From contig NZ_JAEKFT010000005.1 of NCBI RefSeq assembly GCF_018524365.1, forward strand, positions 186,001 to 250,000: 64,000 nt of DNA. The letters run 5' to 3'. Source of the DNA: Denitromonas iodatirespirans. GTDB lineage: Bacteria; Pseudomonadota; Gammaproteobacteria; Burkholderiales; Rhodocyclaceae. Positions 1 to 64,000 of this stretch are shown piece after piece. The translations under genes and the position numbers were made by a program. Under the pieces are notes generated by a model, which worked only from the letters and a program-made list of their open reading frames with translations, had not been told where the DNA came from and searched no databases. The first letter of the stretch is position 1. Each line of letters starts with the position of its first letter.

Positions 1-177
1 ATTTCACTCACCTGCATGATTTACCCCTTGCCTGACGTGATGCACTCTTCGGGTGCGCTTGTTCGTTCCGGATGGTAGTCGATTGCGCACCCCGGGGGAA
101 GCCGCAAGCCCCGCCCCACAACGCGGAAGCGCACATCCAGGCAGCGGCCGGCGATCGACATCGCAACGGGTCCGAAC
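1..177. other. Intergenic sequence at window edge
   Basis: No convincing gene is seen here. The stretch lies downstream of fdxA (minus strand) and is probably the gap to the next gene outside the window. I see no hairpin with a U-tract that would end the fdxA transcript. Confidence 0.5.
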
Positions 178-501
178 TCAGCGCTCGAGCAGGTGACGCT
201 TCTCGGTCACCTTGGCCCATTCGTCGGCGTCGGACAGGGCATCCTTCCGTTCGATGATCGGTTTCCACTGCTTGGCCAACTCGGCATTGACCGCGATGAA
301 ATCCTGCTGATCGTCCGGCACGTCATCCTCCGCGTAGATCGCCTCGACCGGGCATTCGGCCACGCACAACGTGCAATCGATGCACTCGTCCGGATCGATC
401 ACCAGGAAATTGGGCCCTTCGCGGAAGCAATCGACCGGGCACACGTCCACGCAGTCGGTGTACTTGCATTTGACACAGGCTTCGGTCACTACATAAGTCA
501 T
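178..501 (-). CDS. fdxA: Ferredoxin FdxA, 7Fe type
   Basis: A small soluble electron carrier of 107 residues. Cysteines 9, 17, 21 and 40, 43, 46, 50, with CPV and AECPV contexts, give the two cluster motifs of [3Fe-4S][4Fe-4S] ferredoxins of the Azotobacter FdI/FdxA type; C12 and C25 are extra. The C-terminal half is the charged extension usual for FdxA. The ATG start has a good minus-strand Shine-Dalgarno (GGAGAG, 8 nt upstream). The gene is single and divergent from trxA. The partner reductase cannot be told from the sequence. Family assignment is firm; the physiological role is not visible. Confidence 0.95.
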
Positions 502-629
502 GATTCAATCTCTCCATTGTTGCAATTGCACAACAGCCTGACGGCCGGGACACGCCCCATAGCGCGAACTATAACGCGCCTGGTGCCGCCCCACCGCACA
601 ATCCCGGACAGCGCGAGCGGGCAGATTGC

Positions 630-658
630 TTGACGTGCGCCGTGGCTTGGCATAACTT
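630..658 (+). promoter_or_regulatory. Candidate sigma-70 promoter for trxA
   Basis: TTGACG at 630-635, a 17-bp spacer and TAACTT at 653-658 lie about 110 bp upstream of the trxA start, in the fdxA-trxA divergent gap. The -35 is good and the -10 is poor. This is inference from motif and spacing only. Confidence 0.35.
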
Positions 659-767
659 CCCCCACACAACCACACTCGATTCGCCCTTCGCGCGTATCGT
701 TTCGACCGAATCGGCCGCCAAGGCCCTGTCTGATCACACCCAGTCATCACCCCTGATGCGAGGAATC

Positions 768-1094
768 ATGAGCGAGCATATCCATTACGTCACCGACGGC
801 AGTTTCGATGCCGAGGTCCTGCAATCCTCCACGCCCGTCCTGCTGGACTACTGGGCGGAGTGGTGCGGCCCGTGCAAGATGATTGCGCCGATCCTGGACG
901 AAGTGGCCAAGGAATACGAAGGCAAGCTGAAAGTCGCCAAACTGAACATCGACGAGAACCAGGATACGCCCGCCAAGTTCGGCATCCGCGGCATTCCGAC
1001 CCTGATGCTGTTCAAGGGCGGCAACGTCGAAGCCACCAAGGTCGGCGCACTGTCCAAGTCGCAATTGACCGCCTTCATTGACAGCAACCTCTGA
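768..1094 (+). CDS. trxA: Thioredoxin 1
   Basis: A cytoplasmic thiol-disulfide reductant of 108 residues, the usual thioredoxin length. The active site WCGPC is at residues 32-36 and the cis-proline loop ([11 protein letters not shown]) follows where expected. An upstream in-frame start at 630 would add 46 residues with no thioredoxin similarity, so the ATG at 768 is chosen; a GAGGAATC stretch just upstream can act as ribosome site. The gene precedes rho, an order common in proteobacteria, with 155 bp between them and no visible terminator, so read-through into rho is possible. Confidence 0.96.
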
Positions 1095-1249
1095 TCGGGC
1101 TAGATTCCGCTCACTTCCCGCGACGCCCTGACTTCCGGGCGCCCCGCCCCCTCCCCCGGCGTCGCGGTCGCACTCTCCCTTCTGCGTACCTCCGTTTATC
1201 ACGGCTTCCGGTCCGTCGTTCTCCTCTTCTCCCCTCCCTGTAGATCACC
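1095..1249 (+). promoter_or_regulatory. C-rich rho leader (possible autoregulatory rut region)
   Basis: This 155-bp gap before rho is unusually rich in C and poor in G on the coding strand for most of its length, especially 1160-1245, which is nearly a pyrimidine tract with scattered C residues. Such composition is what Rho binds, and rho is known to be autoregulated by premature termination in its leader in E. coli. That this leader works the same way is inference. Confidence 0.35.
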
Positions 1250-2506
1250 ATGCAACTTTCGGAGCTCAAGAATCTCCACGTCAGCGAATTGCTGGAAATG
1301 GCCCAGGCCAACGGCATCGACGGCGCCAATCGCCTGCGCAAGCAAGAACTCGTATTTGCCCTGCTGAAAAACCGCGCCAAGAAAGGCGAGCCGATCTTCG
1401 GTGACGGCGTGCTGGAGGTGTTGCCCGACGGCTTCGGCTTCCTGCGCTCACCTGAAGCCTCCTACCTGGCCGGCACCGACGACATCTACGTGTCGCCCTC
1501 CCAGGTGCGCCGCTTCAACCTGCACACCGGTGACACCATCGAGGGCGAGATCCGCACCCCGAAGGACGGCGAACGCTACTTCGCCATGGTCAAGGTGGAC
1601 AAGATCAACGGCGAGCTGCCCGAGGCGTGCAAGCACAAGATCCTGTTCGAGAACCTCACGCCACTGCACCCGACCGAGTGCCTTCAGCTCGAACGCGACA
1701 TGAAGGGCGGCGAGAACGTCACCTCCCGCGTCATCGACATGATCGCGCCGATCGGCAAGGGCCAGCGCGGCCTGCTGGTGGCCCCGCCCAAAACCGGTAA
1801 AACGGTGATGCTGCAGAACATCGCCCATGCCATCACCGCCAACCATCCCGACGTCGTCCTCATCGTGCTGCTCATCGACGAGCGCCCCGAAGAAGTGACG
1901 GAGATGCAGCGCTCGGTCAAGGGCGAGGTGGTCGCCTCCACCTTCGACGAACCCGCCTCGCGTCACGTGCAAGTGGCCGAGATGGTCATCGAAAAGGCCA
2001 AGCGCCTGGTCGAGCACAAGAAGGATGTGGTCATCCTGCTCGACTCGCTCACCCGCCTGGCGCGCGCCTACAACACCGTGGTGCCGGCCTCCGGCAAGGT
2101 GCTCACCGGCGGTGTCGATGCCAACGCCCTGCAAAAGCCCAAGCGCTTCTTCGGCGCAGCCCGCAACATCGAAGAAGGCGGCTCGCTGACCATCATCGCC
2201 ACCGCGCTGATCGACACCGGCAGCCGCATGGACGATGTGATCTACGAAGAATTCAAGGGCACCGGCAACATGGAACTGCACCTCGACCGCCGCATGGCCG
2301 AGAAGCGGGTCTATCCGGCCATCAACGTCAACCGCTCCGGCACCCGCCGCGAAGAGATGCTGATGAAGGCCGACGTGCTGCAGAAGATCTGGGTGCTGCG
2401 CAAGCTGCTCTACGGCATGGACGACATCGACGCGATGGAATTCCTGCTCGACAAGGTCAAGCAGACCAAGAGCAACGGCGAGTTCTTCGACGCCATGCGT
2501 CGCTGA
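1250..2506 (+). CDS. rho: Transcription termination factor Rho
   Basis: A hexameric RNA-dependent ATPase/translocase that ends transcription. The protein has 418 residues, close to the E. coli length. An N-terminal Rho_N helical domain (1-45) is followed by a cold-shock-like RNA-binding domain with the RNP1 motif GFGFLR (61-66) and a RecA-type motor with P-loop APPKTGKT (178-185), a Walker [13 protein letters not shown] region and the Q/R-loop segments. It is a full-length standard Rho without the long insertion seen in actinobacteria. The Shine-Dalgarno is weak, but the start is fixed by the family N-terminus (MQLSELKNL). A strong terminator follows. Confidence 0.98.
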
Positions 2507-2526
2507 TTCCGCCCGCGCCTCACCGC

Positions 2527-2552
2527 AAAACGCCACCTCCGGGTGGCGTTTT
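2527..2552 (+). terminator. Rho-independent terminator after rho
   Basis: A perfect 11-bp stem (AAAACGCCACC / GGTGGCGTTTT) with a TCCG tetraloop and a T-rich tail, 20 bp after the rho stop codon. Confidence 0.9.
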
Positions 2553-2634
2553 CGTTTTCGGACACGGGAAATCCCGCTTGCCGATCGCCGGCACAGCAGC
2601 AATCATCAGGGCTTTCCACCCCACGCCGCCGCCC

Positions 2635-3924
2635 ATGACGACACCGCGCGATCAGCTCTCCGCCCTCTTCGAAGCCGCCCTGGCCGCCGCCGACCCGGCC
2701 CGGATCATCCCGCCCGCGCTCGACGCCCTCGCCCCGCCTGCCGGCCGCATCGTGGTCATCGGCGCCGGCAAGGCCTCGGCCGCCATGGCGCAGATCGTCG
2801 AGCAGCACTGGGCCGACCATGCCGACCGGATCAGCGGCCTGGTGGTCACCCGCGACGGCCACGCCGTGCCCTGCCGCCACATCGAGATCGTCGAGGCCGC
2901 GCACCCCGTGCCCGACGCGCGCGGTCGCGACGCCGCCCGGCGAATGCTGCAGGAGACGGTGTCAGAGCTCAACAAAGACGACCTGGTGCTCGCCCTCATC
3001 TCCGGGGGCGGCTCCGCCCTCCTCGCCCTGCCGGCGCCGGGTATCACGCTCGACGACAAGCAGGCGATCAGCCGTGCGCTACTCAAGAGCGGCGCCACCA
3101 TCGGCGAGATCAACACCGTGCGCAAGCACCTGTCGGCCATCAAGGGCGGACGGCTCGGCCTGGCCTGCCGGCCGGCGAAGCTGGTGACCTGGCTGATCTC
3201 CGATGTACCCGGCGACGACCCCTCGCTGATCGCCTCCGGCCCCACCCTCGCAGACCCCGGCACCTGTGCCGACGCGCTGGCGATCCTGGCGCGCCACCGC
3301 ATCGAGATCTCCGCCGCCGTGCGTCACCACCTCGAAAGCGGCGCGGGCGAGACCCCCAAACCCGGCCAGGGCGGGCTGGATTCGGCCGAAGTGCGCCTGC
3401 TCGCCACACCGCAACTGGCGCTCGAAGCGGCCGCCGCATGCGCTGAGTCGATGGGGCTGCGCGCCCACATCCTGTCCGATGCCATCGAGGGCGAATCGCG
3501 CGACGTGGCCTTCGTGCATGCCGCCATCGCCCGCCAGGTGGCCGATCGCGGACAGCCCTTCACCGCGCCCTGCGTGCTGTTGTCGGGCGGCGAAACCACC
3601 GTCACCGTGCGCGGCACGGGTTGCGGCGGTCGCAATGTGGAGTTCCTCACCGCGCTGGCCCGTGCCCTGCACGGACATCCACAGATTCACGCCCTGGCGG
3701 CAGACACCGACGGGGTCGACGGCGCCGCCGAGCTGGCCGGCGCGGTCATTGACCCGACCACGCCCGCCCGCGCCCTGGCCGCCGGCCGACCGCTGCTGCG
3801 CGTGCTCGACGACAACGACGGCCACGGCCTGTTTCAGGCGCTGGGCGACAGCCTCGACACCGGCCCCACGCTCACCAACGTCAACGATTTCCGCGCCATC
3901 CTGGTCACGGCACCGACGCCCTGA
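2635..3924 (+). CDS. Glycerate 2-kinase (MOFRL family)
   Basis: Likely glycerate 2-kinase (GckA/TtuD type), making 2-phosphoglycerate from D-glycerate for glycolate/glyoxylate or tartrate breakdown. The 429-residue protein has the N-terminal DUF4147 Rossmann part with a glycine-rich IVVIGAGKASAAMA segment and LISGGGSALL, and a C-terminal MOFRL domain around VLLSGGETTVTVRGTGCGGRN. Older annotation calls this family hydroxypyruvate reductase. ATG 2635 (MTTPRDQL) is preferred over 2578, which adds an unconserved leader overlapping the rho terminator region. It converges with and overlaps the LysR gene by 20 bp. No other glycerate-pathway gene is nearby. Confidence 0.88.
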   Translation: MTTPRDQLSALFEAALAAADPARIIPPALDALAPPAGRIVVIGAGKASAAMAQIVEQHWADHADRISGLVVTRDGHAVPCRHIEIVEAAHPVPDARGRDAARRMLQETVSELNKDDLVLALISGGGSALLALPAPGITLDDKQAISRALLKSGATIGEINTVRKHLSAIKGGRLGLACRPAKLVTWLISDVPGDDPSLIASGPTLADPGTCADALAILARHRIEISAAVRHHLESGAGETPKPGQGGLDSAEVRLLATPQLALEAAAACAESMGLRAHILSDAIEGESRDVAFVHAAIARQVADRGQPFTAPCVLLSGGETTVTVRGTGCGGRNVEFLTALARALHGHPQIHALAADTDGVDGAAELAGAVIDPTTPARALAAGRPLLRVLDDNDGHGLFQALGDSLDTGPTLTNVNDFRAILVTAPTP

Positions 3925-4804
3925 CCGCGTCCAGCACCTCGAGAAAGCCCGCCAGCAACGGGCTGACCTCACCCTCAGCCATCGCCACCGAGAGCGAAAA
4001 CACCGCCGCCGCGTCGGCAATCGGCAGGTAGCGGGCGCGCGGAATGTGCACACATTCCAGCTGCGCCGGCAGCAATGCGATGCCCAGGCCGGCGGCGGCC
4101 AGCCCGATCTGGGTGGTGGCCTCGCGCGCGGTCTGAACGATGCGCGGCTCGAAACCGGCACTGCGGCACAGCTGCTGCAACAGACTCGGCAGGCCGGTGC
4201 CCACGTCGGGCGGAAAGGTGATGAAGCCTTCGTCCCGCAGGTCCACCATGCGTACCGCGCTACCCGTTGCCGCCGGATGGCTGGCGGCCATCACCAGGCG
4301 CAGCGGGTCGCGGCCGATCTCGCGCAGCACCACGCCCTCGGTCGCCATGGTCGCGGGATGGCGCACGAAACCGACATCCAGCTCGCCCCGACCGAGTGCC
4401 GCGAACTGATCGCGGGTAAACATCTCGCGCAGCTGCAGATCCACCGCCGGATACTGCGCCCGGTAGCGGCGCAGCACATCGCCCAGCACCGCGCTGTAGG
4501 GCATCGACGAAGTGAAGCCGACCCGCAAGCGCCCTGCTTCGCCACGGGCGATGCGGCGCACTTCGTCGGCCGCCGCCGCCGTGTCCGCCAGCAGACGGCG
4601 CGCCCGCTCGAGCAGATGCTCGCCGGCGGGCGTGAGTGCCACCTTGCGCTTGCTGCGCACGAACAGCGCGGTGCCCAGCGCCTCTTCCAGCGCACGGATC
4701 TGCATCGACAAGGGCGGTTGTGCCATGTGCAGGCGCTCGGCCGCGCGGGTGAAGTTCAACTCATCCGCCACGGTCACGAAGTAGCGCAGACGACGCAAGT
4801 CCAT
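3905..4804 (-). CDS. LysR-family transcriptional regulator
   Basis: A 299-residue DNA-binding regulator. The N-terminus (MDLRRLRYFVTVADELNFTR) is the LysR winged helix-turn-helix of the BenM/CatM/AlsR-like branch, followed by a periplasmic-binding-protein-like effector domain. It is divergent from the MFS transporter at 4906, so it probably controls that gene and itself from the AT-rich 101-bp gap. The effector is unknown; relatives in this branch often sense small aromatic or organic acids. Its 3' end overlaps the glycerate kinase end on the other strand. Confidence 0.9.
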   Translation of the reverse strand: MDLRRLRYFVTVADELNFTRAAERLHMAQPPLSMQIRALEEALGTALFVRSKRKVALTPAGEHLLERARRLLADTAAAADEVRRIARGEAGRLRVGFTSSMPYSAVLGDVLRRYRAQYPAVDLQLREMFTRDQFAALGRGELDVGFVRHPATMATEGVVLREIGRDPLRLVMAASHPAATGSAVRMVDLRDEGFITFPPDVGTGLPSLLQQLCRSAGFEPRIVQTAREATTQIGLAAAGLGIALLPAQLECVHIPRARYLPIADAAAVFSLSVAMAEGEVSPLLAGFLEVLDAVRASVP

Positions 4805-4818
4805 TCATATCTCCACGA

Positions 4819-4834
4819 TATCGTTTAGCCGATA
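4819..4834. promoter_or_regulatory. Candidate LysR operator in divergent gap
   Basis: An inverted repeat TATCG-N6-CGATA sits 15 bp upstream of the LysR start in a short AT-rich island between the regulator and the MFS gene. Position and symmetry suit a LysR binding site; no binding data. Confidence 0.35.
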
Positions 4835-4905
4835 AATATATATTGGACCGCGGTTTTCTGCCGATCTAGCATGCCAGCACACTCACCCCACCGAACGCAG
4901 CCTGC

Positions 4906-6141
4906 ATGCACCTGACCGCCACCGCCTCACCGAACGACGCCAGCGCCTACCTGCAAGCCGGCACCACCGACTACCGGCTGGCCAACCTCGCCGTCTTTCT
5001 CGGCGGCTTCGCCTGCTTCGCCATGCTCTATGGCACGCAGCCGCTGCTGCCGCTGCTGGCGCAGGTATTCGGCGCCTCGGCGACCGAGGTCAGCCTGTCA
5101 GTGTCGGTCAGCACCGGGGCACTGGCGCTGGCGCTCATCCCCGCCAGCCTGCTGTCGGACCGCTTCGGGCGCGGGCCGATGATGACGCTGTCGCTGGCCG
5201 CGGCCGCCGTGCTGTCGCTGCTGTGTCCGTGGGTGAGCTCCTTCAACGAACTGCTGGTGCTGCGCGCCCTGCTCGGCGTGGCGCTGGCCGGCCTGCCGGC
5301 GGCGGCCATGGCTTACCTCGGCGAAGAGGTTGCGCCCAACGCCCAGGGCCGGGCGATGGGGCTGTACATCGCCGGCAACGCCTTCGGCGGCATGACCGGC
5401 CGCTTTCTCACCGCCTGGGCCACCGACATCGCCAACTGGCAGATCGCCTTGCTGGTGCTCGGCATCCTCGGCGCCGTCGCCGCCCTGGCCTTCTGGTTCG
5501 GCCTGCCCGCCTCGCGCCACTTCCGCCGTCGCTCGATCTCGCCGGCCCAGGTGCTCGCCGACACCCGCGCCTTGCTGCGCGACGCCGGCCTGCCCTGGCT
5601 GTTCCTATGCGCTTTTTTGCTGATGGGCAGCTTCGTCGGGCTCTACAACTTCGTCACCTTCCGCCTGGTTGCGCCGCCCTTCGGCCTGGGGCAGACCGCC
5701 ATCGGCGCGATCTTCCTGCTGTACCTGGTCGGCACCTGGTCATCGGCCTGGGTCGGTCAGCTGGTCGACCGCATCGGTCGCCGGCAGGTGCTGTGGATCA
5801 TGGCCGGGCTGATGCTCGCCGGCCTGCTCCTGACCCTGCCGGCGCAGCTGGGTTGGGTGGTGCTCGGCATTGCGGTGTTCACCTTCGGCTTCTTCGGCGC
5901 CCACACCACCACCAGCGGTTGGGTCAGCCGGCGCGCCGGCGCCAGCCGCGCGCTGGCCGCCGCGGTGTACCTGTCCAGCTACTACCTGGGCAGCAGCGTG
6001 CTCGGCACCACGGTCGGTTTCGCTTGGGATGCCGGGCGCTGGTCGGCGGTGGTCGGCCTGCTGGTGGCGCTGGTCGTGCTGGTGTTGCTGGTGGCGCGGC
6101 GCCTGGCGAAGATCCCGCGCATCGCCGCTCAGGCCGCGTGA
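4906..6141 (+). CDS. MFS transporter, YnfM-like
   Basis: A 411-residue inner-membrane major facilitator protein with about 12 hydrophobic segments. A conserved loop 2-3 motif (SLLSDRFGRGPMMT) and the equivalent in the second half (GQLVDRIGRRQVL) are both present. The overall pattern resembles the YnfM/arabinose-efflux-like group, mostly proton-driven exporters. The gene stands alone opposite a LysR gene, a common arrangement for inducible efflux. The substrate is not predictable. The last 13 bp overlap the end of the convergent LysR gene at 6129. Confidence 0.88.
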   Translation: MHLTATASPNDASAYLQAGTTDYRLANLAVFLGGFACFAMLYGTQPLLPLLAQVFGASATEVSLSVSVSTGALALALIPASLLSDRFGRGPMMTLSLAAAAVLSLLCPWVSSFNELLVLRALLGVALAGLPAAAMAYLGEEVAPNAQGRAMGLYIAGNAFGGMTGRFLTAWATDIANWQIALLVLGILGAVAALAFWFGLPASRHFRRRSISPAQVLADTRALLRDAGLPWLFLCAFLLMGSFVGLYNFVTFRLVAPPFGLGQTAIGAIFLLYLVGTWSSAWVGQLVDRIGRRQVLWIMAGLMLAGLLLTLPAQLGWVVLGIAVFTFGFFGAHTTTSGWVSRRAGASRALAAAVYLSSYYLGSSVLGTTVGFAWDAGRWSAVVGLLVALVVLVLLVARRLAKIPRIAAQAA

Positions 6142-7046
6142 CAGGCGCGCAGCACTTCGAGAAAGCGCCGCACCACCCGCGGTGGGCCGGGGTGGCGCAG
6201 CACGAAGGCGTGCCAGTCGCAGTGGTAGTGGAAGCTGTGCTCGCCCACGCAGCGCATCCTGCCTTCATCCACGAAGCGCTGCGCGTAGTGCACCGGTAGA
6301 AAGCCCAGGTAGCGCCCCGACAGGACCAGCGCCACCGTCGCCTCCTGGTCGAAGGCCCGGGCCGTCGGCTGCAGGCCGAGGCGCCAGAAGGTTTCCATGT
6401 TCGGCGAGTGATAGCCCAGCCCGACCAGCGCCGCCGCGCGGATGGCCGCATCATCCGGCGCACCACCACCGGCCAGCAGCGGATGCGTGGTCGCCGCATA
6501 AAGCTGCATCGGTTCGCCGAACAGGCTCACCGAGTCGAAGCTGTCGCTGGCCCGGTGCAGCGGCTGGATGCCCAGCTGGAAGCGCCCGTCGAGCAGGCCC
6601 GACTCCAGCTCGCTGCTGTGCGCCACATGCAGGTTGATGCGTACCGCCGGCGCCTCGGCGCCGAAGCGGCCAATCGCCTCGGCCAGGTGGCAGGCCGGAT
6701 TGGTGACGAACTTGTCGAATACCGCCAGGTTCAGCTCGCCGCGCAAGTGCGCATGCAATTCCCCGATCTCGGTGCGGAAGGCATCGATTTGCGCGATCAG
6801 CCGTCGCGCCGAAGCCAGCACCGTCACCCCCTCCTCGGTCAGCGCAAAGCCGGCCCGGCCGCGCTCGCACAGGCGCACCCCGAGCCGCGTCTCCAGTGCC
6901 TTGAGATGCCGGCTGATCACCGAGCGGCTGATGTTGAGCCGCAACTCGGCCGCCGCCAGCCCGCCGGATTCGGCAATGGCAATGAATACGCGCAGCAGGC
7001 GCAGGTCGGCTTCAGCCAGATGGCTCAGCAGGGCACGGGGCTTCAT
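6129..7046 (-). CDS. LysR-family transcriptional regulator
   Basis: A 305-residue LysR regulator beginning MKPRALLSHLAEADLRLLRVF, with the HTH at about 15-75 and a substrate-binding domain after about 95. A much longer open frame continues upstream to 8477 antisense to the transaminase, but only this start gives a LysR N-terminus, and the region before it is an AT-rich intergenic gap. Divergent from the transaminase/dehydrogenase pair at 7140-9963, it is the likely regulator of that pathway, perhaps responding to beta-alanine or a related amine (inference). Confidence 0.9.
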   Translation of the reverse strand: MKPRALLSHLAEADLRLLRVFIAIAESGGLAAAELRLNISRSVISRHLKALETRLGVRLCERGRAGFALTEEGVTVLASARRLIAQIDAFRTEIGELHAHLRGELNLAVFDKFVTNPACHLAEAIGRFGAEAPAVRINLHVAHSSELESGLLDGRFQLGIQPLHRASDSFDSVSLFGEPMQLYAATTHPLLAGGGAPDDAAIRAAALVGLGYHSPNMETFWRLGLQPTARAFDQEATVALVLSGRYLGFLPVHYAQRFVDEGRMRCVGEHSFHYHCDWHAFVLRHPGPPRVVRRFLEVLRACHAA

Positions 7047-7072
7047 GGTTTCATATATCCGAAACTTAACTG

Positions 7073-7098
7073 ACGATGATTGTAGTTTTATGCATCGT
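7073..7098. promoter_or_regulatory. Candidate LysR operator for transaminase operon
   Basis: An inverted repeat ACGATG-N14-CATCGT is centred in the 93-bp AT-rich divergent gap between the LysR gene and the transaminase gene. Its position is right for a shared regulatory site. Confidence 0.35.
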
Positions 7099-7139
7099 TT
7101 GGCGCGACTAGCATGAGCCCAACCTCTCTGGAGACCGGC

Positions 7140-8447
7140 ATGAACCCGCTCGACGCCTACTGGATGCCCTTCACCATGAACCGCGCCTTCAAAGCGGCGC
7201 CGCGCATGATCAGCCGCGCCCGCGGCCACTACTACACCACCGACGACGGCCGCGAACTGCTCGACGGCTTTTCCGGCCTGTGGACCTCGGGGCTCGGCCA
7301 TTGCCACCCGAAGATCGTCGCCGCGGTGCAGGGGCAGGTGGCCGAGCTGGACTACGCCATGAGCTTCCAGGTGGGCCATCCGAAGGTGTTCGAACTGGCC
7401 AATCGCCTCACCGCCATGGCACCGGCCGGCTTCACGCAGTGCTTTTTCACCAACTCGGGCTCCGAGGCGGCCGACACCGCGCTCAAGATCGCCCTGGCCT
7501 ACCACCGGGCCTGCGGCGAGGGCCAGCGCACCCGGTTGATCGGGCGCGAACGCGGCTACCACGGGGTGAACTTCGGCGGCATGTCGGTGGGCGGCATCCC
7601 GGCCAACCGCAAGGTGTTCAGCGCCGCGCTGCTGCCCGGCGTCGATCACATCCGCCACACCCACTCGCTGCCCGACATGGCCTTCTCGCGCGGCCAGCCG
7701 AGCTGGGGCGCGCACCTGGCCGACGACCTCGAACGCCTGTGCGCGCTGCATGACGGCAGCAACATCGCCGCGCTGATCGTCGAGCCGGTGGCCGGATCCA
7801 CCGGCATCCTGGTGCCGCCCATCGGCTACCTGCAGCGCCTGCGCGAGCTCTGCGACCGGCACGGCATCCTGCTCATCTTCGACGAGGTGATCACCGCCTT
7901 CGGCCGCGTCGGCGCGCCCTTTGCCGCCGAGCGCTTCGGCGTCACGCCCGACATCATCACCACCGCCAAGGGGATCACCAACGGCGTGATGCCGATGGGC
8001 GCCGTGCTGGTGCGCGACGCCATCTATCAGGCGCTGATGCAGCGGCCGGCACACACCGTCGAGCTGTTCCACGGCTACACCTACTCCGGCCATCCGCTGG
8101 CCGCCGCGGCCGCGCTGTCCACGCTCGAGGTCTATGCCGAGGAGCACACGTTCGCCACCGCCCGCGCGCTCGAACCGGCCTTTGAAGAAGCCCTGCACGC
8201 GCTGCGCGACGCGCCGCATGTGGTCGACATCCGCAACTTCGGCCTGATGGGCGGGGTCGAACTGGCACCGCGCGCCGGCGCGCCGGGCGCACGTGGCTAC
8301 GAGGTGTTCCTCAAATGCTTCGAGGCCGGCGTGGTGATCCGCAACGGCGGCGACGTGCTGCAGTTCTCGCCCTTCCTCAACGCCACGCCCGACGAGCTGG
8401 CGCAGATCTTCACCACGGTGCGCCAGGCGCTCGCCACCACCGCCTGA
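7140..8447 (+). CDS. Omega-amino acid:pyruvate transaminase (BauA-like)
   Basis: A class-III PLP-dependent aminotransferase of 435 residues. The PLP lysine is K277 in TTAKGITNG, with the class-III segments [10 protein letters not shown] and [16 protein letters not shown]. Similarity in pattern is highest to beta-alanine:pyruvate transaminases ([11 protein letters not shown]-terminus). ATG 7140 is chosen over 7113 because GGAG lies 6 nt before it. It is followed after 22 bp by an acylating semialdehyde dehydrogenase, so the pair would convert beta-alanine to malonate semialdehyde and then acetyl-CoA. A taurine, GABA or polyamine-derived amine remains possible. Confidence 0.87.
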
Positions 8448-8469
8448 ACACGACACACAGGAATCGACC

Positions 8470-9963
<1,494 letters not shown>

Positions 9964-9967
9964 GACC

Positions 9968-10858
9968 TCACCGGGCGGCGAACCATTCGGCCAGGAAGCC
10001 GACCAGCGCCTGCACCTTGGCCGACAGGTGCCGGCGCGTCGGATACACCGCATGGATCGGCAACGGCGGCGGCTCCCAGCCGGTCAGCACCGGCATCAGG
10101 CGACCGCTGTCGAGCAGGGGCTGGACGAGGAAATCCGGCACCTGCACGATGCCGCGGCCGCAACTGGCCATCTCGGCCAGCAAGATGCCGTTATTGGCAC
10201 GCACCGCGCCATTGACCCGCACCGCGATGGTCTCACCGTCCGGCCCCTGAAACTGCCACAAGCTGCCGGAGGCGGCATAGCTGTAGACGAAGCAATCATG
10301 CTCGGTGAGCGCCTCCGGGTGCGCCGGCGTGCCGCGTGCCGCGAGATACGCGGGCGAGGCGGCGAGCATCAGCCGTGCCGAATCGATGCGCCGCGCCACC
10401 AGGTTCTCGCTGCCGAGCCGCCCGATCCGGATCGCCAGGTCCAGCCCCTCGTCGATGAAATCCGCCACGTTGTCGGACAGCGCCACATCCAGCGTCACCT
10501 CCGGGTAGCGCTGCAAAAAGGCGGCAAAGGCCGGCGCCAGCCGATGCACCGAGAAGGCGATCGGCGCCGACAGGCGCAGCCGGCCGGATGGGCGCCGCGC
10601 CTCGCCGGCCATCACCGCCTCGGTCTCGTCCAGCTCGGCGAGCCACTGCACGCAGCGCTCGAAATAGGCCTGGCCGGCATCGGTCGGGCTCACCTTGCGG
10701 GTGGTGCGGTTGAGCAGGCGCACGTTCAGATGCGCCTCGAGCTGCGCCACCTGGCGGGAGATGGCCGAGGTCGACAGCCCCATCCGTGCCGCCGCTGCAG
10801 CAAAACCGCCCGCCTCCACCACCTCGCAAAAAGCCCGCATGGCTTCGATCCGGTCCAT
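9968..10858 (-). CDS. LysR-family transcriptional regulator
   Basis: A 296-residue LysR protein starting MDRIEAMRAFCEVVEAGGF, the usual N-terminus of the large LysR branch that includes many regulators of quinone or electrophile response genes. An upstream in-frame start at 10897 adds 13 unconserved residues. It is divergent from doxX-gst-tautomerase and probably regulates them. It converges with mmsA with only 4 bp between the stop codons. Confidence 0.9.
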   Translation of the reverse strand: MDRIEAMRAFCEVVEAGGFAAAAARMGLSTSAISRQVAQLEAHLNVRLLNRTTRKVSPTDAGQAYFERCVQWLAELDETEAVMAGEARRPSGRLRLSAPIAFSVHRLAPAFAAFLQRYPEVTLDVALSDNVADFIDEGLDLAIRIGRLGSENLVARRIDSARLMLAASPAYLAARGTPAHPEALTEHDCFVYSYAASGSLWQFQGPDGETIAVRVNGAVRANNGILLAEMASCGRGIVQVPDFLVQPLLDSGRLMPVLTGWEPPPLPIHAVYPTRRHLSAKVQALVGFLAEWFAAR

Positions 10859-10941
10859 TCGACTATCCCAAAACGTGCAATAGTGAATTGATAGCACGCC
10901 TGTTTATCCGCCAACAAGGGATGACTAGAGTTCACTCCAAC

Positions 10942-10960
10942 GCGCGACATGCTGTCGCGC
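10942..10960 (+). promoter_or_regulatory. Perfect stem-loop in doxX leader
   Basis: GCGCGACA-TGC-TGTCGCGC, an 8-bp perfect inverted repeat ending 23 bp before the doxX ATG. It could be a regulator site or an mRNA 5' stem-loop; it has no U-tract, so it is not a terminator. Confidence 0.4.
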
Positions 10961-10983
10961 CACCGCACACCAAGGAGTTCCCC

Positions 10984-11415
10984 ATGACAAACCGTATCGA
11001 CACCACTGCCCTCGGCATCGCCCTGCTGCGCGTCACGCTCGGCATCATGTTCATTGCCCATGCCCTGCTCAAGATTCTGGTCTTCACCCTGCCCGGCACC
11101 GCCGGCTTCTTTGAATCCGTCGGCCTGCCCGGCGCCCTGGCCTATGTCGTCGCGCCGATGGAGTTGCTCGGCGGACTGGCGCTGGTGGCCGGACTCAAGA
11201 CGCGCTGGGTGAGCCTGGCCCTGCTGCCGGTGTTGCTCGGCGCCGCCAGCGTCCATGCCGGCAACGGTTGGGTGTTCAGCGCCGCGAACGGCGGGTGGGA
11301 ATATCCGGTCTACCTCGCCATTGCCGCGCTCGCCCAGGTCCTGCTCGGCAGCGGTGCCTTCGCCCTCGACAACCTGCGTCCGCATCGGCATGCCCTGATC
11401 GGCCAGGCCGCCTGA
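10984..11415 (+). CDS. DoxX family membrane protein
   Basis: A small inner-membrane protein of 143 residues with four hydrophobic helices, beginning MTNRIDTTALGIALLRVTLGIMF and carrying the DoxX-type GL.GALAYVVAPMELLGGLAL segment. A strong AAGGAG precedes the ATG at 10984. DoxX proteins often sit next to glutathione transferases and redox or quinone-detoxification genes, as here. Biochemical function in this family is poorly defined. Confidence 0.88.
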   Translation: MTNRIDTTALGIALLRVTLGIMFIAHALLKILVFTLPGTAGFFESVGLPGALAYVVAPMELLGGLALVAGLKTRWVSLALLPVLLGAASVHAGNGWVFSAANGGWEYPVYLAIAALAQVLLGSGAFALDNLRPHRHALIGQAA

Positions 11416-11450
11416 CCCCCAAAGCAGCACAACCCAACGGAGATAAAACC

Positions 11451-12059
11451 ATGAAGCTCTATTTCGCCCCCGGCACTTGCGCCCACTCCCCGCACATCGC
11501 CCTGCGCGAGGCGGGCCTGGCCTTCGATCTGGTCCGCGTCGACCTCAAGACCAAGAAAACCGCCGACGGCCGCGACTACCTGGCCATCAACCCCAACGGC
11601 TATGTGCCCGCGCTGGAGCTGGACGACGGCACCATCCTCACCGAAGGCCCGGCCATCGTGCAGTACATCGCCGATCAGGCGCCGCAGAGCGGTCTGGCCC
11701 CGGCCAACGGCACGCTGCCCCGCTATCAGCTGCAGTCGCTGCTCGGCTTCATCAACTCGGAGATCCACAAAGGCTTCTCGCCGCTCTTCAAGCCGGATAC
11801 GCCCGAGGCCACCAAGGCCGCGGCCAAGACGCATCTGGCCAACCGCATCGGCACCATCGCCCAGCGGCTCGAAGGCCAGGACTACCTCACCGGCAGCCAA
11901 TTCACGGTGGCCGACGGCTACCTCTACACGGTGCTCGGCTGGGGACAGTTCGTGGATGTGGATGTGAGCCGCTGGCCGGCCATCACTGCCTTCATGGAAC
12001 GCGTTGGCGCCCGAGCGTCGGTCAAGGCCGCGCGCGAAGCCGAAGGCCTCGACCGCTAA
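11451..12059 (+). CDS. Glutathione S-transferase (beta-class-like)
   Basis: A 202-residue cytosolic GST. The N-terminal thioredoxin fold starts MKLYFAPGTCAHSPHIALREAGL, where C10 corresponds to the catalytic/GSH-linking cysteine of beta-class enzymes. NPNGYVPALELDDG supplies the cis-proline GSH-binding loop, and LTEGPAIVQYIAD the glutathione gamma-Glu site. The C-terminal all-helical domain contains the N-capping box FTVADGYLYTVL. It is 35 bp downstream of doxX with its own GGAG. Conjugation of electrophiles is likely; the substrate is unknown. Confidence 0.93.
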   Translation: MKLYFAPGTCAHSPHIALREAGLAFDLVRVDLKTKKTADGRDYLAINPNGYVPALELDDGTILTEGPAIVQYIADQAPQSGLAPANGTLPRYQLQSLLGFINSEIHKGFSPLFKPDTPEATKAAAKTHLANRIGTIAQRLEGQDYLTGSQFTVADGYLYTVLGWGQFVDVDVSRWPAITAFMERVGARASVKAAREAEGLDR

Positions 12060-12066
12060 GCCCATC

Positions 12067-12090
12067 GCCCGCCCCGGCCCCGGGGCGGGC
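12067..12090 (+). promoter_or_regulatory. GC-rich hairpin between gst and tautomerase
   Basis: GCCCGCCCC / GGGGCGGGC form a perfect 9-bp stem around a 6-nt loop within the 47-bp spacer. Without a U-tract it is more likely an mRNA-stabilising or processing hairpin than a terminator. Confidence 0.4.
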
Positions 12091-12106
12091 ACACCGGAGA
12101 TCCGCC

Positions 12107-12508
12107 ATGCCCTATCTGCACCTGCGCCTCGCGGCCGAGGCGTCGGACACGCTCGCCGAGCGCGCCAGCGCCGTGCTGCTCGAGCACACCACCGCCCTGC
12201 TCGGCAAGAAGCCGGAAGTGACCTCGGTCACAGTCGAATTCGTCGATCCGCGACGCTGGCGCATCGGCGGCACCCGTCTGGCCGACAGCGGCCACAGCGC
12301 CTTTCATCTGGACGTGAAGATCACCGACGGCACCAACACCAAGGCCCAGAAGGCGGCCTACCTGCGGCGCGTGTTCGACGATCTGGCCGCGCTGCTGCCC
12401 ACGCTCGATCCGGCCAGCTACATCGTCATCGACGATGTGCGCGCCGACGCCTGGGGCTTTGGCGGGCGCACGCAGGAAGCGCGCTTCATCGACAGCCAGT
12501 CGCTGTAA
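12107..12508 (+). CDS. Tautomerase-family protein
   Basis: A 133-residue protein starting MPYLHLRLA. After Met removal Pro1 would be N-terminal, the general base of the 4-oxalocrotonate tautomerase/MIF/CHMI superfamily. Length and the ending (IDDVRADAWGFGGRTQEAR) match a tautomerase group often found in GST or DoxX clusters. Isomerisation of an enol/keto intermediate is a family-based guess; the substrate is not known. It is third in the doxX-gst-tautomerase unit and is followed by a terminator. Confidence 0.78.
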   Translation: MPYLHLRLAAEASDTLAERASAVLLEHTTALLGKKPEVTSVTVEFVDPRRWRIGGTRLADSGHSAFHLDVKITDGTNTKAQKAAYLRRVFDDLAALLPTLDPASYIVIDDVRADAWGFGGRTQEARFIDSQSL

Positions 12509-12526
12509 AGCCGCGTTTTCTCCTCG

Positions 12527-12553
12527 GGCCGCCGGTTTTTCCGGCGGCCTTTT
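12527..12553 (+). terminator. Rho-independent terminator of doxX-gst-tautomerase
   Basis: GGCCGCCGG-TTTTT-CCGGCGGCC followed by TTTT: a 9-bp perfect stem, 18 bp after the tautomerase stop codon. Confidence 0.85.
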
Positions 12554-12669
12554 CGCATGCCGGGACGCCACGCCCTCGCACGACGCCGAACACGAAAAGC
12601 GGGCATCATTCCCTCATCGTCGCGACGCCGGTCGCGGCCACGCCAACCCCGAACAGGGAGGATCCGCCC

Positions 12670-14103
12670 ATGCTCGACAAACGCCAGTTCTTCATCGACG
12701 GCCGCTGGGTCGCCCCCGCCGTCGCGCACGATCTTGAAGTCATCGACCCCGCCACCGAAACCGCCTGCGCCGTCATCTCGCTCGGCAGCGCCGCCGACAC
12801 CGATGCCGCCGTCGCCGCCGCCCGCGCCGCCTTCCCGGCCTGGCGCGACACCCCGGTCGACGAGCGCCTCGTCCGCCTCGAAGCCCTCGCCCGCATCTAC
12901 GCCGAACGCGCCGACGAAATGGCCGCCGCCATCTCGCAGGAAATGGGCGCCCCGATCAGCCTCGCCAAGGCCGCCCAAGCCGCCGCCGGCGCCGGCCACA
13001 TCAAAACCTTCATCCGCACGCTGCGCGGCTTCGCCTTCGAGCGGCCGCTCGGCGAACACGCGCCGAACACCCGCATCCTGTACGAGCCGATCGGCGTGTG
13101 CGGCCTGATCACGCCGTGGAACTGGCCGATGAACCAGGTCACGCTCAAGGTCATCCCCGCGCTGGCCGCCGGCTGCACGGTGGTGCTCAAGCCCTCGGAG
13201 ATCGCACCGCTGTCGTCGATGCTATTCGCCGAAATGATCGCCGCTGCCGGCTTCCCGGCCGGCGTGTTCAACCTGGTCAACGGCGACGGTGCCGGGGTCG
13301 GCACGCAGTTGTCGGGCCATCCGGACGTGGACATGATCTCCTTCACCGGCTCGACCCGCGCCGGCATCGCTATCTCCAAGAACGCCGCCGACACCGTCAA
13401 GCGCGTCAGCCTGGAGCTCGGCGGCAAGGGCGCCAACCTGATCTTTGCCGATGCGGACGAGAAAGCCGTGGTGCGCGGCGTGCGCCGCTGCTTCAACAAC
13501 TCTGGCCAGTCGTGCAATGCGCCGACGCGCATGCTGGTCGAGCGCGCGCGCTACGACCAGGCGGTGGCCACCGCCGCGGACGTGGCACGCAGCACCGCCG
13601 TCGGCCAGCCCGGGCAGGAAGGCACGCATATCGGCCCGGTGGTTTCGGCCGCCCAGTTCGACAAGATCCAGCGCCTGATCCAGGCCGGCATCGACGAAGG
13701 CGCCCGCCTCGTCGCCGGCGGCCCCGGCAAGCCCGAAGGCCACGGCACCGGCTACTTCGTGCGCCCCACCGTGTTCGCCGATGTGAACAACACCATGACC
13801 ATCGCGCGCGAGGAGATCTTCGGCCCGGTACTCAGCATCATCCCCTTCGATACTGAAGACGAAGCCATCGCCATCGCCAACGACAGCCCCTACGGCCTCA
13901 CCCACTACGTGCAGACCCAGGATACGGCCCGCGCCAAGCGCGTCGCCCGCGCGCTTCGTGCCGGCATGGTCGAGGTCAACGGCCAGTCGCTCGGCGCCGG
14001 CGCGCCGTTTGGCGGGTACAAGCAGTCGGGCAACGGCCGCGAAGGCGGCGCGTGGGGGCTGGAGGAGTTTCTGGAGGTGAAGGCGGTCAGCGATTGGCAC
14101 TAG
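12670..14103 (+). CDS. NAD(P)-dependent aldehyde dehydrogenase
   Basis: A 477-residue ALDH-superfamily enzyme oxidising an aldehyde to its acid. The catalytic cysteine C282 (NNSGQSCNAPTR) and general base E249 (SLELGGKG) are both present, with PWNWP at 149-153 and FTGSTRAG at 225-232. The pattern resembles the broad-range AldA-like group, of the kind annotated as 3-succinoylsemialdehyde-pyridine or betaine-aldehyde dehydrogenase. The substrate cannot be inferred. It has its own start region behind the terminator at 12527, so it is probably a separate unit with a GGAGG ribosome site. Confidence 0.92.
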   Translation: MLDKRQFFIDGRWVAPAVAHDLEVIDPATETACAVISLGSAADTDAAVAAARAAFPAWRDTPVDERLVRLEALARIYAERADEMAAAISQEMGAPISLAKAAQAAAGAGHIKTFIRTLRGFAFERPLGEHAPNTRILYEPIGVCGLITPWNWPMNQVTLKVIPALAAGCTVVLKPSEIAPLSSMLFAEMIAAAGFPAGVFNLVNGDGAGVGTQLSGHPDVDMISFTGSTRAGIAISKNAADTVKRVSLELGGKGANLIFADADEKAVVRGVRRCFNNSGQSCNAPTRMLVERARYDQAVATAADVARSTAVGQPGQEGTHIGPVVSAAQFDKIQRLIQAGIDEGARLVAGGPGKPEGHGTGYFVRPTVFADVNNTMTIAREEIFGPVLSIIPFDTEDEAIAIANDSPYGLTHYVQTQDTARAKRVARALRAGMVEVNGQSLGAGAPFGGYKQSGNGREGGAWGLEEFLEVKAVSDWH

Positions 14104-14136
14104 GCCGCCGACCACGCGGCGGCAACGGGCGCGTCA

Positions 14137-15639
14137 TCACAACGCCTCGGCCTCGACGGTGTCGGGCCGCGCGTCGCATGATGCGCCCGCGAGGGCCACG
14201 CAGCACCGCGCCAGAATGGCAGTCGGGTCGATCAAGGGCAGACGCTGTGCGTCGATATTCGTCAGTTCGATCAGGGGCAGTTCGGTACAGCCCAGCACGA
14301 TGACCTCGGCGCCGCACGATTGCAGATGGACAATCGCATCGACCAGGTGCGCCGCGCACGCGCCCCGGGTGAAGCCGGCCTTGACGCCACGCCTGCCGTA
14401 GATGGCCTCCATGACACTCGCCTGCACCGCCCCGTCCGGCACGAGCAGTTCGAGCCCGGCGGCTTCGGTCGCGCTTTTGTACACGCCGCTGGCGACCGTT
14501 CCCGACGTCGCGAGCAATCCCACCCGCGTCACCGCAGGCAGGGTCTCGCGGATGTAGCGCACGACTTCGGAGAGCATGTTGACGATGGGGATATCCAGAT
14601 ACGGCTGAATACGATCGACATAGGCATGCGCGGTGTTGCAGGGAATGGCGACCGCGTCGGCGCCATCGGCCTTGAGCCGCATGCAGGTCGCGAGCAGCGC
14701 AATGGTCGGATCGTCGCCACTACCGATGAGATTGGCGGTACGGTCCGGAATCTGCGGATTCTGCTCGACAACCATCTTGATGTGATCCTGGTCGCGGGTC
14801 GCGGCGGTCAGCTTGACCACCTTGTGCATGAAGTCGACCGTTGCCGCGGGGCCGACACCGCCCACCACGCCGAGCTTGAACCCGCGGCGCGGCGCGGCGG
14901 CGTCGATCCCCAGTGCGTACTCGGCATACAACAGATTGGCATCGAGTATCGGCACCGGCACCTGCGGGCGAAGCGAATCGATGAGCACCGGGATTTCGGT
15001 CATGCCGGGGACGATGATGTCGGCCCCGGCGTCCACCAGATGCAGGCAGGCGTCGAGCAGCAGATGCTGGCATTCGCCACCGTGGTGGCCCGCCCGCAGG
15101 CCCCTCGCCCCATAGACCGCCTGCATGACTGTGCTCGCCTGGGTGTCGTCATCCGGGTAGATCACCTGCCCGAACCGCCCCAACTCGCGTTCGAACATGC
15201 CAGCGCGCTTGAGGTAGGTCGACGTCAGCACGCCGATCTTGCGTACGCCGACCACCTCGCTCGTGAAGTGCCGGCACAAGGCATCGAACACGCTGACCAC
15301 CTGGAGACCGACTTCGGGCGTGATCTCGCCCAGAAACGTGTGCGACAGGAAACATGGCACCAGAGCCGTATCGATGCCCCGCGCCTCCATGTCCTTGAGC
15401 GCATTGTAGATGTAGAACTTTCGGCGCGTCGGATCATAGCTGCCGTCGGCGACGATCGCTTCTTCGCCGAAGTGTCGCTGCTCGAAGGCGATATCCGTCC
15501 CCGACAGGCTCGACATACGCTGGGCGCTCCGGATCATTTTGAGCAGGACGTCGGCGCCACCCAGTGCGCCCAGACCACCGACGATGCCGAAGCGTCGTTT
15601 TTTGGGATCGAGAAAGGCGTGATGCACCACGGACTTCAT
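14137..15639 (-). CDS. Tandem-domain aspartate/glutamate racemase-family protein
   Basis: A 500-residue protein with two fused Asp/Glu racemase domains (about 15-245 and 253-485). The second has both catalytic cysteines, C334 in IPCNTAH and C451 in LGCTELP, plus the GVVGGVGPAAT N-terminal motif. The first keeps C96 (VPCFLSH, lacking the usual NTAH) but has M213 where the second cysteine belongs (PGMTEIP), so it is probably not a racemase by itself. Single-domain relatives have about 230-250 residues. It follows an acidic amino-acid symporter after 94 bp, suggesting uptake then racemisation of aspartate or glutamate. The start MKSVVHH is chosen because upstream residues look non-coding. Confidence 0.85.
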   Translation of the reverse strand: MKSVVHHAFLDPKKRRFGIVGGLGALGGADVLLKMIRSAQRMSSLSGTDIAFEQRHFGEEAIVADGSYDPTRRKFYIYNALKDMEARGIDTALVPCFLSHTFLGEITPEVGLQVVSVFDALCRHFTSEVVGVRKIGVLTSTYLKRAGMFERELGRFGQVIYPDDDTQASTVMQAVYGARGLRAGHHGGECQHLLLDACLHLVDAGADIIVPGMTEIPVLIDSLRPQVPVPILDANLLYAEYALGIDAAAPRRGFKLGVVGGVGPAATVDFMHKVVKLTAATRDQDHIKMVVEQNPQIPDRTANLIGSGDDPTIALLATCMRLKADGADAVAIPCNTAHAYVDRIQPYLDIPIVNMLSEVVRYIRETLPAVTRVGLLATSGTVASGVYKSATEAAGLELLVPDGAVQASVMEAIYGRRGVKAGFTRGACAAHLVDAIVHLQSCGAEVIVLGCTELPLIELTNIDAQRLPLIDPTAILARCCVALAGASCDARPDTVEAEAL

Positions 15640-15733
15640 TCCATTCGGGATGATCGGACGCCGGCCGCGCATCGTCGATCGAACGTTCGACGGACGACGG
15701 CCGGCTCTTTCGTGACCGCGAAGCCTCAGCCGC

Positions 15734-17089
15734 CTACGAGGCCACCCGGGCCGGGCCGGCTGCCGGCATCGACGCCTCACCCGCGGCGACCGTGCGCAGG
15801 TCGTCTGCGCGCAGAACATGAGCGGTGTCATACACCGCTTGATCGAGTTGCCCCTCGCTGCGGGCCACGAGGCAGCTCACCGCACAATCGCCCGCCACGT
15901 TCAACGCCGTGCGTGCCATGTCGAGCACGCGATCGATACCGGCAATGATCGCAATGCCTTCCAGGGGCAGCCCCACCGAGGCCAGCACCAGCGACAACAT
16001 GATCAAGCCGGCACCGGGGACGCCAGCCGTGCCGACCGAGGCCAGCGTCGCGGTCAGCACGATCGTGAGGTATTGGCCCGAGCTCAGATCGACCCCGTAG
16101 GCCTGGGCGATGAACACCGCGCAAACGCCCTGGTACAAGGCGGTGCCGTCCATATTGACGGTCGCGCCCAGCGGCAGGACGAAGCTCGACACGCTTCGCG
16201 GCACACCGAGGTTGCGCTCGGCCGCCATCATGGTGACCGGCAAGGTTCCCGAACTGGAGGTGCTGGTGAAGGCCACCATCACCGGTTCGATGCAACCCTG
16301 AAAGTAGCGCACCGGATTCAGGCGCGCCATCAGACGGATCAGGCCGCCATAGACCAGCACGGCATGAACCGCACAGCCCAGATAGACCATCCCGATCACT
16401 TTCGCCAGCGGCGCCAGTACGTCCATGCCGTAAGTGCCCGCCACCCAGACCATCAGGGCGAACACGCCATACGGAGCAAAGGAAATCACCACCGAAGTCA
16501 GCTTGTAGATCACCTCGGCCGCGGATTCGAAAAAGGCGCGCACCGGCTTGGCCGCATCGCCCGCCATCGTGATGGCCACGCCGAAGAAGATGGCGAACAC
16601 GATGATCTGCAACACATTTCCGCTGACCAGCGCCTCGACCGGATTGGTCGGCACGATACCGAGGAGAATGTCGACCAGATTCGGGGCCTCTTTGGCGGTG
16701 ACCGCCTGGGCCGAGCCGAGATCGACACCGACCCCGGGTTCAAACACCACCGCCAGTCCAAGTCCGATCGAGATCGCGACCGCCGTCGTCCCGAGATACA
16801 GGGCCACGGTCTTGACGCTGAGCCGGCCCATGGTGGAGAGGTTCTGCAGCGAGGCCACCCCGGTCACCAAAGACACGAAGATCAACGGCACGATCAGCAT
16901 CTTGATGCCACGAATGAACAGATCGCCCAGGGGCTTGACGCTCTTGGCGATGTCCGCATTCCCCGTCTGGTTCAGCAGGACGCCGATGACCAGTCCCACC
17001 ACGAGGGCGATGAATATCTGCTTCCACAGCTGCATGCCTGTCCAGAACGCAAATGGGCCGCGCGATACAGGCGTGTTTGTCCTTGTCAT
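15734..17089 (-). CDS. Dicarboxylate/acidic amino acid:cation symporter (GltP/DctA family)
   Basis: A 451-residue inner-membrane secondary transporter of the DAACS family. TSTSSSGTLP (275-284) is the HP1 serine-rich tip, NMDGTALYQ (312-320) the TM7 ion-binding motif and AGVPGAG (355-361) the HP2 tip. R393 within DMARTALNVAGD matches the arginine that binds the substrate side-chain carboxylate in glutamate/aspartate carriers, favouring an acidic substrate. It is first in a two-gene minus-strand unit with the racemase, divergent from a LysR gene with a palindrome between them. Confidence 0.92.
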   Translation of the reverse strand: MTRTNTPVSRGPFAFWTGMQLWKQIFIALVVGLVIGVLLNQTGNADIAKSVKPLGDLFIRGIKMLIVPLIFVSLVTGVASLQNLSTMGRLSVKTVALYLGTTAVAISIGLGLAVVFEPGVGVDLGSAQAVTAKEAPNLVDILLGIVPTNPVEALVSGNVLQIIVFAIFFGVAITMAGDAAKPVRAFFESAAEVIYKLTSVVISFAPYGVFALMVWVAGTYGMDVLAPLAKVIGMVYLGCAVHAVLVYGGLIRLMARLNPVRYFQGCIEPVMVAFTSTSSSGTLPVTMMAAERNLGVPRSVSSFVLPLGATVNMDGTALYQGVCAVFIAQAYGVDLSSGQYLTIVLTATLASVGTAGVPGAGLIMLSLVLASVGLPLEGIAIIAGIDRVLDMARTALNVAGDCAVSCLVARSEGQLDQAVYDTAHVLRADDLRTVAAGEASMPAAGPARVAS

Positions 17090-17258
17090 CCGAGTCTCCT
17101 GGCCCGCCCGCCGGTGCAGGGCGAACGGTGTCTGTGGTCAAACGGCGCGACGACCGGCCACACCGTCTCTCTGTCGGGCAGTCGTGCCATGTCGCAGATC
17201 TGCCGGTGAGAATCGTTATACGGAGCCCTGTCCGCTTTGCCCAATTCTTCTTTTCGAT

Positions 17259-17283
17259 GCGCCATGCAAAATTTGCATGGCGC
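17259..17283. promoter_or_regulatory. 25-bp palindrome, likely operator of the LysR-symporter pair
   Basis: GCGCCATGCAAA-A-TTTGCATGGCGC has perfect 12-bp arms around one central base. Its centre contains TGCAAAATTTGCA, a dyad fitting the LysR-type T-N11-A box. It lies 70 bp before the LysR start and 170 bp before the symporter start. Confidence 0.6.
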
Positions 17284-17352
17284 CAACCCAGCGGTTTCAC
17301 ACGGTGTAATCTGCGCCCAGTCGCACGGGTTACGCATCGATGAGGGATCTGT

Positions 17353-18273
17353 ATGGAAATGAACTGGCTGGAGGATTTCCTCACCTTGGCCGTCACGCGG
17401 AACTTCTCCCGCGCGGCCGAGTTGCGCAACGTCACCCAACCCGCCTTCAGTCGTCGCATCCGCAATCTGGAGTACTGGGTCGGCGCCGTACTGATCGACC
17501 GCAGCCTGTTCCCCGTAGGCCTGACGCAAGCCGGCGAATCCTTCCGGAAAACCGCCCAAGAAGCGCTCGACACGCTTCGCGTGGGGCGAGAAGAGGCCCA
17601 GGGCCTGGTGCCGCGAGCCGGCGAGGTGGTGTCCATCGCCGCCTCGCACACGATCGCCGTCAGCTTCTTCGGCGACTGGCATGCCGGCCTGCAGTCACGG
17701 ATCGGTCCGGTCAGGGCGCGGGTCATCGCCGATCATGTCGCCGGCTGCGTGGAGGCGCTGATTTCCGGTTCCTGCGAATTGATGCTCTCGTACAGCAGCC
17801 CCGCCGTGCCAAGCCTCAGCGAGATCGGCCGATACCCCTCGACCCCCTTGGCGCGGGATCGCCTGATTCCGGTCAGCGCCCCCGATGGCAACGGCCGCGC
17901 CCTGCACGACCTGCGACATGGCCATACGCTGCCCTACCTGTGCTATTCGAGCAACAGCTACCTGGGCCGGGTCGCGGCAGAGGTAATCGAGCGAGAAGAC
18001 TTGGCGAAGCAGCTCGAATTCAGCTATGAGTGCTCGATGTCCGACGTCCTCAAGCGTGGCGCGCTGGCCGGGGCCGGCATAGCGTGGATCCCCGAACTCG
18101 CCGTGCGTGACGAGCTGGCCGCCGGCCTGCTCGTCCAGGCCGGCGCAGACCGACACACCGCGCCTCTGACGATCACACTGTTTAGGCAATCGATGCCCGC
18201 CTGCAGCGAGGTCGAACGCATCTGGGCTGCCTGCGCCCCGGATGCCGTCGCGCCGGATGCATCGCCGGCATAG
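17353..18273 (+). CDS. LysR-family transcriptional regulator (HypT/YjiE-like)
   Basis: A 306-residue LysR protein whose N-terminus (MEMNWLEDFLTLAVTRNFSRAAELRNVTQPAF) resembles the HypT/YjiE group more than the neighbouring LysR genes. HTH at about 5-65, effector domain from about 95. A GAGGGA site stands before the ATG at 17353; an alternative ATG two codons later would change little. Divergence from the symporter-racemase unit makes control of acidic amino-acid uptake its most likely role. Confidence 0.88.
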   Translation: MEMNWLEDFLTLAVTRNFSRAAELRNVTQPAFSRRIRNLEYWVGAVLIDRSLFPVGLTQAGESFRKTAQEALDTLRVGREEAQGLVPRAGEVVSIAASHTIAVSFFGDWHAGLQSRIGPVRARVIADHVAGCVEALISGSCELMLSYSSPAVPSLSEIGRYPSTPLARDRLIPVSAPDGNGRALHDLRHGHTLPYLCYSSNSYLGRVAAEVIEREDLAKQLEFSYECSMSDVLKRGALAGAGIAWIPELAVRDELAAGLLVQAGADRHTAPLTITLFRQSMPACSEVERIWAACAPDAVAPDASPA

Positions 18274-18374
18274 CGTCGCACCGAGGTGACCGGGCGCGTG
18301 GCGCGCGAGGGCGGTGCGAATATTGTCAGCATCGCCCTCGCGCACTGTCCGCGCCTCGCTGAGTTCACCCCAAC

Positions 18375-18408
18375 GAAAAAAGCCACCCGCAGTTTCCTGC
18401 GGATGGCT
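18375..18408 (-). terminator. Rho-independent terminator of acnB
   Basis: Read on the minus strand: AGCCATCCGCAG-GAAA-CTGCGGGTGGCT followed by a run of six T. The 12-bp stem has a single G-U pair. It lies 50 bp after the acnB stop codon. Confidence 0.9.
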
Positions 18409-18457
18409 TCAATACAACCCACAGGTCGGTCTACACCGACCCGTTCAGGTCTGCGAC

Positions 18458-21055
18458 TTACACCGCGACGGTATCCGCCACGCTCTTGAACTCTTCGATC
18501 TGGTCGAAGTTCATGTAGCGATAGACGTCGGCCGCCTTGGCTTCGAGCGACTGGACTTGCGCCAGGTACTCGGTGGCCGTCGGGATCTTGCCGGTAAGGG
18601 CGCACACCGCGGCCAGTTCGGCGGAGCCGAGGTAGACCTGGGTGTCGATACCGAGACGGTTGGGGAAGTTGCGGGTCGAGGTCGACATGGCGGTCGAGCC
18701 CTTGCGGATCTGTGCCTGGTTGCCCATGCACAGCGAGCAGCCCGGCATTTCCATGCGGGCGCCGGACTTGCCGAGGATGGAGTAGTAGCCTTCCTCGTTG
18801 AGGATCATGGCGTCCATCTTGGTCGGCGGGGCGATCCACAGGCGGGTCGGGATGTCGCTCTTGCCTTCGAGCACCTTGCCGGCGGCACGGAAGTGGCCGA
18901 TGTTGGTCATGCACGAGCCGATGAACACTTCGTCGATCTTGGCGCCGGCGACTTCGGACAGCGTTTTCACGTCATCCGGATCGTTCGGGCAGGCGACGAT
19001 CGGCTCCTTGATGTCGGCCAGGTCGATGTCGATGACGGCCGCGTACTCGGCGTCGGCATCGCCCGACAGCAGTTCGCCGTTGGCAATCCATGCTTCCATG
19101 GCCTTGATGCGACGGCCGAGGGTGCGGGCATCCTGGTAGCCGTTGGCGATCATCCACTTCATCAGCGTGATGTTCGAGTTCATGTACTCGACGATCGGCG
19201 CCTTGTTGAGGTGCACCGTGCAGCCGGCGGCGGAGCGCTCGGCCGAGGCGTCGGTCAGCTCGAAGGCCTGTTCGACCTTGAGATCCGGCAGACCTTCGAT
19301 CTCGAGGATGCGGCCGGAGAAGATGTTCTTCTTGCCTTTCTTCTCGACCGTCAGCAGGCCGGCCTTGATGGCGTACAGGGGGATGGCGTTGACCAGGTCA
19401 CGCAGGGTGACGCCGGGCTGCATCTTGCCCTTGAAGCGCACCAGCACGGATTCGGGCATGTCCAGCGGCATTACGCCGGTGGCGGCGGCAAAAGCCACCA
19501 GGCCGGAGCCGGCCGGGAAGGAGATGCCGATCGGGAAGCGGGTGTGCGAGTCGCCACCGGTGCCGACGGTGTCGGGCAGCAGCAGGCGGTTGAGCCAGGA
19601 GTGGATCACGCCGTCGCCCGGGCGCAGCGAGACGCCGCCGCGGGTGCTGATGAAGCTCGGCAGCTCGCGGTGCATCTTGACGTCGACCAGCTTCGGGTAG
19701 GCGGCGGTGTGGCAGAAGGACTGCATCACCAGGTCGGCCGAGAAGCCGAGGCAGGCGAGGTCTTTGAGCTCGTCGCGGGTCATCGGGCCGGTGGTGTCCT
19801 GGGAGCCGACGGTGGTCATCTTGGGCTCGCAGTAGGTGCCCGGGCGCACGCCCTGGCCTTCGGGCAGACCGCAGGCGCGGCCCACCATCTTCTGTGCCAG
19901 CGAGAAACCCTTGCCCGAATCGGCCGGATCCTGCGGCAGGCGGAACAGGGTCGACACCGGCAGGCCCAGCGCTTCGCGCGCCTTGGCGGTCAGGCCGCGG
20001 CCGATGATCAGCGGAATGCGACCACCAGCGCGCACTTCGTCGAGGATGACCGGGGTCTTGAGCGCGGCTTCGGCGATCTTCTCGCCGTTCTTGAAGGCGG
20101 TGACCACGGCGGTGGCCTGGTCGACCTTCAGCTCGACTTCGTCACCCATGTTCATTTCGCCGCAATCGATCTCGATCGGCAGCGCGCCAGCATCTTCCAT
20201 GGTGTTGAAGAAGATCGGGGCGATCTTGGAGCCCAGGCACACGCCGCCGAAGCGCTTGTTCGGCACGAAGGGGATGTCTTCGCCGGTGAACCACAGCACC
20301 GAGTTGGTGGCGGACTTGCGCGAGGAACCGGTGCCGACCACGTCGCCGACGTAGGCCACCAGGTTGCCCTTGGCGCGCAGGTCTTCGAGGAACTTGACCG
20401 GGCCACGCACGCCGGCTTCTTCCGGCTCGATGCCCGGGCGCGGGTTCTTCAGCATGGCCAGCGCATGCAGCGGGATGTCGGGGCGGGACCAGGCGTCCGG
20501 CGCCGGCGACAGGTCGTCGGTGTTGGTTTCGCCGGTGACCTTGAACACGGTGATCTTCATCGAGGCCGGCACTTCGGGGCGGCTGGTGAACCACTCGGCA
20601 TCGGCCCAGGACTGCATCACCTCCTTGGCGTTGGCGCTGCCCTTGGCGGCCAGTTCCTTGACATCATGGAAGTAGTCGAACATCAGCAGGGTCTTTTTCA
20701 GGCCCCCGGCAGCGATGGTGCCGACCTCGGTATCATCCAGCAGGTCGATCATCGGCTTGATGTTGAAACCGCCGAGCATGGTGCCCAGCAATTCGGTGGC
20801 CTTGGCGCGCGACACCAAACCACAGGCCAGTTCGCCCTTGGCGACCTTGGCCAGGAACTCGGCCTTGACCTTGGCGGCGTCATCGACACCGGCCGGCACG
20901 CGGTGGGTCAGGAGGTCCACCAGAAACGCTTCTTCGCCGGCGGGCGGGTTCTGAAGCAGTTGAACCAGTTCTTCGGTCTGCGGCTTGTCCAGCGGCAGAG
21001 CGGGAATGCCAAGCGCCTCGCGCTCGGCGACATGCTGACGATAGGCTTGTAGCAC
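18458..21055 (-). CDS. acnB: Aconitate hydratase B
   Basis: The TCA-cycle aconitase (citrate to isocitrate; also 2-methylisocitrate in the methylcitrate cycle), 865 residues, the same length as E. coli AcnB. HEAT-like N-terminal domain, swivel domain, then the catalytic part with [4Fe-4S] ligands in [10 protein letters not shown] and [10 protein letters not shown]. The start is a GTG at 21055 (encoded [17 protein letters not shown], matching the family N-terminus), with AGGAAGG 8 nt upstream; ATG alternatives in frame do not exist there. It is monocistronic with a terminator. An acnA relic is adjacent, so this may be the only working aconitase in the neighbourhood. Confidence 0.97.
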
Positions 21056-21120
21056 GGCGACATCCTTCCTGTTACACGGTGGCAGGGCACCCCGGAGCGA
21101 GGGCTCCGAGGCAAACGGGC

Positions 21121-21150
21121 GAATTATATATCTTTTATAAGACTTAGTTT
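21121..21150 (-). promoter_or_regulatory. AT-rich acnB promoter region
   Basis: An AT island in GC-rich surroundings, 65-95 bp upstream of the acnB GTG. It contains a perfect TATAAT on the minus strand (21128-21123). The -35 is not clear. Confidence 0.4.
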
Positions 21151-21289
21151 GGGCGAGGCGACTTACGGCGCCCTTACGCACCCGCAGCATTGTACGCTTC
21201 TTGCTGCAGTGCGTAACGGGAGGGGGAACACAGACGCCCTCTCCAGCCGGTCTACTGCCGATGTAGCGCCCTCACCGCCCGGCGTCCGC

Positions 21290-21670
21290 CGGGCCCGATT
21301 CGCCGCCAAGCACGCTGCCCACCTTCAAGGTGGTGCCGCCGGGCATCGGCATCCTGCGTCGGGTCAATCTCGCGCAGCTGTTCCCCGGCAGCACTCGAAC
21401 GGCGACGATCAGCACGACCCCGACACGCCGAGTCGGCACCGACTCGCACACCGCCATGATCAACGGCGTAGCGATATCGAAGCCGAGGCGGCGATGCACG
21501 GCCAGCCGGTGTACCTCCTCACGCAGGAGGTGATCGGTATCGGACTAACCGGCGCCCTGCCCGAGGGCAGCACGACCACCGATCTGGTGCATACCGGGCC
21601 GAAATGCTGCGCCGCGAAAACGGGGTCAGCACCTTCGTCGCGTTCGTCGGCGGGGCATCACCGGCCTGTC
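21290..21670 (+). pseudogene. Decayed acnA-type aconitase fragment
   Basis: Translating the plus strand in successive frames recovers AcnA pieces in the right order: [11 protein letters not shown] then [12 protein letters not shown] (frame of 21321), [16 protein letters not shown]...[12 protein letters not shown] (frame of 21473) and [18 protein letters not shown] (frame of 21601). In intact AcnA these lie in one frame with a GLGVLGWGVGG-type link that is deleted here. At least two frameshifts and a deletion, no start and no C-terminal half: a relic of roughly 130 codons from a protein of about 890. It lies directly upstream of acnB, divergent. AcnA is favoured over AcnD by the residues seen. 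Confidence 0.8.
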
Positions 21671-21711
21671 GGTCATCGACCAAGCCGGATGAGAGCCTGG
21701 CGCAGCGCCGC

Positions 21712-22035
21712 TCAGCGCGAGCGTTCGGCCAGGCGCTCGGCGAAACCGGTCAACCAGCGCGGTCGGGCGCTCAGGGTGAAGGCAACAGCCGTGGCGCAGG
21801 CGCTCAGCAGCAAGATGCCGAGCAGGCTGCCGAAACCGCCGCCGTCGCGCCACAGCACCAGCGCGAAGCTGCCGGCAATGGCCAGCGCGCCCACCCGCCG
21901 GAGCGCTCGGCACCGCGCCGGCGGCAACGCGGCATCGCCCGCCAGCTCGCGCCAGTGCCGGGCCATCGACACCGCCAGCAGGCCGAAGCCGGCATAGCCG
22001 GCCAGGCAGGCCGCCAGCAGCAGTGCCTCAGCCAT
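21712..22035 (-). CDS. DUF3325 membrane protein (iron-uptake operon)
   Basis: A 107-residue protein with about three hydrophobic helices, starting [18 protein letters not shown], of the DUF3325 family. It is the last gene of a four-gene minus-strand operon behind a TonB receptor, a DUF3649 protein and a PepSY protein, and overlaps the PepSY gene by 8 bp. Members of this family occur in the same company in other proteobacteria. A role in handling siderophore iron at the inner membrane is inferred from context only. Confidence 0.8.
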
Positions 22036-23566
22036 GATCGGCGCCGGCCACGGCGCTCGCCGCCGAGGCGGGCTGCCGGCCGCCGCGGCGGGCCACGCCC
22101 CACGCAAGGGCGGCGGTCAGCAGCAGCACGCCGTCCACGCCCGCCACCGCCCACTGCCCGCCGGCCATGGCCGCCAGCGGATGCATGCCGGTCGTGAGCG
22201 CATTGAGCACGACGGCGACCGCGGCCGCCACGCCGATAGCGCGGCTTTGCACCCGCCAGGCGCCCTCGGGGCGCAGCCCTGCATGGCAGAAGCCGAGTAC
22301 CCACACCGCGAAAAACACCTGCATCTCCAGCGCCGCCCGCGCCGCCCCATCGCCGGGCAACACCCGGTTGGCGATCAGGAAGGCCAGCGTGGCGAGAATG
22401 GTGCCCGTCGTGCCGCCAACGGTCAGCGCATCGACCAGGCGCATCCCCACCCCGCCCGCGCGGCGCCGACGCGCCGCCAGCCAGAACAGCAGGCCGGAGG
22501 CGATCATCACGCAGCCGGCCAGGCCGGCCACGAAGTACAGCGCACGCAGCAGGCCGTGGCGGAACTGGATGAAGTGCAGGCCGGCGATGAAGCGCTGCAC
22601 GGCCATCACCGGCTGGGCCTTGTGCCGGTGCAGCAGCCGGCCGCTGGCGCCGTCGAACACGAGCCGGTCGACGTTCATCGGGATGCCCTCGGCCACGCTG
22701 CGGCGCAGCTCGACATAGGCGGCGGCATCGCCGGGATGCCAGACGCGGACGAAATACGCCTCCCTGCCCTGCCAAGTATCTCGCGCCGTGGCAAGCATCG
22801 CGTCGAGCGAGGCGAGCTGCCCGGGCTGGCCGCTGGCGGGCCGCTGCCAGGTGCCGAAGGCGTCGCGATCGAAGGCCGCGCGCGGCGCCACCGCGGCCCC
22901 GGCGTAGGCCATCTGGTAGGCCGAGGGGAAATAGATGGCGAAAAAGATGATCAGCCCCGACAACGTGATGACAAAGTGAAACGGCAAGGCCAGCACGCCG
23001 CTGAGGTTGTGCACATCGAGCGTGGCGCGCGGCAGGGCGCGCCGGGGGCGGAAGGTGAAGAAGTCGCTGAAGATGCGCCGATGGACGATCACCCCCGAGA
23101 CCAGCAGCACCAGCATCGCCATACCGGCCACGCCGACCAGCCAGTAGCCGATGTCGGCAAAGCGCAGGTGCAGGCGGAAATGGAAGGGGAAGAAAAAGCC
23201 ACTCGCCCCCAGGCTGCCGGCCTCGGGCAGCAGCGCGCCGCTGGCCGGATCGATATGGCGGCGCACCGGCTCGCCCTGGGCATCGGTGTAGCGCAGCTCG
23301 ATCGCAGGAACGCGTGCACTCGGCAGGACGATGGTCCATGGCGAAGCTCCGCCGGCCAGACGCGCCGCCACGGGCAACACGGTGGCATCCAGCGACGGCG
23401 GCCCGCTGGGCGCCGGCAGCCGGGTGGCCGGCATCATCCAACGGTCGATCTCGCGGTCGAACACCGACAGGCTGCCCATCCAGAAGATGACGAAGAGCAG
23501 CGTACCCACGCACACCCCGGCCCAGGTGTGGAGCCCGACCATGGCGTGGCGCCAACGCGGCGTCAT
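22028..23566 (-). CDS. PepSY-associated TM helix protein (iron-siderophore reductase-like)
   Basis: A 512-residue inner-membrane protein: an N-terminal helix (WAGVCVGTLLFVIFWMGSL), a large periplasmic PepSY part interrupted by TM segments, and a hydrophobic C-terminal region with four or more helices. PepSY_TM proteins of the PiuB/FoxB type next to TonB receptors are thought to help release or reduce iron from siderophores in the periplasm. It is encoded 1 bp after the DUF3649 gene stop and overlaps DUF3325. Confidence 0.87.
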   Translation of the reverse strand: MTPRWRHAMVGLHTWAGVCVGTLLFVIFWMGSLSVFDREIDRWMMPATRLPAPSGPPSLDATVLPVAARLAGGASPWTIVLPSARVPAIELRYTDAQGEPVRRHIDPASGALLPEAGSLGASGFFFPFHFRLHLRFADIGYWLVGVAGMAMLVLLVSGVIVHRRIFSDFFTFRPRRALPRATLDVHNLSGVLALPFHFVITLSGLIIFFAIYFPSAYQMAYAGAAVAPRAAFDRDAFGTWQRPASGQPGQLASLDAMLATARDTWQGREAYFVRVWHPGDAAAYVELRRSVAEGIPMNVDRLVFDGASGRLLHRHKAQPVMAVQRFIAGLHFIQFRHGLLRALYFVAGLAGCVMIASGLLFWLAARRRRAGGVGMRLVDALTVGGTTGTILATLAFLIANRVLPGDGAARAALEMQVFFAVWVLGFCHAGLRPEGAWRVQSRAIGVAAAVAVVLNALTTGMHPLAAMAGGQWAVAGVDGVLLLTAALAWGVARRGGRQPASAASAVAGADHG

Positions 23567-23567
23567 C

Positions 23568-23861
23568 TCAACCGGCCACCGGCAGGCGGGCGGCCAGCGA
23601 CAGCGCCCAGCTCACGGCCGCGCCGCCGATCAGCCCGGCCCACACCCACCACAAGCGCGGCTCGACCGCAGCCCACAGCAGCGCGAGCAGATAGATGACG
23701 AAGCCGAGCATGGCGGCCAGCACCACGGCCTCGCTGCGCGCCATGCCGAAGATGGCGGGCAGCGCCACCGCGACCAGCGCCACCACACTGGCGGTGAAGG
23801 CATAGCCCGCCCCCACCGCTGCCAGCACTCGCGAGACGATCAGGCCTGCGCGCCTCGTCAT
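23568..23861 (-). CDS. DUF3649 membrane protein
   Basis: A 97-residue protein with three hydrophobic stretches (ASVVALVAVALPAIFG, AAMLGFVIYLLALLWA, LIGGAAVSWALSLA), matching the DUF3649 pattern often annotated as an iron uptake protein. It sits between the receptor (3 bp gap) and the PepSY gene (1 bp gap), so it is translated from the same message. Function is unknown beyond the iron-uptake context. Confidence 0.8.
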   Translation of the reverse strand: MTRRAGLIVSRVLAAVGAGYAFTASVVALVAVALPAIFGMARSEAVVLAAMLGFVIYLLALLWAAVEPRLWWVWAGLIGGAAVSWALSLAARLPVAG

Positions 23862-23864
23862 GGC

Positions 23865-25997
23865 TCAGAAATCGACCCGGTAGCCGATCGCCAGCGTCCG
23901 CCCGCGGCCCTTGAAGTAGCGCTCGTCGCGGGTGGTCGAGTCGGCGCTCTGGCCGTAGTAGGTCACATAGTCTTCGTTGAGCAGGTTCTCCACGCCGACG
24001 CTCACCTGCCCTTCGCTCAGGCGGTAGGTCACCGAGGCATCGAGCAGGCTGTAGCCGTCGAAATCGAGCGACGCCTTGTCGAAGCTGCGGTCGAAGAAGT
24101 GGTTCGCCTGCACCAGGGTGTCGAGGCGGTCGCTCCAGCGCGCCTGCCAGCCCAGCGTGAGGCGGTTGGGCGAGATGTTGGCGCCGTCCAGATCGGTGTC
24201 GACCTTGCCGTCGCCGTCGGTGTCGGAGCGGCCCGTCAGGCGCGCATAGCCGGCGCTCAGGCGATGGTCGTCGTTCAGGCGCCAGCCGGCGCTGGCCTCG
24301 ACGCCGCTGATCTCGGTCCGTTCGCGCCGCACCTGGTACACCCCGCCGACGTTCTGCAGGCGAGAGCCCAGATCGGCGTCGGACTCGAAGTAGCTGGCTT
24401 CAAGGTCGAACGGGCCGTGCGCCAGGCGCACGCCGATCTCGCGGTTGTCGGTGACGATGGGTTGCAGGTCGAGGAAGTCGTCCACCCGTAGCCCCGGCTG
24501 GTTGATGCCGCGCAGCACCCGGCCGACGTCCGGCATGCCGAAGCCCTCCGAGTAGTTGGCGAACACCTGCGCCCAGTCGGTGGCCTGGACGACGACGCCG
24601 GCGTTGAACAGCGTCTCCTGGAAGCTGGGCTCGCCGCCAGCCACCGTCACGCCGTTGGCCGTGGCGACGGTGCGGAAGGTGTCGACCTGCAGCTTGGCGT
24701 ATTCGCGGCGCACGCCGGCCTGCAGCTTGAGCTGCTCGATGGGGCGCAGCTCAGCCTGCAGGAAAGGGGCGAAGTTGCGGAACTGCGTCTCGGGCACCCA
24801 CTCGCGGTCGGTGGCGATCAGCATCTGGCGGGTGGTGTCCTGCAACATGTCGAAGCCGCCGGTGAGCGTGAGCCGGTTGGAGAACAGGTCGTGCCGGCTG
24901 AGCGTGAACTTGGCACCGAGCTTGTCGGATTCATTCTGCGACTGGTCGAACAAGGTGCCCACCGGCGCCAGGCTGGCGTCCTGAAAGGTGGCGAAGGTGC
25001 CACCGCCGAAGCGGGCGCGGAAGCGCTGCGAGTAGAGCTGCACGGCCAGCTCGCTGCCGGCCAGGTTGCCGTGCTTGTATGCCAGGCTGGCGGTGGTCAC
25101 CTCGTTCTGCGGCGCCTTGCCGGCCGGCGGCGTGCCACGCCGCGAGGTGGCCGGAATGCCGGCATCGGCGTCGCCCGGCACATTGGTGTAGTCGTTGTTG
25201 CCCTTGAGCATGAAGCGGTTGAGGCTGAAGGCGAGGTTCTGGTCGTCATCGAACCAGTAGCCAAGTTTGAGCAGGATGTCATGGCTGACCGAATCCATGA
25301 TGTCGCCCTGGGTGTTGTCCACCCCGATCGGCTGGCCCTTCCCGTCGTAGAACAGGCCGTGGGTCTGGTAACTGGCGCCGGCGAGGAATTCCCAGCCGTC
25401 CTTCATGCCCTCGACACGGTAGTCGAGCTTGTAGCCCAACCCGTCGGACACCGAATCGGTCGGCCCGGTGAAACGGATGCCGGCATGCTGGCGCAGCGTC
25501 TCGCTGCGGGTGCGGCGAGTCACGAAGTTGATGATCCCGCCGGTAGCGCCCAGGCCATGCTCGGCGCTGGCGCCGTGAATGATCTCGATGCGCTCGACCA
25601 TCGACAGATCGATGGTGTAGCCATCGCGCGAGCTGTCGCGCAGCGGGTTGGACTGCGGGATGCCGTCGATCATGAACAGCGGGTTGCGGCCGCGGAAGGT
25701 CTCCCCGGCGTTGGACAGCTTCTGCCGGCTCGGTGAGTAGGACGGCAGCAGATTGCTCAGCACCTGCGCCTGGTCCGACGAGATGGCCAGCTGGCGCTCG
25801 ATCTGCTCGCGCGAGATGACGGTGATCTTCTGCGCCGTCTCGCCCGCCACGCCGCCCGAACGGGTGGCACTGACGGTGACGCTGTCGAGCTCGGTCGGCC
25901 GCGGTTCGGCGGCGGCCGGCAGCGCCAGCATCGCCCCGACGAGGGCCGTCACGGCTGGTAGGCGGTTGGTGGGGGTGGGACGGGAAATACGCAGCAT
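23865..25997 (-). CDS. TonB-dependent siderophore receptor
   Basis: A 710-residue outer-membrane receptor. Signal peptide ends near AAAEP (about 31). The plug domain runs about 38-160 and includes TVSATRSGG near the TonB-box position and VERIEIIHGASAEHGLGATGGIINFVTRR, the classic plug end. A 22-strand barrel follows, ending with the aromatic YRVDF. Sequence pattern is of the ferri-siderophore class; the siderophore is not identifiable. First gene of the iron operon, behind a promoter overlapped by a Fur box; GGAGAG ribosome site before ATG 25997. Confidence 0.93.
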   Translation of the reverse strand: MLRISRPTPTNRLPAVTALVGAMLALPAAAEPRPTELDSVTVSATRSGGVAGETAQKITVISREQIERQLAISSDQAQVLSNLLPSYSPSRQKLSNAGETFRGRNPLFMIDGIPQSNPLRDSSRDGYTIDLSMVERIEIIHGASAEHGLGATGGIINFVTRRTRSETLRQHAGIRFTGPTDSVSDGLGYKLDYRVEGMKDGWEFLAGASYQTHGLFYDGKGQPIGVDNTQGDIMDSVSHDILLKLGYWFDDDQNLAFSLNRFMLKGNNDYTNVPGDADAGIPATSRRGTPPAGKAPQNEVTTASLAYKHGNLAGSELAVQLYSQRFRARFGGGTFATFQDASLAPVGTLFDQSQNESDKLGAKFTLSRHDLFSNRLTLTGGFDMLQDTTRQMLIATDREWVPETQFRNFAPFLQAELRPIEQLKLQAGVRREYAKLQVDTFRTVATANGVTVAGGEPSFQETLFNAGVVVQATDWAQVFANYSEGFGMPDVGRVLRGINQPGLRVDDFLDLQPIVTDNREIGVRLAHGPFDLEASYFESDADLGSRLQNVGGVYQVRRERTEISGVEASAGWRLNDDHRLSAGYARLTGRSDTDGDGKVDTDLDGANISPNRLTLGWQARWSDRLDTLVQANHFFDRSFDKASLDFDGYSLLDASVTYRLSEGQVSVGVENLLNEDYVTYYGQSADSTTRDERYFKGRGRTLAIGYRVDF

Positions 25998-26169
25998 CGG
26001 TCACTCTCCATGTCAATCGTGGTTCGAATCCATGGCTGGCGAAGAGCGGTGCTCGTGGCTGGCTGCGGAAAGCCGGGTCGATCCGTGCGCGGCATGTCGG
26101 CAACGGTTCCGGCGGCTTGGGTGGGTTTCCGGCGAGAGGTCGCGCAGACGAAACCAAGCGAAGGGCAGA

Positions 26170-26199
26170 ATTTTAATTGATAACCATTCTCAACTACAA
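26170..26199 (-). promoter_or_regulatory. Iron-regulated promoter with Fur box
   Basis: On the minus strand TTGTAG (26199-26194), an 18-bp spacer and TAAAAT (26175-26170). The spacer holds a Fur-box-like sequence (GAGAATGGTTATCAATTA, about 26191-26174) agreeing with most positions of the 19-bp Fur consensus. Fe-Fur bound here would block polymerase. It is about 175 bp before the receptor ATG and about 80 bp before the divergent YchJ-like gene. Confidence 0.7.
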
Positions 26200-26270
26200 C
26201 CAATTTCGTAGCTCGATCCCACCGCCCGGCCACTTCCCGGTGACGAACAAGGGCGCTACCGTGCACCCGC

Positions 26271-26660
26271 ATGAAAACCCGAACCCGCCCCTGCCCCTGC
26301 GGCCGCCCGGCCACCTATGCAGCCTGCTGCGGCCGTCTGATCGCCGGCGACACCGTCGCCGCGGATGCCGAATCCCTGATGCGTTCGCGCTACAGCGCCT
26401 ACTGCCAGGGAGAGGCCGACTATCTGCGCGCCACCTGGCACCCCTCGACACGCCCCGAAACGCTGGATCTGACCGACGGGCCGCGCTGGACCGGCCTGAG
26501 CGTCGAATCGGCCGTCGCCACCGGCCCGACAACGGCCACGGTCGAGTTCGTGGCGCGCTACCGCAGCGGCGGCCGCCCGGGGCAGATTCACGAACGCAGT
26601 CGCTTCGTCCATGAAGACGGGCGCTGGTTCTATGTCGACGGCGATATCCTGGGCGACTGA
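26271..26660 (+). CDS. YchJ family protein
   Basis: A 129-residue UPF0225/YchJ-type protein. An N-terminal SEC-C-like metal site CPCG...CC (C8, C10, C19, C20) is followed by an NTF2-like alpha+beta part containing [24 protein letters not shown] and ending [15 protein letters not shown], both typical of the family. Likely binds zinc; cellular role unknown. It is divergent from the TonB operon across the Fur-box gap, but nothing else links it to iron. Confidence 0.88.
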
Positions 26661-26686
26661 CAGCGCCCCGCCGCGCTGCCTATAAT
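26657..26686 (+). promoter_or_regulatory. Sigma-70 promoter for DUF6394-K+ channel pair
   Basis: CTGACA (26657-26662), an 18-bp spacer and a perfect TATAAT (26681-26686). It overlaps the stop codon of the YchJ-like gene and lies 39 bp before the next ATG. One of the best promoters in the window. Confidence 0.65.
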
Positions 26687-26724
26687 CAGGCTTCCAGTCT
26701 TTCGCCGCCCCGGAGCGCCCGCGC

Positions 26725-27108
26725 ATGAATCTCGAGAAGGTCATCTTCGGCTTCTTCATCGTCCTTGCCGCCACGCTCAACTTCGGCTTCTTCGTGGGCG
26801 ATCTCGACAACCCCGCCCACCACGACATCTACGAGCTGTTCGCCGCCATCGTGGTGAACCTCATCGCCACCGTGCTCAAGTTCGGCGACCGCACGCAGAT
26901 CGGCGCGGTGCATCTGTCCACCTCGCTGGTGGCCGACCTGCAGCTGATCGCGGCGGCCATGGTGTGGGGCTACGGGGCGCATGTGCTGGGCACGGGCATG
27001 ACACCGGACATCACCGCCAAGGTGGTGTCGCTGTCGGGCGGCGCGCTGTTCGCCAACATCGTATCGGTGATCATCCTGATCGCCGAGACCATCATGCAGC
27101 GTCGATGA
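26725..27108 (+). CDS. DUF6394 family membrane protein
   Basis: A 127-residue protein with about three or four membrane helices (KVIFGFFIVLAATLNFGFFVG; YELFAAIVVNLIATVLK; LIAAAMVWGYGAHVLG; FANIVSVIILIAETIM). I recognise it as DUF6394, a family with no known function. The last codons overlap the channel start (ATGA), so the two are translationally coupled. A partner or subunit role for the channel is the natural inference. Confidence 0.75.
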   Translation: MNLEKVIFGFFIVLAATLNFGFFVGDLDNPAHHDIYELFAAIVVNLIATVLKFGDRTQIGAVHLSTSLVADLQLIAAAMVWGYGAHVLGTGMTPDITAKVVSLSGGALFANIVSVIILIAETIMQRR

Positions 27109-28823
27109 CGCCGGCCGGCCACCAGAGCACGCTGTTTCTCGCCCTGCGGCGGCTGCGCGCGCCGCTGCTCACGCTCATCGTCATCTTCTCGGTATCGGTC
27201 CTGGGGCTCACCCTGGTGCCGGGGATCGACGGCGAACGGATGAGCTTCTTCCACGCCTTCTACTTCATCAGCTACACGGCCACCACCATCGGGTTCGGCG
27301 AAGTGCCCGAGGTGTTCTCCGAGCAGCAGCGGCTGTGGGTGACGATCTGCATCTACATGGCGGTGGTCGGCTGGGCCTACACCATCGGCTCGGTGTTTGC
27401 GCTGTTGCAGAACCAGACCTTCCGCAACGCCGTCGACACCGCGCACTTCGCCCGCCAGGTGCGCCGCATCCACGAACCCTTCTATCTGGTCTGCGGATAC
27501 GGTGAAACCGGCCGCCTGGTGTGCAAGGCGCTCGACCGGCTCGGCGAGCGGGCGGTGGTGGTCGAGCATGACCCGGTCAAGGCCAGCGAGCAGGAGCTGC
27601 ATGGCTATGTGACCGACATCCCCTGCCTGACCGCCGATGCGCGCCTACCCGAGACGCTACGCTTTGCCGGCCTGACCAACCGGAATTGCCGCGGCGTGCT
27701 GGCCCTGACCGACGACGACAACGCCAACCTGGCCATCGCCATCTCGGCGCGCCTGCTGGCGCCCAAGCTGCCCGCCATGTGCCGCGCCAGCTCGGCCGAC
27801 GTGGCGGCCAACATGGCCTCCTTCGGCACCCGCCACATCATCAACCCCTTCGCCAAGTTCGCCGAATACCTGGCGCTGGCGCTGCATGCGCCCAACACTT
27901 ACCACCTGCTCACCTGGCTGACCGGCCTGCCCGGCACCGCCGTCGAACGCCATCGCGACCCGCCGCTCGGCAAGTGGGTGCTATGCGGCTACGGCGGCTT
28001 CGGCAAGATCCTGGTCGAGGCCTTCGACCAGGAAGGCGTGCCGGTGATCATCATCGACCGCGAGGCGCCCGACGGCCACGGCCACCGCGTGGTGCGCGGC
28101 GACGCCACCGGTGCCGCCACGCTGGAGCGGGCCAACATCCAACAGGCGGTGGGCATCGTCGCCAGCACCGGCAACGACATCGACAACCTGTCGATCGCCG
28201 TCACCGCCCGCGAGTTGAATCCCGACCTGTTCGTGATCCTGCGCATGAACGCCTATGCCAACCATGCGCTGTTCGACGCCTTCGACTCCGACGTCACCGT
28301 GGTGCCCAGCGAGATCATCGGCAACGAATGCCTGGCGGTGCTCACCACCCCGCTGCTCGAACCCTTCCTGCAGGAAATCGCCACCCGCGACGACGCCTGG
28401 TCCGCCGCCCTACTCGACACCCTCACCACGCGCTTCGGCTGGAACGTGCCGTCCGTCTGGAGCGTACGCCTCAACCTCCAGCGCGCACCGGCGCTCTACC
28501 GGCACCTGATGCGCAACAGCCGCGCCGTGCGGCTCGGGGATCTGATGCGCGACCCACACAATCGGGCGCAGGAACTGGCCGCCGCGGTGCTCTACCTGCA
28601 TCGGGATGACGACGATCATGTCGTCCTGCCCACCGCCGATGCGCTCGTCCGCCCGGGCGATCGCCTGCTGCTGGTCGGCCAACCCGGTTCGCGGGCCGAC
28701 TTTACGCTCACCGTCAGCAACGAACACACCCTCGACTATGTCTTGACCGGTGCCGACCGGCCGGGTGGCTGGGTGTGGGAGTGGTTAGCCCAGCGGCGAC
28801 GGCGGATCTCCGGCATCGGCTGA
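27105..28823 (+). CDS. Potassium channel with two RCK (TrkA-N) domains
   Basis: A 572-residue inner-membrane K+ channel. Helix 1 at 21-40, pore helix and selectivity filter T61-I-G-F-G-E66 (canonical TVGYGD), helix 2 at about 78-100. Two soluble Rossmann RCK domains follow: VCGYGETGR at 129-137 and VLCGYGGFGKIL at about 292-303, each with TrkA-N character, and a C-terminal TrkA-C-like part near LVRPGDRLLLVGQ. Tandem RCK in one chain resembles BK/GsuK-like arrangements. GFGE filters are seen in some K+ channels; a nucleotide or ion ligand gates such channels. Start ATG overlaps the DUF6394 stop. Confidence 0.88.
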   Translation: MTPAGHQSTLFLALRRLRAPLLTLIVIFSVSVLGLTLVPGIDGERMSFFHAFYFISYTATTIGFGEVPEVFSEQQRLWVTICIYMAVVGWAYTIGSVFALLQNQTFRNAVDTAHFARQVRRIHEPFYLVCGYGETGRLVCKALDRLGERAVVVEHDPVKASEQELHGYVTDIPCLTADARLPETLRFAGLTNRNCRGVLALTDDDNANLAIAISARLLAPKLPAMCRASSADVAANMASFGTRHIINPFAKFAEYLALALHAPNTYHLLTWLTGLPGTAVERHRDPPLGKWVLCGYGGFGKILVEAFDQEGVPVIIIDREAPDGHGHRVVRGDATGAATLERANIQQAVGIVASTGNDIDNLSIAVTARELNPDLFVILRMNAYANHALFDAFDSDVTVVPSEIIGNECLAVLTTPLLEPFLQEIATRDDAWSAALLDTLTTRFGWNVPSVWSVRLNLQRAPALYRHLMRNSRAVRLGDLMRDPHNRAQELAAAVLYLHRDDDDHVVLPTADALVRPGDRLLLVGQPGSRADFTLTVSNEHTLDYVLTGADRPGGWVWEWLAQRRRRISGIG

Positions 28824-29174
28824 GGGCGGGCGGATCGCCGCCAGGATGTCGGCCGGCGTCACCGGCTTGAGCAGCAGCGCGTCGAAGCCCGACGCCTGCA
28901 GCGGCTCGTTCACGGAATCCATGCCATAGGCGGTGTAGGCCACGATCCGCAGCGCATCGCCACCCGCGCGGGCGCGCAGTTGCCGGCAGACCTCGTAACC
29001 GCTCATGTCGGGCATGGTCAGATCCAGCAGCACCACATCGACCGTCTCGCGCGCGGCGATCGCCAACGCATCGGTGCCGTTCGCCGCCTCGATCACCACA
29101 TGGCCGACGCGCCCCAGCACCACGGCCGGCAATTTCCGGTTCACATAGTCGTCATCCACGATCAGGATTCGCAT
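28785..29174 (-). CDS. Receiver-only response regulator
   Basis: A 129-residue CheY-like receiver with no output domain. Acidic pocket D7/D8, phospho-acceptor D51 (VVLLDLTMPDMSG), T81 and K103 (LLKP) are all present. The ending is Pro-rich and low complexity. It overlaps the K+ channel 3' end by 39 bp on the other strand. No histidine kinase is in the window, so its partner is unknown; it could act by protein contact or in a phosphorelay. Confidence 0.9.
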   Translation of the reverse strand: MRILIVDDDYVNRKLPAVVLGRVGHVVIEAANGTDALAIAARETVDVVLLDLTMPDMSGYEVCRQLRARAGGDALRIVAYTAYGMDSVNEPLQASGFDALLLKPVTPADILAAIRPPSADAGDPPSPLG

Positions 29175-29272
29175 GGCATCTCGCCCACCGTCAGTGAGTA
29201 CATGCGGCAGTGTGCCTCAATCTTGGGTCGATGCGCTTGCCGCGCCGCCGCAAATCGCTATGATGGGCCGCC

Positions 29273-30115
29273 ATGAAGCCACCACCGCCCGCCGCAGACC
29301 TGAGCGCAGACGCCATCGACCAGCGTCTGGGCGACGCCTTTGGGCACGGTGCGCTCCACCCCATCGCCACCGAAAAAACCTGGCTGGACGACCACGGCCT
29401 GCCCTTCGTCGTCAAATGGATGGCCGCCCCGCCCGCCGCGGGGCATCGCCACAAGCCGTCGCGCTCGGATCACCACAACCCGTTTCTGCCCCCCGAGCCG
29501 ATGCTGACGCTGGGCGCCCTCGGCCCACATCATCAGGTCCTGCTCAACAAGTATCCCGTGATGGCCCGCCACCTGCTGGTGGTGACCGAGCATTTCGAAA
29601 GACAGACCGCGCCGATCACCGACGCCGACTTCGCCGCCCTCGGCGCCATCCTGGCCGTGCATGGCGGGCTCGGTTTCTACAATGCCGGCGAGCGCGCCGG
29701 CGCCAGTCAGGACCACAAACACCTGCAGTGGATCCCCGACCTGCCGCCGCTGGCCCAGGTGCTGCCCGAGGCCCTGGCCGATGGGCCTGGGCGCTTCGCC
29801 TTTCGCCATGCCTACGCGCCGCTGCCGACCCGCACCTGGCAGGCGCCTTCGCCCGGCGCCGATCTGGGCGCCTGCTACCGCGCCTTGCTGGCGCAACTGG
29901 CCATCGACAACGCCGACGAGCTGCCGCCCTACAACCTGCTGATGACGCGCGACTGGATGTGGCTGATCCCGCGCCGCGCAGAGCGCTGGCAGCAGATGTC
30001 GGTCAACGCCCTCGGTTTTGCCGGCTCGTTCTTCGTCAAATCGCGCGACGCCCTGCCCGCCCTGATGGCGGCCGGCCCGCTCGCCATTCTCGGCGCAGTC
30101 GCCGAGCCGGCCTGA
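29273..30115 (+). CDS. ATP adenylyltransferase (Ap4A phosphorylase) family
   Basis: A 280-residue protein of the Ap4A phosphorylase branch of the HIT superfamily, which splits diadenosine tetraphosphate with phosphate into ATP and ADP. The nucleotidyl-transfer motif is H148-K-H150-L-Q152. LLNKYPVMARHLLVVTEHFERQ is a typical substrate-pocket strand, and the C-terminal DUF4922-like part holds PYNLLMTRDWMWLIPR. It probably limits alarmone-like Ap4A. Single gene, divergent from the receiver gene. Confidence 0.88.
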   Translation: MKPPPPAADLSADAIDQRLGDAFGHGALHPIATEKTWLDDHGLPFVVKWMAAPPAAGHRHKPSRSDHHNPFLPPEPMLTLGALGPHHQVLLNKYPVMARHLLVVTEHFERQTAPITDADFAALGAILAVHGGLGFYNAGERAGASQDHKHLQWIPDLPPLAQVLPEALADGPGRFAFRHAYAPLPTRTWQAPSPGADLGACYRALLAQLAIDNADELPPYNLLMTRDWMWLIPRRAERWQQMSVNALGFAGSFFVKSRDALPALMAAGPLAILGAVAEPA

Positions 30116-30475
30116 TCAGGCCGCGCGCGGAAACCCGAGCGGTTCGATCGGCGGCAGGCCGATCAGCGCACGCAACTCGTCGCACTTCGGATTCGGTGTG
30201 CCGTCGTCGAAGAACACCGGAAACTCCCGACAGGGCGTGGGCCGGTTCTCGTAGATGCTGCACGACACCGCCTTGCCAACCTCGCCCTCGAGCGCGCTGC
30301 AACGGCGCGGCAGCTGGTTGCTGCCTTTCATGCAACTCATGTGGTGATTGAGTTTCTCGGTCATGTGGGCCGGCACGAAGCCGCCCGGGGCGTCGTCCGC
30401 CTCGGCCCAATAGAAAGAGATACGGAAATGGGTGCAGCAGATGCCGCACTCAAGACACGGATTCGGGTCGCTCAT
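30116..30475 (-). CDS. YkgJ-family cysteine-cluster protein
   Basis: A 119-residue protein rich in cysteine (CLECGICC, SCMKG, RRCSA, SCSIYENRPTPCREFP), the zinc/iron-chelating CxxCxxCC pattern of the YkgJ (CxxCxxCC) family. The function is unknown; metal binding is likely. ATG 30475 (MSDPNPC) is chosen over a GTG four codons upstream. It converges with the Ap4A phosphorylase gene with no gap between stop codons. Confidence 0.85.
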   Translation of the reverse strand: MSDPNPCLECGICCTHFRISFYWAEADDAPGGFVPAHMTEKLNHHMSCMKGSNQLPRRCSALEGEVGKAVSCSIYENRPTPCREFPVFFDDGTPNPKCDELRALIGLPPIEPLGFPRAA

Positions 30476-30502
30476 GTCGTCCAACACACGCTAGTGAAAC
30501 GC

Positions 30503-30527
30503 CGGCATGCACACCCTGTGCATGCCG
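30503..30527. repeat. Perfect 11-bp inverted repeat
   Basis: CGGCATGCACA-CCC-TGTGCATGCCG, 28 bp upstream of the YkgJ-family start. It could be an operator or a leader stem-loop. Confidence 0.5.
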
Positions 30528-30559
30528 CCGAATCGACGACGTCTCGCGCCTGCTGGACT

Positions 30560-30579
30560 GCGGCATCCGGAGATGCCGC
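30560..30579. repeat. Perfect 8-bp inverted repeat
   Basis: GCGGCATC-CGGA-GATGCCGC. It lies downstream of the binding-protein gene (minus strand), so it may end that transcript, but no U-tract follows. Confidence 0.4.
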
Positions 30580-30665
30580 GGGGGCTGATTGTGGTTGCGA
30601 CTCATCGATTCCGGCGCGCGGATTATATCCACTTCCACCGCCGAATCAATGGCTTCCGGCGGGAC

Positions 30666-31895
30666 TTACTGCCCCTTACGGCGGATGGCGAAACTGCGCC
30701 GGGCATCTTCCTTGAAGGCGTACTCGATGCGCCCCTGGCGCACCACGCCGAGCACCAGCATGTTCTCGGTGATGGCGTCATGGTCCTCCGGCGTGAACGG
30801 CCGGATGTAGGTCGTCACCACGCCCTCCACGCCGCGATCGAGATGCTCGAGCGCGTTGCGGATCTTGTCGCCTTCCAGGCTGCCGGCGGTCGACATCGCG
30901 TTGAACAGGACCCGCATGGCGTCATAGCCTTGCGCCGCCGACATGGCCGACTCCATGGCGTCCTTGCCGTAGCGGTTGGCGAACTCGCTGACGAACTGCC
31001 GGTGCCGGGAGTTCTCGCTGCCGGGGATGAAGGACTGCACCGTCATCACCCCGTCGCCGGCCGGCCCGGCCTGGTCGAGAAAATTGCGCATCGACACCGT
31101 CCAGCTGGCGAAGGTCGGCACCGACCATCCCATCTCTGCCTTGCCCTTGGCAATCGCCGCCAGCTCCGGACCGATACCAAACATCACCAGCGCCTGCGCA
31201 CCGGCCGAGCGCACCGCGTCGAGTTGGGTGCGCATGTCGCGATCGCCGATGCCGAAGCGCTCGACGCGCACCGGCTTCACGCCATGGGTCGCCAGCGCCT
31301 TGACCAGGTCGCCCATCTCGGCCTCGCCATAGCCGGTGTCGTCGGCCAGAATGCCGATCTGCCGCAAGCCGCGCCCCTCGACCAGATGGCGGGCCAGAAA
31401 GGCGTTGGAAACGCCGGTGCGCGGCGACATGCGGAAGACGAAATTGTGCGGCGCATTCGGCGGGGCGAAGCGCCGGGTCAGCTCCGAACCGGTGGATACC
31501 GCGACCACCAGCGGCACCTTGGCCGCCTGGTAGAGATCGATGGTCTTCAAGCCGACACCGGTATTGACGATACCCACCGTCACCGCCACCTTTTCCTTCT
31601 CGATCAACTCCTTGGCGATCTCCACGCCCTTGTCGGGGCTGGCGGCGTCATCCCGTTCGACGAGTTCGATCTTGCGGCCGAGCACGCCACCGACATAGGT
31701 ATTGATTTCGTCGACCGCCATGCGGATGCCCAGGCGCATGCTGTTGCCCATGGGCGCGCTGCCGCCGCTGAAGGGGCCGGACAGGCCGATCTTGATCGGA
31801 TCGTCGGCATGGGCCGGGGCGGCGGCGATGCCGAACGCAAGACACAGGGCCGACAGCAGGCTGGCCCGGCGCCGGGAGGATTGCGGTGTGGTCAT
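30666..31895 (-). CDS. Branched-chain-type amino acid ABC substrate-binding protein
   Basis: A 409-residue periplasmic binding protein of the LivK/Peripla_BP_6 family. Signal peptide 1-31 (RRRASLLSALCLAFGIAAAPAHA). Type-1 fold with IKIGLSGPFSGGSAPMG at its start, DDAASPDKG and a VAVSTGSELT ligand-loop. Substrate could be amino acids or aromatic or short-chain acids. No permease or ATPase genes are nearby, so it is an orphan component or works with a distant Liv system. Confidence 0.9.
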   Translation of the reverse strand: MTTPQSSRRRASLLSALCLAFGIAAAPAHADDPIKIGLSGPFSGGSAPMGNSMRLGIRMAVDEINTYVGGVLGRKIELVERDDAASPDKGVEIAKELIEKEKVAVTVGIVNTGVGLKTIDLYQAAKVPLVVAVSTGSELTRRFAPPNAPHNFVFRMSPRTGVSNAFLARHLVEGRGLRQIGILADDTGYGEAEMGDLVKALATHGVKPVRVERFGIGDRDMRTQLDAVRSAGAQALVMFGIGPELAAIAKGKAEMGWSVPTFASWTVSMRNFLDQAGPAGDGVMTVQSFIPGSENSRHRQFVSEFANRYGKDAMESAMSAAQGYDAMRVLFNAMSTAGSLEGDKIRNALEHLDRGVEGVVTTYIRPFTPEDHDAITENMLVLGVVRQGRIEYAFKEDARRSFAIRRKGQ

Positions 31896-31964
31896 GGAGC
31901 GTCTCCGTCATGCCGTCATTTGTGGGCATGACGGTCGTCGTGAAGTCTAGATTGAATCCACTTC

Positions 31965-31997
31965 TTTCCCTGATCAGGTGTTTCCCGATCAGGGAAA
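31965..31997. promoter_or_regulatory. Palindrome upstream of orphan binding protein
   Basis: TTTCCCTGATC-N11-GATCAGGGAAA has perfect 11-bp arms. The same bases also read as two direct copies of TTTCCC(T)GATCAGG about 16 bp apart. It lies 70 bp upstream of the binding-protein ATG. A regulator site is likely; the regulator is unknown. Confidence 0.5.
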
Positions 31998-32082
31998 ACC
32001 CCTGAAGCGATAGGGGGAATAGGATCGCACAGTCGCTGCCCAACGTGTCGGCCAAGGTCGGCAAATCATTGGATCGAGCAGC

Positions 32083-32709
32083 TCAGGCGCCGACCGGTGC
32101 GCCGGGCACCACCATCGCGTGCGGCACTGGCGGCAGTCCGCAGGCGTCGCGCAGATGGCGCATCGCACGCACCGCGGCGGCCGTGGCGGTGAGCCACTCG
32201 ATGCGGGTGTCGTCGTCGGCCTCGGCCATGTCGTCGTCCGCCCACGGCGCCATCGCGCGCTCGATCAGGCCTTCGAAGGTGGCGGCATCATGGCCGTCGA
32301 GATCGTCGGCCCAATCCTCGGGCCACAGGCTGAGGCCGAGTTCGAAGCCGGTCATCCATTCGTCGCCCAGGCGGGTGCCGTCGGCCTCTTCGTCGCCGCC
32401 ATAGAAAAACGGCGCCCAGCCTTCGGGGTCGCCCAGCGTCTCGACCAGCTCGTCGTGGTAACGCAGGACCAGGGAGAGCACCTTCTGCACCCCGGCACCA
32501 CGCATGTCGACCTCCGACTCCGACCACACCGACGGCAGCCACTCGACGGTCTTGAGCGGCATCGGCGCGACGATGACGGCCGCCAGGTAGCCATCGAGCA
32601 TCTCCAGGCTCATGCAGTCATCGGGGACCACGTCCGACGCGAGCAGCGCCTCGAAGGCGTCCATTTCCGAATCGCTCAGGCAAACGGAGCCCTGTTGCGT
32701 GGTGTTCAT
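32083..32709 (-). CDS. UPF0149 / YecA family protein
   Basis: A 208-residue acidic, helical protein of the UPF0149 (YgfB/YecA) family: SDSEMDAFEALLASDVVPDDCMSLEMLDGYLAAVIVAP is the diagnostic N-terminal part and WMTGFELGLSLWPEDW a later one. It lacks the C-terminal SEC-C zinc motif of E. coli YecA. Start MNTTQQG at 32709 is chosen because the residues encoded upstream look unconserved. Function unknown. Confidence 0.85.
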   Translation of the reverse strand: MNTTQQGSVCLSDSEMDAFEALLASDVVPDDCMSLEMLDGYLAAVIVAPMPLKTVEWLPSVWSESEVDMRGAGVQKVLSLVLRYHDELVETLGDPEGWAPFFYGGDEEADGTRLGDEWMTGFELGLSLWPEDWADDLDGHDAATFEGLIERAMAPWADDDMAEADDDTRIEWLTATAAAVRAMRHLRDACGLPPVPHAMVVPGAPVGA

Positions 32710-32788
32710 GCGCCTCTCCCTTGGATGACACCGGTGATCACCGGCGTCCGCCAGCATGCCCCAAGACGGGGTGCGCCGCAACAACAAC

Positions 32789-33466
32789 TCAGCCGCGCGC
32801 GTCCAGATCCACCACGGCGCGGTAGAGCGGCTGGCCGGAGTCCCGGTACTTGCGCTCGAAGGGCGTCAGCGGGACGTCGGCGGCGAAGGTTTCCCAGGCC
32901 ACCGTCTGGCCGATCAGCGCGCCCAGCGCCACGGCGTATTCCTCGATATACACCTGCCAGTTGGTGCGGCATTCGAGCACACCGCCCAGCCGCGGCAGGG
33001 TCGGGAACACCGGGTGCGCATGCCAGCGCCGCCCGAGATGGCCGATCTTCGGCCATGGATTCGGGTACAGCACATAGTGCCGCGCCAGGCGCAGGCCCTC
33101 GGTCTCGATCAAGCGCCAGAAATCCACCAGATCGGCCCGCACCAGCGCCATGTTCTTGGGCAGCAGCGCTTCGGGATAGGGCTTGCGCCGCCCCAGGCGC
33201 TCGGCCGACTGGTCGACACCGATGACCCAATGGTCGGGATAGGCGCGCGCCAGGGCGATGGTGCTGTGCGCCACGCCGCAGCCGGCATCGAGAATCAGCG
33301 GTGCGCTGCGGTCCCAGCCGGCCAGCGCTTGCGCGAAGGCCTCGCGGTTGTAGTCGGTAAAAGGTTTGCGAAAGGGATGGTCGCGATGGCGCTCGACCTG
33401 ACGGAGCAGGTCCTCATGCACCCCTTGCTGGGCACTGACCGGAATGCGTGAATTGGCGTAGCTCAT
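32789..33466 (-). CDS. TrmB-family SAM-dependent methyltransferase
   Basis: A 225-residue class-I methyltransferase. LILDAGCGVAHSTIALARAYPDHWVIGVDQS is motif I-II, and YVLYPNPWPKIGHLGRRWHAHPVF matches the TrmB signature (normally PDPWPK.RH.KRR), so tRNA m7G46 methylation is the likely activity. N replaces D in that signature and some basic residues differ, so this may be a divergent paralog rather than the main TrmB. It lies 10 bp after the dusC stop codon, a shared tRNA-modification unit. Confidence 0.78.
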   Translation of the reverse strand: MSYANSRIPVSAQQGVHEDLLRQVERHRDHPFRKPFTDYNREAFAQALAGWDRSAPLILDAGCGVAHSTIALARAYPDHWVIGVDQSAERLGRRKPYPEALLPKNMALVRADLVDFWRLIETEGLRLARHYVLYPNPWPKIGHLGRRWHAHPVFPTLPRLGGVLECRTNWQVYIEEYAVALGALIGQTVAWETFAADVPLTPFERKYRDSGQPLYRAVVDLDARG

Positions 33467-33476
33467 GGCAGAAGTC

Positions 33477-34457
33477 CTAGGCCGCCCGGGCCGGAAGACC
33501 GGCGCCGGCCTGCACCAGCACCGCATCGATGGCATGCACGTCGTCGAGCGGTCGCAATGCCTGGTAGAGCGCCTCGGCCTGTACGAAGCGACGGCGCAGG
33601 AAGCCCAGCCACTGCTTGAGCCGGCCCGGCGCATGACGCGCCTGCAGCTTGCTGCGCACCCGTGCCCAGAACAGCGCGATGGCCGGCAGCAACTCGGCCC
33701 AGTCGGCTGCGCGCGGATCGTCCGCCGCATGGATGACGCCGGCGCGGATGTCGCGCGCCAGAAACGGATCGGCCACCGCGCCGCGGCCGATCATCACATC
33801 GGCCACCCCGCTCTCCTGCCGGCAGCGCTGCCAGTCGGCCACCGACCACACCTCGCCATTGGCCACCACCGGCACACGCACCTGCTCGGCGATTCGCCCC
33901 ACCCAGGCCCAGTGCGCCGGCGGGCGATAGCCTTCGAGCTTGGTGCGAGCATGCACCACGATACGTTCGATGCCCGCCTCTGCCAGCGCCTCGGCACAGG
34001 CCAGGGTCAGCCGCGTGTCGCGCACGCCGAGACGCATCTTGGCGGTCAGCGGCGGCCCGCCGCGCGGCATCACCGCGCGCACGGCAGAGGCCACGGCATG
34101 CAGGGTCTCGGGTTCGTCGAGCAGCACGGCGCCACCGCGATGGCGATTGACCGTCGGCGCCGGGCAACCGAAGTTCAGATCGATGCCAGCCGGCGACCAG
34201 CGCTGTGCCCGCGCCGCGTTCTCGGCCATCAGCCCCGGATCGGAGCCCATCAGCTGCAATTGCACCGGCGTGCCCGCCGCGGTGCGCCCGCCGCGGGCCA
34301 GCTCCGGGCTGATGCGGAAGAAGCTGCGCTGCGGCAACACGGTCGCCGAAACGCGGACGAACTCGCTCACCGCCTGATCATAGGGCGACAACCGGGTGAG
34401 CACGTCGCGCAGCACCTCGTCGGCCAGCCCTTCCATGGGCGCCAGCAAAAGCTTCAC
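33477..34457 (-). CDS. dusC: tRNA-dihydrouridine(16) synthase
   Basis: A 326-residue FMN-dependent TIM-barrel reductase that makes dihydrouridine in tRNA. The catalytic C98 is in NFGCPAPTVNRHRGGAVLL, the DusC version of the Dus motif; LLLAPMEGLAD opens the barrel and VHARTKLEGYRPPA holds the FMN histidine. The start is a GTG at 34457 with GGAGG 5 nt upstream (family N-terminus MKLLLAPMEG). It probably forms a unit with the TrmB-like gene and is divergent from arsC. Confidence 0.92.
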   Translation of the reverse strand: MKLLLAPMEGLADEVLRDVLTRLSPYDQAVSEFVRVSATVLPQRSFFRISPELARGGRTAAGTPVQLQLMGSDPGLMAENAARAQRWSPAGIDLNFGCPAPTVNRHRGGAVLLDEPETLHAVASAVRAVMPRGGPPLTAKMRLGVRDTRLTLACAEALAEAGIERIVVHARTKLEGYRPPAHWAWVGRIAEQVRVPVVANGEVWSVADWQRCRQESGVADVMIGRGAVADPFLARDIRAGVIHAADDPRAADWAELLPAIALFWARVRSKLQARHAPGRLKQWLGFLRRRFVQAEALYQALRPLDDVHAIDAVLVQAGAGLPARAA

Positions 34458-34511
34458 GACGACCTCCAACACAGTAAACTCATGCCCTTGTTTCTCTCCG
34501 GATCGACACCC

Positions 34512-34865
34512 ATGGCCGACGCCATTACCCTCTACCACAATCCGCGCTGCTCCAAGAGCCGCGCCGCCCTTGCCCTGCTCGAAGAGGCCGACGTGCCGCT
34601 CGAGGTGGTGAATTACCTGGAAAACCCGCCCACTCGCGCGGCCCTGGCGCAAATCACCCGCCAACTGGGCATCGCCCCCGAGGCGCTGGTGCGCCGTGGC
34701 GAAGACGTTTTCAAGACGCTCTACCAGGGCAAAACCCTCGATGACGATGCCTGGCTCGACGCCCTGGCCGATCACCCCAAGTTGATCGAGCGCCCGATTG
34801 CGGTCTGTGGCGACCGGGCGGTCATCGGCCGCCCGCCCGAAAAGGTGCTCGAACTGCTCGACTGA
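34512..34865 (+). CDS. arsC: Arsenate reductase (glutaredoxin-type ArsC)
   Basis: A 117-residue ArsC/Spx-family protein with a thioredoxin fold. [20 protein letters not shown] places the reactive cysteine at C13, and the arginine triplet region [10 protein letters not shown]... [19 protein letters not shown] is present. The family reduces arsenate with glutaredoxin/glutathione, though YfgD-like paralogs have unproven activity. No arsR or efflux gene is adjacent, so this is a solitary copy. Confidence 0.87.
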
Positions 34866-34912
34866 GTCCGCGGATTCTACCTCAGCACCACTCCCGGAGC
34901 GGCCCCACCTGC

Positions 34913-34941
34913 TTGATTTCGCTGAAATCATCAGGGATAAT
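34913..34941 (+). promoter_or_regulatory. Sigma-70 promoter of rpmE
   Basis: TTGATT (34913-34918), 17-bp spacer, GATAAT (34936-34941), 57 bp before the rpmE ATG. Confidence 0.6.
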
Positions 34942-34998
34942 GCTCGTTTTTCCAGATCAGGGCGGTCACAATCGCCGCCCGCAGCAGAGACGAACACC

Positions 34999-35217
34999 AT
35001 GAAAGCGGATATCCACCCGAAGTACCAGGACGTCACCATCACCTGCAGCTGCGGCAACTCCTTCGTGACCCGCTCGACGGTCGGCAAGGCCGCCATGACG
35101 GTTGAAGTGTGTTCCGAGTGCCACCCCTTCTACACCGGCAAGCAGAAGATCGTCGATACCGCCGGCCGCGTCGAGCGCTTCCGCCAGAAATTCGGCAACG
35201 TCCAGCGCCTGGGCTGA
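34999..35217 (+). CDS. rpmE: Ribosomal protein L31
   Basis: A 72-residue 50S subunit protein of the zinc-containing (C+) type: C16 and C18 in TCSCGNSF, C38 and C41 in [14 protein letters not shown]. Begins [12 protein letters not shown] as expected. It has its own promoter and terminator. Confidence 0.97.
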
Positions 35218-35234
35218 TCACTCGCCCGCGTTGC

Positions 35235-35261
35235 AAAAAGGCAGCCTTGGCTGCCTTTTTT
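35235..35261 (+). terminator. Rho-independent terminator of rpmE
   Basis: AAAAAGGCAGCC-TT-GGCTGCCTTTTT with T-run, 17 bp after the stop codon. Confidence 0.92.
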
Positions 35262-35343
35262 ATTGTCCGCCAGCCCGGGCACGCATCCCCTCGCACGCCT
35301 GCTGGCGTAAAATTCGCACGCCTGAACGGCCAATGCTCCCCGA

Positions 35344-36942
35344 ATGACGACCCGCCGCCACGATCCCTTCGCCCCCGCCCTGCCGCCGCCGCCGCGCACC
35401 GCCCTGCTCTGGGCGATGATCGCCATCTACCTGCTGGCCGGCCTGACCGGCCATGCCCCCTGGCGGGGGGACGACGGCCGCTTCTTCGGCCCGATTCTCG
35501 GCATGGTGCGCGACGGACACTGGCTGGTGCCCCATCTAGCCGGTGCGCCACATCTCGATTTCGGCCCGCTCTACTACTGGCTCGGCGCGATCAGCGCGTC
35601 GGCCCTCGGCACCGTGCTGCCGCTGCACGATGCGGCACGTCTGGCCAGCGCCCTCTTTGCGGCTTTCGCCCTGTGGCTGACGGCCGACGCCGCCCGGCGC
35701 ATGCATGGCGAGCAGGCGCATGCCCCCGCCCTGCTCCTGCTGGTCGCCAGCCTCGGGCTGGTGGTGCATGTCCATGAAACCCAGCCGCTGCTGGCGGTCA
35801 TGGCGGCGCAGGCCGTCACCTTGTGGGGCATGGCCAGAGCCTTGAAGCGTCCGCGTGTCGGCGCCGTCGTCGCCGGTGTCGGCGTCGGTCTGGCTGTCCT
35901 GGCCAACGGCTTGAACGCGCTGCTGATGACCGCGCCGCTGCTCTTGCTGCTGCCCGGGCTGACGGCCATTCTGATCGGCGTCGTCGCAGCGCTCGTGGTC
36001 GCCGGCCTGTGGATCGTACCGATGGCATCGACGGCGCCCGACCTCCTGGCGCTGTGGTGGTCGACCAGCATCGAAGCCAGCACGCCCCACACCCGCAAAC
36101 TGGCCGAAGCCGCCGACTGGTTGGGTCTGCTCGGCTGGTTCACCTGGCCGCTGTGGCCGATTGCCGGCTGGGCACTGTGGCGCGAGAGGCGCCATCTGGG
36201 CAGGCGCGCCTGGCGCACCATCGGCGCGGCCATCGTGCTCGCCGTGCTGGTCACCAGCCTGAGCGGCACCCTGCGACCGGCGGGCTTCCTGCCGCTGTTG
36301 CTGCCGCTGGCACTGGCCGCCGCAGCCGGCGTTACCACCTTGCGCCGCGGTGCGGCCAATGCCTTCGATTGGTTCGGCGGGATGACCTTTGCCACCTTTG
36401 CCCTGTTGGCGTGGACGGCCTGGAGCGCCATGGCCTTCGACTGGCCCCCCGGGCTGGCTCGTCATCTGGCGAAGATCACGCCCGACTTCGCCCTGGAGAG
36501 CCGGCTCTGGCCGCCGCTGCTGGCGCTTGCGCTGTGCGCCGGCTGGATCTGGCTGCTGGCCATCGCCAAGCGCAGCCCCTACCGCGGCGCGCAGAACTCG
36601 GCGGCCGGCATGACCATGTTGTGGTGTCTGGCGGTGATTCTGCTGCAACCGTGGTTCGACTACAGCAAGGGGCATGCGAGCGCGGTCTCGGCGCTATCCG
36701 AGTATCTGGAGGCACATCCGCCGCCGGGATGCATCTCCGGCATCGGCCTGTCGCCAAGCCTGACCGTCAGCCTCGACTACCGGGCCGGCCTGCGCCCCCA
36801 ACCGTTCAGCGACGCCAGTTGCCCGTGGATCCTGGTCTCCGGCAGCGACTTGCCCACCACCGGCACCCTGCTGTGGCATCACCAACGCGGCGGCGGCAGC
36901 CGGCGCGAAGTGCTCAGCCTGGTCACGCAACCGCCCGACTGA
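35344..36942 (+). CDS. Membrane glycosyltransferase, GT39/ArnT-like (GT-C)
   Basis: A 532-residue inner-membrane protein with about 11-12 helices. The first loop has WRGDDGRFFGPILGMVRDGHWLVPHLAGAPHLDFGPLYYW in several pieces, the GT-C pattern (acidic residue after helix 1, then P.L..GPLYYW) of lipid-linked sugar transferases such as ArnT. It may transfer a sugar from a polyprenyl phosphate to lipid A or another envelope acceptor. No other lipid A modification gene is adjacent. Confidence 0.8.
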   Translation: MTTRRHDPFAPALPPPPRTALLWAMIAIYLLAGLTGHAPWRGDDGRFFGPILGMVRDGHWLVPHLAGAPHLDFGPLYYWLGAISASALGTVLPLHDAARLASALFAAFALWLTADAARRMHGEQAHAPALLLLVASLGLVVHVHETQPLLAVMAAQAVTLWGMARALKRPRVGAVVAGVGVGLAVLANGLNALLMTAPLLLLLPGLTAILIGVVAALVVAGLWIVPMASTAPDLLALWWSTSIEASTPHTRKLAEAADWLGLLGWFTWPLWPIAGWALWRERRHLGRRAWRTIGAAIVLAVLVTSLSGTLRPAGFLPLLLPLALAAAAGVTTLRRGAANAFDWFGGMTFATFALLAWTAWSAMAFDWPPGLARHLAKITPDFALESRLWPPLLALALCAGWIWLLAIAKRSPYRGAQNSAAGMTMLWCLAVILLQPWFDYSKGHASAVSALSEYLEAHPPPGCISGIGLSPSLTVSLDYRAGLRPQPFSDASCPWILVSGSDLPTTGTLLWHHQRGGGSRREVLSLVTQPPD

Positions 36943-36960
36943 GGCGGGCGGTGATCGACC

Positions 36961-37512
36961 TCAGCCGGGCAGGCGCAGGAAGGTCGCCCGGTAGTGCTTC
37001 AATTCTTCGATCGACTCGTAGATGTCGGCCAGGGCTTCGTGCTTGCCCTGCTTCTGGATGCCCTTGTACACCTCGGGATGCCAGCGCTTGGCCAACTCCT
37101 TGAGCGTGGATACATCCAGGTTGCGGTAGTGGAACCAGGCTTCGAGCTTCGGCATGTGACGCGCCAGAAAGCGGCGGTCCTGGCAGATCGAGTTGCCGGC
37201 CATCGGCGAAGCCCGTTCGGGCACATGCTCGGCCAGAAAAGCCAGCATCTGCGCCTCGACCGCCGCCTCGTCCAGCGTTGATACCCGCACCCGCGCCGTC
37301 AGGCCCGACTGGCCGTGCGTGCGGGTGTTCCACTCGTCCATGCCATCGAGCACCGCGTCGGACTGATGCACCGTGAGCACCGGCGCCTCGGCCACGGTTT
37401 CGAGTTCGCTGTTGGTGACCACGATGGCCACTTCGATGATCCGGTCGGAGTCCGGCTCAAGCCCGGTCATCTCCATGTCGATCCAGATCAGGTGATTGGG
37501 ATCCTGTGCCAT
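36961..37512 (-). CDS. orn: Oligoribonuclease
   Basis: A 183-residue 3'-5' exonuclease of the DEDDh family that degrades short RNA and pGp[11 protein letters not shown] has the first D/E pair, and H158 region [13 protein letters not shown] the last motif. Length and N-terminus ([10 protein letters not shown]) are standard. Divergent from the Ste24 protease gene, the usual neighbour order in betaproteobacteria together with rsgA. Confidence 0.96.
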
Positions 37513-37596
37513 AATTTTGCCGCGAAGCGTTGAGAATCGCGCATTGTGTCATAGTTCGCCCACCTTTCGGCGGGCCCGCCCCCTTCCTGACCGCGC

Positions 37597-38850
37597 ATGA
37601 CCGATACCCTCTTCACCAGTCTCTTTGTCGCCGTACTGTTGGTCACCGCCCTGTTCAAGCTGTGGCTGGGCCGACGCCACCAGAAGCACGTCCAGGCCCA
37701 TCGCGAGCACGTACCGGCCGAGTTTGCGCAGCAGATCTCACTCGCCGCCCATCACAAGGCGGCCGACTACACCGTGGCGCGTCTTCGACTGGCGCGGATC
37801 GACATCCTGCTCAGCGCCGCCTGGATCCTGCTGCTGACCCTCGGCGGCGCCCTGCAATGGCTGCATTCGACTTGGACCGCCCTGTGGCCCGCCGGCACGC
37901 TGCTGCACGGCACTGCCTTCCTCGCCTCGATCGGCGTGCTCGGCGCGCTCGTCGATCTGCCGCTCACGCTCTACCGGACTTTCGTGACCGAAGCGCGCTT
38001 CGGCTTCAACAAGATGACCCTCGCCCTGTTCCTGGCCGACACCGCCAAGAGCCTGGTGCTGGCGGCGCTCATCGGCCTGCCCCTGATCGCCGCCGTGCTG
38101 TGGTTGGTGAACGTCATGGGCGCGCATTGGTGGTGGTCGGTGTGGCTGTTCTGGCTGGGCTTCAACGTGCTGGTGCTGCTTGTCTGGCCGACCTTCATCG
38201 CGCCGCTGTTCAACCGCTTCACCCCGCTCGAGGATGAGCGCCTGCGCGGGCGCATCGACGCCCTGCTGGCGCGTTGCGGCTTTCGCAGCAACGGCCTGTT
38301 CGTGATGGACGGCTCGCGCCGTTCGGCGCATGGCAACGCCTATTTCACGGGCTTCGGGCAAAGCAAGCGGATCGTGTTCTTCGACACCCTGCTCGAGACC
38401 CTCGAGCCGGTCGAGGTCGAAGCGGTGTTGGCGCATGAGTTGGGCCATTTCAAACGCCGCCATGTGACCCAGCGCCTGATCGTCATGAGCGCATTGATGT
38501 TGGGCGTGCTATGGCTCCTGTCGATCCTGATGGAAGCGCCCTGGTTCTTTCACGGGCTCGGCGTAAGCGCCCAAGGCACGGCCATGGCGCTGGCCTTGTT
38601 CATGGTCGCGCTGCCGGTGTTCAGCTTTCCGCTGGCGCCGCTGATGAGCGCCTGGTCGCGCCGCAACGAGTTCGAAGCCGACAGCTACGCAGCCGAGCAA
38701 TCCGATGCTCAGGCGCTGATCAGTGCCCTGGTCAAGCTGTATCGCGACAACGCCAGCACGCTCACGCCCGATCCGCTCTATTCGCGCATCTACGATTCGC
38801 ACCCGCCGGCCAGCATCCGCATCCACCACCTGCAGGAACGCCTGTCTTGA
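37597..38850 (+). CDS. M48 metalloprotease, Ste24/CAAX prenyl protease 1-like
   Basis: A 417-residue inner-membrane zinc protease. HELGH within LAHELGHFKRRH is the zinc site and the downstream EFEADSYAAEQ carries the third ligand glutamate. Seven or so membrane helices, with a Peptidase_M48_N part at 1-200. In bacteria such enzymes probably act in membrane protein quality control. It precedes rsgA by 10 bp. Confidence 0.92.
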   Translation: MTDTLFTSLFVAVLLVTALFKLWLGRRHQKHVQAHREHVPAEFAQQISLAAHHKAADYTVARLRLARIDILLSAAWILLLTLGGALQWLHSTWTALWPAGTLLHGTAFLASIGVLGALVDLPLTLYRTFVTEARFGFNKMTLALFLADTAKSLVLAALIGLPLIAAVLWLVNVMGAHWWWSVWLFWLGFNVLVLLVWPTFIAPLFNRFTPLEDERLRGRIDALLARCGFRSNGLFVMDGSRRSAHGNAYFTGFGQSKRIVFFDTLLETLEPVEVEAVLAHELGHFKRRHVTQRLIVMSALMLGVLWLLSILMEAPWFFHGLGVSAQGTAMALALFMVALPVFSFPLAPLMSAWSRRNEFEADSYAAEQSDAQALISALVKLYRDNASTLTPDPLYSRIYDSHPPASIRIHHLQERLS

Positions 38851-38860
38851 GACTTCCCCG

Positions 38861-39751
38861 ATGAGGCGCGGCACCATCGTCGCGTCGTTTGGCCGCCAGT
38901 TCGACGTCTTGGACCACGAGGGGCAACGCTGGCTTTGTGTCACACGGGGCAAGCGCATCGATTTCGCCTGCGGCGACCGCGTGGAATTCAAGCCCACCAG
39001 CGACGGCTATGGCGTGATCCAGCGCGCCGAGGCGCGCGACAGCCTGCTGCACCGCTCCGATGCGTTCCGGCAAAAGCTCCTCGCCGCCAATGTGAGCCAG
39101 ATCCTGATCGTGGTGGCCACCGAACCGAGCTTCAGCGACGAGTTGATCTCACGCTGCCTGTGCGCCGCCGAGCATCAGCACCTGAAAGCACGCATCCTGC
39201 TCAACAAGGCCGACATCCAGGCCGGCTTGGCCGACGCCCGCCTGCGCCTGGCCATGTTCACCGCGCTCGGCTACGACGTGATCGAGCTGTCGGCCCAGAA
39301 CGATGTGAGCGTGCTTGCGCCCTTGCTTGTCGGTGAAACCAGCGTGCTGGTCGGTCAGTCCGGCATGGGCAAATCGACCCTCACCAACGCCCTGATCCCC
39401 GACGCCAACGCCGCCACCCGGGAGATCTCCGAGGCGCTCGACACCGGCAAGCACACCACCACCGCCACTCGGCGCTATACCTTGCCGGACGGCGGCGCAC
39501 TGATCGACAGCCCCGGCCTGCAGGCCTTCGGCCTGGCGCATCTGTCCGAAGACGACCTGCTCCACGGGTTCCGCGAATTCGCCCCCTTGCTCGGCCATTG
39601 CCGCTTCCGCAACTGCCAACATGACGCCGAACCCGGCTGCGCCTTGCTCGCCGCCGTGGCCGACGGCCGGATTGCCGAACGCCGCTTCAATCACTACCGG
39701 CTGCTGAAACACGAGATCCAGAACGCCAAGCGTCTTTCGCAAGGCTGGTAG
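38861..39751 (+). CDS. rsgA: Ribosome small subunit-dependent GTPase A
   Basis: A 296-residue circularly permuted GTPase that matures the 30S subunit. OB-fold first, then LLNKAD (G4), VLVGQSGMGKSTL (G1/P-loop) and DSPGLQAF (G3), and a C-terminal zinc knuckle CRFRNCQHDAEPGCAL. The start MRRGTIVASFGRQF is the usual family N-terminus. Followed by a terminator. Confidence 0.96.
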   Translation: MRRGTIVASFGRQFDVLDHEGQRWLCVTRGKRIDFACGDRVEFKPTSDGYGVIQRAEARDSLLHRSDAFRQKLLAANVSQILIVVATEPSFSDELISRCLCAAEHQHLKARILLNKADIQAGLADARLRLAMFTALGYDVIELSAQNDVSVLAPLLVGETSVLVGQSGMGKSTLTNALIPDANAATREISEALDTGKHTTTATRRYTLPDGGALIDSPGLQAFGLAHLSEDDLLHGFREFAPLLGHCRFRNCQHDAEPGCALLAAVADGRIAERRFNHYRLLKHEIQNAKRLSQGW

Positions 39752-39764
39752 CAAAGGCCATGAA

Positions 39765-39788
39765 AAAACCCCGCCGAAGCGGGGTTTT
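39765..39788. terminator. Bidirectional terminator, rsgA / thiolase
   Basis: AAAACCCCGC-CGAA-GCGGGGTTTT, flanked by A and T runs on both sides, between two convergent genes. Confidence 0.9.
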
Positions 39789-39806
39789 CCTTGATGCGAG
39801 AAACAC

Positions 39807-40988
39807 TTACATGCGTTCGAAGACCGCGGCGATACCCTGCCCGCCGCCGATGCACATGGTCACCAGCGCATAGCGGCCGCCGGTGCGGTGCAACTCGTAA
39901 ATGGCCTTGGTGGCGATGAACGCCCCCGAGCAACCCACCGGGTGACCCAGAGCGATCGCGCCGCCGTTGGGGTTGGTCTTGGCCATGTCGAGTTCCAGCC
40001 CCTTGGCCACGGCAATGGCCTGTGCCGCGAAGGCTTCGTTGGACTCGATCACATCCATCTGGTCGACCGTCAGACCGGCACGCTGCAGCGCGATCTTGGA
40101 CGACGGGATCGGGCCTTCGCCCATGATGTGGTTGGGCACGCCGGCCAGCGCATAGGACACCAGACGGGCCATCGGCTTGTGGCCGGCCTTGGCCGCGGCG
40201 TTGGCTTCGGCCAGCACCATGAAGGCAGCACCGTCGTTGATGCCGGACGCGTTGCCGGCAGTGACCGTACCGTCCTTCTTGAAGGCCGGCTTCATGGCGG
40301 CCAGCTTTTCCATCGAGGTGGCACGCGGGTGCTCGTCGGTGTCGAACACAGTTTCGCCCTTGCGGCTCTTCAACGTGATCGGCACGATCTGCGACTTGAA
40401 GCGGCCTTCGGCGATCGCCTTGGCGGCGCGGTTCTGAGACTCCAGCGCCAGCGCATCCTGATCCTCGCGGGAGATGCCCCACTTCTCGGCCAGGTTCTCA
40501 GCCGTGATGCCCATGTGGCCGGCGCCGAAGGGGTCGGTCAGCACGGCCACCATGGCATCGACCAGCGAGGTGTCGCCCATGCGGGCACCGGTACGCATCG
40601 CCGGCGACAGGTAAGCGCCGCGCGACATCACTTCGACACCGCCGCCGACACCGAAATCGCAGTCACCCAGCATGATCGCCTGAGAGGTGGAGACGATGCC
40701 CTGGAGGCCCGACGAGCACAGGCGGTTGACCGCCATGGCCACGGACTCCATCGGCAGACCCGCCTGAATCGAGGCCAGGCGCGCGACATAGGCGTAGCGG
40801 GCTTCGGTCGGGATGCAGTTGCCCACGGTCACATAATTGATCTGCTGGGGATCGACGCCGGCACGGCCGACGGCTTCCTTCATCACCAGCCCGGCCAGGT
40901 CGGCCGGTTCCATGCCGCTGAGCGAGCCGCCGAAACCACCGATGGCGGAACGGACTGCACTCAGGACAACAACTTCACGATTTGCCAT
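39807..40988 (-). CDS. Acetyl-CoA acyltransferase / beta-ketothiolase (BktB-like)
   Basis: A 393-residue thiolase. Catalytic triad C91 (NRLCSSGLQ), H349 (LGHPVG) and C379 (MCIGGGQG). MRTGARMGDTSLVDAMVAVLTDPF resembles BktB/PhaA-type biosynthetic thiolases. It may feed PHA or ethylmalonyl-CoA routes or work in degradation; no phaB/phaC is adjacent, so the exact role is open. Single gene with its own leader. Confidence 0.92.
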   Translation of the reverse strand: MANREVVVLSAVRSAIGGFGGSLSGMEPADLAGLVMKEAVGRAGVDPQQINYVTVGNCIPTEARYAYVARLASIQAGLPMESVAMAVNRLCSSGLQGIVSTSQAIMLGDCDFGVGGGVEVMSRGAYLSPAMRTGARMGDTSLVDAMVAVLTDPFGAGHMGITAENLAEKWGISREDQDALALESQNRAAKAIAEGRFKSQIVPITLKSRKGETVFDTDEHPRATSMEKLAAMKPAFKKDGTVTAGNASGINDGAAFMVLAEANAAAKAGHKPMARLVSYALAGVPNHIMGEGPIPSSKIALQRAGLTVDQMDVIESNEAFAAQAIAVAKGLELDMAKTNPNGGAIALGHPVGCSGAFIATKAIYELHRTGGRYALVTMCIGGGQGIAAVFERM

Positions 40989-41010
40989 GTTTTACTCCCT
41001 CCAAGAAAAC

Positions 41011-41940
41011 TCAAGGTGCCACCCATACGACCACGTACATCAAGGTCAGTACAAGAACGCACATGAGCAAGGCGCGCCATAGTAGTCCGATCACGCCCTG
41101 CATGGATTCAACGCGGACGTCTTCGCCGGCGCCCAGTTCGGGCCGCTCGACCAGCTGCCCGGACTGACGGATGGGCAAACCCAACCGCAAGCCGAGCGCA
41201 CCGCCCCCGCTAGCCAACACTATACCCGAACTCGAATCGGCCCATTTGGCCGCCTGGGTTCGCCAACACAGGATGGCATCCTCGAAATTTCCGACGATGG
41301 CGAAGGTGATGCCGGTCAGGCGGGCCGGCGCCCAATCGATGAGCGCAAAGGCCCGTCGCGAGAAGCGATCCAGCGCGGCATGCTCGACCGACGATAGGGT
41401 CGTGCGCCAACGGCGCACCAGAAAGTCGGCGCATCGGTACATCACAGCTCCTGCGGGCCCCGGCAGCACGACGAACCAGAAAATCACGCCGAACACATTG
41501 CGGTGAGCGGCCAGCAAGGCCTCTTCGACAGCCAGTCGGGCGACTTCGTCGTCGGTTGCATCGGGATAGGATTCTCCCCGCCACTGGCCGAGCAGCTGGC
41601 GGGCGCGATCGAGCTCTCCCATGCCCAGCGCCAGATGAATGTCGGTGAAATAGTGGCTTTCGTGGCGGAAGCCGAGCGTCAGATAGAGCACCAGCAGATT
41701 GAACAGGACGGCGAGCACCGGGTGCACCGCGCCCAGCACACCGTTCAGGACCAGGGTAGCCAGCGTCATCGAGCCGACGCAGGCCAGCCACACAAAGGCG
41801 GCACTCCCGGTCCGGCCGGCATAGAAACGGTGCGAACAGGCATCGGCCACGCTGCGCAGCGGGGCATGGACCCAACGCGCTACGGCGAGGGGACGAACCT
41901 GTTCAATCAACAACGCCAGTACGATCGCAAGGAGTTTCAT
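41011..41940 (-). CDS. CobD/CbiB family membrane protein
   Basis: A 309-residue inner-membrane protein. The N-terminus MKLLAIVLALLIEQVRPL, VLYLTLGFRHESHYFTDIHLALGMGELDRAR, VARLAVEEALLAAHRNVFGVIFWFVVLPGPAGAVMYR and an end helix match the CobD/CbiB or AmpE-like family. No other cobalamin gene is in the window, and betaproteobacteria often carry this paralog outside cob clusters, so adenosylcobinamide-phosphate synthase activity is doubtful. Confidence 0.75.
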   Translation of the reverse strand: MKLLAIVLALLIEQVRPLAVARWVHAPLRSVADACSHRFYAGRTGSAAFVWLACVGSMTLATLVLNGVLGAVHPVLAVLFNLLVLYLTLGFRHESHYFTDIHLALGMGELDRARQLLGQWRGESYPDATDDEVARLAVEEALLAAHRNVFGVIFWFVVLPGPAGAVMYRCADFLVRRWRTTLSSVEHAALDRFSRRAFALIDWAPARLTGITFAIVGNFEDAILCWRTQAAKWADSSSGIVLASGGGALGLRLGLPIRQSGQLVERPELGAGEDVRVESMQGVIGLLWRALLMCVLVLTLMYVVVWVAP

Positions 41941-42032
41941 TCAGGCCAAGGGCATAGCGCCGAAACAGTCGGGAATCGCTGGCGAACATACCACAAACGG
42001 ATCGCCTCAAGACGCGCACCCGAGCGCACCGT

Positions 42033-42644
42033 TCAGGCGTTTTCGCCGAGGAAGCGCGACAGCATCACCAACATGCCCGCGGTGGCGCCCCAGATGTGAT
42101 AGTGCCGCCACGGCATGGCATAGAAGGTGCGTTCGCGCCCGTCGATGACGATGCGCTCACGACGGCGATTGGCCGGATCGATGAGGAAGGCCAACGGCAC
42201 TTCGAAGATCTCCGCCACTTCGAAGGTGTCGGGGACCAGCTCGAACGGAGGCGCCACCAGACCGACCACCGGCGTCACGCGAAAGCCCGTACCGGTATGG
42301 TACTCGGACAGGCTCCCGAGCAACTCGACGCGCTCCGGATGCAGGCCGATCTCCTCGTGCGTCTCGCGCAGCGCGGTCATTTCGGGATTGCGATCGCCGG
42401 CCTCGACGCGCCCGCCGGGGAAACTGACCTGCCCCGGGTGATGATGGAGATGGTCGGTGCGGCGGGTCAGCAGCACGGTGAGGCCCTCGCTGCGATCCAC
42501 CACCGGCACCAGCACTGCCGCCGGCCGGAGACGCTCGGGGGCGGCATCGTCTCGCATCGGCGCGGAGGGCGGCGCCTCGGCAAAACGCTGGCGCAACCCA
42601 TGGGCCGTGAGCAGACGATCGGGCGCGGTACCGGGCTGATTCAT
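42033..42644 (-). CDS. CoA pyrophosphatase, NUDIX (NudL-like)
   Basis: A 203-residue NUDIX hydrolase. FPGGRVEAGDRNPEMTALRE plus THEEIGL is the NUDIX box, preceded by LLTRRTDHLHHHPGQVSFPGG, the UPF0035/CoA-binding motif of NudL. Likely cleaves CoA to phosphopantetheine and 3',5'-ADP. ATG 42644 (MNQPGTAP) follows the upstream stop codon by 2 nt (TGAGCATG), so it is translationally coupled with the retropepsin-like gene; a TTG six bases upstream is less likely. Confidence 0.9.
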   Translation of the reverse strand: MNQPGTAPDRLLTAHGLRQRFAEAPPSAPMRDDAAPERLRPAAVLVPVVDRSEGLTVLLTRRTDHLHHHPGQVSFPGGRVEAGDRNPEMTALRETHEEIGLHPERVELLGSLSEYHTGTGFRVTPVVGLVAPPFELVPDTFEVAEIFEVPLAFLIDPANRRRERIVIDGRERTFYAMPWRHYHIWGATAGMLVMLSRFLGENA

Positions 42645-42646
42645 GC

Positions 42647-43294
42647 TCAATACCGTTTTCGCAGGGTCAGGGTGTCGCCGGCACGCTGCATGTCCATGCG
42701 GTTGAGCACGCTCATGCCGAGCAAGGCGACCGGTAATTCGGAGTCGTGAACCGCGGCGTCCACCTGATGCAGGGTGACGCCCCCGAGGTTCAGCTCGGCG
42801 AGCTTGACGACCCAGGTGCGCACCATGCCGTTGGCCGTCATCGACACGCTCGGCCGCCCATGTTTGAGATAGTCGATGCGGGCGCGCTGCGCATCGGCGC
42901 GGTCGATCGCCACCATGCTGGCGCCGGTATCGACCAGGAACCGCATCGGCGCACCATTGATGCTGCCTGACGCGACGAAATGCCCCCGCCCGTCGGCGGT
43001 GAGGCTCACCATTGGTGCCTGGGCCGATGCCGCCGATTTGACGACCCGCTGCCCCAACCGCAAGGTTTCGCGGGCGCCATCGACTTCGATCACCACCTGC
43101 TCGCCCTGCACCGAGATGACCTTGACGCCGGCGATAGTGCGGCCCACCGCCACCGTCATCGGCCGCCCACCGTCGATCACCAGCACGGCCTTGCCGGGGA
43201 ACAGGCCAGCCACGGCCACTTCGGTCGCCTGTGCGCCACCGGCAAGGATGAAAGCGGCAAGAAAAGCAAAGGCCTGACGCACATGCAGTGGCAT
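42647..43294 (-). CDS. Secreted retropepsin-like aspartic protease (TIGR02281-like)
   Basis: A 215-residue protein with a signal peptide (cleavage near AQA-TEV, about 23) and a retroviral-type protease domain: D122-T-G-A within FLVDTGASMVAI, and LLGMSVLNRMDM as the C-terminal element. The family acts in the periplasm; targets are unknown. GGAG ribosome site before ATG 43294. First of two coupled genes. Confidence 0.85.
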   Translation of the reverse strand: MPLHVRQAFAFLAAFILAGGAQATEVAVAGLFPGKAVLVIDGGRPMTVAVGRTIAGVKVISVQGEQVVIEVDGARETLRLGQRVVKSAASAQAPMVSLTADGRGHFVASGSINGAPMRFLVDTGASMVAIDRADAQRARIDYLKHGRPSVSMTANGMVRTWVVKLAELNLGGVTLHQVDAAVHDSELPVALLGMSVLNRMDMQRAGDTLTLRKRY

Positions 43295-43380
43295 TGGTAT
43301 CTCCGGAACGGGTCGCGCTTCATGATACCGCCTGACGTCGAATCGCGCCTGCCGCATCGGGTCGAGAAGCGGCCCCACGA

Positions 43381-43417
43381 AAAACGGCCGGACACCCATT
43401 GAGGATGTCCGGCCGTC
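43381..43417 (-). terminator. Rho-independent terminator of yajQ-yjfB
   Basis: On the minus strand an 11-bp perfect stem (ACGGCCGGACA / TGTCCGGCCGT) with an 11-nt loop and a following run of five T, 30 bp after the yjfB stop. Confidence 0.8.
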
Positions 43418-43447
43418 GTGTCGGCGCCCAGTGTCGTCGGATCGGTA

Positions 43448-43636
43448 TCAGACGAACACGTCGACGTTCCGGCCTACCGTGGCGTCGGGGTCCGGCGCCG
43501 CCGGTGGGCTCGGTAAGGCTTCGATCAATTGGGCAGCGCTGCTGGCCGCCAGATCCAGAGCCTTGCGCTGCACGAGCAGGGCGGCCTGGGTTTGCAGATC
43601 GGTCAGGGAAGCGGCGGAGGCGGCGGACACGTCCAT
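43448..43636 (-). CDS. YjfB family protein (putative motility)
   Basis: A 62-residue small protein. MDVSAASAASLTDLQTQAALLVQRKALDLAASSAAQLIEALP and a short hydrophilic tail ending in VGRNVDVFV match the YjfB pattern. The family is associated with motile bacteria but has no proven role. It lies 7 bp after the yajQ stop codon and before a terminator. Confidence 0.75.
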   Translation of the reverse strand: MDVSAASAASLTDLQTQAALLVQRKALDLAASSAAQLIEALPSPPAAPDPDATVGRNVDVFV

Positions 43637-43643
43637 GGTGGGA

Positions 43644-44129
43644 TCAGTCGCGGAAGTTCTCGTACTGCAAAGGATAGTCGGTGATCTCGCGCCGGACCAG
43701 GGCGATACACTCTTGCAGGTCGTCGCGCTTCTTACCGGTAACGCGGATCGATTCACCCTGGATGGCCGCCTGCACCTTGACCTTGCCGTCCTTGATCAGC
43801 TTGACGATCTTCTTGGCCAGATCCTGCTCGACGCCGACACGCACGCGGATCTCCTGCTTAACCTTGTTGCCGCCGACCTTCTGCACCTTCTCTTCCTGCA
43901 GGCAGCGCACGTCGATCTTCTTGGCGGTCAGCTCCGGCAACAGGATGGCTTTCATCTGCTCGAGCTGGAAATCGTTGTCGCCGTGCAGCGTGAGCAACTT
44001 GTCGTTGTGCTCGACGCGGGCGTCGGTGCCCTTGAAATCGTAGCGATTGGTGATCTTGCGATTGGCGCTGTCAATTGCATTGTTGAGCGCCGGCATCTCC
44101 ACTTCGGAAGTGACATCGAAAGAAGGCAT
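43644..44129 (-). CDS. yajQ: YajQ family cyclic-di-GMP/nucleotide-binding protein
   Basis: A 161-residue UPF0234 protein with two RRM-like halves. MPSFDVTSEVEMPALNNAIDSANRKITNRYDFKG is the family start, and KVQAAIQGESIRVTGKKRDDLQ a diagnostic stretch. Xanthomonas and Pseudomonas homologues bind c-di-GMP and affect transcription. Start ATG 44129 has CAGGAGTCACC before it. Confidence 0.94.
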   Translation of the reverse strand: MPSFDVTSEVEMPALNNAIDSANRKITNRYDFKGTDARVEHNDKLLTLHGDNDFQLEQMKAILLPELTAKKIDVRCLQEEKVQKVGGNKVKQEIRVRVGVEQDLAKKIVKLIKDGKVKVQAAIQGESIRVTGKKRDDLQECIALVRREITDYPLQYENFRD

Positions 44130-44175
44130 GGTGACTCCTGTGTAGAACAAGGCACGACAGCGCATGCGTCGCGCG

Positions 44176-44206
44176 CGGAAAAGGCAACGGCGGCCGCAGC
44201 CGCCGT
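44176..44206 (-). terminator. Terminator of ppnP
   Basis: On the minus strand ACGGCGGC-TGCG-GCCGCCGT followed by TGCCTTTTCC, 21 bp after the ppnP stop. Confidence 0.65.
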
Positions 44207-44227
44207 GCTTGGCGTCCGTCGGTCAGA

Positions 44228-44551
44228 TCACCCGAAGTGGCACACGTAGTGCATCGGGGTACCCACCACCTGAATATCGAAGCTCGACGAGGCGGCCACA
44301 CTGAAGGTCTGGCCGGCCTCGAAGTTGCGCCATTCGGCCTCGCCGCCCATGCGCACGCTGCAGGCACCGGCGACGATCTCCATCACCTCGGGCGCCCCGG
44401 TGTTAAAGGTCAGCGTGGCCGGCAGGATCACTCCGACCGACTTGCGCGAGCCGTCGGGCAAGGTGAGGTTGTGACTGACGCACTTGCCACCAAAATAGAC
44501 GTTCGCCTCCTTGGCAACCGATACGCCGTCGATCAGCGCTTTTTCTGTCAT
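44228..44551 (-). CDS. ppnP: Pyrimidine/purine nucleoside phosphorylase PpnP
   Basis: A 107-residue cupin-fold enzyme (formerly DUF1255/YaiE) that phosphorolyses nucleosides. NVYFGGKCVSHNLTLPDGSRKSVGVILPATLTFNTGAPEVMEI in part and FEAGQTFSVAASSSFDI are characteristic. Standard length. Single transcript with its own terminator. Confidence 0.93.
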   Translation of the reverse strand: MTEKALIDGVSVAKEANVYFGGKCVSHNLTLPDGSRKSVGVILPATLTFNTGAPEVMEIVAGACSVRMGGEAEWRNFEAGQTFSVAASSSFDIQVVGTPMHYVCHFG

Positions 44552-44581
44552 GACTCGCTCCCTGAAAACCCCTCCCCGGGG

Positions 44582-44812
44582 TCACTCGATACCCAAAATG
44601 CGGGCAATAAATCCCTTGGCGATAAAACCGACAAAGCCCAGCCCGAGCGCCATGAACATCCACACCGTGCCGTACTTGCCGGCCTTCGACTCCCGGGCCA
44701 GATTTCCGATGATGAACAGCATGTAGAGGATCAGCGCGGTAAAGCAGACCTTGAGCGAAATTTCTTCGAATTCCGCGACGGTCAGACCGAACAGGATGGC
44801 ATCGCCCTTCAC
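44582..44812 (-). CDS. DUF2788 small membrane protein
   Basis: A 76-residue protein with two helices (CFTALILYMLFIIGNLARESKAGKYG; WMFMALGLGFVGFIAKGFIA), the DUF2788 pattern. No ATG fits: a GTG at 44812 with GAGG 9 nt upstream is chosen, with TTG 44827 the alternative that overlaps the argG stop. Directly after argG, so probably on the same mRNA. Function unknown. Confidence 0.75.
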   Translation of the reverse strand: MKGDAILFGLTVAEFEEISLKVCFTALILYMLFIIGNLARESKAGKYGTVWMFMALGLGFVGFIAKGFIARILGIE

Positions 44813-44823
44813 CTCAGAACACC

Positions 44824-46053
44824 TCAACCACGTTTGTTACGCGCATTCTCAGCAATGCGCAGGCGCAATGCATTGAGGCGGATGAAGCCGTGCGCATCTT
44901 TTTGGTCGTAGGCGCCCTGGTCGTCCTCGAAGGTGGCGATGGTCGGATCGAACAGCGAATCGGTCTTCGAGTCGCGACTCACCACGATCACATTGCCCTT
45001 GTAGAGCTTGACCCGCACCCAGCCATTGACCGTCTTCTGCGTCTGGTCGATCAGCGCCTGCATGGCGAGGCGCTCCGGCGCCCACCAGTAGCCGTTGTAG
45101 ATTGCGCTGGCGTAGCGCGGCATGAGGTTGTCCTTGAGGTGCGCCACTTCGCGGTCCAGCGTCACCGACTCGATGGCGCGGTGCGCCTTGAGCAGGATGG
45201 TGCCGCCCGGGGTTTCGTAGCAGCCGCGCGACTTCATGCCGACATAGCGGTTCTCGACCAGGTCCAGTCGGCCGACGCCGTGCTTGCCGCCGATCTGGTT
45301 GAGCGTGGCGAGCAACTCATGCGCTTTCATGCGCTTGCCGTTGATCGACACCAGATCGCCCTGCTCGAATTCGAGATCCAGGTACTCGGCCGCGTCCGGC
45401 GCAGCCTCGGGCGACACCGTCCAGCGCCACATCGACTCTTCAGCCTCGGCCGCGGGGTTTTCGAGGTGACGGCCTTCGTAGGAGATGTGCAGCAGATTGG
45501 CGTCCATCGAGTACGGCGCGCCGCCCTGGCGGTGTTTCATGTCGATGGCAATGCCCGCGTCTTCGGCATACTTGAGCAGCTTCTCGCGCGAGAGCAGATC
45601 CCACTCGCGCCACGGGGCGATCACCTTCACGTTCGGCATCAGCGCGTAGTAGCCCAGCTCGAAGCGCACCTGGTCATTGCCCTTGCCGGTGGCGCCATGC
45701 GAGACGGCATCGGCGCCGGTCTGGCGGGCGATCTCGATCTGCCGCTTGGAGATCAGCGGGCGGGCAATGGAGGTGCCCAGCAGGTACTCGCCTTCATACA
45801 CGGTGTTGGCGCGGAACATCGGGAACACGAAGTCGCGCACGAACTCTTCGCGCAGATCGTCGATGAAGATGTTCTCCGGCTTGATGCCGAACTTCAGCGC
45901 CTTCTGGCGTGCCGGGTCGAGCTCCTCGCCCTGCCCCAGGTCGGCGGTGAAGGTCACCACCTCGCATTGATAGGTATCCTGAAGCCACTTCAGGATCACC
46001 GAAGTATCCAGGCCGCCCGAATAGGCCAACACTACCTTTTTCACATCGCTCAT
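44824..46053 (-). CDS. argG: Argininosuccinate synthase
   Basis: A 409-residue enzyme joining citrulline and aspartate with ATP for arginine synthesis. The N-terminal PP-loop [18 protein letters not shown] and the conserved [16 protein letters not shown]-like element ([20 protein letters not shown]) are present. It is the last of the arg genes here, after argD and argF; a 63-bp gap follows argF. Confidence 0.98.
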
Positions 46054-46116
46054 AGCTTTTCCTGACGATAAGACATGCCGCGGATCACGCGGCCAGATTC
46101 AAATCCACCCGCGCGG

Positions 46117-47040
<924 letters not shown>

Positions 47041-47059
47041 GACACGCTCTTGTGGTGAG

Positions 47060-48232
47060 TTAGGCAGAGAGGAACTTGCGGATCAGCGGCGCCAGCGTAT
47101 CGACCAGCGCCGTCACATCGGCGACCGAGAAGGTCAGCGGCGGCAACAGGCGAATCACCTGCTCGGCCGTCACGTTGATCAGCAGGCCGGCCTCGAGCGC
47201 CTGCCCGACCAGCGCACCGCAGGGCCGATCCAGCACCACGCCGATCATCAGCCCATCGCCGCGAATTTCCGTCACGCCGGCGACGCCGTCGAGGGCGCGG
47301 GCAAGCTCTTCGCGCAGCTGTGCGCCCCGTGCCGATGCGTTCTCCAGCAAGCCGTCGCGTGTCATCACGTCGAGCGTGGTCAGCGCCGCGGTGCACGCCA
47401 GCGGGTTTCCGCCGAAGGTCGAGCCATGGTTGCCCGGGCCGAACACGCCCTTGGCACGCCCAGCGGTCAAGGCGGCACCGATCGGCACGCCGGAGCCCAG
47501 CCCCTTGGCGAGGGTCATGACATCCGGCTGGATGCCGGCCCACTGGTGAGCGAACCATTTACCGGTCCGGCCGACACCGCACTGCACTTCATCGAGAATC
47601 AGCAACCACTCGTGCGCATCGCACAGCGCGCGCACGGCCTTGAGGTAATCGAGATGCGCGGCCCGGATACCGCCCTCGCCCTGGATCGGCTCGAGCATCA
47701 CCGCCACCACGTCATGGTTGGTCTTGGCGACCTGCTCGATCGCCGAGAGGTCGTCGAACGGCACACGCACGAACCCGGGCACCAGCGGCTCGAAACCCGC
47801 CTGCACCTTGCGGTTGCCGGTGGCCGACAAGGTGGCCAGCGTACGGCCGTGGAAGGCCTGCTCCATCACCACGATCGCCGGTTGCGCGATACCGCGCTTG
47901 TGTCCGTAGTAACGCGCCAACTTGATGGCCGCTTCGTTCGCCTCGCACCCCGAATTGGCGAAGAACACTTCGTCCATGCCCGACAACTCGGCCAGCCGGT
48001 CGGCCAATGCTTCCTGCGCGGGGATGCGGTACAGATTGGAGGTATGCAGCACACGCCCGGCCTGCTCGGCCAGCGCCTTGACCAGATCCGGATGGTTGTG
48101 GCCAAGCGTCGACACGGCGATCCCCGCCAGCGCGTCAAGGTAGCGCTTGCCGTCGGTATCGAAGATATGCACCCCCTCGCCGTGAGAAAACGCGACCGGC
48201 AAGCGACCATAGGTGTTCATGACGTGTGACAT
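47060..48232 (-). CDS. argD: Acetylornithine transaminase
   Basis: A 390-residue class-III PLP aminotransferase of arginine (and lysine) biosynthesis. PLP lysine in MTLAKGLGSGVPIGA, with LILDEVQCGVGRTGKWFAHQ and FANSGCEANEAAIKLAR. ATG 48232 has GGGG 9 nt upstream. First gene of the arg unit. Its leader has a hairpin and three heptamer repeats. Confidence 0.95.
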   Translation of the reverse strand: MSHVMNTYGRLPVAFSHGEGVHIFDTDGKRYLDALAGIAVSTLGHNHPDLVKALAEQAGRVLHTSNLYRIPAQEALADRLAELSGMDEVFFANSGCEANEAAIKLARYYGHKRGIAQPAIVVMEQAFHGRTLATLSATGNRKVQAGFEPLVPGFVRVPFDDLSAIEQVAKTNHDVVAVMLEPIQGEGGIRAAHLDYLKAVRALCDAHEWLLILDEVQCGVGRTGKWFAHQWAGIQPDVMTLAKGLGSGVPIGAALTAGRAKGVFGPGNHGSTFGGNPLACTAALTTLDVMTRDGLLENASARGAQLREELARALDGVAGVTEIRGDGLMIGVVLDRPCGALVGQALEAGLLINVTAEQVIRLLPPLTFSVADVTALVDTLAPLIRKFLSA

Positions 48233-48245
48233 GCAATAGCCCCAG

Positions 48246-48266
48246 AATCAGGAATCAGGAATCAGG
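48246..48266. repeat. Three tandem AATCAGG heptamers in argD leader
   Basis: AATCAGG three times in a row (48246-48252, 48253-48259, 48260-48266), 14-34 bp upstream of the argD ATG, so it directly precedes the ribosome site. Confidence 0.7.
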
Positions 48267-48288
48267 ATTTGATCCGTTCAAAACACAT

Positions 48289-48308
48289 ACGGCGGCCGTC
48301 GCCGCCGT
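48289..48308. repeat. Hairpin ACGGCGGC-CGTC-GCCGCCGT
   Basis: Perfect 8-bp arms in the divergent argD/DUF3579 gap. Because both genes point away it is not an ordinary terminator; on the argD side it could be part of the leader. Confidence 0.6.
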
Positions 48309-48404
48309 GAACTGTAAGCGTTCGATGGTAAGTGAAACACGCTTTGATGTACATATTGGCCCGCCAGCGCACCTCCAGCCGGCCGACGGCGGGCCCACAA
48401 TTTC

Positions 48405-48413
48405 TGCTAGAAT
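48405..48413 (+). promoter_or_regulatory. Extended -10 promoter for DUF3579 gene
   Basis: TG-C-TAGAAT is an extended -10 element about 105 bp upstream of the start codon. No good -35 is seen. Confidence 0.45.
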
Positions 48414-48517
48414 CCCGCCCTGTCGCGGGACGTCCGCCAGAGGCCGGCAGAGCCTCAGCAGTCGCGCTTTTGGGAGGGGCCGCGGCTCAACAATGGGCCC
48501 GGACAGACATCAAGAAC

Positions 48518-48814
48518 ATGACCACAAAGAACCAGAGTTTTGTCATCGTCGGCGTCACCCGCGAGGGCCGAAAATTCCGCCCCAGCGACTGGGCGGACCG
48601 CCTGTGCGGCATCATGTCGGCCTTCGGCGCGGACAACCGCATGAAGTACTCACCCTATGTTCGGCCCGGCTGCACCCTCACCGGCGACAAGAGCGTGGTG
48701 GTGGACGCCCGGCTGTATGACATAGAACCCCTCGCCTACAAGTTTCTGGTCAATTTCGCAGACGACAACAATCTGACCATCGAACCCATCGATTCGGCAC
48801 AGAGCGCGGTCTGA
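48518..48814 (+). CDS. DUF3579 domain protein
   Basis: A 98-residue cytosolic protein. SFVIVGVTREGRKFRPSDWADRLCGIMSAFG, MKYSPYVRPG, GDKSVVVDARLYDIEPLAYKFLVNFADDN are DUF3579 hallmarks. The family is confined largely to betaproteobacteria and has no known function. Start at 48518 (MTTKNQSF) is chosen over an unconserved extension to 48332. Followed by a strong bidirectional terminator. Confidence 0.85.
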   Translation: MTTKNQSFVIVGVTREGRKFRPSDWADRLCGIMSAFGADNRMKYSPYVRPGCTLTGDKSVVVDARLYDIEPLAYKFLVNFADDNNLTIEPIDSAQSAV

Positions 48815-48842
48815 GCACTGGCCGCCCGGGCGGCCAGACACA

Positions 48843-48870
48843 AAAAAGGCGACCCGCGGGTCGCCTTTTT
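48843..48870. terminator. Bidirectional terminator, DUF3579 / rpsT
   Basis: AAAAAGGCGACCC-GC-GGGTCGCCTTTTT between convergent genes: 13-bp arms, A and T runs on both sides. Confidence 0.92.
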
Positions 48871-48886
48871 CGTCGTCTCGCAACGC

Positions 48887-49153
48887 TCAGGCAGCCATCC
48901 CCTTGATCGCTGCGGACAGGCGGCTCTTATGGCGCGCAGCAGCGTTCTTGTGGATGATCCGCTTGTCAGCGATGGTGTCGATGGTTTTCATCGAGCTTTG
49001 AAACAGGGTGCGGGCAACGTCCTGATCGCCTGCATCGACCGCCTTACGCACAGCCTTGATCGCAGTGCGAAGACGCGAGCGCAGGCTGGCGTTGTGAGCA
49101 CGCGCAGCATCGTTTTGGCGAGCGCGCTTGCGGGCTTGTGCCGTATTGGCCAT
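48887..49153 (-). CDS. rpsT: Ribosomal protein S20
   Basis: An 88-residue 30S protein. [35 protein letters not shown] in part is the typical basic helical start. The ATG at 49153 gives the canonical N-terminus. Divergent from murJ, the common arrangement in proteobacteria. Confidence 0.97.
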
Positions 49154-49287
49154 AAGTCTTCGTCCGTGTTGGTAGATACTGAAAGCGCGAGATGATAGCG
49201 TGTCGAGCGGCCTCGCGCAAGTCATATGCGCACTCGGCCGATCGGCGCGCAACGCAGTATCATGCGCAGTTTGCCGGACCCTCGCCG

Positions 49288-50823
49288 ATGAACCTGCTTC
49301 GCGCCCTCGCCACCGTCAGCAGCATGACGCTGATCTCACGCATCCTCGGCTTCGTCCGGGATTTCGTGATCGCCCGCGCCTTCGGTGCCGGGATGGCGAC
49401 CGACGCCTTCTTCGTCGCCTTCCGCCTGCCCAACCTGTTGCGCCGCATGTTCGCCGAAGGCGCCTTCTCCCAGGCCTTCGTGCCGATCCTGGCCGAATAC
49501 AAGAACCGCCGCGGCGAAACGGAAGCCCAGCAGCTGGTGAGCAAGGTCGCCACCTTGCTGGGCTTGGCGGTGTTGCTGATCTCCATCCTCGGCGCCCTGG
49601 CCGCTCCGCTGATCATCTATGTCTCGGCGCCGGGCTTCTCGGCCGATGCGGAAAAGTTCGCCCTCACGGTCGAGCTGACCCGCATCACCTTCCCCTACAT
49701 CTTCTTCATGTCGCTGGTGGCCCTGTCGGGCGGCGTGCTCAACACCTGGAGCCGGTTCGCGATTCCGGCCTTCACGCCGGTGCTGCTCAACCTCAGCTTC
49801 ATTGCCATGGCGCTGTTCGCCGCGCCGCTGTTCGATCCGCCGGTGCTGGCGCTGGCCTGGGCGGCGTTTCTCGGCGGCGCCTTGCAGCTCATCTTGCAAC
49901 TGCGGCCGCTGGCGCGCATCGGCATGCTGCCGCGCCTGCGGCTCGACACCAAGGATCCGGGCGTACGGCGCATCCTCTATCTGATGGCGCCGGCGATCCT
50001 GGGCGTATCGGTCAGCCAGATCTCGCTGCTCATCAACACCATCTTCGCCTCCTTCCTGACCAGCGGCAGCGTCTCCTGGCTGTACTTCGCCGACCGCCTG
50101 ATGGAATTCCCGGCCGGCCTGCTGGGCGTGGCGCTGGGGACCATCCTGCTGCCCAGCCTCTCCAAGTGCCATGCCGACGAGGACCCGACCCAGTTCTCCG
50201 ATCTGCTCGACTGGGGCCTGCGCCTGACGCTGATGCTGACCCTGCCGGCGGCATTGGCGCTGGCCGTGTTGGCGGTGCCGCTGATCTCCACGCTGTTCCA
50301 CTACGGCGCTTTCGGCGCCGACGACGTCCTCAACACGCGCACCGCGCTCATCGCCTACAGCATCGGCCTGACCGGCATGATCCTGGTCAAGGTGCTGGCC
50401 CCCGGCTTCTACGCGCGACAAGACATCCGCACCCCGGTGCGAATCGCGCTGATCACCCTGGTCGCCACCCAGCTGATGAACCTGGCCTTCATCGGCCCGT
50501 TCAAGCATGCCGGCCTGGCGTTGTCGATCGGCCTGGCTGCCTGCCTCAACGCCGGCCTGCTGTTCCGCGGCCTGCGCCTGCGCAAGGTCTTCCAGCCGCG
50601 CCCCGGCTGGGCGGCGTTTTCTTTCAAGCTGCTGCTGGCCCTGGGCGCGCTGGGCGCGGTGATGTGGTTTCTCAAAGGCACGGACGCGAGCTGGATCGCC
50701 GAGGGTGGCAGTGCGCGTGCGCTGCGCCTGAGCCTGCTAGTGGTGGCCAGTATCGCCACCTACTTCGCCACCCTCTTCGTGCTTGGCTTCCGGCCGCGCG
50801 ACTTCTCCCGGCGGGCCGCCTGA
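49288..50823 (+). CDS. murJ: Lipid II flippase MurJ
   Basis: A 511-residue inner-membrane MOP-superfamily flippase with about 14 helices, essential for peptidoglycan. [35 protein letters not shown] in part, [20 protein letters not shown] and PFDRAL-like [13 protein letters not shown] are characteristic. ATG 49288 is chosen to give the usual N-terminus. Confidence 0.96.
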
Positions 50824-50890
50824 GCGCGGGCCTGCGGCTTCGGCCTAGAATGCAAGCATCACGTTTCCGACACCGACCCGGGAGGTTCTG

Positions 50891-51520
50891 ATGAAGATAT
50901 CCAGTCAAAGTCTGACAGATGGCCAAGTCATCGACGGCACCTACGCCTTCGGCGTGCCTGCCGCCGAGGGGCATGTCGCGCTGAGCGACAACCGCAACCC
51001 GCATATCGGCTGGTCCGATCTGCCCGCCGGCACGCGCTCGCTGGTCCTGATCTGCCATGATCCGGATGTGCCCAGCCGCGGCGACGACGTCAATCAGGAA
51101 GGGCGGACCGTCCCGGCCGATCTGCCGCGCGTGGATTTCTTCCACTGGGTGCTGATCGATATCGACCCGGCGCTCGGCGAGCTGGGCGAAGGCGTGTTCT
51201 CCTCGGGCATCACCGCCCGCGGCAAACCCGGCCCGGCCGGCCCGCTCGGCACACAGCAAGGCATCAACGACTACACCGGCTGGTTTGCCAGCGACCCCGA
51301 CATGAGCGGCGATTACCACGGCTATGACGGCCCCTGCCCGCCGTGGAACGACAGCATCCCGCACCGCTATGTGTTTACGCTGTACGCCACCGACCTGGCC
51401 CGCTGCCCGGTGGGCGGCCGCTTCACCGGGCAGGACGTACGCTCGGCGATCGCCGGCCACATCCTCGACCAGGCCGACCTGACGGTCCGCTACAGCCTCA
51501 ACCCCGCGGTACCGGCCTGA
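50891..51520 (+). CDS. YbhB/YbcL family PEBP (Raf kinase inhibitor-like) protein
   Basis: A 209-residue phosphatidylethanolamine-binding-protein fold. NRNPHIGWSDLPAGTRSLVLICHDPDVPSR and VDFFHWVLIDIDP are the ligand-pocket motifs, YDGPCPPWNDSIPHRYVFTLYATDL the rest of the pocket. Longer than E. coli YbhB (158) by mid-protein insertions. Function unknown. AGGTTCTG before the ATG. Convergent with the phosphofructokinase gene; GC-rich hairpin but no U-tract in the 31-bp gap. Confidence 0.85.
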   Translation: MKISSQSLTDGQVIDGTYAFGVPAAEGHVALSDNRNPHIGWSDLPAGTRSLVLICHDPDVPSRGDDVNQEGRTVPADLPRVDFFHWVLIDIDPALGELGEGVFSSGITARGKPGPAGPLGTQQGINDYTGWFASDPDMSGDYHGYDGPCPPWNDSIPHRYVFTLYATDLARCPVGGRFTGQDVRSAIAGHILDQADLTVRYSLNPAVPA

Positions 51521-51551
51521 GCCGCCACCCCGCGCCCGCTCGGGCGTGGGT

Positions 51552-52808
51552 TCAGCGCGGATAGGTCGCCAGTTTCCGGGCGACCGGCGCCAGCGCCGGC
51601 GCCCGGTAGTCGGGCAGCCCGTCGCGAAACGCCGGCGGGTTTTCGCCGATCACCAGCGGCCGCAACCAGCGCAGCGCGGCATCGGTCAGATCGAAACCAT
51701 TGGCGTGGATGAACTCGGCCGGCACGCGCCGTTCGGCATTGGCGATCGGCCCGAGCGCGGCGGGCTCGACCCGCCAGCGATAGGGCGCGTCCGATTCGCG
51801 CACGATCGCCGGCATCACCGCATCCAGGCCCTGCACGGCATAGTCCACTGCCATCCGCCCCACCGCCTCCGCCTGCGTGCGATCGGTGGCCGACACCAGA
51901 TGACCGGCCGCGCGCTGCAGATAGTCCGGCACCGCCCAGTGGTGCTTGTAGCCCAACTTGTCGTGCACCAGCCGCGCCAGCCGCTGGCCGACACCGCCGA
52001 GCTGCACATGACCGAGCGCATCCTCATCCTGCTCGGCCAGCAGCTTGCCGTCGCGGCTGCGCACGCCTTCGGCGGCGGTGATCGCGCAATAGCCGATCCG
52101 CGCGACACAGGCTTCGACCTGGCGCAGGAAGGCCTCCGGGTCGAAAGGCACCTCGGGCAGCAACAGCACATGCGGCGGATCGCCCGGCGCCTGCCGTGCC
52201 AACGCGGTCGCGGCGGCCAGCCAGCCGCAGTTGCGGCCCATGACTTCCATCACGAAGATGCGCCCACGCTGGCTGCTCATGGCGCGCAAGTCCATGCCGG
52301 CCTCGCGCATCGCCGTGGACAGGAACTTGGCGGCCGAGCCGAAGCCGGGGGACGCATCGGTGCCGACCAGATCGTTGTCTACCGTCTTCGGCACACCGAG
52401 GCAGACAAGCGGATAGCCGCGCGCCTTCGCCGCCGCCGACAGCTTGAGCACGGTGTCCATCGAGCCGTTGCCGCCGTTGTAGAGGAAATAGCCGACATCA
52501 TGGGCGGCGAATACGTCGAACAGGCGGTCGAACTGCGCCGGATTGTCTGCCGGCGCATCGAGGTCGAAGCGGCAGGCGCCGAAGGCACCGCCCGGCAGCG
52601 CAGCCAGGGCCGCCAGATCGGCATCGTCGAGCCCGGCCGTGTCGACCAGATCTTCCGCCAGCACGCCGAGAATGCCATGCCGCGCCCCGAGCACACGCCC
52701 CACCTGCACCGGATGGCGGCGGGCTTCGGCGATCACCGCGGCCGCGCTGGCGTTGATGACGGCCGTGACACCGCCAGACTGGGCGTACAACAAGGTTCTG
52801 GGCGTCAT
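51552..52808 (-). CDS. 6-phosphofructokinase (PPi-type clade)
   Basis: A 418-residue phosphofructokinase. N111-G-G-N-G-S-M-D118 corresponds to the GGDG phosphate-donor site, PKTVDNDLVGTD (140-151) to PGTIDND of E. coli PfkA, and MEVMGRNCGWLAA to MGR..G. K141 is typical of PPi-dependent enzymes, whereas G115 (family PPi enzymes usually have Asp) is ATP-like, so donor specificity is not certain. Downstream of adk behind a terminator; 79 bp separate them. Confidence 0.85.
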   Translation of the reverse strand: MTPRTLLYAQSGGVTAVINASAAAVIAEARRHPVQVGRVLGARHGILGVLAEDLVDTAGLDDADLAALAALPGGAFGACRFDLDAPADNPAQFDRLFDVFAAHDVGYFLYNGGNGSMDTVLKLSAAAKARGYPLVCLGVPKTVDNDLVGTDASPGFGSAAKFLSTAMREAGMDLRAMSSQRGRIFVMEVMGRNCGWLAAATALARQAPGDPPHVLLLPEVPFDPEAFLRQVEACVARIGYCAITAAEGVRSRDGKLLAEQDEDALGHVQLGGVGQRLARLVHDKLGYKHHWAVPDYLQRAAGHLVSATDRTQAEAVGRMAVDYAVQGLDAVMPAIVRESDAPYRWRVEPAALGPIANAERRVPAEFIHANGFDLTDAALRWLRPLVIGENPPAFRDGLPDYRAPALAPVARKLATYPR

Positions 52809-52831
52809 GCGCAACACTCCGGTCGTCCATG

Positions 52832-52867
52832 AAAAACGGCGGCCCGGTCGAAACCGGCAGCCGCCGT
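52832..52867 (-). terminator. Terminator of adk
   Basis: On the minus strand ACGGCGGC ... GCCGCCGT with an inner CCGG/CCGG pairing and a run of five T at its end, 20 bp after the adk stop. Confidence 0.75.
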
Positions 52868-52887
52868 GTGCGTGGTGTGCAGGCCGA

Positions 52888-53553
<666 letters not shown>

Positions 53554-53609
53554 CTAGTAAATATGCATTCGGGGTACAGCTCCCTGCTGCACCCGGTCAG
53601 CCCGTGAAG

Positions 53610-54386
53610 TTACCTGCAAAGCCCAGACCGGTCAAACACTTGCCGGACACGGGCCAGATCGGCTTCGGTATCCACGCCGGCGGCCGGCGCATGATCGACG
53701 GCCATCACCTGGATCACGTCGCCATGCCACAGGGCGCGCAACTGTTCGAGCGCCTCCCATTGCTCCAGCGCACACGGCGCGAGCTGAGTGTAGCGGCGCA
53801 GAAACGACGCCCGATAGGCGTACAAACCAATGTGACGCATCACCGGCAGCCCCGCCGGCAACGTGTCGCGCTGGGTCGCCCAGGCATCGCGTGCCCAGGG
53901 AATCGGCGCGCGCGAAAAATACAGGGCGCGCCCGCGCGCGTCGCTCACCACCTTGACCACGTTGGGATTGAACATCTCCTCGGCCGACGCGATCGGATGT
54001 GCCGCGGTGGCGATCGCCGCCTCGGGCGCCGCGGCCAGCGCCTCGGCCACGCCGCGCACCAGGGTGGGCTCGATCAGCGGCTCGTCGCCCTGCACATTGA
54101 CCACGATGTCGTCGTCTGCCCAGCCCAGCTGGGCCACCACTTCGGCCAGACGGTCCGTGCCGCTGGGATGGTCGGCGCGGGTCATCACCACCTGACCGCC
54201 GGCAGCGCGCACGGCATCGGCCACGCCGGCATGGTCGGTCGCCACCCAGATGTCGCGGGCGCCGGCGCTTTGCACCTGCTCCAGCACCCGCACGATCATC
54301 GGCTTGCCGGCGATGTCGGCCAGCGGCTTGCCCGGCAGGCGGCTGGAGGCAAAGCGCGCTGGAATGACCAGCCGGAAGCCGCTCAA
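53610..54386 (-). CDS. kdsB: CMP-KDO synthase (3-deoxy-manno-octulosonate cytidylyltransferase)
   Basis: A 258-residue enzyme activating KDO with CTP for LPS inner core. [22 protein letters not shown] is the diagnostic N-terminus, [11 protein letters not shown] the metal-binding motif. The start is a TTG at 54386 that overlaps the Trm112 stop codon (TTGA); no ATG exists between it and the conserved IPAR motif, so translational coupling to trm112 is likely. Confidence 0.94.
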
Positions 54387-54568
54387 GGCCCGCCGTCCTC
54401 GCTCAATTCCAGCGTCCGGGCCTCGTCCTCGAGCATCACCGGGATGCCGTCGCGAATCGGATAGGCCAGCCGGCATGGCCTGCAGACCAACTCCTGATCG
54501 GCCTTGCGATAGTCGAGCGGTCCCTTGCACAGGGGGCAGACCAGAATTTCAAGCAGCTTGGCGTCCAT
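54383..54568 (-). CDS. Trm112 family zinc protein (YcaR-like)
   Basis: A 61-residue UPF0434/Trm112 protein. Four zinc-binding cysteines C11, C14, C29 and C32 ([30 protein letters not shown]). Eukaryotic Trm112 activates methyltransferases; the bacterial role is unclear. It overlaps the lpxK 3' end by 20 bp and the kdsB start by 4 bp, the common order in betaproteobacteria. Confidence 0.93.
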
Positions 54569-55565
54569 GACGGGAAAGTGTCTCCAACAGGGGCTGCAGG
54601 GCAGCGTCGGGAATCGAGGCGCGCACAGGGAAGACCCAGGTCTCGTCGGGCGCGAATGCGGCGCATTTTACCGCATCCTTCTCGGTCATAAGGATGGCTT
54701 CGCCCGGCCCGAAGGCCAGATCGGCCGGCACGAAGACATGGTGGTCGGGAAAGGCATGGGGGATGACCGTCAGTCCCATCGCCGCGAGCTGATCGAAAAA
54801 GCGTTGCGGCCGGCCGATGCCGGCGACGGCATGCACTGCCCGGCCAGCGAAATGGGACGCATCGACCCGCTCGCCAGGCTGCCCGATGCGCTCGAACTGC
54901 GCGCCGACCAGCGTCATCGGCGCCTGCGCCACGCGGCCCAGTTGCGCCGTCAAGCCCGCGGACACCGGGCCATGCGCCAACACCAGATCGGCCTGCGCGG
55001 CCCGCGCGATGCCTTCGCGCAGCGGGCCGGCCGGCAGCAACCAGCGATTGCCGAGCACGCGCTCGTCGATCACCACGATCTCGGCCGTGCGCGCCAGCGC
55101 GTAGTGCTGGAGCCCGTCGTCGCTGATGATCACGTCCACCTCGTGATGCTGCTGGCAGAGGACTTGCGCCGCCGCCGGCCGGTCGCGCCCCACCGCCACC
55201 GGGCAGCCGGTGCGCCGAGCCATCAGCAAGGGCTCGTCGCCCACCGCGTCGGCCGTGTCATCGGCGACGACGCAACGCGCCTGCGCCACCTGGCCGCCAT
55301 GCCCGCGGCTGATGATGCCGGGGCGGAAGCCCTGCGCCTGCAATTGCGCGGCCAGCCAGATCACCACCGGCGTCTTGCCGCTGCCGCCCACCGCGATGTT
55401 GCCGACCACGACGACCGGCACCGGCGCCGAGCGGCGGGCGAGCAGGCCACATCGATAGGCCAGGCGGCGTACGGCCGACAACAGGGCGAAAAGCAGGGAA
55501 AGTGGGCGAAGGGCAATCGCGCGCCAACCGCGGCGCTGCCAGAACTGCGGAGCCGTGGCAGCCAT
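54549..55565 (-). CDS. lpxK: Tetraacyldisaccharide 4'-kinase LpxK
   Basis: A 338-residue inner-membrane-associated kinase for lipid A synthesis. N-terminal amphipathic/TM segment ([16 protein letters not shown]), Walker [14 protein letters not shown] (54-66), SRGHGG, and D-G-L-Q-H ([10 protein letters not shown]). Coupled in an exbB-exbD-lpxK-trm112-kdsB row. Confidence 0.95.
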
Positions 55566-55581
55566 GACGGCCGGGCCGGGT

Positions 55582-56001
55582 TCAGTCGGTGCCGCGGGTG
55601 GCGAAGGTGATCCGCGGCAGGCCCACGCGCTGCGCCGCCTGCATCACGTCCACCACGCGCTGATGCTGCGCCTTGGCGTCGGCGTTGATCACCACCAGCG
55701 GCGGCTCGGCATCGGCCGGCACGGCGCGGCCGAGGCTGGCGGCAATCGCGTCGATGTCGTGCCCGACCACCGGCACACGGTTGATCAACACGTCGCCCTC
55801 GGCAGTCACCGCGATGTTCACCTCGTTGGGCTGGGTGTCGATCACCTCGGCGCTGGCCGTGGGCAGGTTCAGCTCCAACCCAGAAAACTTGGCATAGGTG
55901 GTGGTCAGCATCAGGAAGATGATGATCACCAGCAGCACGTCGATCAGCGGGATCAGGTTGATCTCGGGCTCTTCCTGCCGGCGGTTGGTCTGGAAACGCA
56001 T
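55582..56001 (-). CDS. exbD: ExbD/TolR biopolymer transport protein
   Basis: A 139-residue inner-membrane protein with one N-terminal helix (EINLIPLIDVLLVIIIFLMLTTTYA) carrying the proton-path aspartate in IPLIDVLLVI, and a periplasmic domain. Works with the adjacent ExbB to energise TonB or Tol systems. The preceding gene is 13 bp away. Confidence 0.93.
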   Translation of the reverse strand: MRFQTNRRQEEPEINLIPLIDVLLVIIIFLMLTTTYAKFSGLELNLPTASAEVIDTQPNEVNIAVTAEGDVLINRVPVVGHDIDAIAASLGRAVPADAEPPLVVINADAKAQHQRVVDVMQAAQRVGLPRITFATRGTD

Positions 56002-56014
56002 GGCGGGCGCCTCC

Positions 56015-56623
56015 TCAGGGCCGGCGTTCGCCGTGCACCACTTCGACCAGCTTGACCGCCTGCTGCTCCATGTCGAGCACGAAGCTGTTGACCAGGGCGC
56101 GGAAGTGCCGCCAGAAGATCATGGCCGGAATGGCGATGATCAGGCCGAAGCCGGTGTTGTAGAGCGCCACCGAGATGCCGTGCGCCAACTGCTGCGGATT
56201 GGCGCCACCGGGGGTTTGCGAGCCGAAGATCTCGATCATGCCGACGATGGTGCCGAACAGGCCCATCAGCGGGGCAATGGACGCGATGGTGCCCAGCGTG
56301 GTGAGGAAGCGCTCGAGATCATGCACCACGCTGCGACCGGCCTCCTCGATCGATTCCTTCATCACCTCGCGCGAGCTTTTCACGTTGCGCAGGCCGGCGG
56401 CCAGCACCTGGCCCAGCGGCGAGTGCGCGGCCACGCGCTGGATCATCTCGGCGCTCACGCCGTGGCGCCGCAGGTCGGCCACGACCTTGTCCACCAGGCC
56501 CGAGGGCACGATCCGGGAACGGCGCAGCGTGATGCTTCGCTCGATGATGAGCGCAACGGCGATGACGGATGCAAACAACAACGGCCAGATCGGCCAGCCC
56601 GCCGCCTTGATGATCTCGAACAC
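56015..56623 (-). CDS. exbB: ExbB/TolQ/MotA-family proton channel protein
   Basis: A 202-residue inner-membrane protein with three helices (WPIWPLLFASVIAVALIIER; LTTLGTIASIAPLMGLFGTIVGMI; GISVALYNTGFGLIIAIPAMIFWRHF). The start is a GTG at 56623 with GGGGA 8 nt upstream; an ATG just before is out of frame. First gene of the exbB-exbD-lpxK-trm112-kdsB row. Confidence 0.93.
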   Translation of the reverse strand: MFEIIKAAGWPIWPLLFASVIAVALIIERSITLRRSRIVPSGLVDKVVADLRRHGVSAEMIQRVAAHSPLGQVLAAGLRNVKSSREVMKESIEEAGRSVVHDLERFLTTLGTIASIAPLMGLFGTIVGMIEIFGSQTPGGANPQQLAHGISVALYNTGFGLIIAIPAMIFWRHFRALVNSFVLDMEQQAVKLVEVVHGERRP

Positions 56624-56979
56624 GCGCGCATTCCCCTGCGAATCTGTCAAAGGCGGAACTGTAGCGCTGGGCGGGCGATTTCGTCCAGCACACCGACGGC
56701 CGGGCGCCCCCGGCGCCGCGCAAACCTTGATCGCACAAGGGCTTTCGCCAGACATCCACAAATTCTGTGGATAACTTTGTGGATGACAGCTGTGTGACAG
56801 CCCTAAACCCGCTACACAAAAGGGTTTTCTTTACTTAGACCCAAAATGAGGCACATAAAAAAGTCGTTTATTTTCAACCATTTGCAGCATTGCACCAACA
56901 CAGGGCATGACTTTCGATAGTGCAGCGCACCAAGCCTTGACAAGCCCTCCACGGTGTGGATTGCCGATACAATCGCGCC
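56624..56979. other. exbB-xseA divergent intergenic region, AT-rich with DnaA boxes
   Basis: A 356-bp gap without a gene, much richer in A and T than its surroundings at 56760-56880. It holds a DnaA-box cluster (56752-56786) and probably promoters for both genes. A perfect TTGACA at 56937-56942 and a TACAAT at 56968-56973 exist but are 25 bp apart. Confidence 0.6.
56752..56786. promoter_or_regulatory. DnaA-box cluster
   Basis: A perfect TTATCCACA on the minus strand (56774-56766), TCATCCACA (one mismatch) on the minus strand (56786-56778) and ACATCCACA (two mismatches) on the plus strand (56752-56760), the two minus boxes 12 bp apart. Confidence 0.55.
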
Positions 56980-58350
56980 ATGGAAATTCCGCTGACGCCC
57001 CCCGACTCCCCCCCAATGACCCTATCGGTCAGTGAGTTGAACCGCCTCGCGCGCGAAACGCTGGAAACCGCGTTTCCACCGCTGTGGGTCCGCGGCGAGC
57101 TCTCGAACCTCACCCATGCCCCCTCGGGCCATGTCTATTTCACCCTCAAGGATGCCGCCGCCCAGGTGCGCTGCACCCTGTGGCGCAGCCGCGCGCAGCG
57201 GCTCGGGCTGACGCTGCGCGCAGGCATGCAGGTGGAATTGCGCGGCCAGCTCACGCTGTATGAGGCGCGCGGGGATTACCAGCTCAGCGTCGAGAGCGTG
57301 CGTGAAGCCGGCGTCGGCCATCTGTTCGACGCCTTCGTCCGGCTCAAGGCCAAGCTCGACGCCGAAGGGCTGTTCTCGGCCGAACACAAGCGCCCCGTGC
57401 CGACCTACCCGCGCGGCGTCGCCATCGTCACCAGTCCCCAGGCCGCGGCGCTCAAGGATGTCTGCGCCAGCTTCGCGCGCCGCGCGCCGCACCTGCCGCT
57501 GCTGTTGCTGCCCACCCCGGTGCAGGGCGACGGCGCCGGCGCGCGCATCGCCGCCGCCCTCGACCGGATCGCCGCCCTTGCGCCGACACGTGCGCTGGAC
57601 GTGGTCCTGCTGGTGCGCGGCGGCGGCAGCATCGAAGACCTGTGGGCTTTCAACGACGAAGTCGTCGCCCGCGCCATCCGGCGCTGCCCGCTGCCGGTGA
57701 TCTGCGGCGTCGGCCATGAAACCGATTTCACCATTGCCGACTTCGCCGCCGACTTGCGGGCCCCGACCCCCACCGCGGCGGCCGAGCTGGCCAGCGCCGG
57801 TTTTCATGCCGCGGCCGGCGAACTGGCGCAACTGCATGCCGGACTGCGCCGCGCTCTGCAGCGGCGCATCGACGCCGCGCACCAACGGCTCGACCGCGTT
57901 GCGGTACGCCTGACCCATCCGCGTCAGCGCCTGGCGAGCAGCCGGGAAACCCTGCGCAACCTGGAGCGCCGGCTGGCGCTCGCCATGGACCGCCATCGCC
58001 AGCGCCTGGCCCAGCAGTGCGCGCACCTGGCCGCCCGGCTTGGCGCCCGGCGTCCGGCGCCCGCCCGCTACCGGCCCGAACTGATCGCCTTGCAGGCCGC
58101 CCTGCAGCGCGGCATGGGTCGGCAGCTGGCCCAGCGCCACCAGCACCTGGACGCCCTGGCCGCCCACCTGACCCACCTCAACCCCGAAGCGGTGCTGGCG
58201 CGTGGCTACAGCATCACCCGCGACGACGGCGGCCGCATCCTGCGCGATGCCACGGCCGCGCCGGTGGGCGCTGCCATCTCCGTGCAACTGCATCGCGGTA
58301 GCATCGATGCGCAGGTCACCGCCCAGAACACGACGCCCGAGACCGACTGA
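56980..58350 (+). CDS. xseA: Exodeoxyribonuclease VII large subunit
   Basis: A 456-residue nuclease subunit. OB-fold part [32 protein letters not shown], then the catalytic region [42 protein letters not shown], and a coiled region with an [13 protein letters not shown] ending. The two possible ATGs (56980 and 57016) differ by 12 proline-rich residues; 56980 is kept. Confidence 0.95.
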
Positions 58351-58362
58351 CCGATCTCGCGG

Positions 58363-58392
58363 TTGTCATGTCGGCGCAATCCCGACTAGAAT
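58363..58392 (+). promoter_or_regulatory. sodB promoter
   Basis: TTGTCA (58363-58368), 18-bp spacer, TAGAAT (58387-58392). An inverted repeat CCCGAC-N7-GTCGGG (58381-58399) brackets the -10. Confidence 0.6.
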
Positions 58393-58403
58393 TGTCGGGT
58401 TAT

Positions 58404-58417
58404 TTGACCTCAGTCAA
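58404..58417. promoter_or_regulatory. FNR/CRP-like palindrome in sodB leader
   Basis: TTGAC-CTCA-GTCAA, two half-sites with the N4 spacing of FNR/Anr/Dnr boxes (consensus TTGAT-N4-ATCAA), just downstream of the -10, where a bound regulator would repress. Inference from pattern. Confidence 0.45.
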
Positions 58418-58438
58418 GGACTCAACAAGGAGAAAACG

Positions 58439-59023
58439 ATGGAACATGTTCTGCCCCAACTGCCGTATGCCAAAGACGCCCTGGCCCCGCACATCTCCGC
58501 GGAAACCATGGAATTCCACTACGGCAAGCACCATCAGGCCTATGTCACCAACCTGAACAACCTGATCAAGGGCACCGAGTACGAAAGCCTGGATCTGGAA
58601 GCCATCGTCAAGAAAGCCCCGGCCGGCGGCGTGTTCAACAACGCTGCCCAGGTGTGGAACCACACCTTCTTCTGGAACAGCATGGCCCCCAACGGCGGCG
58701 GTGAGCCGACCGGCGCGCTGGGCGATGCCATCAAGGCCAAGTGGGGTTCGTTCGAAGACTTCGCCAAGGCCTTCACCACCTCGGCCGTGGGCAACTTCGG
58801 CTCGGGCTGGACCTGGCTGGTCAAGAAGACCGACGGCTCGGTCGACATCGTCAACACCACCGCCGCCGGCACCCCGCTGACCGGCGCCGACACCGCACTG
58901 CTCTGTATCGATGTGTGGGAACACGCCTACTACATCGACTACCGCAACCGTCGTCCGGACTTCGTCGCCACCTTCCTGAAGAGCCTGGTCAACTGGGATT
59001 TCGCCGCGAAAAACTTCGCCTGA
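58439..59023 (+). CDS. sodB: Superoxide dismutase [Fe]
   Basis: A 194-residue cytoplasmic Fe-type superoxide dismutase. Metal ligands H27 (EFHYGKHH) and H76 ([11 protein letters not shown]), and D and H in [18 protein letters not shown] and the FNNAAQ segment favour Fe rather than Mn. AAGGAG before the ATG at 58439. Monocistronic, with a terminator. Confidence 0.97.
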
Positions 59024-59043
59024 TCGATCCCCCGGCAAGTTCG

Positions 59044-59070
59044 AAAGGCCGCGCCCGTCGCGGCCTTTTT
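59044..59070 (+). terminator. Rho-independent terminator of sodB
   Basis: AAAGGCCGCG-CCCGT-CGCGGCCTTT with T-run, 20 bp after the stop codon. Confidence 0.88.
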
Positions 59071-59156
59071 CATGCCCGCACCGCCCGCCGGCCGGAGCGC
59101 AATTGGTGCTATCCTGCGCCCTGCCCGGGGTAGCTGCCCGCCAAGGATCCGCCACG

Positions 59157-59762
59157 ATGACGACTTCCTCCACCGACGCACCGAAGGTGACACCCGAGGC
59201 CCTCGAAGCGCTGCGCGCCGACATGCTGCGTTTTGCCACCTTGCAGCTGCGCGACAGCCATCTGGCCGAAGACATGGTGCAGGACACCCTGATCACCGCC
59301 CTGGCCAAGGCCGAGCAGTTCGCCGGGCGCGCCTCGGTCAAGACCTGGGTGTTCGCCATCCTGCGCAACAACGTCATCGACGCCATCAAGCTGCGTTCGC
59401 GCACCGTCAGCGCCGGCGACTACGCCGCCGAGGGCGAGAGCCTGGACAGCGCTTTCGACCATCTGTTCAAGGCCAACGAACACTGGACGCCCGCCGCCCG
59501 CCCGACCGACTGGGGCGACCCGGAAGACGCCCTGCGCGAGCAGCAGTTCTGGGCCGTCTTCGACGCCTGCCTCACCCGCCTGCCCGAGAACACCGCACGG
59601 GTCTTCATGATGCGCGAGTTCCTCGAACTCGACAGCCACGAGATCTGTACCACCTTGTCGATCAGCATGAGCAACTGCCATGTGATCCTGCACCGCGCCC
59701 GCAACGGCCTGCGCCGCTGCCTCGAGGCCAACTGGTTTTCCGGGGAGGCGCCGGCATGCTGA
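59157..59762 (+). CDS. ECF RNA polymerase sigma factor
   Basis: A 201-residue sigma-70-family group-IV factor. Region 2 at about 20-90 (DMLRFATLQLRDSHLAEDMVQDTLITALAKAE; KTWVFAILRNNVIDAIK) and region 4 at about 140-195 (LTRLPENTARVFMMREFLELDSHEICTTLSISMSNCHVILHRARNGLRR in pieces). Start at 59157 chosen; a longer start adds unlike residues. It overlaps the zinc anti-sigma gene by 7 bp, so they are coupled. Confidence 0.9.
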   Translation: MTTSSTDAPKVTPEALEALRADMLRFATLQLRDSHLAEDMVQDTLITALAKAEQFAGRASVKTWVFAILRNNVIDAIKLRSRTVSAGDYAAEGESLDSAFDHLFKANEHWTPAARPTDWGDPEDALREQQFWAVFDACLTRLPENTARVFMMREFLELDSHEICTTLSISMSNCHVILHRARNGLRRCLEANWFSGEAPAC

Positions 59763-59953
59763 GCTGCAAGGAAGTGTCCTACCTGCTCTCCGAAGCCCAG
59801 GACCGCCCGCTGGGCGTGGTCGAGCGCATGCAGCTCGAACTGCATCTGGCCATGTGCAAGGGCTGCACCAACCTGCGCAAACAGATGGTTTTCCTGCGCG
59901 GCGCCATCCGGCGCTATCCGCCGGCCCGCGACGACACGCCCCACGAGCGCTGA
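59756..59953 (+). CDS. Small zinc-finger anti-sigma factor (zf-HC2)
   Basis: A 65-residue protein with C4 and H30-x3-C34-x2-C37 (HLAMCKGC), the ZAS metal site. It lacks any membrane helix and has only a short charged tail, so it would be a soluble anti-sigma factor. Coupled to the sigma gene (start within its end). Redox or zinc sensing by the cysteines is a family-based guess. Confidence 0.82.
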   Translation: MLSCKEVSYLLSEAQDRPLGVVERMQLELHLAMCKGCTNLRKQMVFLRGAIRRYPPARDDTPHER

Positions 59954-59954
59954 C

Positions 59955-60710
59955 ATGTCCGGCACCACCCCGCCGGCGGACGAAACGCCGCTGGAGATCG
60001 TCTATCGCGACGATCACCTGGTCGTCATCCACAAGCCCGCCGGCCTGCTGGTCCATCGCAGCGAGCTCGACCGTCACGAAACCCGCTTTGCCGTGCAACT
60101 GCTGCGCGATCAGATCGGCCAGCATGTGTGGCCGGCGCACCGGCTCGACCGCGGCACCTCGGGGCTCTTGGTGTTCGCGCTCGATGCCGACACCGCCGGC
60201 CGGCTTGGCGCGCAGTTCGAGGCGCAGACGGTGGACAAGCGCTATGTCGCCGTGGTGCGCGGCCATCCGCCCGAATCCGGCCTCATCGACCACCCCCTGA
60301 GCCGCCAGCGCGACGCCGCCGAATGGGTCGGCGCGCACACGCGTAGCGAGCCCCAGCCGGCGCGCACCGCCTACCGGCGCCTGGCCACGGTCGAGTTGCC
60401 GATCGCCGTCGACCGCTACCCCACCAGCCGCTACGCGTTGCTCGAAGTGGCGCCCGAGACCGGCCGCAAGCACCAGATCCGCCGCCATCTCAAGCACATC
60501 GCCCATCCCATCATCGGCGATGCCACCTACGGCAAGGGCCTGCACAACCGCATGTTCGCCGCGCGTTTCGGCAGCGCCCGCCTGCTGCTGGCCTGCACCG
60601 AGTTGTGGCTCGACCATCCGCACAGCGGCGAACGCCTGCATCTGCACACACCACCGTCGGCCGATTTCATGGCCGTGCTCGATCAACTCGGCTGGCACGA
60701 CGCGCTGTAA
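59955..60710 (+). CDS. truC: RluA-family tRNA pseudouridine synthase (TruC-like)
   Basis: A 251-residue enzyme. HRLDRGTSGLLVFA has the catalytic aspartate, LEVAPETGRKHQIRRHLKHIAHPIIGD the C-terminal RluA motif. Length and EIVYRDDHLVVIHKPAGLLVH are like TruC (pseudouridine-65 in tRNA). It starts 1 bp after the anti-sigma stop, so it may be in the same transcript. Confidence 0.85.
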   Translation: MSGTTPPADETPLEIVYRDDHLVVIHKPAGLLVHRSELDRHETRFAVQLLRDQIGQHVWPAHRLDRGTSGLLVFALDADTAGRLGAQFEAQTVDKRYVAVVRGHPPESGLIDHPLSRQRDAAEWVGAHTRSEPQPARTAYRRLATVELPIAVDRYPTSRYALLEVAPETGRKHQIRRHLKHIAHPIIGDATYGKGLHNRMFAARFGSARLLLACTELWLDHPHSGERLHLHTPPSADFMAVLDQLGWHDAL

Positions 60711-60797
60711 GCTTTTCGGCGGCCCGAAGGTCTGAGTCGACACACGCGGCCGCTCGATCCCCGACACCGGCCGACCCGACACCACAGGAGACGGCGC

Positions 60798-61763
60798 ATG
60801 CTCGCCACCTTGCCCCTGCTTCGCCAGACTGCCTTCCCCGCGCTGACCCGCGCATGCATCGAAACCCTGCAGATCAACCTCGGCTACCGCTGCAACCAGC
60901 GCTGCCTGCACTGCCATGTCAATGCCGGCCCCAACCGCACCGAGGAGATGGACGCCGACACCATCGACGCCATCCTGCGCTTCGTCGATGCCAATGCCCA
61001 AGTGCGCACCCTCGATCTGACCGGCGGCGCGCCGGAGCTCAACCCCCACTTCCGCCGTCTGGTGATCTCCGCCCGCGCGCGCGGCCTGAAGGTGATCGAC
61101 CGCTGCAACCTGACCATCCTGAGCGAGCCCGGCCACGAGACGCTGGCCGCCTTCCTCGCCGAACACGGCGTCGAAGTGGTCGCCTCGCTGCCCTGTTATC
61201 TCGAAGACAACGTCGATGCCCAGCGCGGCAAGGGCGTATTCGAGGCCAGCATCGCCGGCCTCAAGCAGCTCAATGCCCTGGGTTACGGCCGGCCCGACAG
61301 CAGCCTGACGCTGAACCTGGTCTACAACCCGCAGGGCGCCGCGCTGCCGCCCCCGCAGGAAAGCCTCGAAGCGGCCTACAAGACCCATCTGGGCGAGCAC
61401 TTCGGCATCGTCTTCAACCAGCTGTTCACCCTGGCCAACATGCCCATCCAGCGCTTCGGCTCCACCCTCCTCTCGAAGGGCGAATTCAACCGCTACATGG
61501 ACTTGCTGCAGTCCGCCCACCGCGCGGACAACCTGCCCGGCGTGATGTGCCGCAGCCAGATCAGCATCGACTGGCAAGGCAAGCTGTACGACTGCGACTT
61601 CAACCAGATGCTCGATCTGCACACCGAAGACGCCGAGGGCCGGCCGCTCACCATCCATGAGGTCAGCGCCGCCCAGCTGGAAGGCGGCCGTATCCAGGTG
61701 GCCGGCCACTGCTACGGCTGCACCGCCGGCCAGGGCTCGAGCTGCGGCGGCGCGCTGAGCTGA
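60798..61763 (+). CDS. arsS: Arsenosugar biosynthesis radical SAM protein ArsS-like
   Basis: A 321-residue radical SAM enzyme. Cluster motif C32-x3-C36-x2-C39 (GYRCNQRCLHC) and DLTGGAPELNPHFR for SAM; a C-terminal DUF3641 part with CYGCTAGQGSSCGG. ArsS transfers the deoxyadenosyl radical group to methylated arsenic in making arsenosugars. No arsM is seen in the window, so the arsenic link is only by family. GGAG site before the ATG. Confidence 0.82.
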   Translation: MLATLPLLRQTAFPALTRACIETLQINLGYRCNQRCLHCHVNAGPNRTEEMDADTIDAILRFVDANAQVRTLDLTGGAPELNPHFRRLVISARARGLKVIDRCNLTILSEPGHETLAAFLAEHGVEVVASLPCYLEDNVDAQRGKGVFEASIAGLKQLNALGYGRPDSSLTLNLVYNPQGAALPPPQESLEAAYKTHLGEHFGIVFNQLFTLANMPIQRFGSTLLSKGEFNRYMDLLQSAHRADNLPGVMCRSQISIDWQGKLYDCDFNQMLDLHTEDAEGRPLTIHEVSAAQLEGGRIQVAGHCYGCTAGQGSSCGGALS

Positions 61764-61794
61764 TCGCGACATCACGACACAAGAGGGGAATCTC

Positions 61795-63192
61795 ATGGAT
61801 TTTTCCAACATCCAGGGCGTGTATTTCTGGGGCTTTCTGGTGGTCTTCGGCGTGGTGATGTACCTCGTCTCGCCGCGGGTCAAGGACGAAGGCGGCTTCT
61901 TCCGCGGCACCGACGCCAAGGGCCGGCCGGCCTCGTCATGGGCCCTGATGATGAGCATCTTCATCAGCTGGATCTTCGCCAAGTCGGTGACCAACGCCGC
62001 CAACCTCGGCGCCGCCTACGGCATCGTCGGCGGCCTGGCCTACGCCACCTACTGGCTGTCGATCCCCTTCGCCGGCTGGGTCATCTACCGGCTGCGTACC
62101 CGCGAAGGCGCCACCGGGCTGGTGCCCTTCCTGATCGGTAAATACGGCCGTTTCGCCGCCATGGCCTTCTCGGCCGCGATCCTCATCCGCCTGTACAACG
62201 AGGTGTGGAGCAACACCGCGGTGGTCGGCGGCTACTACGGCGAAACCGGCAGCTTCGGCTTCATCGCCTCGGCGCTGTTGTTCACCGCCGCCGTACTGCT
62301 CTACAGCCTCAAGGGCGGGCTGCGCAGTTCGATCTTCACCGATGTGATCCAGGCCGTGGTGTTCGTGCTCTTCCTCGCCCTGGTGCTGATCTGGATCGTG
62401 CCGACCCACGGCCCGGTGGCGCTGCTCACCGAAGGCAATTTCGCGCTCGACGCCGGCGCCGACCTGCTGCTGGTGGCGCTGCTGCAGGTGCTGTCCTACC
62501 CCTTCCACGACCCGGTGCTCACCGACCGCGGCTTCATCACCCGCGAGAAGACCATGCTGCGCGCCTTCATCGTCGCCGGGGTGCTCGGCTTCGTTGCCAT
62601 CCTGGCCTTCAGCCTGGTCGGCGTGCATGCCCGGCTCGAAGGCATCGCCGCCGCCGGCAACGCCCCGGCGCAGGTGGCCAAAGGCCTCGGCCTGGCCGGT
62701 TTCTTCGCCATGGCCGTGGTGATGATCTCCTCGGCCGCCTCGACGCTGGACTCGACCTTCACCTCGCTGTCCAAATCGGTGGCCCACGAGCTGCCGCTGC
62801 TCGCCGGCAAGACGCCGGGCACCCGTGCCATCCGCAACGGCGTGGTGACCATGGCGGTGTTCGCCCTGCTCGGCAACCTGCCGATGATCGCCGGCACCGA
62901 CATCCTCAAGGCCACCACGCTGTCGGGCACCATGGTGATCGGTCTGGCGCCGGTGTTCCTGCTCTCGCGCTGGGTGGGCTACTCGCCGCTATCCTTCCAC
63001 CTGTCGTTCTGGACCGGCATGACGCTCGGCGTGCTGCTGGCCCTCGGCGCCCTGCCGGCCAGTTGGGCCATCGGCGGCGGCAAGTACGGGCTGCTGCTGG
63101 GCACCAACCTCTACGGGCTGGGCCTGTGCACCGCCGGCTTCCTGCTGCCGCTGGCACTCGGCCAGCGCCGCCGCACCGCCGAAGCCGCATGA
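61795..63192 (+). CDS. Sodium:solute symporter family protein
   Basis: A 465-residue inner-membrane SSS-family protein with about 13 helices. LYSLKGGLRSSIFTDVIQAVVFVLFL and SSAASTLDSTFTSLSKSVAHEL are the Na-binding and family signatures. Substrate unknown. It lies 31 bp after arsS and overlaps the next gene (ATGA). Confidence 0.88.
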   Translation: MDFSNIQGVYFWGFLVVFGVVMYLVSPRVKDEGGFFRGTDAKGRPASSWALMMSIFISWIFAKSVTNAANLGAAYGIVGGLAYATYWLSIPFAGWVIYRLRTREGATGLVPFLIGKYGRFAAMAFSAAILIRLYNEVWSNTAVVGGYYGETGSFGFIASALLFTAAVLLYSLKGGLRSSIFTDVIQAVVFVLFLALVLIWIVPTHGPVALLTEGNFALDAGADLLLVALLQVLSYPFHDPVLTDRGFITREKTMLRAFIVAGVLGFVAILAFSLVGVHARLEGIAAAGNAPAQVAKGLGLAGFFAMAVVMISSAASTLDSTFTSLSKSVAHELPLLAGKTPGTRAIRNGVVTMAVFALLGNLPMIAGTDILKATTLSGTMVIGLAPVFLLSRWVGYSPLSFHLSFWTGMTLGVLLALGALPASWAIGGGKYGLLLGTNLYGLGLCTAGFLLPLALGQRRRTAEAA

Positions 63193-64000
63193 GCGAGGCC
63201 GGCCGGGTCTGCCCGCTGCGCTACCGCTACGGTACGGCAGCCATCGCCGCGGCGCCGCTGCGCGAGGCCGAGACGCTGTACGTGGTCGGCGGGCTCTATG
63301 GCAACGGCCCTGCGCTCGATGCGTTGATGGCGCTGATCGCCGCCGAGCCTGGACCGGTGCGCGTGTGCTTCAACGGCGATTTCAACTGGTTCAATGCCGA
63401 CGACGCCGGCTTCGCGCGCATCAACCGCGCGGTGCTGGCGCATGACGCGATCCTCGGCAACGTCGAGGCGGAGCTGGCGCCCGGCGCCGACGACGTCGGC
63501 TGCGGCTGCGCTTATCCGGAGACGGTGGACGCCGGCGTGGTCGAGCGCTCCAACCGGATCCATGCCCGCCTCAAGGCCACCGCGGCGCGCCACCCCGAGC
63601 TCGTCAGCCGGCTCGCCGCGCTGCCGATGTTCGCCTGCTACCAGGTCGGCAGCCTGCGTGTGGGCGTGGTGCACGGCGACGCGCAGGCACTGGCGGGCTG
63701 GGATTTCGATCTGGCGCAGGTCGACCAGCCCGACCATGCGCCAGCGCTCGCCGAGGCCTTCGCCGCCGCCGAGGTCGATGTCTTCGCCAGCACCCACACC
63801 TGCCTGCCGGTGTGCCGCCAGTGGTCGTGGGGCGTGCTGATCAACAACGGCGCGGCCGGCATGCCGAACCTGCGCGACACGCATCACGGCATCGTCACCC
63901 GCATCGGTAGGCGACCGGGGCCGCACGAGGCGCTGTATGGCGTCGAACGGGCCGGGCAGCGCATCGAGGCGCTGGCGCTGGTGTACGACCACGCGGCGTG
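63189..64000 (+). CDS. Divergent metallophosphatase-like protein (3' end outside window)
   Basis: At least 270 residues, cut by the window end. The spacing of metallophosphoesterase motifs is recognisable: GGLYGNGPALDAL (34-46) in place of SDIHGN.PAL.AV, NGDFNWFN (62-69) in place of GD..D, GNVE (90-93) for GNHE, VVHGD and STHT for GHTH. Several metal ligands are altered (the first D and H, the H of GNHE), so catalysis is doubtful. Overlap with the symporter stop implies coupling. Confidence 0.7.
   Translation, partial: MSEAGRVCPLRYRYGTAAIAAAPLREAETLYVVGGLYGNGPALDALMALIAAEPGPVRVCFNGDFNWFNADDAGFARINRAVLAHDAILGNVEAELAPGADDVGCGCAYPETVDAGVVERSNRIHARLKATAARHPELVSRLAALPMFACYQVGSLRVGVVHGDAQALAGWDFDLAQVDQPDHAPALAEAFAAAEVDVFASTHTCLPVCRQWSWGVLINNGAAGMPNLRDTHHGIVTRIGRRPGPHEALYGVERAGQRIEALALVYDHAA

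Follow-up and report, generated by a model that had tools for sequence, protein, structure and literature searches.

Racemases that need no cofactor generally rely on two cysteines, and aspartate racemases work as dimers. What, then, is the role of a gene that joins two racemase-type domains in one chain, one of them with a methionine where the second cysteine is expected? The question is raised by a gene of Denitromonas iodatirespirans that lies on the minus strand at 14137..15639 of the 64,000-nucleotide stretch analysed here (NZ_JAEKFT010000005.1, positions 186,001 to 250,000), which we call the window, and that encodes 500 amino acids from an ATG start to a stop codon at its end. On balance, we favor a model of the protein as an aspartate racemase with two domains in a single chain, of which domain 2 is catalytic and domain 1 is an inactive, fused pseudo-protomer, functioning in a module for D-aspartate uptake and catabolism. 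The model starts from the two domains, a conserved motif pattern, constraint on both halves, loss of a lobe in two groups, and a gene module, and from these we infer the substrate, the activity, the dimer-like packing, and the role of domain 1.

Two fused domains and their cysteines

An earlier note on this DNA had proposed a fusion of two racemase-type domains, and this holds: each half alone matches PF01177 (cut-off 31 bits), with 71.0 bits for the first domain (residues 15-252; 14884..15597, minus strand) and 150.7 bits for the second (residues 253-486; 14182..14883, minus strand), and the two halves share 27% identity (E 8e-28). Domain 2 alone also exceeds the subfamily cut-off of the aspartate racemase model TIGR00035 (181.9 bits, cut-off 93.1) and the equivalog cut-off of the CuyB cysteate racemase model NF052483 (238.3 bits, cut-off 190), whereas domain 1 alone falls below both (60.0 and 74.8 bits, respectively). 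The four residues singled out in the earlier note are all at the positions that it gave, on the minus strand, which it did not name: C96 in the motif VPCFLSH (codon 15352..15354), M213 in VPGMTEIP at the expected place of the second cysteine (codon 15001..15003), C334 in IPCNTAH (codon 14638..14640), and C451 in LGCTELP (codon 14287..14289). Judged by the two-cysteine criterion of the Asp/Glu racemase superfamily (PF01177), domain 2 is canonical, with C334 and C451 as first and second catalytic cysteine, and domain 1, with C96 but M213, is not. A scan of 14000-17500 for transcription signals gave one promoter-like site, against 0.8 expected, and four terminator-like sites, against 1.9 expected (sd 1.1); all four of the latter lie on the plus strand.

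Among solved structures, the best matches by sequence are single-domain aspartate racemases, with 1jfl first, and all 31 listed rows match best in domain 2. By fold, domain 2 matches the aspartate racemases 3s81, 3s7z, 2dx7, 5evc, and 1jfl at Z 29.5-30.5 (3s81 30.5, 1jfl 29.5), and domain 1 is found in rows for glutamate and allantoin racemases at Z 16-20. No PDB chain spanning both halves is among the matches listed (the 31 rows and the best 50 in each of two further listings). AlphaFold2 models of the window protein (pLDDT 88.0, pTM 0.72) and of a Sulfitobacter homologue, L027 (pLDDT 87.7, pTM 0.66), have moderate pTM values that are nonetheless higher than we would expect of two domains lacking a fixed arrangement.

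To place the cysteine pattern among homologues, we used 47 loci from one scan of a genome collection, which come from Denitromonas, Thauera, Azoarcus, Pseudomonas, Burkholderiales, Roseobacteraceae, and Bacteroidota among others. Together with loci from a family search they gave a first alignment of 50 two-domain proteins. In domain 1, the first site is Cys in 48 of these 50 and the second site in none, with M (30), I (9), V (4), L (3), F (2), A (1), and D (1) at the latter; in domain 2, both sites are Cys in 50/50. This set contains near-copies, as the pairs L003/L017 and L004/L018 have the same motifs and the same identity to the query within each pair. After thinning to 21 sequences below 70% identity, the counts are 19/21 and 0/21 for the two sites of domain 1 and 21/21 at either site of domain 2. 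Adding later loci and dropping repeats yielded 55 first and 61 second domains. All 61 second domains are C/C, while not one of the 55 first domains is; 51 of the latter have Cys followed by a hydrophobic residue (second site M 29, I 8, L 7, V 4, F 2, A 1), and the remaining four are S/S, G/I, A/D, and N/C, one each. The comparison of motif columns called for in the earlier note thus finds the C/hydrophobic first half conserved, and because the pattern recurs in homologues from Pseudomonadota and Bacteroidota, it is more than chance. The equivalent of C96 is absent from L061, L006, L090, and L091. The very divergent first domain of L091 (genome G756), with Asn at the first site, is the only one with Cys at the second and so reverses the family pattern.

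Overall, domain 1 is the more variable half, with a mean pairwise identity of 40% against 60% for domain 2 among the 21 homologues below 70% identity. C96, H100, Q54, E215, D233, N235, and Y238 of domain 1 are conserved at 90% or more in these homologues; in the wider set, many Pseudomonas rows have Gln at the H100 position.

Constraint, ancestry, and loss of a lobe

Near the window, both halves are under purifying selection. Among the window gene and its four nearest relatives (L015-L018; 10 pairs), dN/dS is 0-0.145 for domain 1 and 0.09-0.20 for domain 2; in 11 pairs with Thauera or Azoarcus genes (L020 or L021), it is 0.30-0.38 for domain 1 versus 0.17-0.24 for domain 2. From the two sets of values, domain 1 is under selection that is somewhat looser than that on domain 2 at longer distances. 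The earlier note had reasoned that the missing cysteine would be local decay if homologues usually had both cysteines in both halves. They do not (0/55 first domains), and with the low dN/dS near the window we reject the idea that M213 reflects local decay or an error in sequencing.

A tree built from 81 domain sequences by a quick method is unrooted and has several long branches (including domain 1 of L091 and L006). In it, first domains, second domains, and single-domain proteins form groups that each need one label change, with support of 97, only 62, and 96, respectively. No single-domain row falls among the domain 2 rows, with the truncated loci L059, L060, L076, and L089 left out. Several clades recur in both halves of the protein, which therefore seem to move as a unit. 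The tree fits a single old fusion. The four loci left out are of Cupriavidus type; their second domain lacks the first 23 profile positions and no first domain precedes it, and they are probably truncated genes.

From the genome searches, the two-domain family looks widespread but sparse. All counts are lower bounds, because in many genomes only part of the first-look candidates was scored. With the whole protein as query (E 1e-20), at least 12 of 150 genomes of the family matched, with two domains in G000, G110, G145, G086, and G052, half a first domain in G105, a rearranged fragment in G067, and a single domain in five. At the same threshold, at least 10 of 398 genomes of the phylum matched, three of them with two domains (the window's own, G763 with two such genes, and G919); the other seven score higher on the domain 2 profile and have no separate first-domain stretch. 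The domain 1 profile retrieved at least the window's own match, and that one only, from 369 genomes of the class (E 1e-25). At least three of 101 relatives of G086 matched at E 1e-25, namely G086 itself with two domains, G052 with a degenerate first domain, and G536 with half a first domain. The domain 2 profile matched at least 14 of 300 genomes of the order (E 1e-50), with mixed architecture. Among plasmid records, 213 matched; in 12 of them a single place covers at least 80% of the query, and three of these 12 (H1, H4, and H5) were examined.

Five homologues (L066, L093, L094, L096, and L007) lack the whole C-lobe of domain 1, where the missing cysteine would lie, and keep the N-lobe of domain 1, its last helix, and an intact domain 2. 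L066, L093, L094, and L096 come from four species of one genus and have open frames of 391-408 codons; L007 (374 codons) comes from another genus, in genome G105 of the window's own family. In the alignment, the former four have Cys at the position of C96 and His at that of H100, and L007 has neither. On the tree, the second domains of these proteins occupy two places, those of L066 and L093 with L091 and L092 and that of L007 with L005 and L006, and the C-lobe was therefore probably lost twice. The racemase active site lies between the two lobes, and a first domain of this kind therefore cannot work as an ordinary racemase. The counterpart of C73 of 1jfl is located in the N-lobe. We take C73 to be the site of a C73-C73' inter-subunit disulfide in 1jfl; if so, the N-lobe that is retained would be the part that makes the dimer, and our reading of it as the dimer contact depends on this disulfide. 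At locus L008, a frame that fuses the end of domain 1 straight to the middle of domain 2 is probably a deletion in a dying gene.

Gene neighborhood and candidate substrate

The racemase gene lies 94 bases downstream of a gene for a dicarboxylate/amino acid:cation symporter of the SDF family (15734..17089, minus strand; PF00375, 458.6 bits). The symporter reaches no NCBIfam equivalog cut-off, and sequence therefore does not settle which substrate it carries. Divergent from it lies a gene for a LysR-type regulator (17353..18273, plus strand; PF00126 and PF03466). Beside lysR, at 18226..18419, the window lacks an aspartate ammonia-lyase gene that is found at this place in six relatives (L015-L018, L020, and L021); as measured on L015, about 0.19 kb in the window corresponds to about 1.7 kb there. 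In L015 and L016, an aconitase gene is visible beyond the ammonia-lyase gene. Elsewhere in the window genome, the best ammonia-lyase-like genes score 680.8 and 665.5 bits against an equivalog cut-off of 681.2. On the other side of the racemase gene, a convergent aldehyde dehydrogenase gene (12670-14103) adjoins in the window and in L015-L017 and is about 2.7 kb away in L018.

Neighbors were counted by BLAST similarity (E 1e-15) at 48 two-domain loci, comprising 45 of the 47 scan loci (those other than the truncated L059 and L060) and L069-L071; the counts are lower bounds, as some loci have short flanks (e.g., 245 bases upstream in L048). A symporter gene lies within 800 bp in 31/48 loci, an ammonia-lyase gene within 4 kb in 17/48, and a LysR gene within 4 kb in 32/48. 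Symporter and ammonia-lyase occur together in 15 loci, and in another 15, including all ten from Bacteroidota, neither is in reach. The suggestion of the earlier note that uptake and racemisation form one module is borne out by the recurrence of the symporter. The lyases of L015, L021, and L071 are above the aspA equivalog cut-off, and those of L069, L070, and L027 are above the broader subfamily model only. In the annotation of Leisingera, Phaeobacter, and Burkholderia, lyase, racemase, symporter, and LysR genes stand side by side in varied arrangements. In G105 (L118), an ammonia-lyase gene divergent from a LysR gene is followed by the half-domain racemase, and upstream of L006 lies a similar frame for a putative lyase. 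No such neighbors were seen at L116 and L117, which are of the half-domain type of one genus. At L029 (7439-12234), genes for a methylaspartate ammonia-lyase, a CoA-transferase, a C-C lyase, and a fumarase adjoin the two-domain racemase. This cluster is a possible 3-methylaspartate pathway and suggests a related substrate at that locus.

Because the ammonia-lyase gene is often included, the module points to aspartate, and on our best reading of these sequences the second domain would be an aspartate racemase within a module for D-aspartate uptake and catabolism. In this model, the symporter would import aspartate, including D-aspartate, the racemase would convert D- to L-aspartate, and aspartate ammonia-lyase, whose gene belongs to the same module in many relatives, would deaminate L-aspartate to fumarate. 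Of the components of such a module, the window has the adjoining carrier gene and lacks the adjoining ammonia-lyase gene. This lack, the symporter scores below the NCBIfam cut-offs, the 15 of 48 loci with neither symporter nor ammonia-lyase in reach, and the neighborhoods of L029, L116, and L117 weigh against aspartate. It is conceivable, though in our judgment rather improbable, that the enzyme instead racemises cysteate, as CuyB does, or acidic amino acids broadly, an alternative that concerns the substrate only. It would account for the higher score of domain 2 on the CuyB equivalog (238.3 bits, cut-off 190) than on the aspartate racemase model (181.9 bits, cut-off 93.1), and in Phaeobacter a gene for a CuyA-type D-cysteate sulfo-lyase (L070:232-1302) lies about 4.6 kb from the two-domain racemase, which counts against aspartate for that lineage. 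However, the window genome, an assembly in 201 contigs that was searched for CuyA with TIGR01275, a family broader than NF052482, has no TIGR01275 match above cut-off (best 34.4 bits, cut-off 289.4), while the CuyA of L070 passes this model. Moreover, the ammonia-lyase gene recurs within 4 kb in 17/48 loci and also stands beside the half-domain racemase of G105, which favors aspartate.

The role of the first domain and known systems

In the favored model, C334 and C451 of domain 2 would flank the alpha-carbon on two sides and exchange its proton (1,1-proton transfer), thereby interconverting D- and L-aspartate. Domain 1 would be a duplicated and fused copy that probably no longer racemises, because Met, Ile, Leu, Val, or a similar residue stands in place of its second cysteine. 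It would probably give the catalytic domain its dimer partner in cis, mainly via the N-lobe, a partner that single-domain aspartate racemases obtain by dimerising. More tentatively, we speculate that the live domain depends on its fused dead twin as a built-in activator. Single-domain racemases need a partner; in this family the partner would have been made permanent, its chemistry dropped, and the domain pared down to the contact lobe in two lineages, with the kept C96 as part of the contact or as a redox or ligand switch, such that a pseudo-active site would control the activity of the enzyme from within its own chain. The main doubt about domain 1 is this same residue, as 51 of 55 first domains retain C96 and the four half-domain proteins of one genus retain the aligned Cys, which is more than a purely structural role predicts.

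That conservation is a reason to consider other roles for domain 1. It could be a ligand-binding regulatory domain that closes on aspartate or a related acid via C96, H100, Q54, and E215 and tunes domain 2. A kept pocket would look much like the seven residues conserved at 90% or more, and full-length first domains outnumber half-domain rows 55 to five; yet the five homologues without the C-lobe have lost half of any pocket between lobes, C96 is missing in L061, L006, L090, and L091, and the Gln at H100 in many Pseudomonas rows does not fit, so that we find this role doubtful. Alternatively, domain 1 could catalyze another reaction as an isomerase, decarboxylase, or epimerase that uses C96 as its only base. 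The earlier note had stated that known racemases need two cysteines, which goes too far: in the excerpts of PMC12661438 and PMC12838360, EcL-DER (Thr83/Cys197) and a RacX (Ala79/Cys193) are active with one, and this, with C96 in 51/55, would make a one-base enzyme conceivable. But these enzymes keep the second cysteine and not the first; according to the excerpt of PMC12838360, EcL-DER C197S is inactive, making the second cysteine essential in that relative, and PH1733, whose first site is Ala, is reported to lack activity toward Asp and Glu. As domain 1 also diverges more than domain 2 (40% versus 60% mean identity) and has lost its C-lobe in five cases, and no gene seen among the neighbors suggests a second reaction, we regard a one-base catalyst as very unlikely. 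That domain 1 is decaying and has no role seems to us hardly credible: four homologues have lost C96 and five the lobe, and in the 11 more distant pairs, those with L020 or L021, its dN/dS is the higher one (0.30-0.38 versus 0.17-0.24 for domain 2), but among the window gene and L015-L018 its dN/dS is 0-0.145, and no single-domain row stands among the domain 2 rows of the tree (drawn without L059, L060, L076, and L089).

Whichever role domain 1 has, a whole copy with only the first cysteine beside a complete copy is a natural experiment on the job of the partner subunit, and the half-lobe forms are ready-made deletion mutants. The recurring set of regulator, symporter, racemase, and ammonia-lyase suggests which bacteria can feed on D-aspartate. 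Automatic names such as 'amino acid racemase' or 'cysteate racemase' hide the two-domain architecture. The component parts are known, and for the two-domain arrangement we found no description of a fused or tandem racemase of this kind in the open-licence PubMed Central literature, which is a weak negative; in the excerpts available, PMC8142540 offers general background and PMC11602996 concerns a different racemase fold.

The module has a tested precedent in Shigella, in which orf8 (racemase) and orf9 (DcuA transporter) of the SRL island permit the use of D-aspartate (PMC6980539, excerpt). As in the window, the orf8-orf9 pair and a cluster annotated on an E. coli plasmid place a racemase beside a C4-dicarboxylate transporter with an upstream regulator; the plasmid has, in a row, a regulator, a single-domain racemase (720 bases), a C4-dicarboxylate transporter, and aspA, and thus also the ammonia-lyase. 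In contrast to the window, the plasmid racemase has a single domain, and the carrier in both is of the DcuA type or an anaerobic C4-dicarboxylate transporter rather than an SDF carrier. GltTk, by comparison, presumably belongs to the SDF family. It moves D-aspartate as well as L-aspartate (PMC6482001, excerpt), and by analogy with it an SDF-type carrier can move D-aspartate.

For the racemase itself, the aspartate racemases of Pyrococcus horikoshii (1jfl) and Salmonella (3s81) share the fold and both cysteines with domain 2 at about 40% identity, but they have one domain of about 230 residues, whereas the window protein has two domains per chain, one of them without the second cysteine. Similarly, domain 2 is above the cut-off of the CuyB model (NF052483), but that model describes a single domain of 225 positions, and the window genome has no CuyA-like gene above the TIGR01275 cut-off. 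EcL-DER and RacX resemble domain 1 in being superfamily domains with one catalytic cysteine missing; they lack the first and keep the second, while in domain 1 the situation is reversed and a complete enzyme is fused to it. Finally, we note that the pairing of a dead paralogue with a live enzyme, as proposed here for domain 1, is described for trypanosome S-adenosylmethionine decarboxylase and its prozyme (PMC6221367, excerpt). In that system, the two are separate chains of another enzyme, whereas in the window protein the partner is fused.
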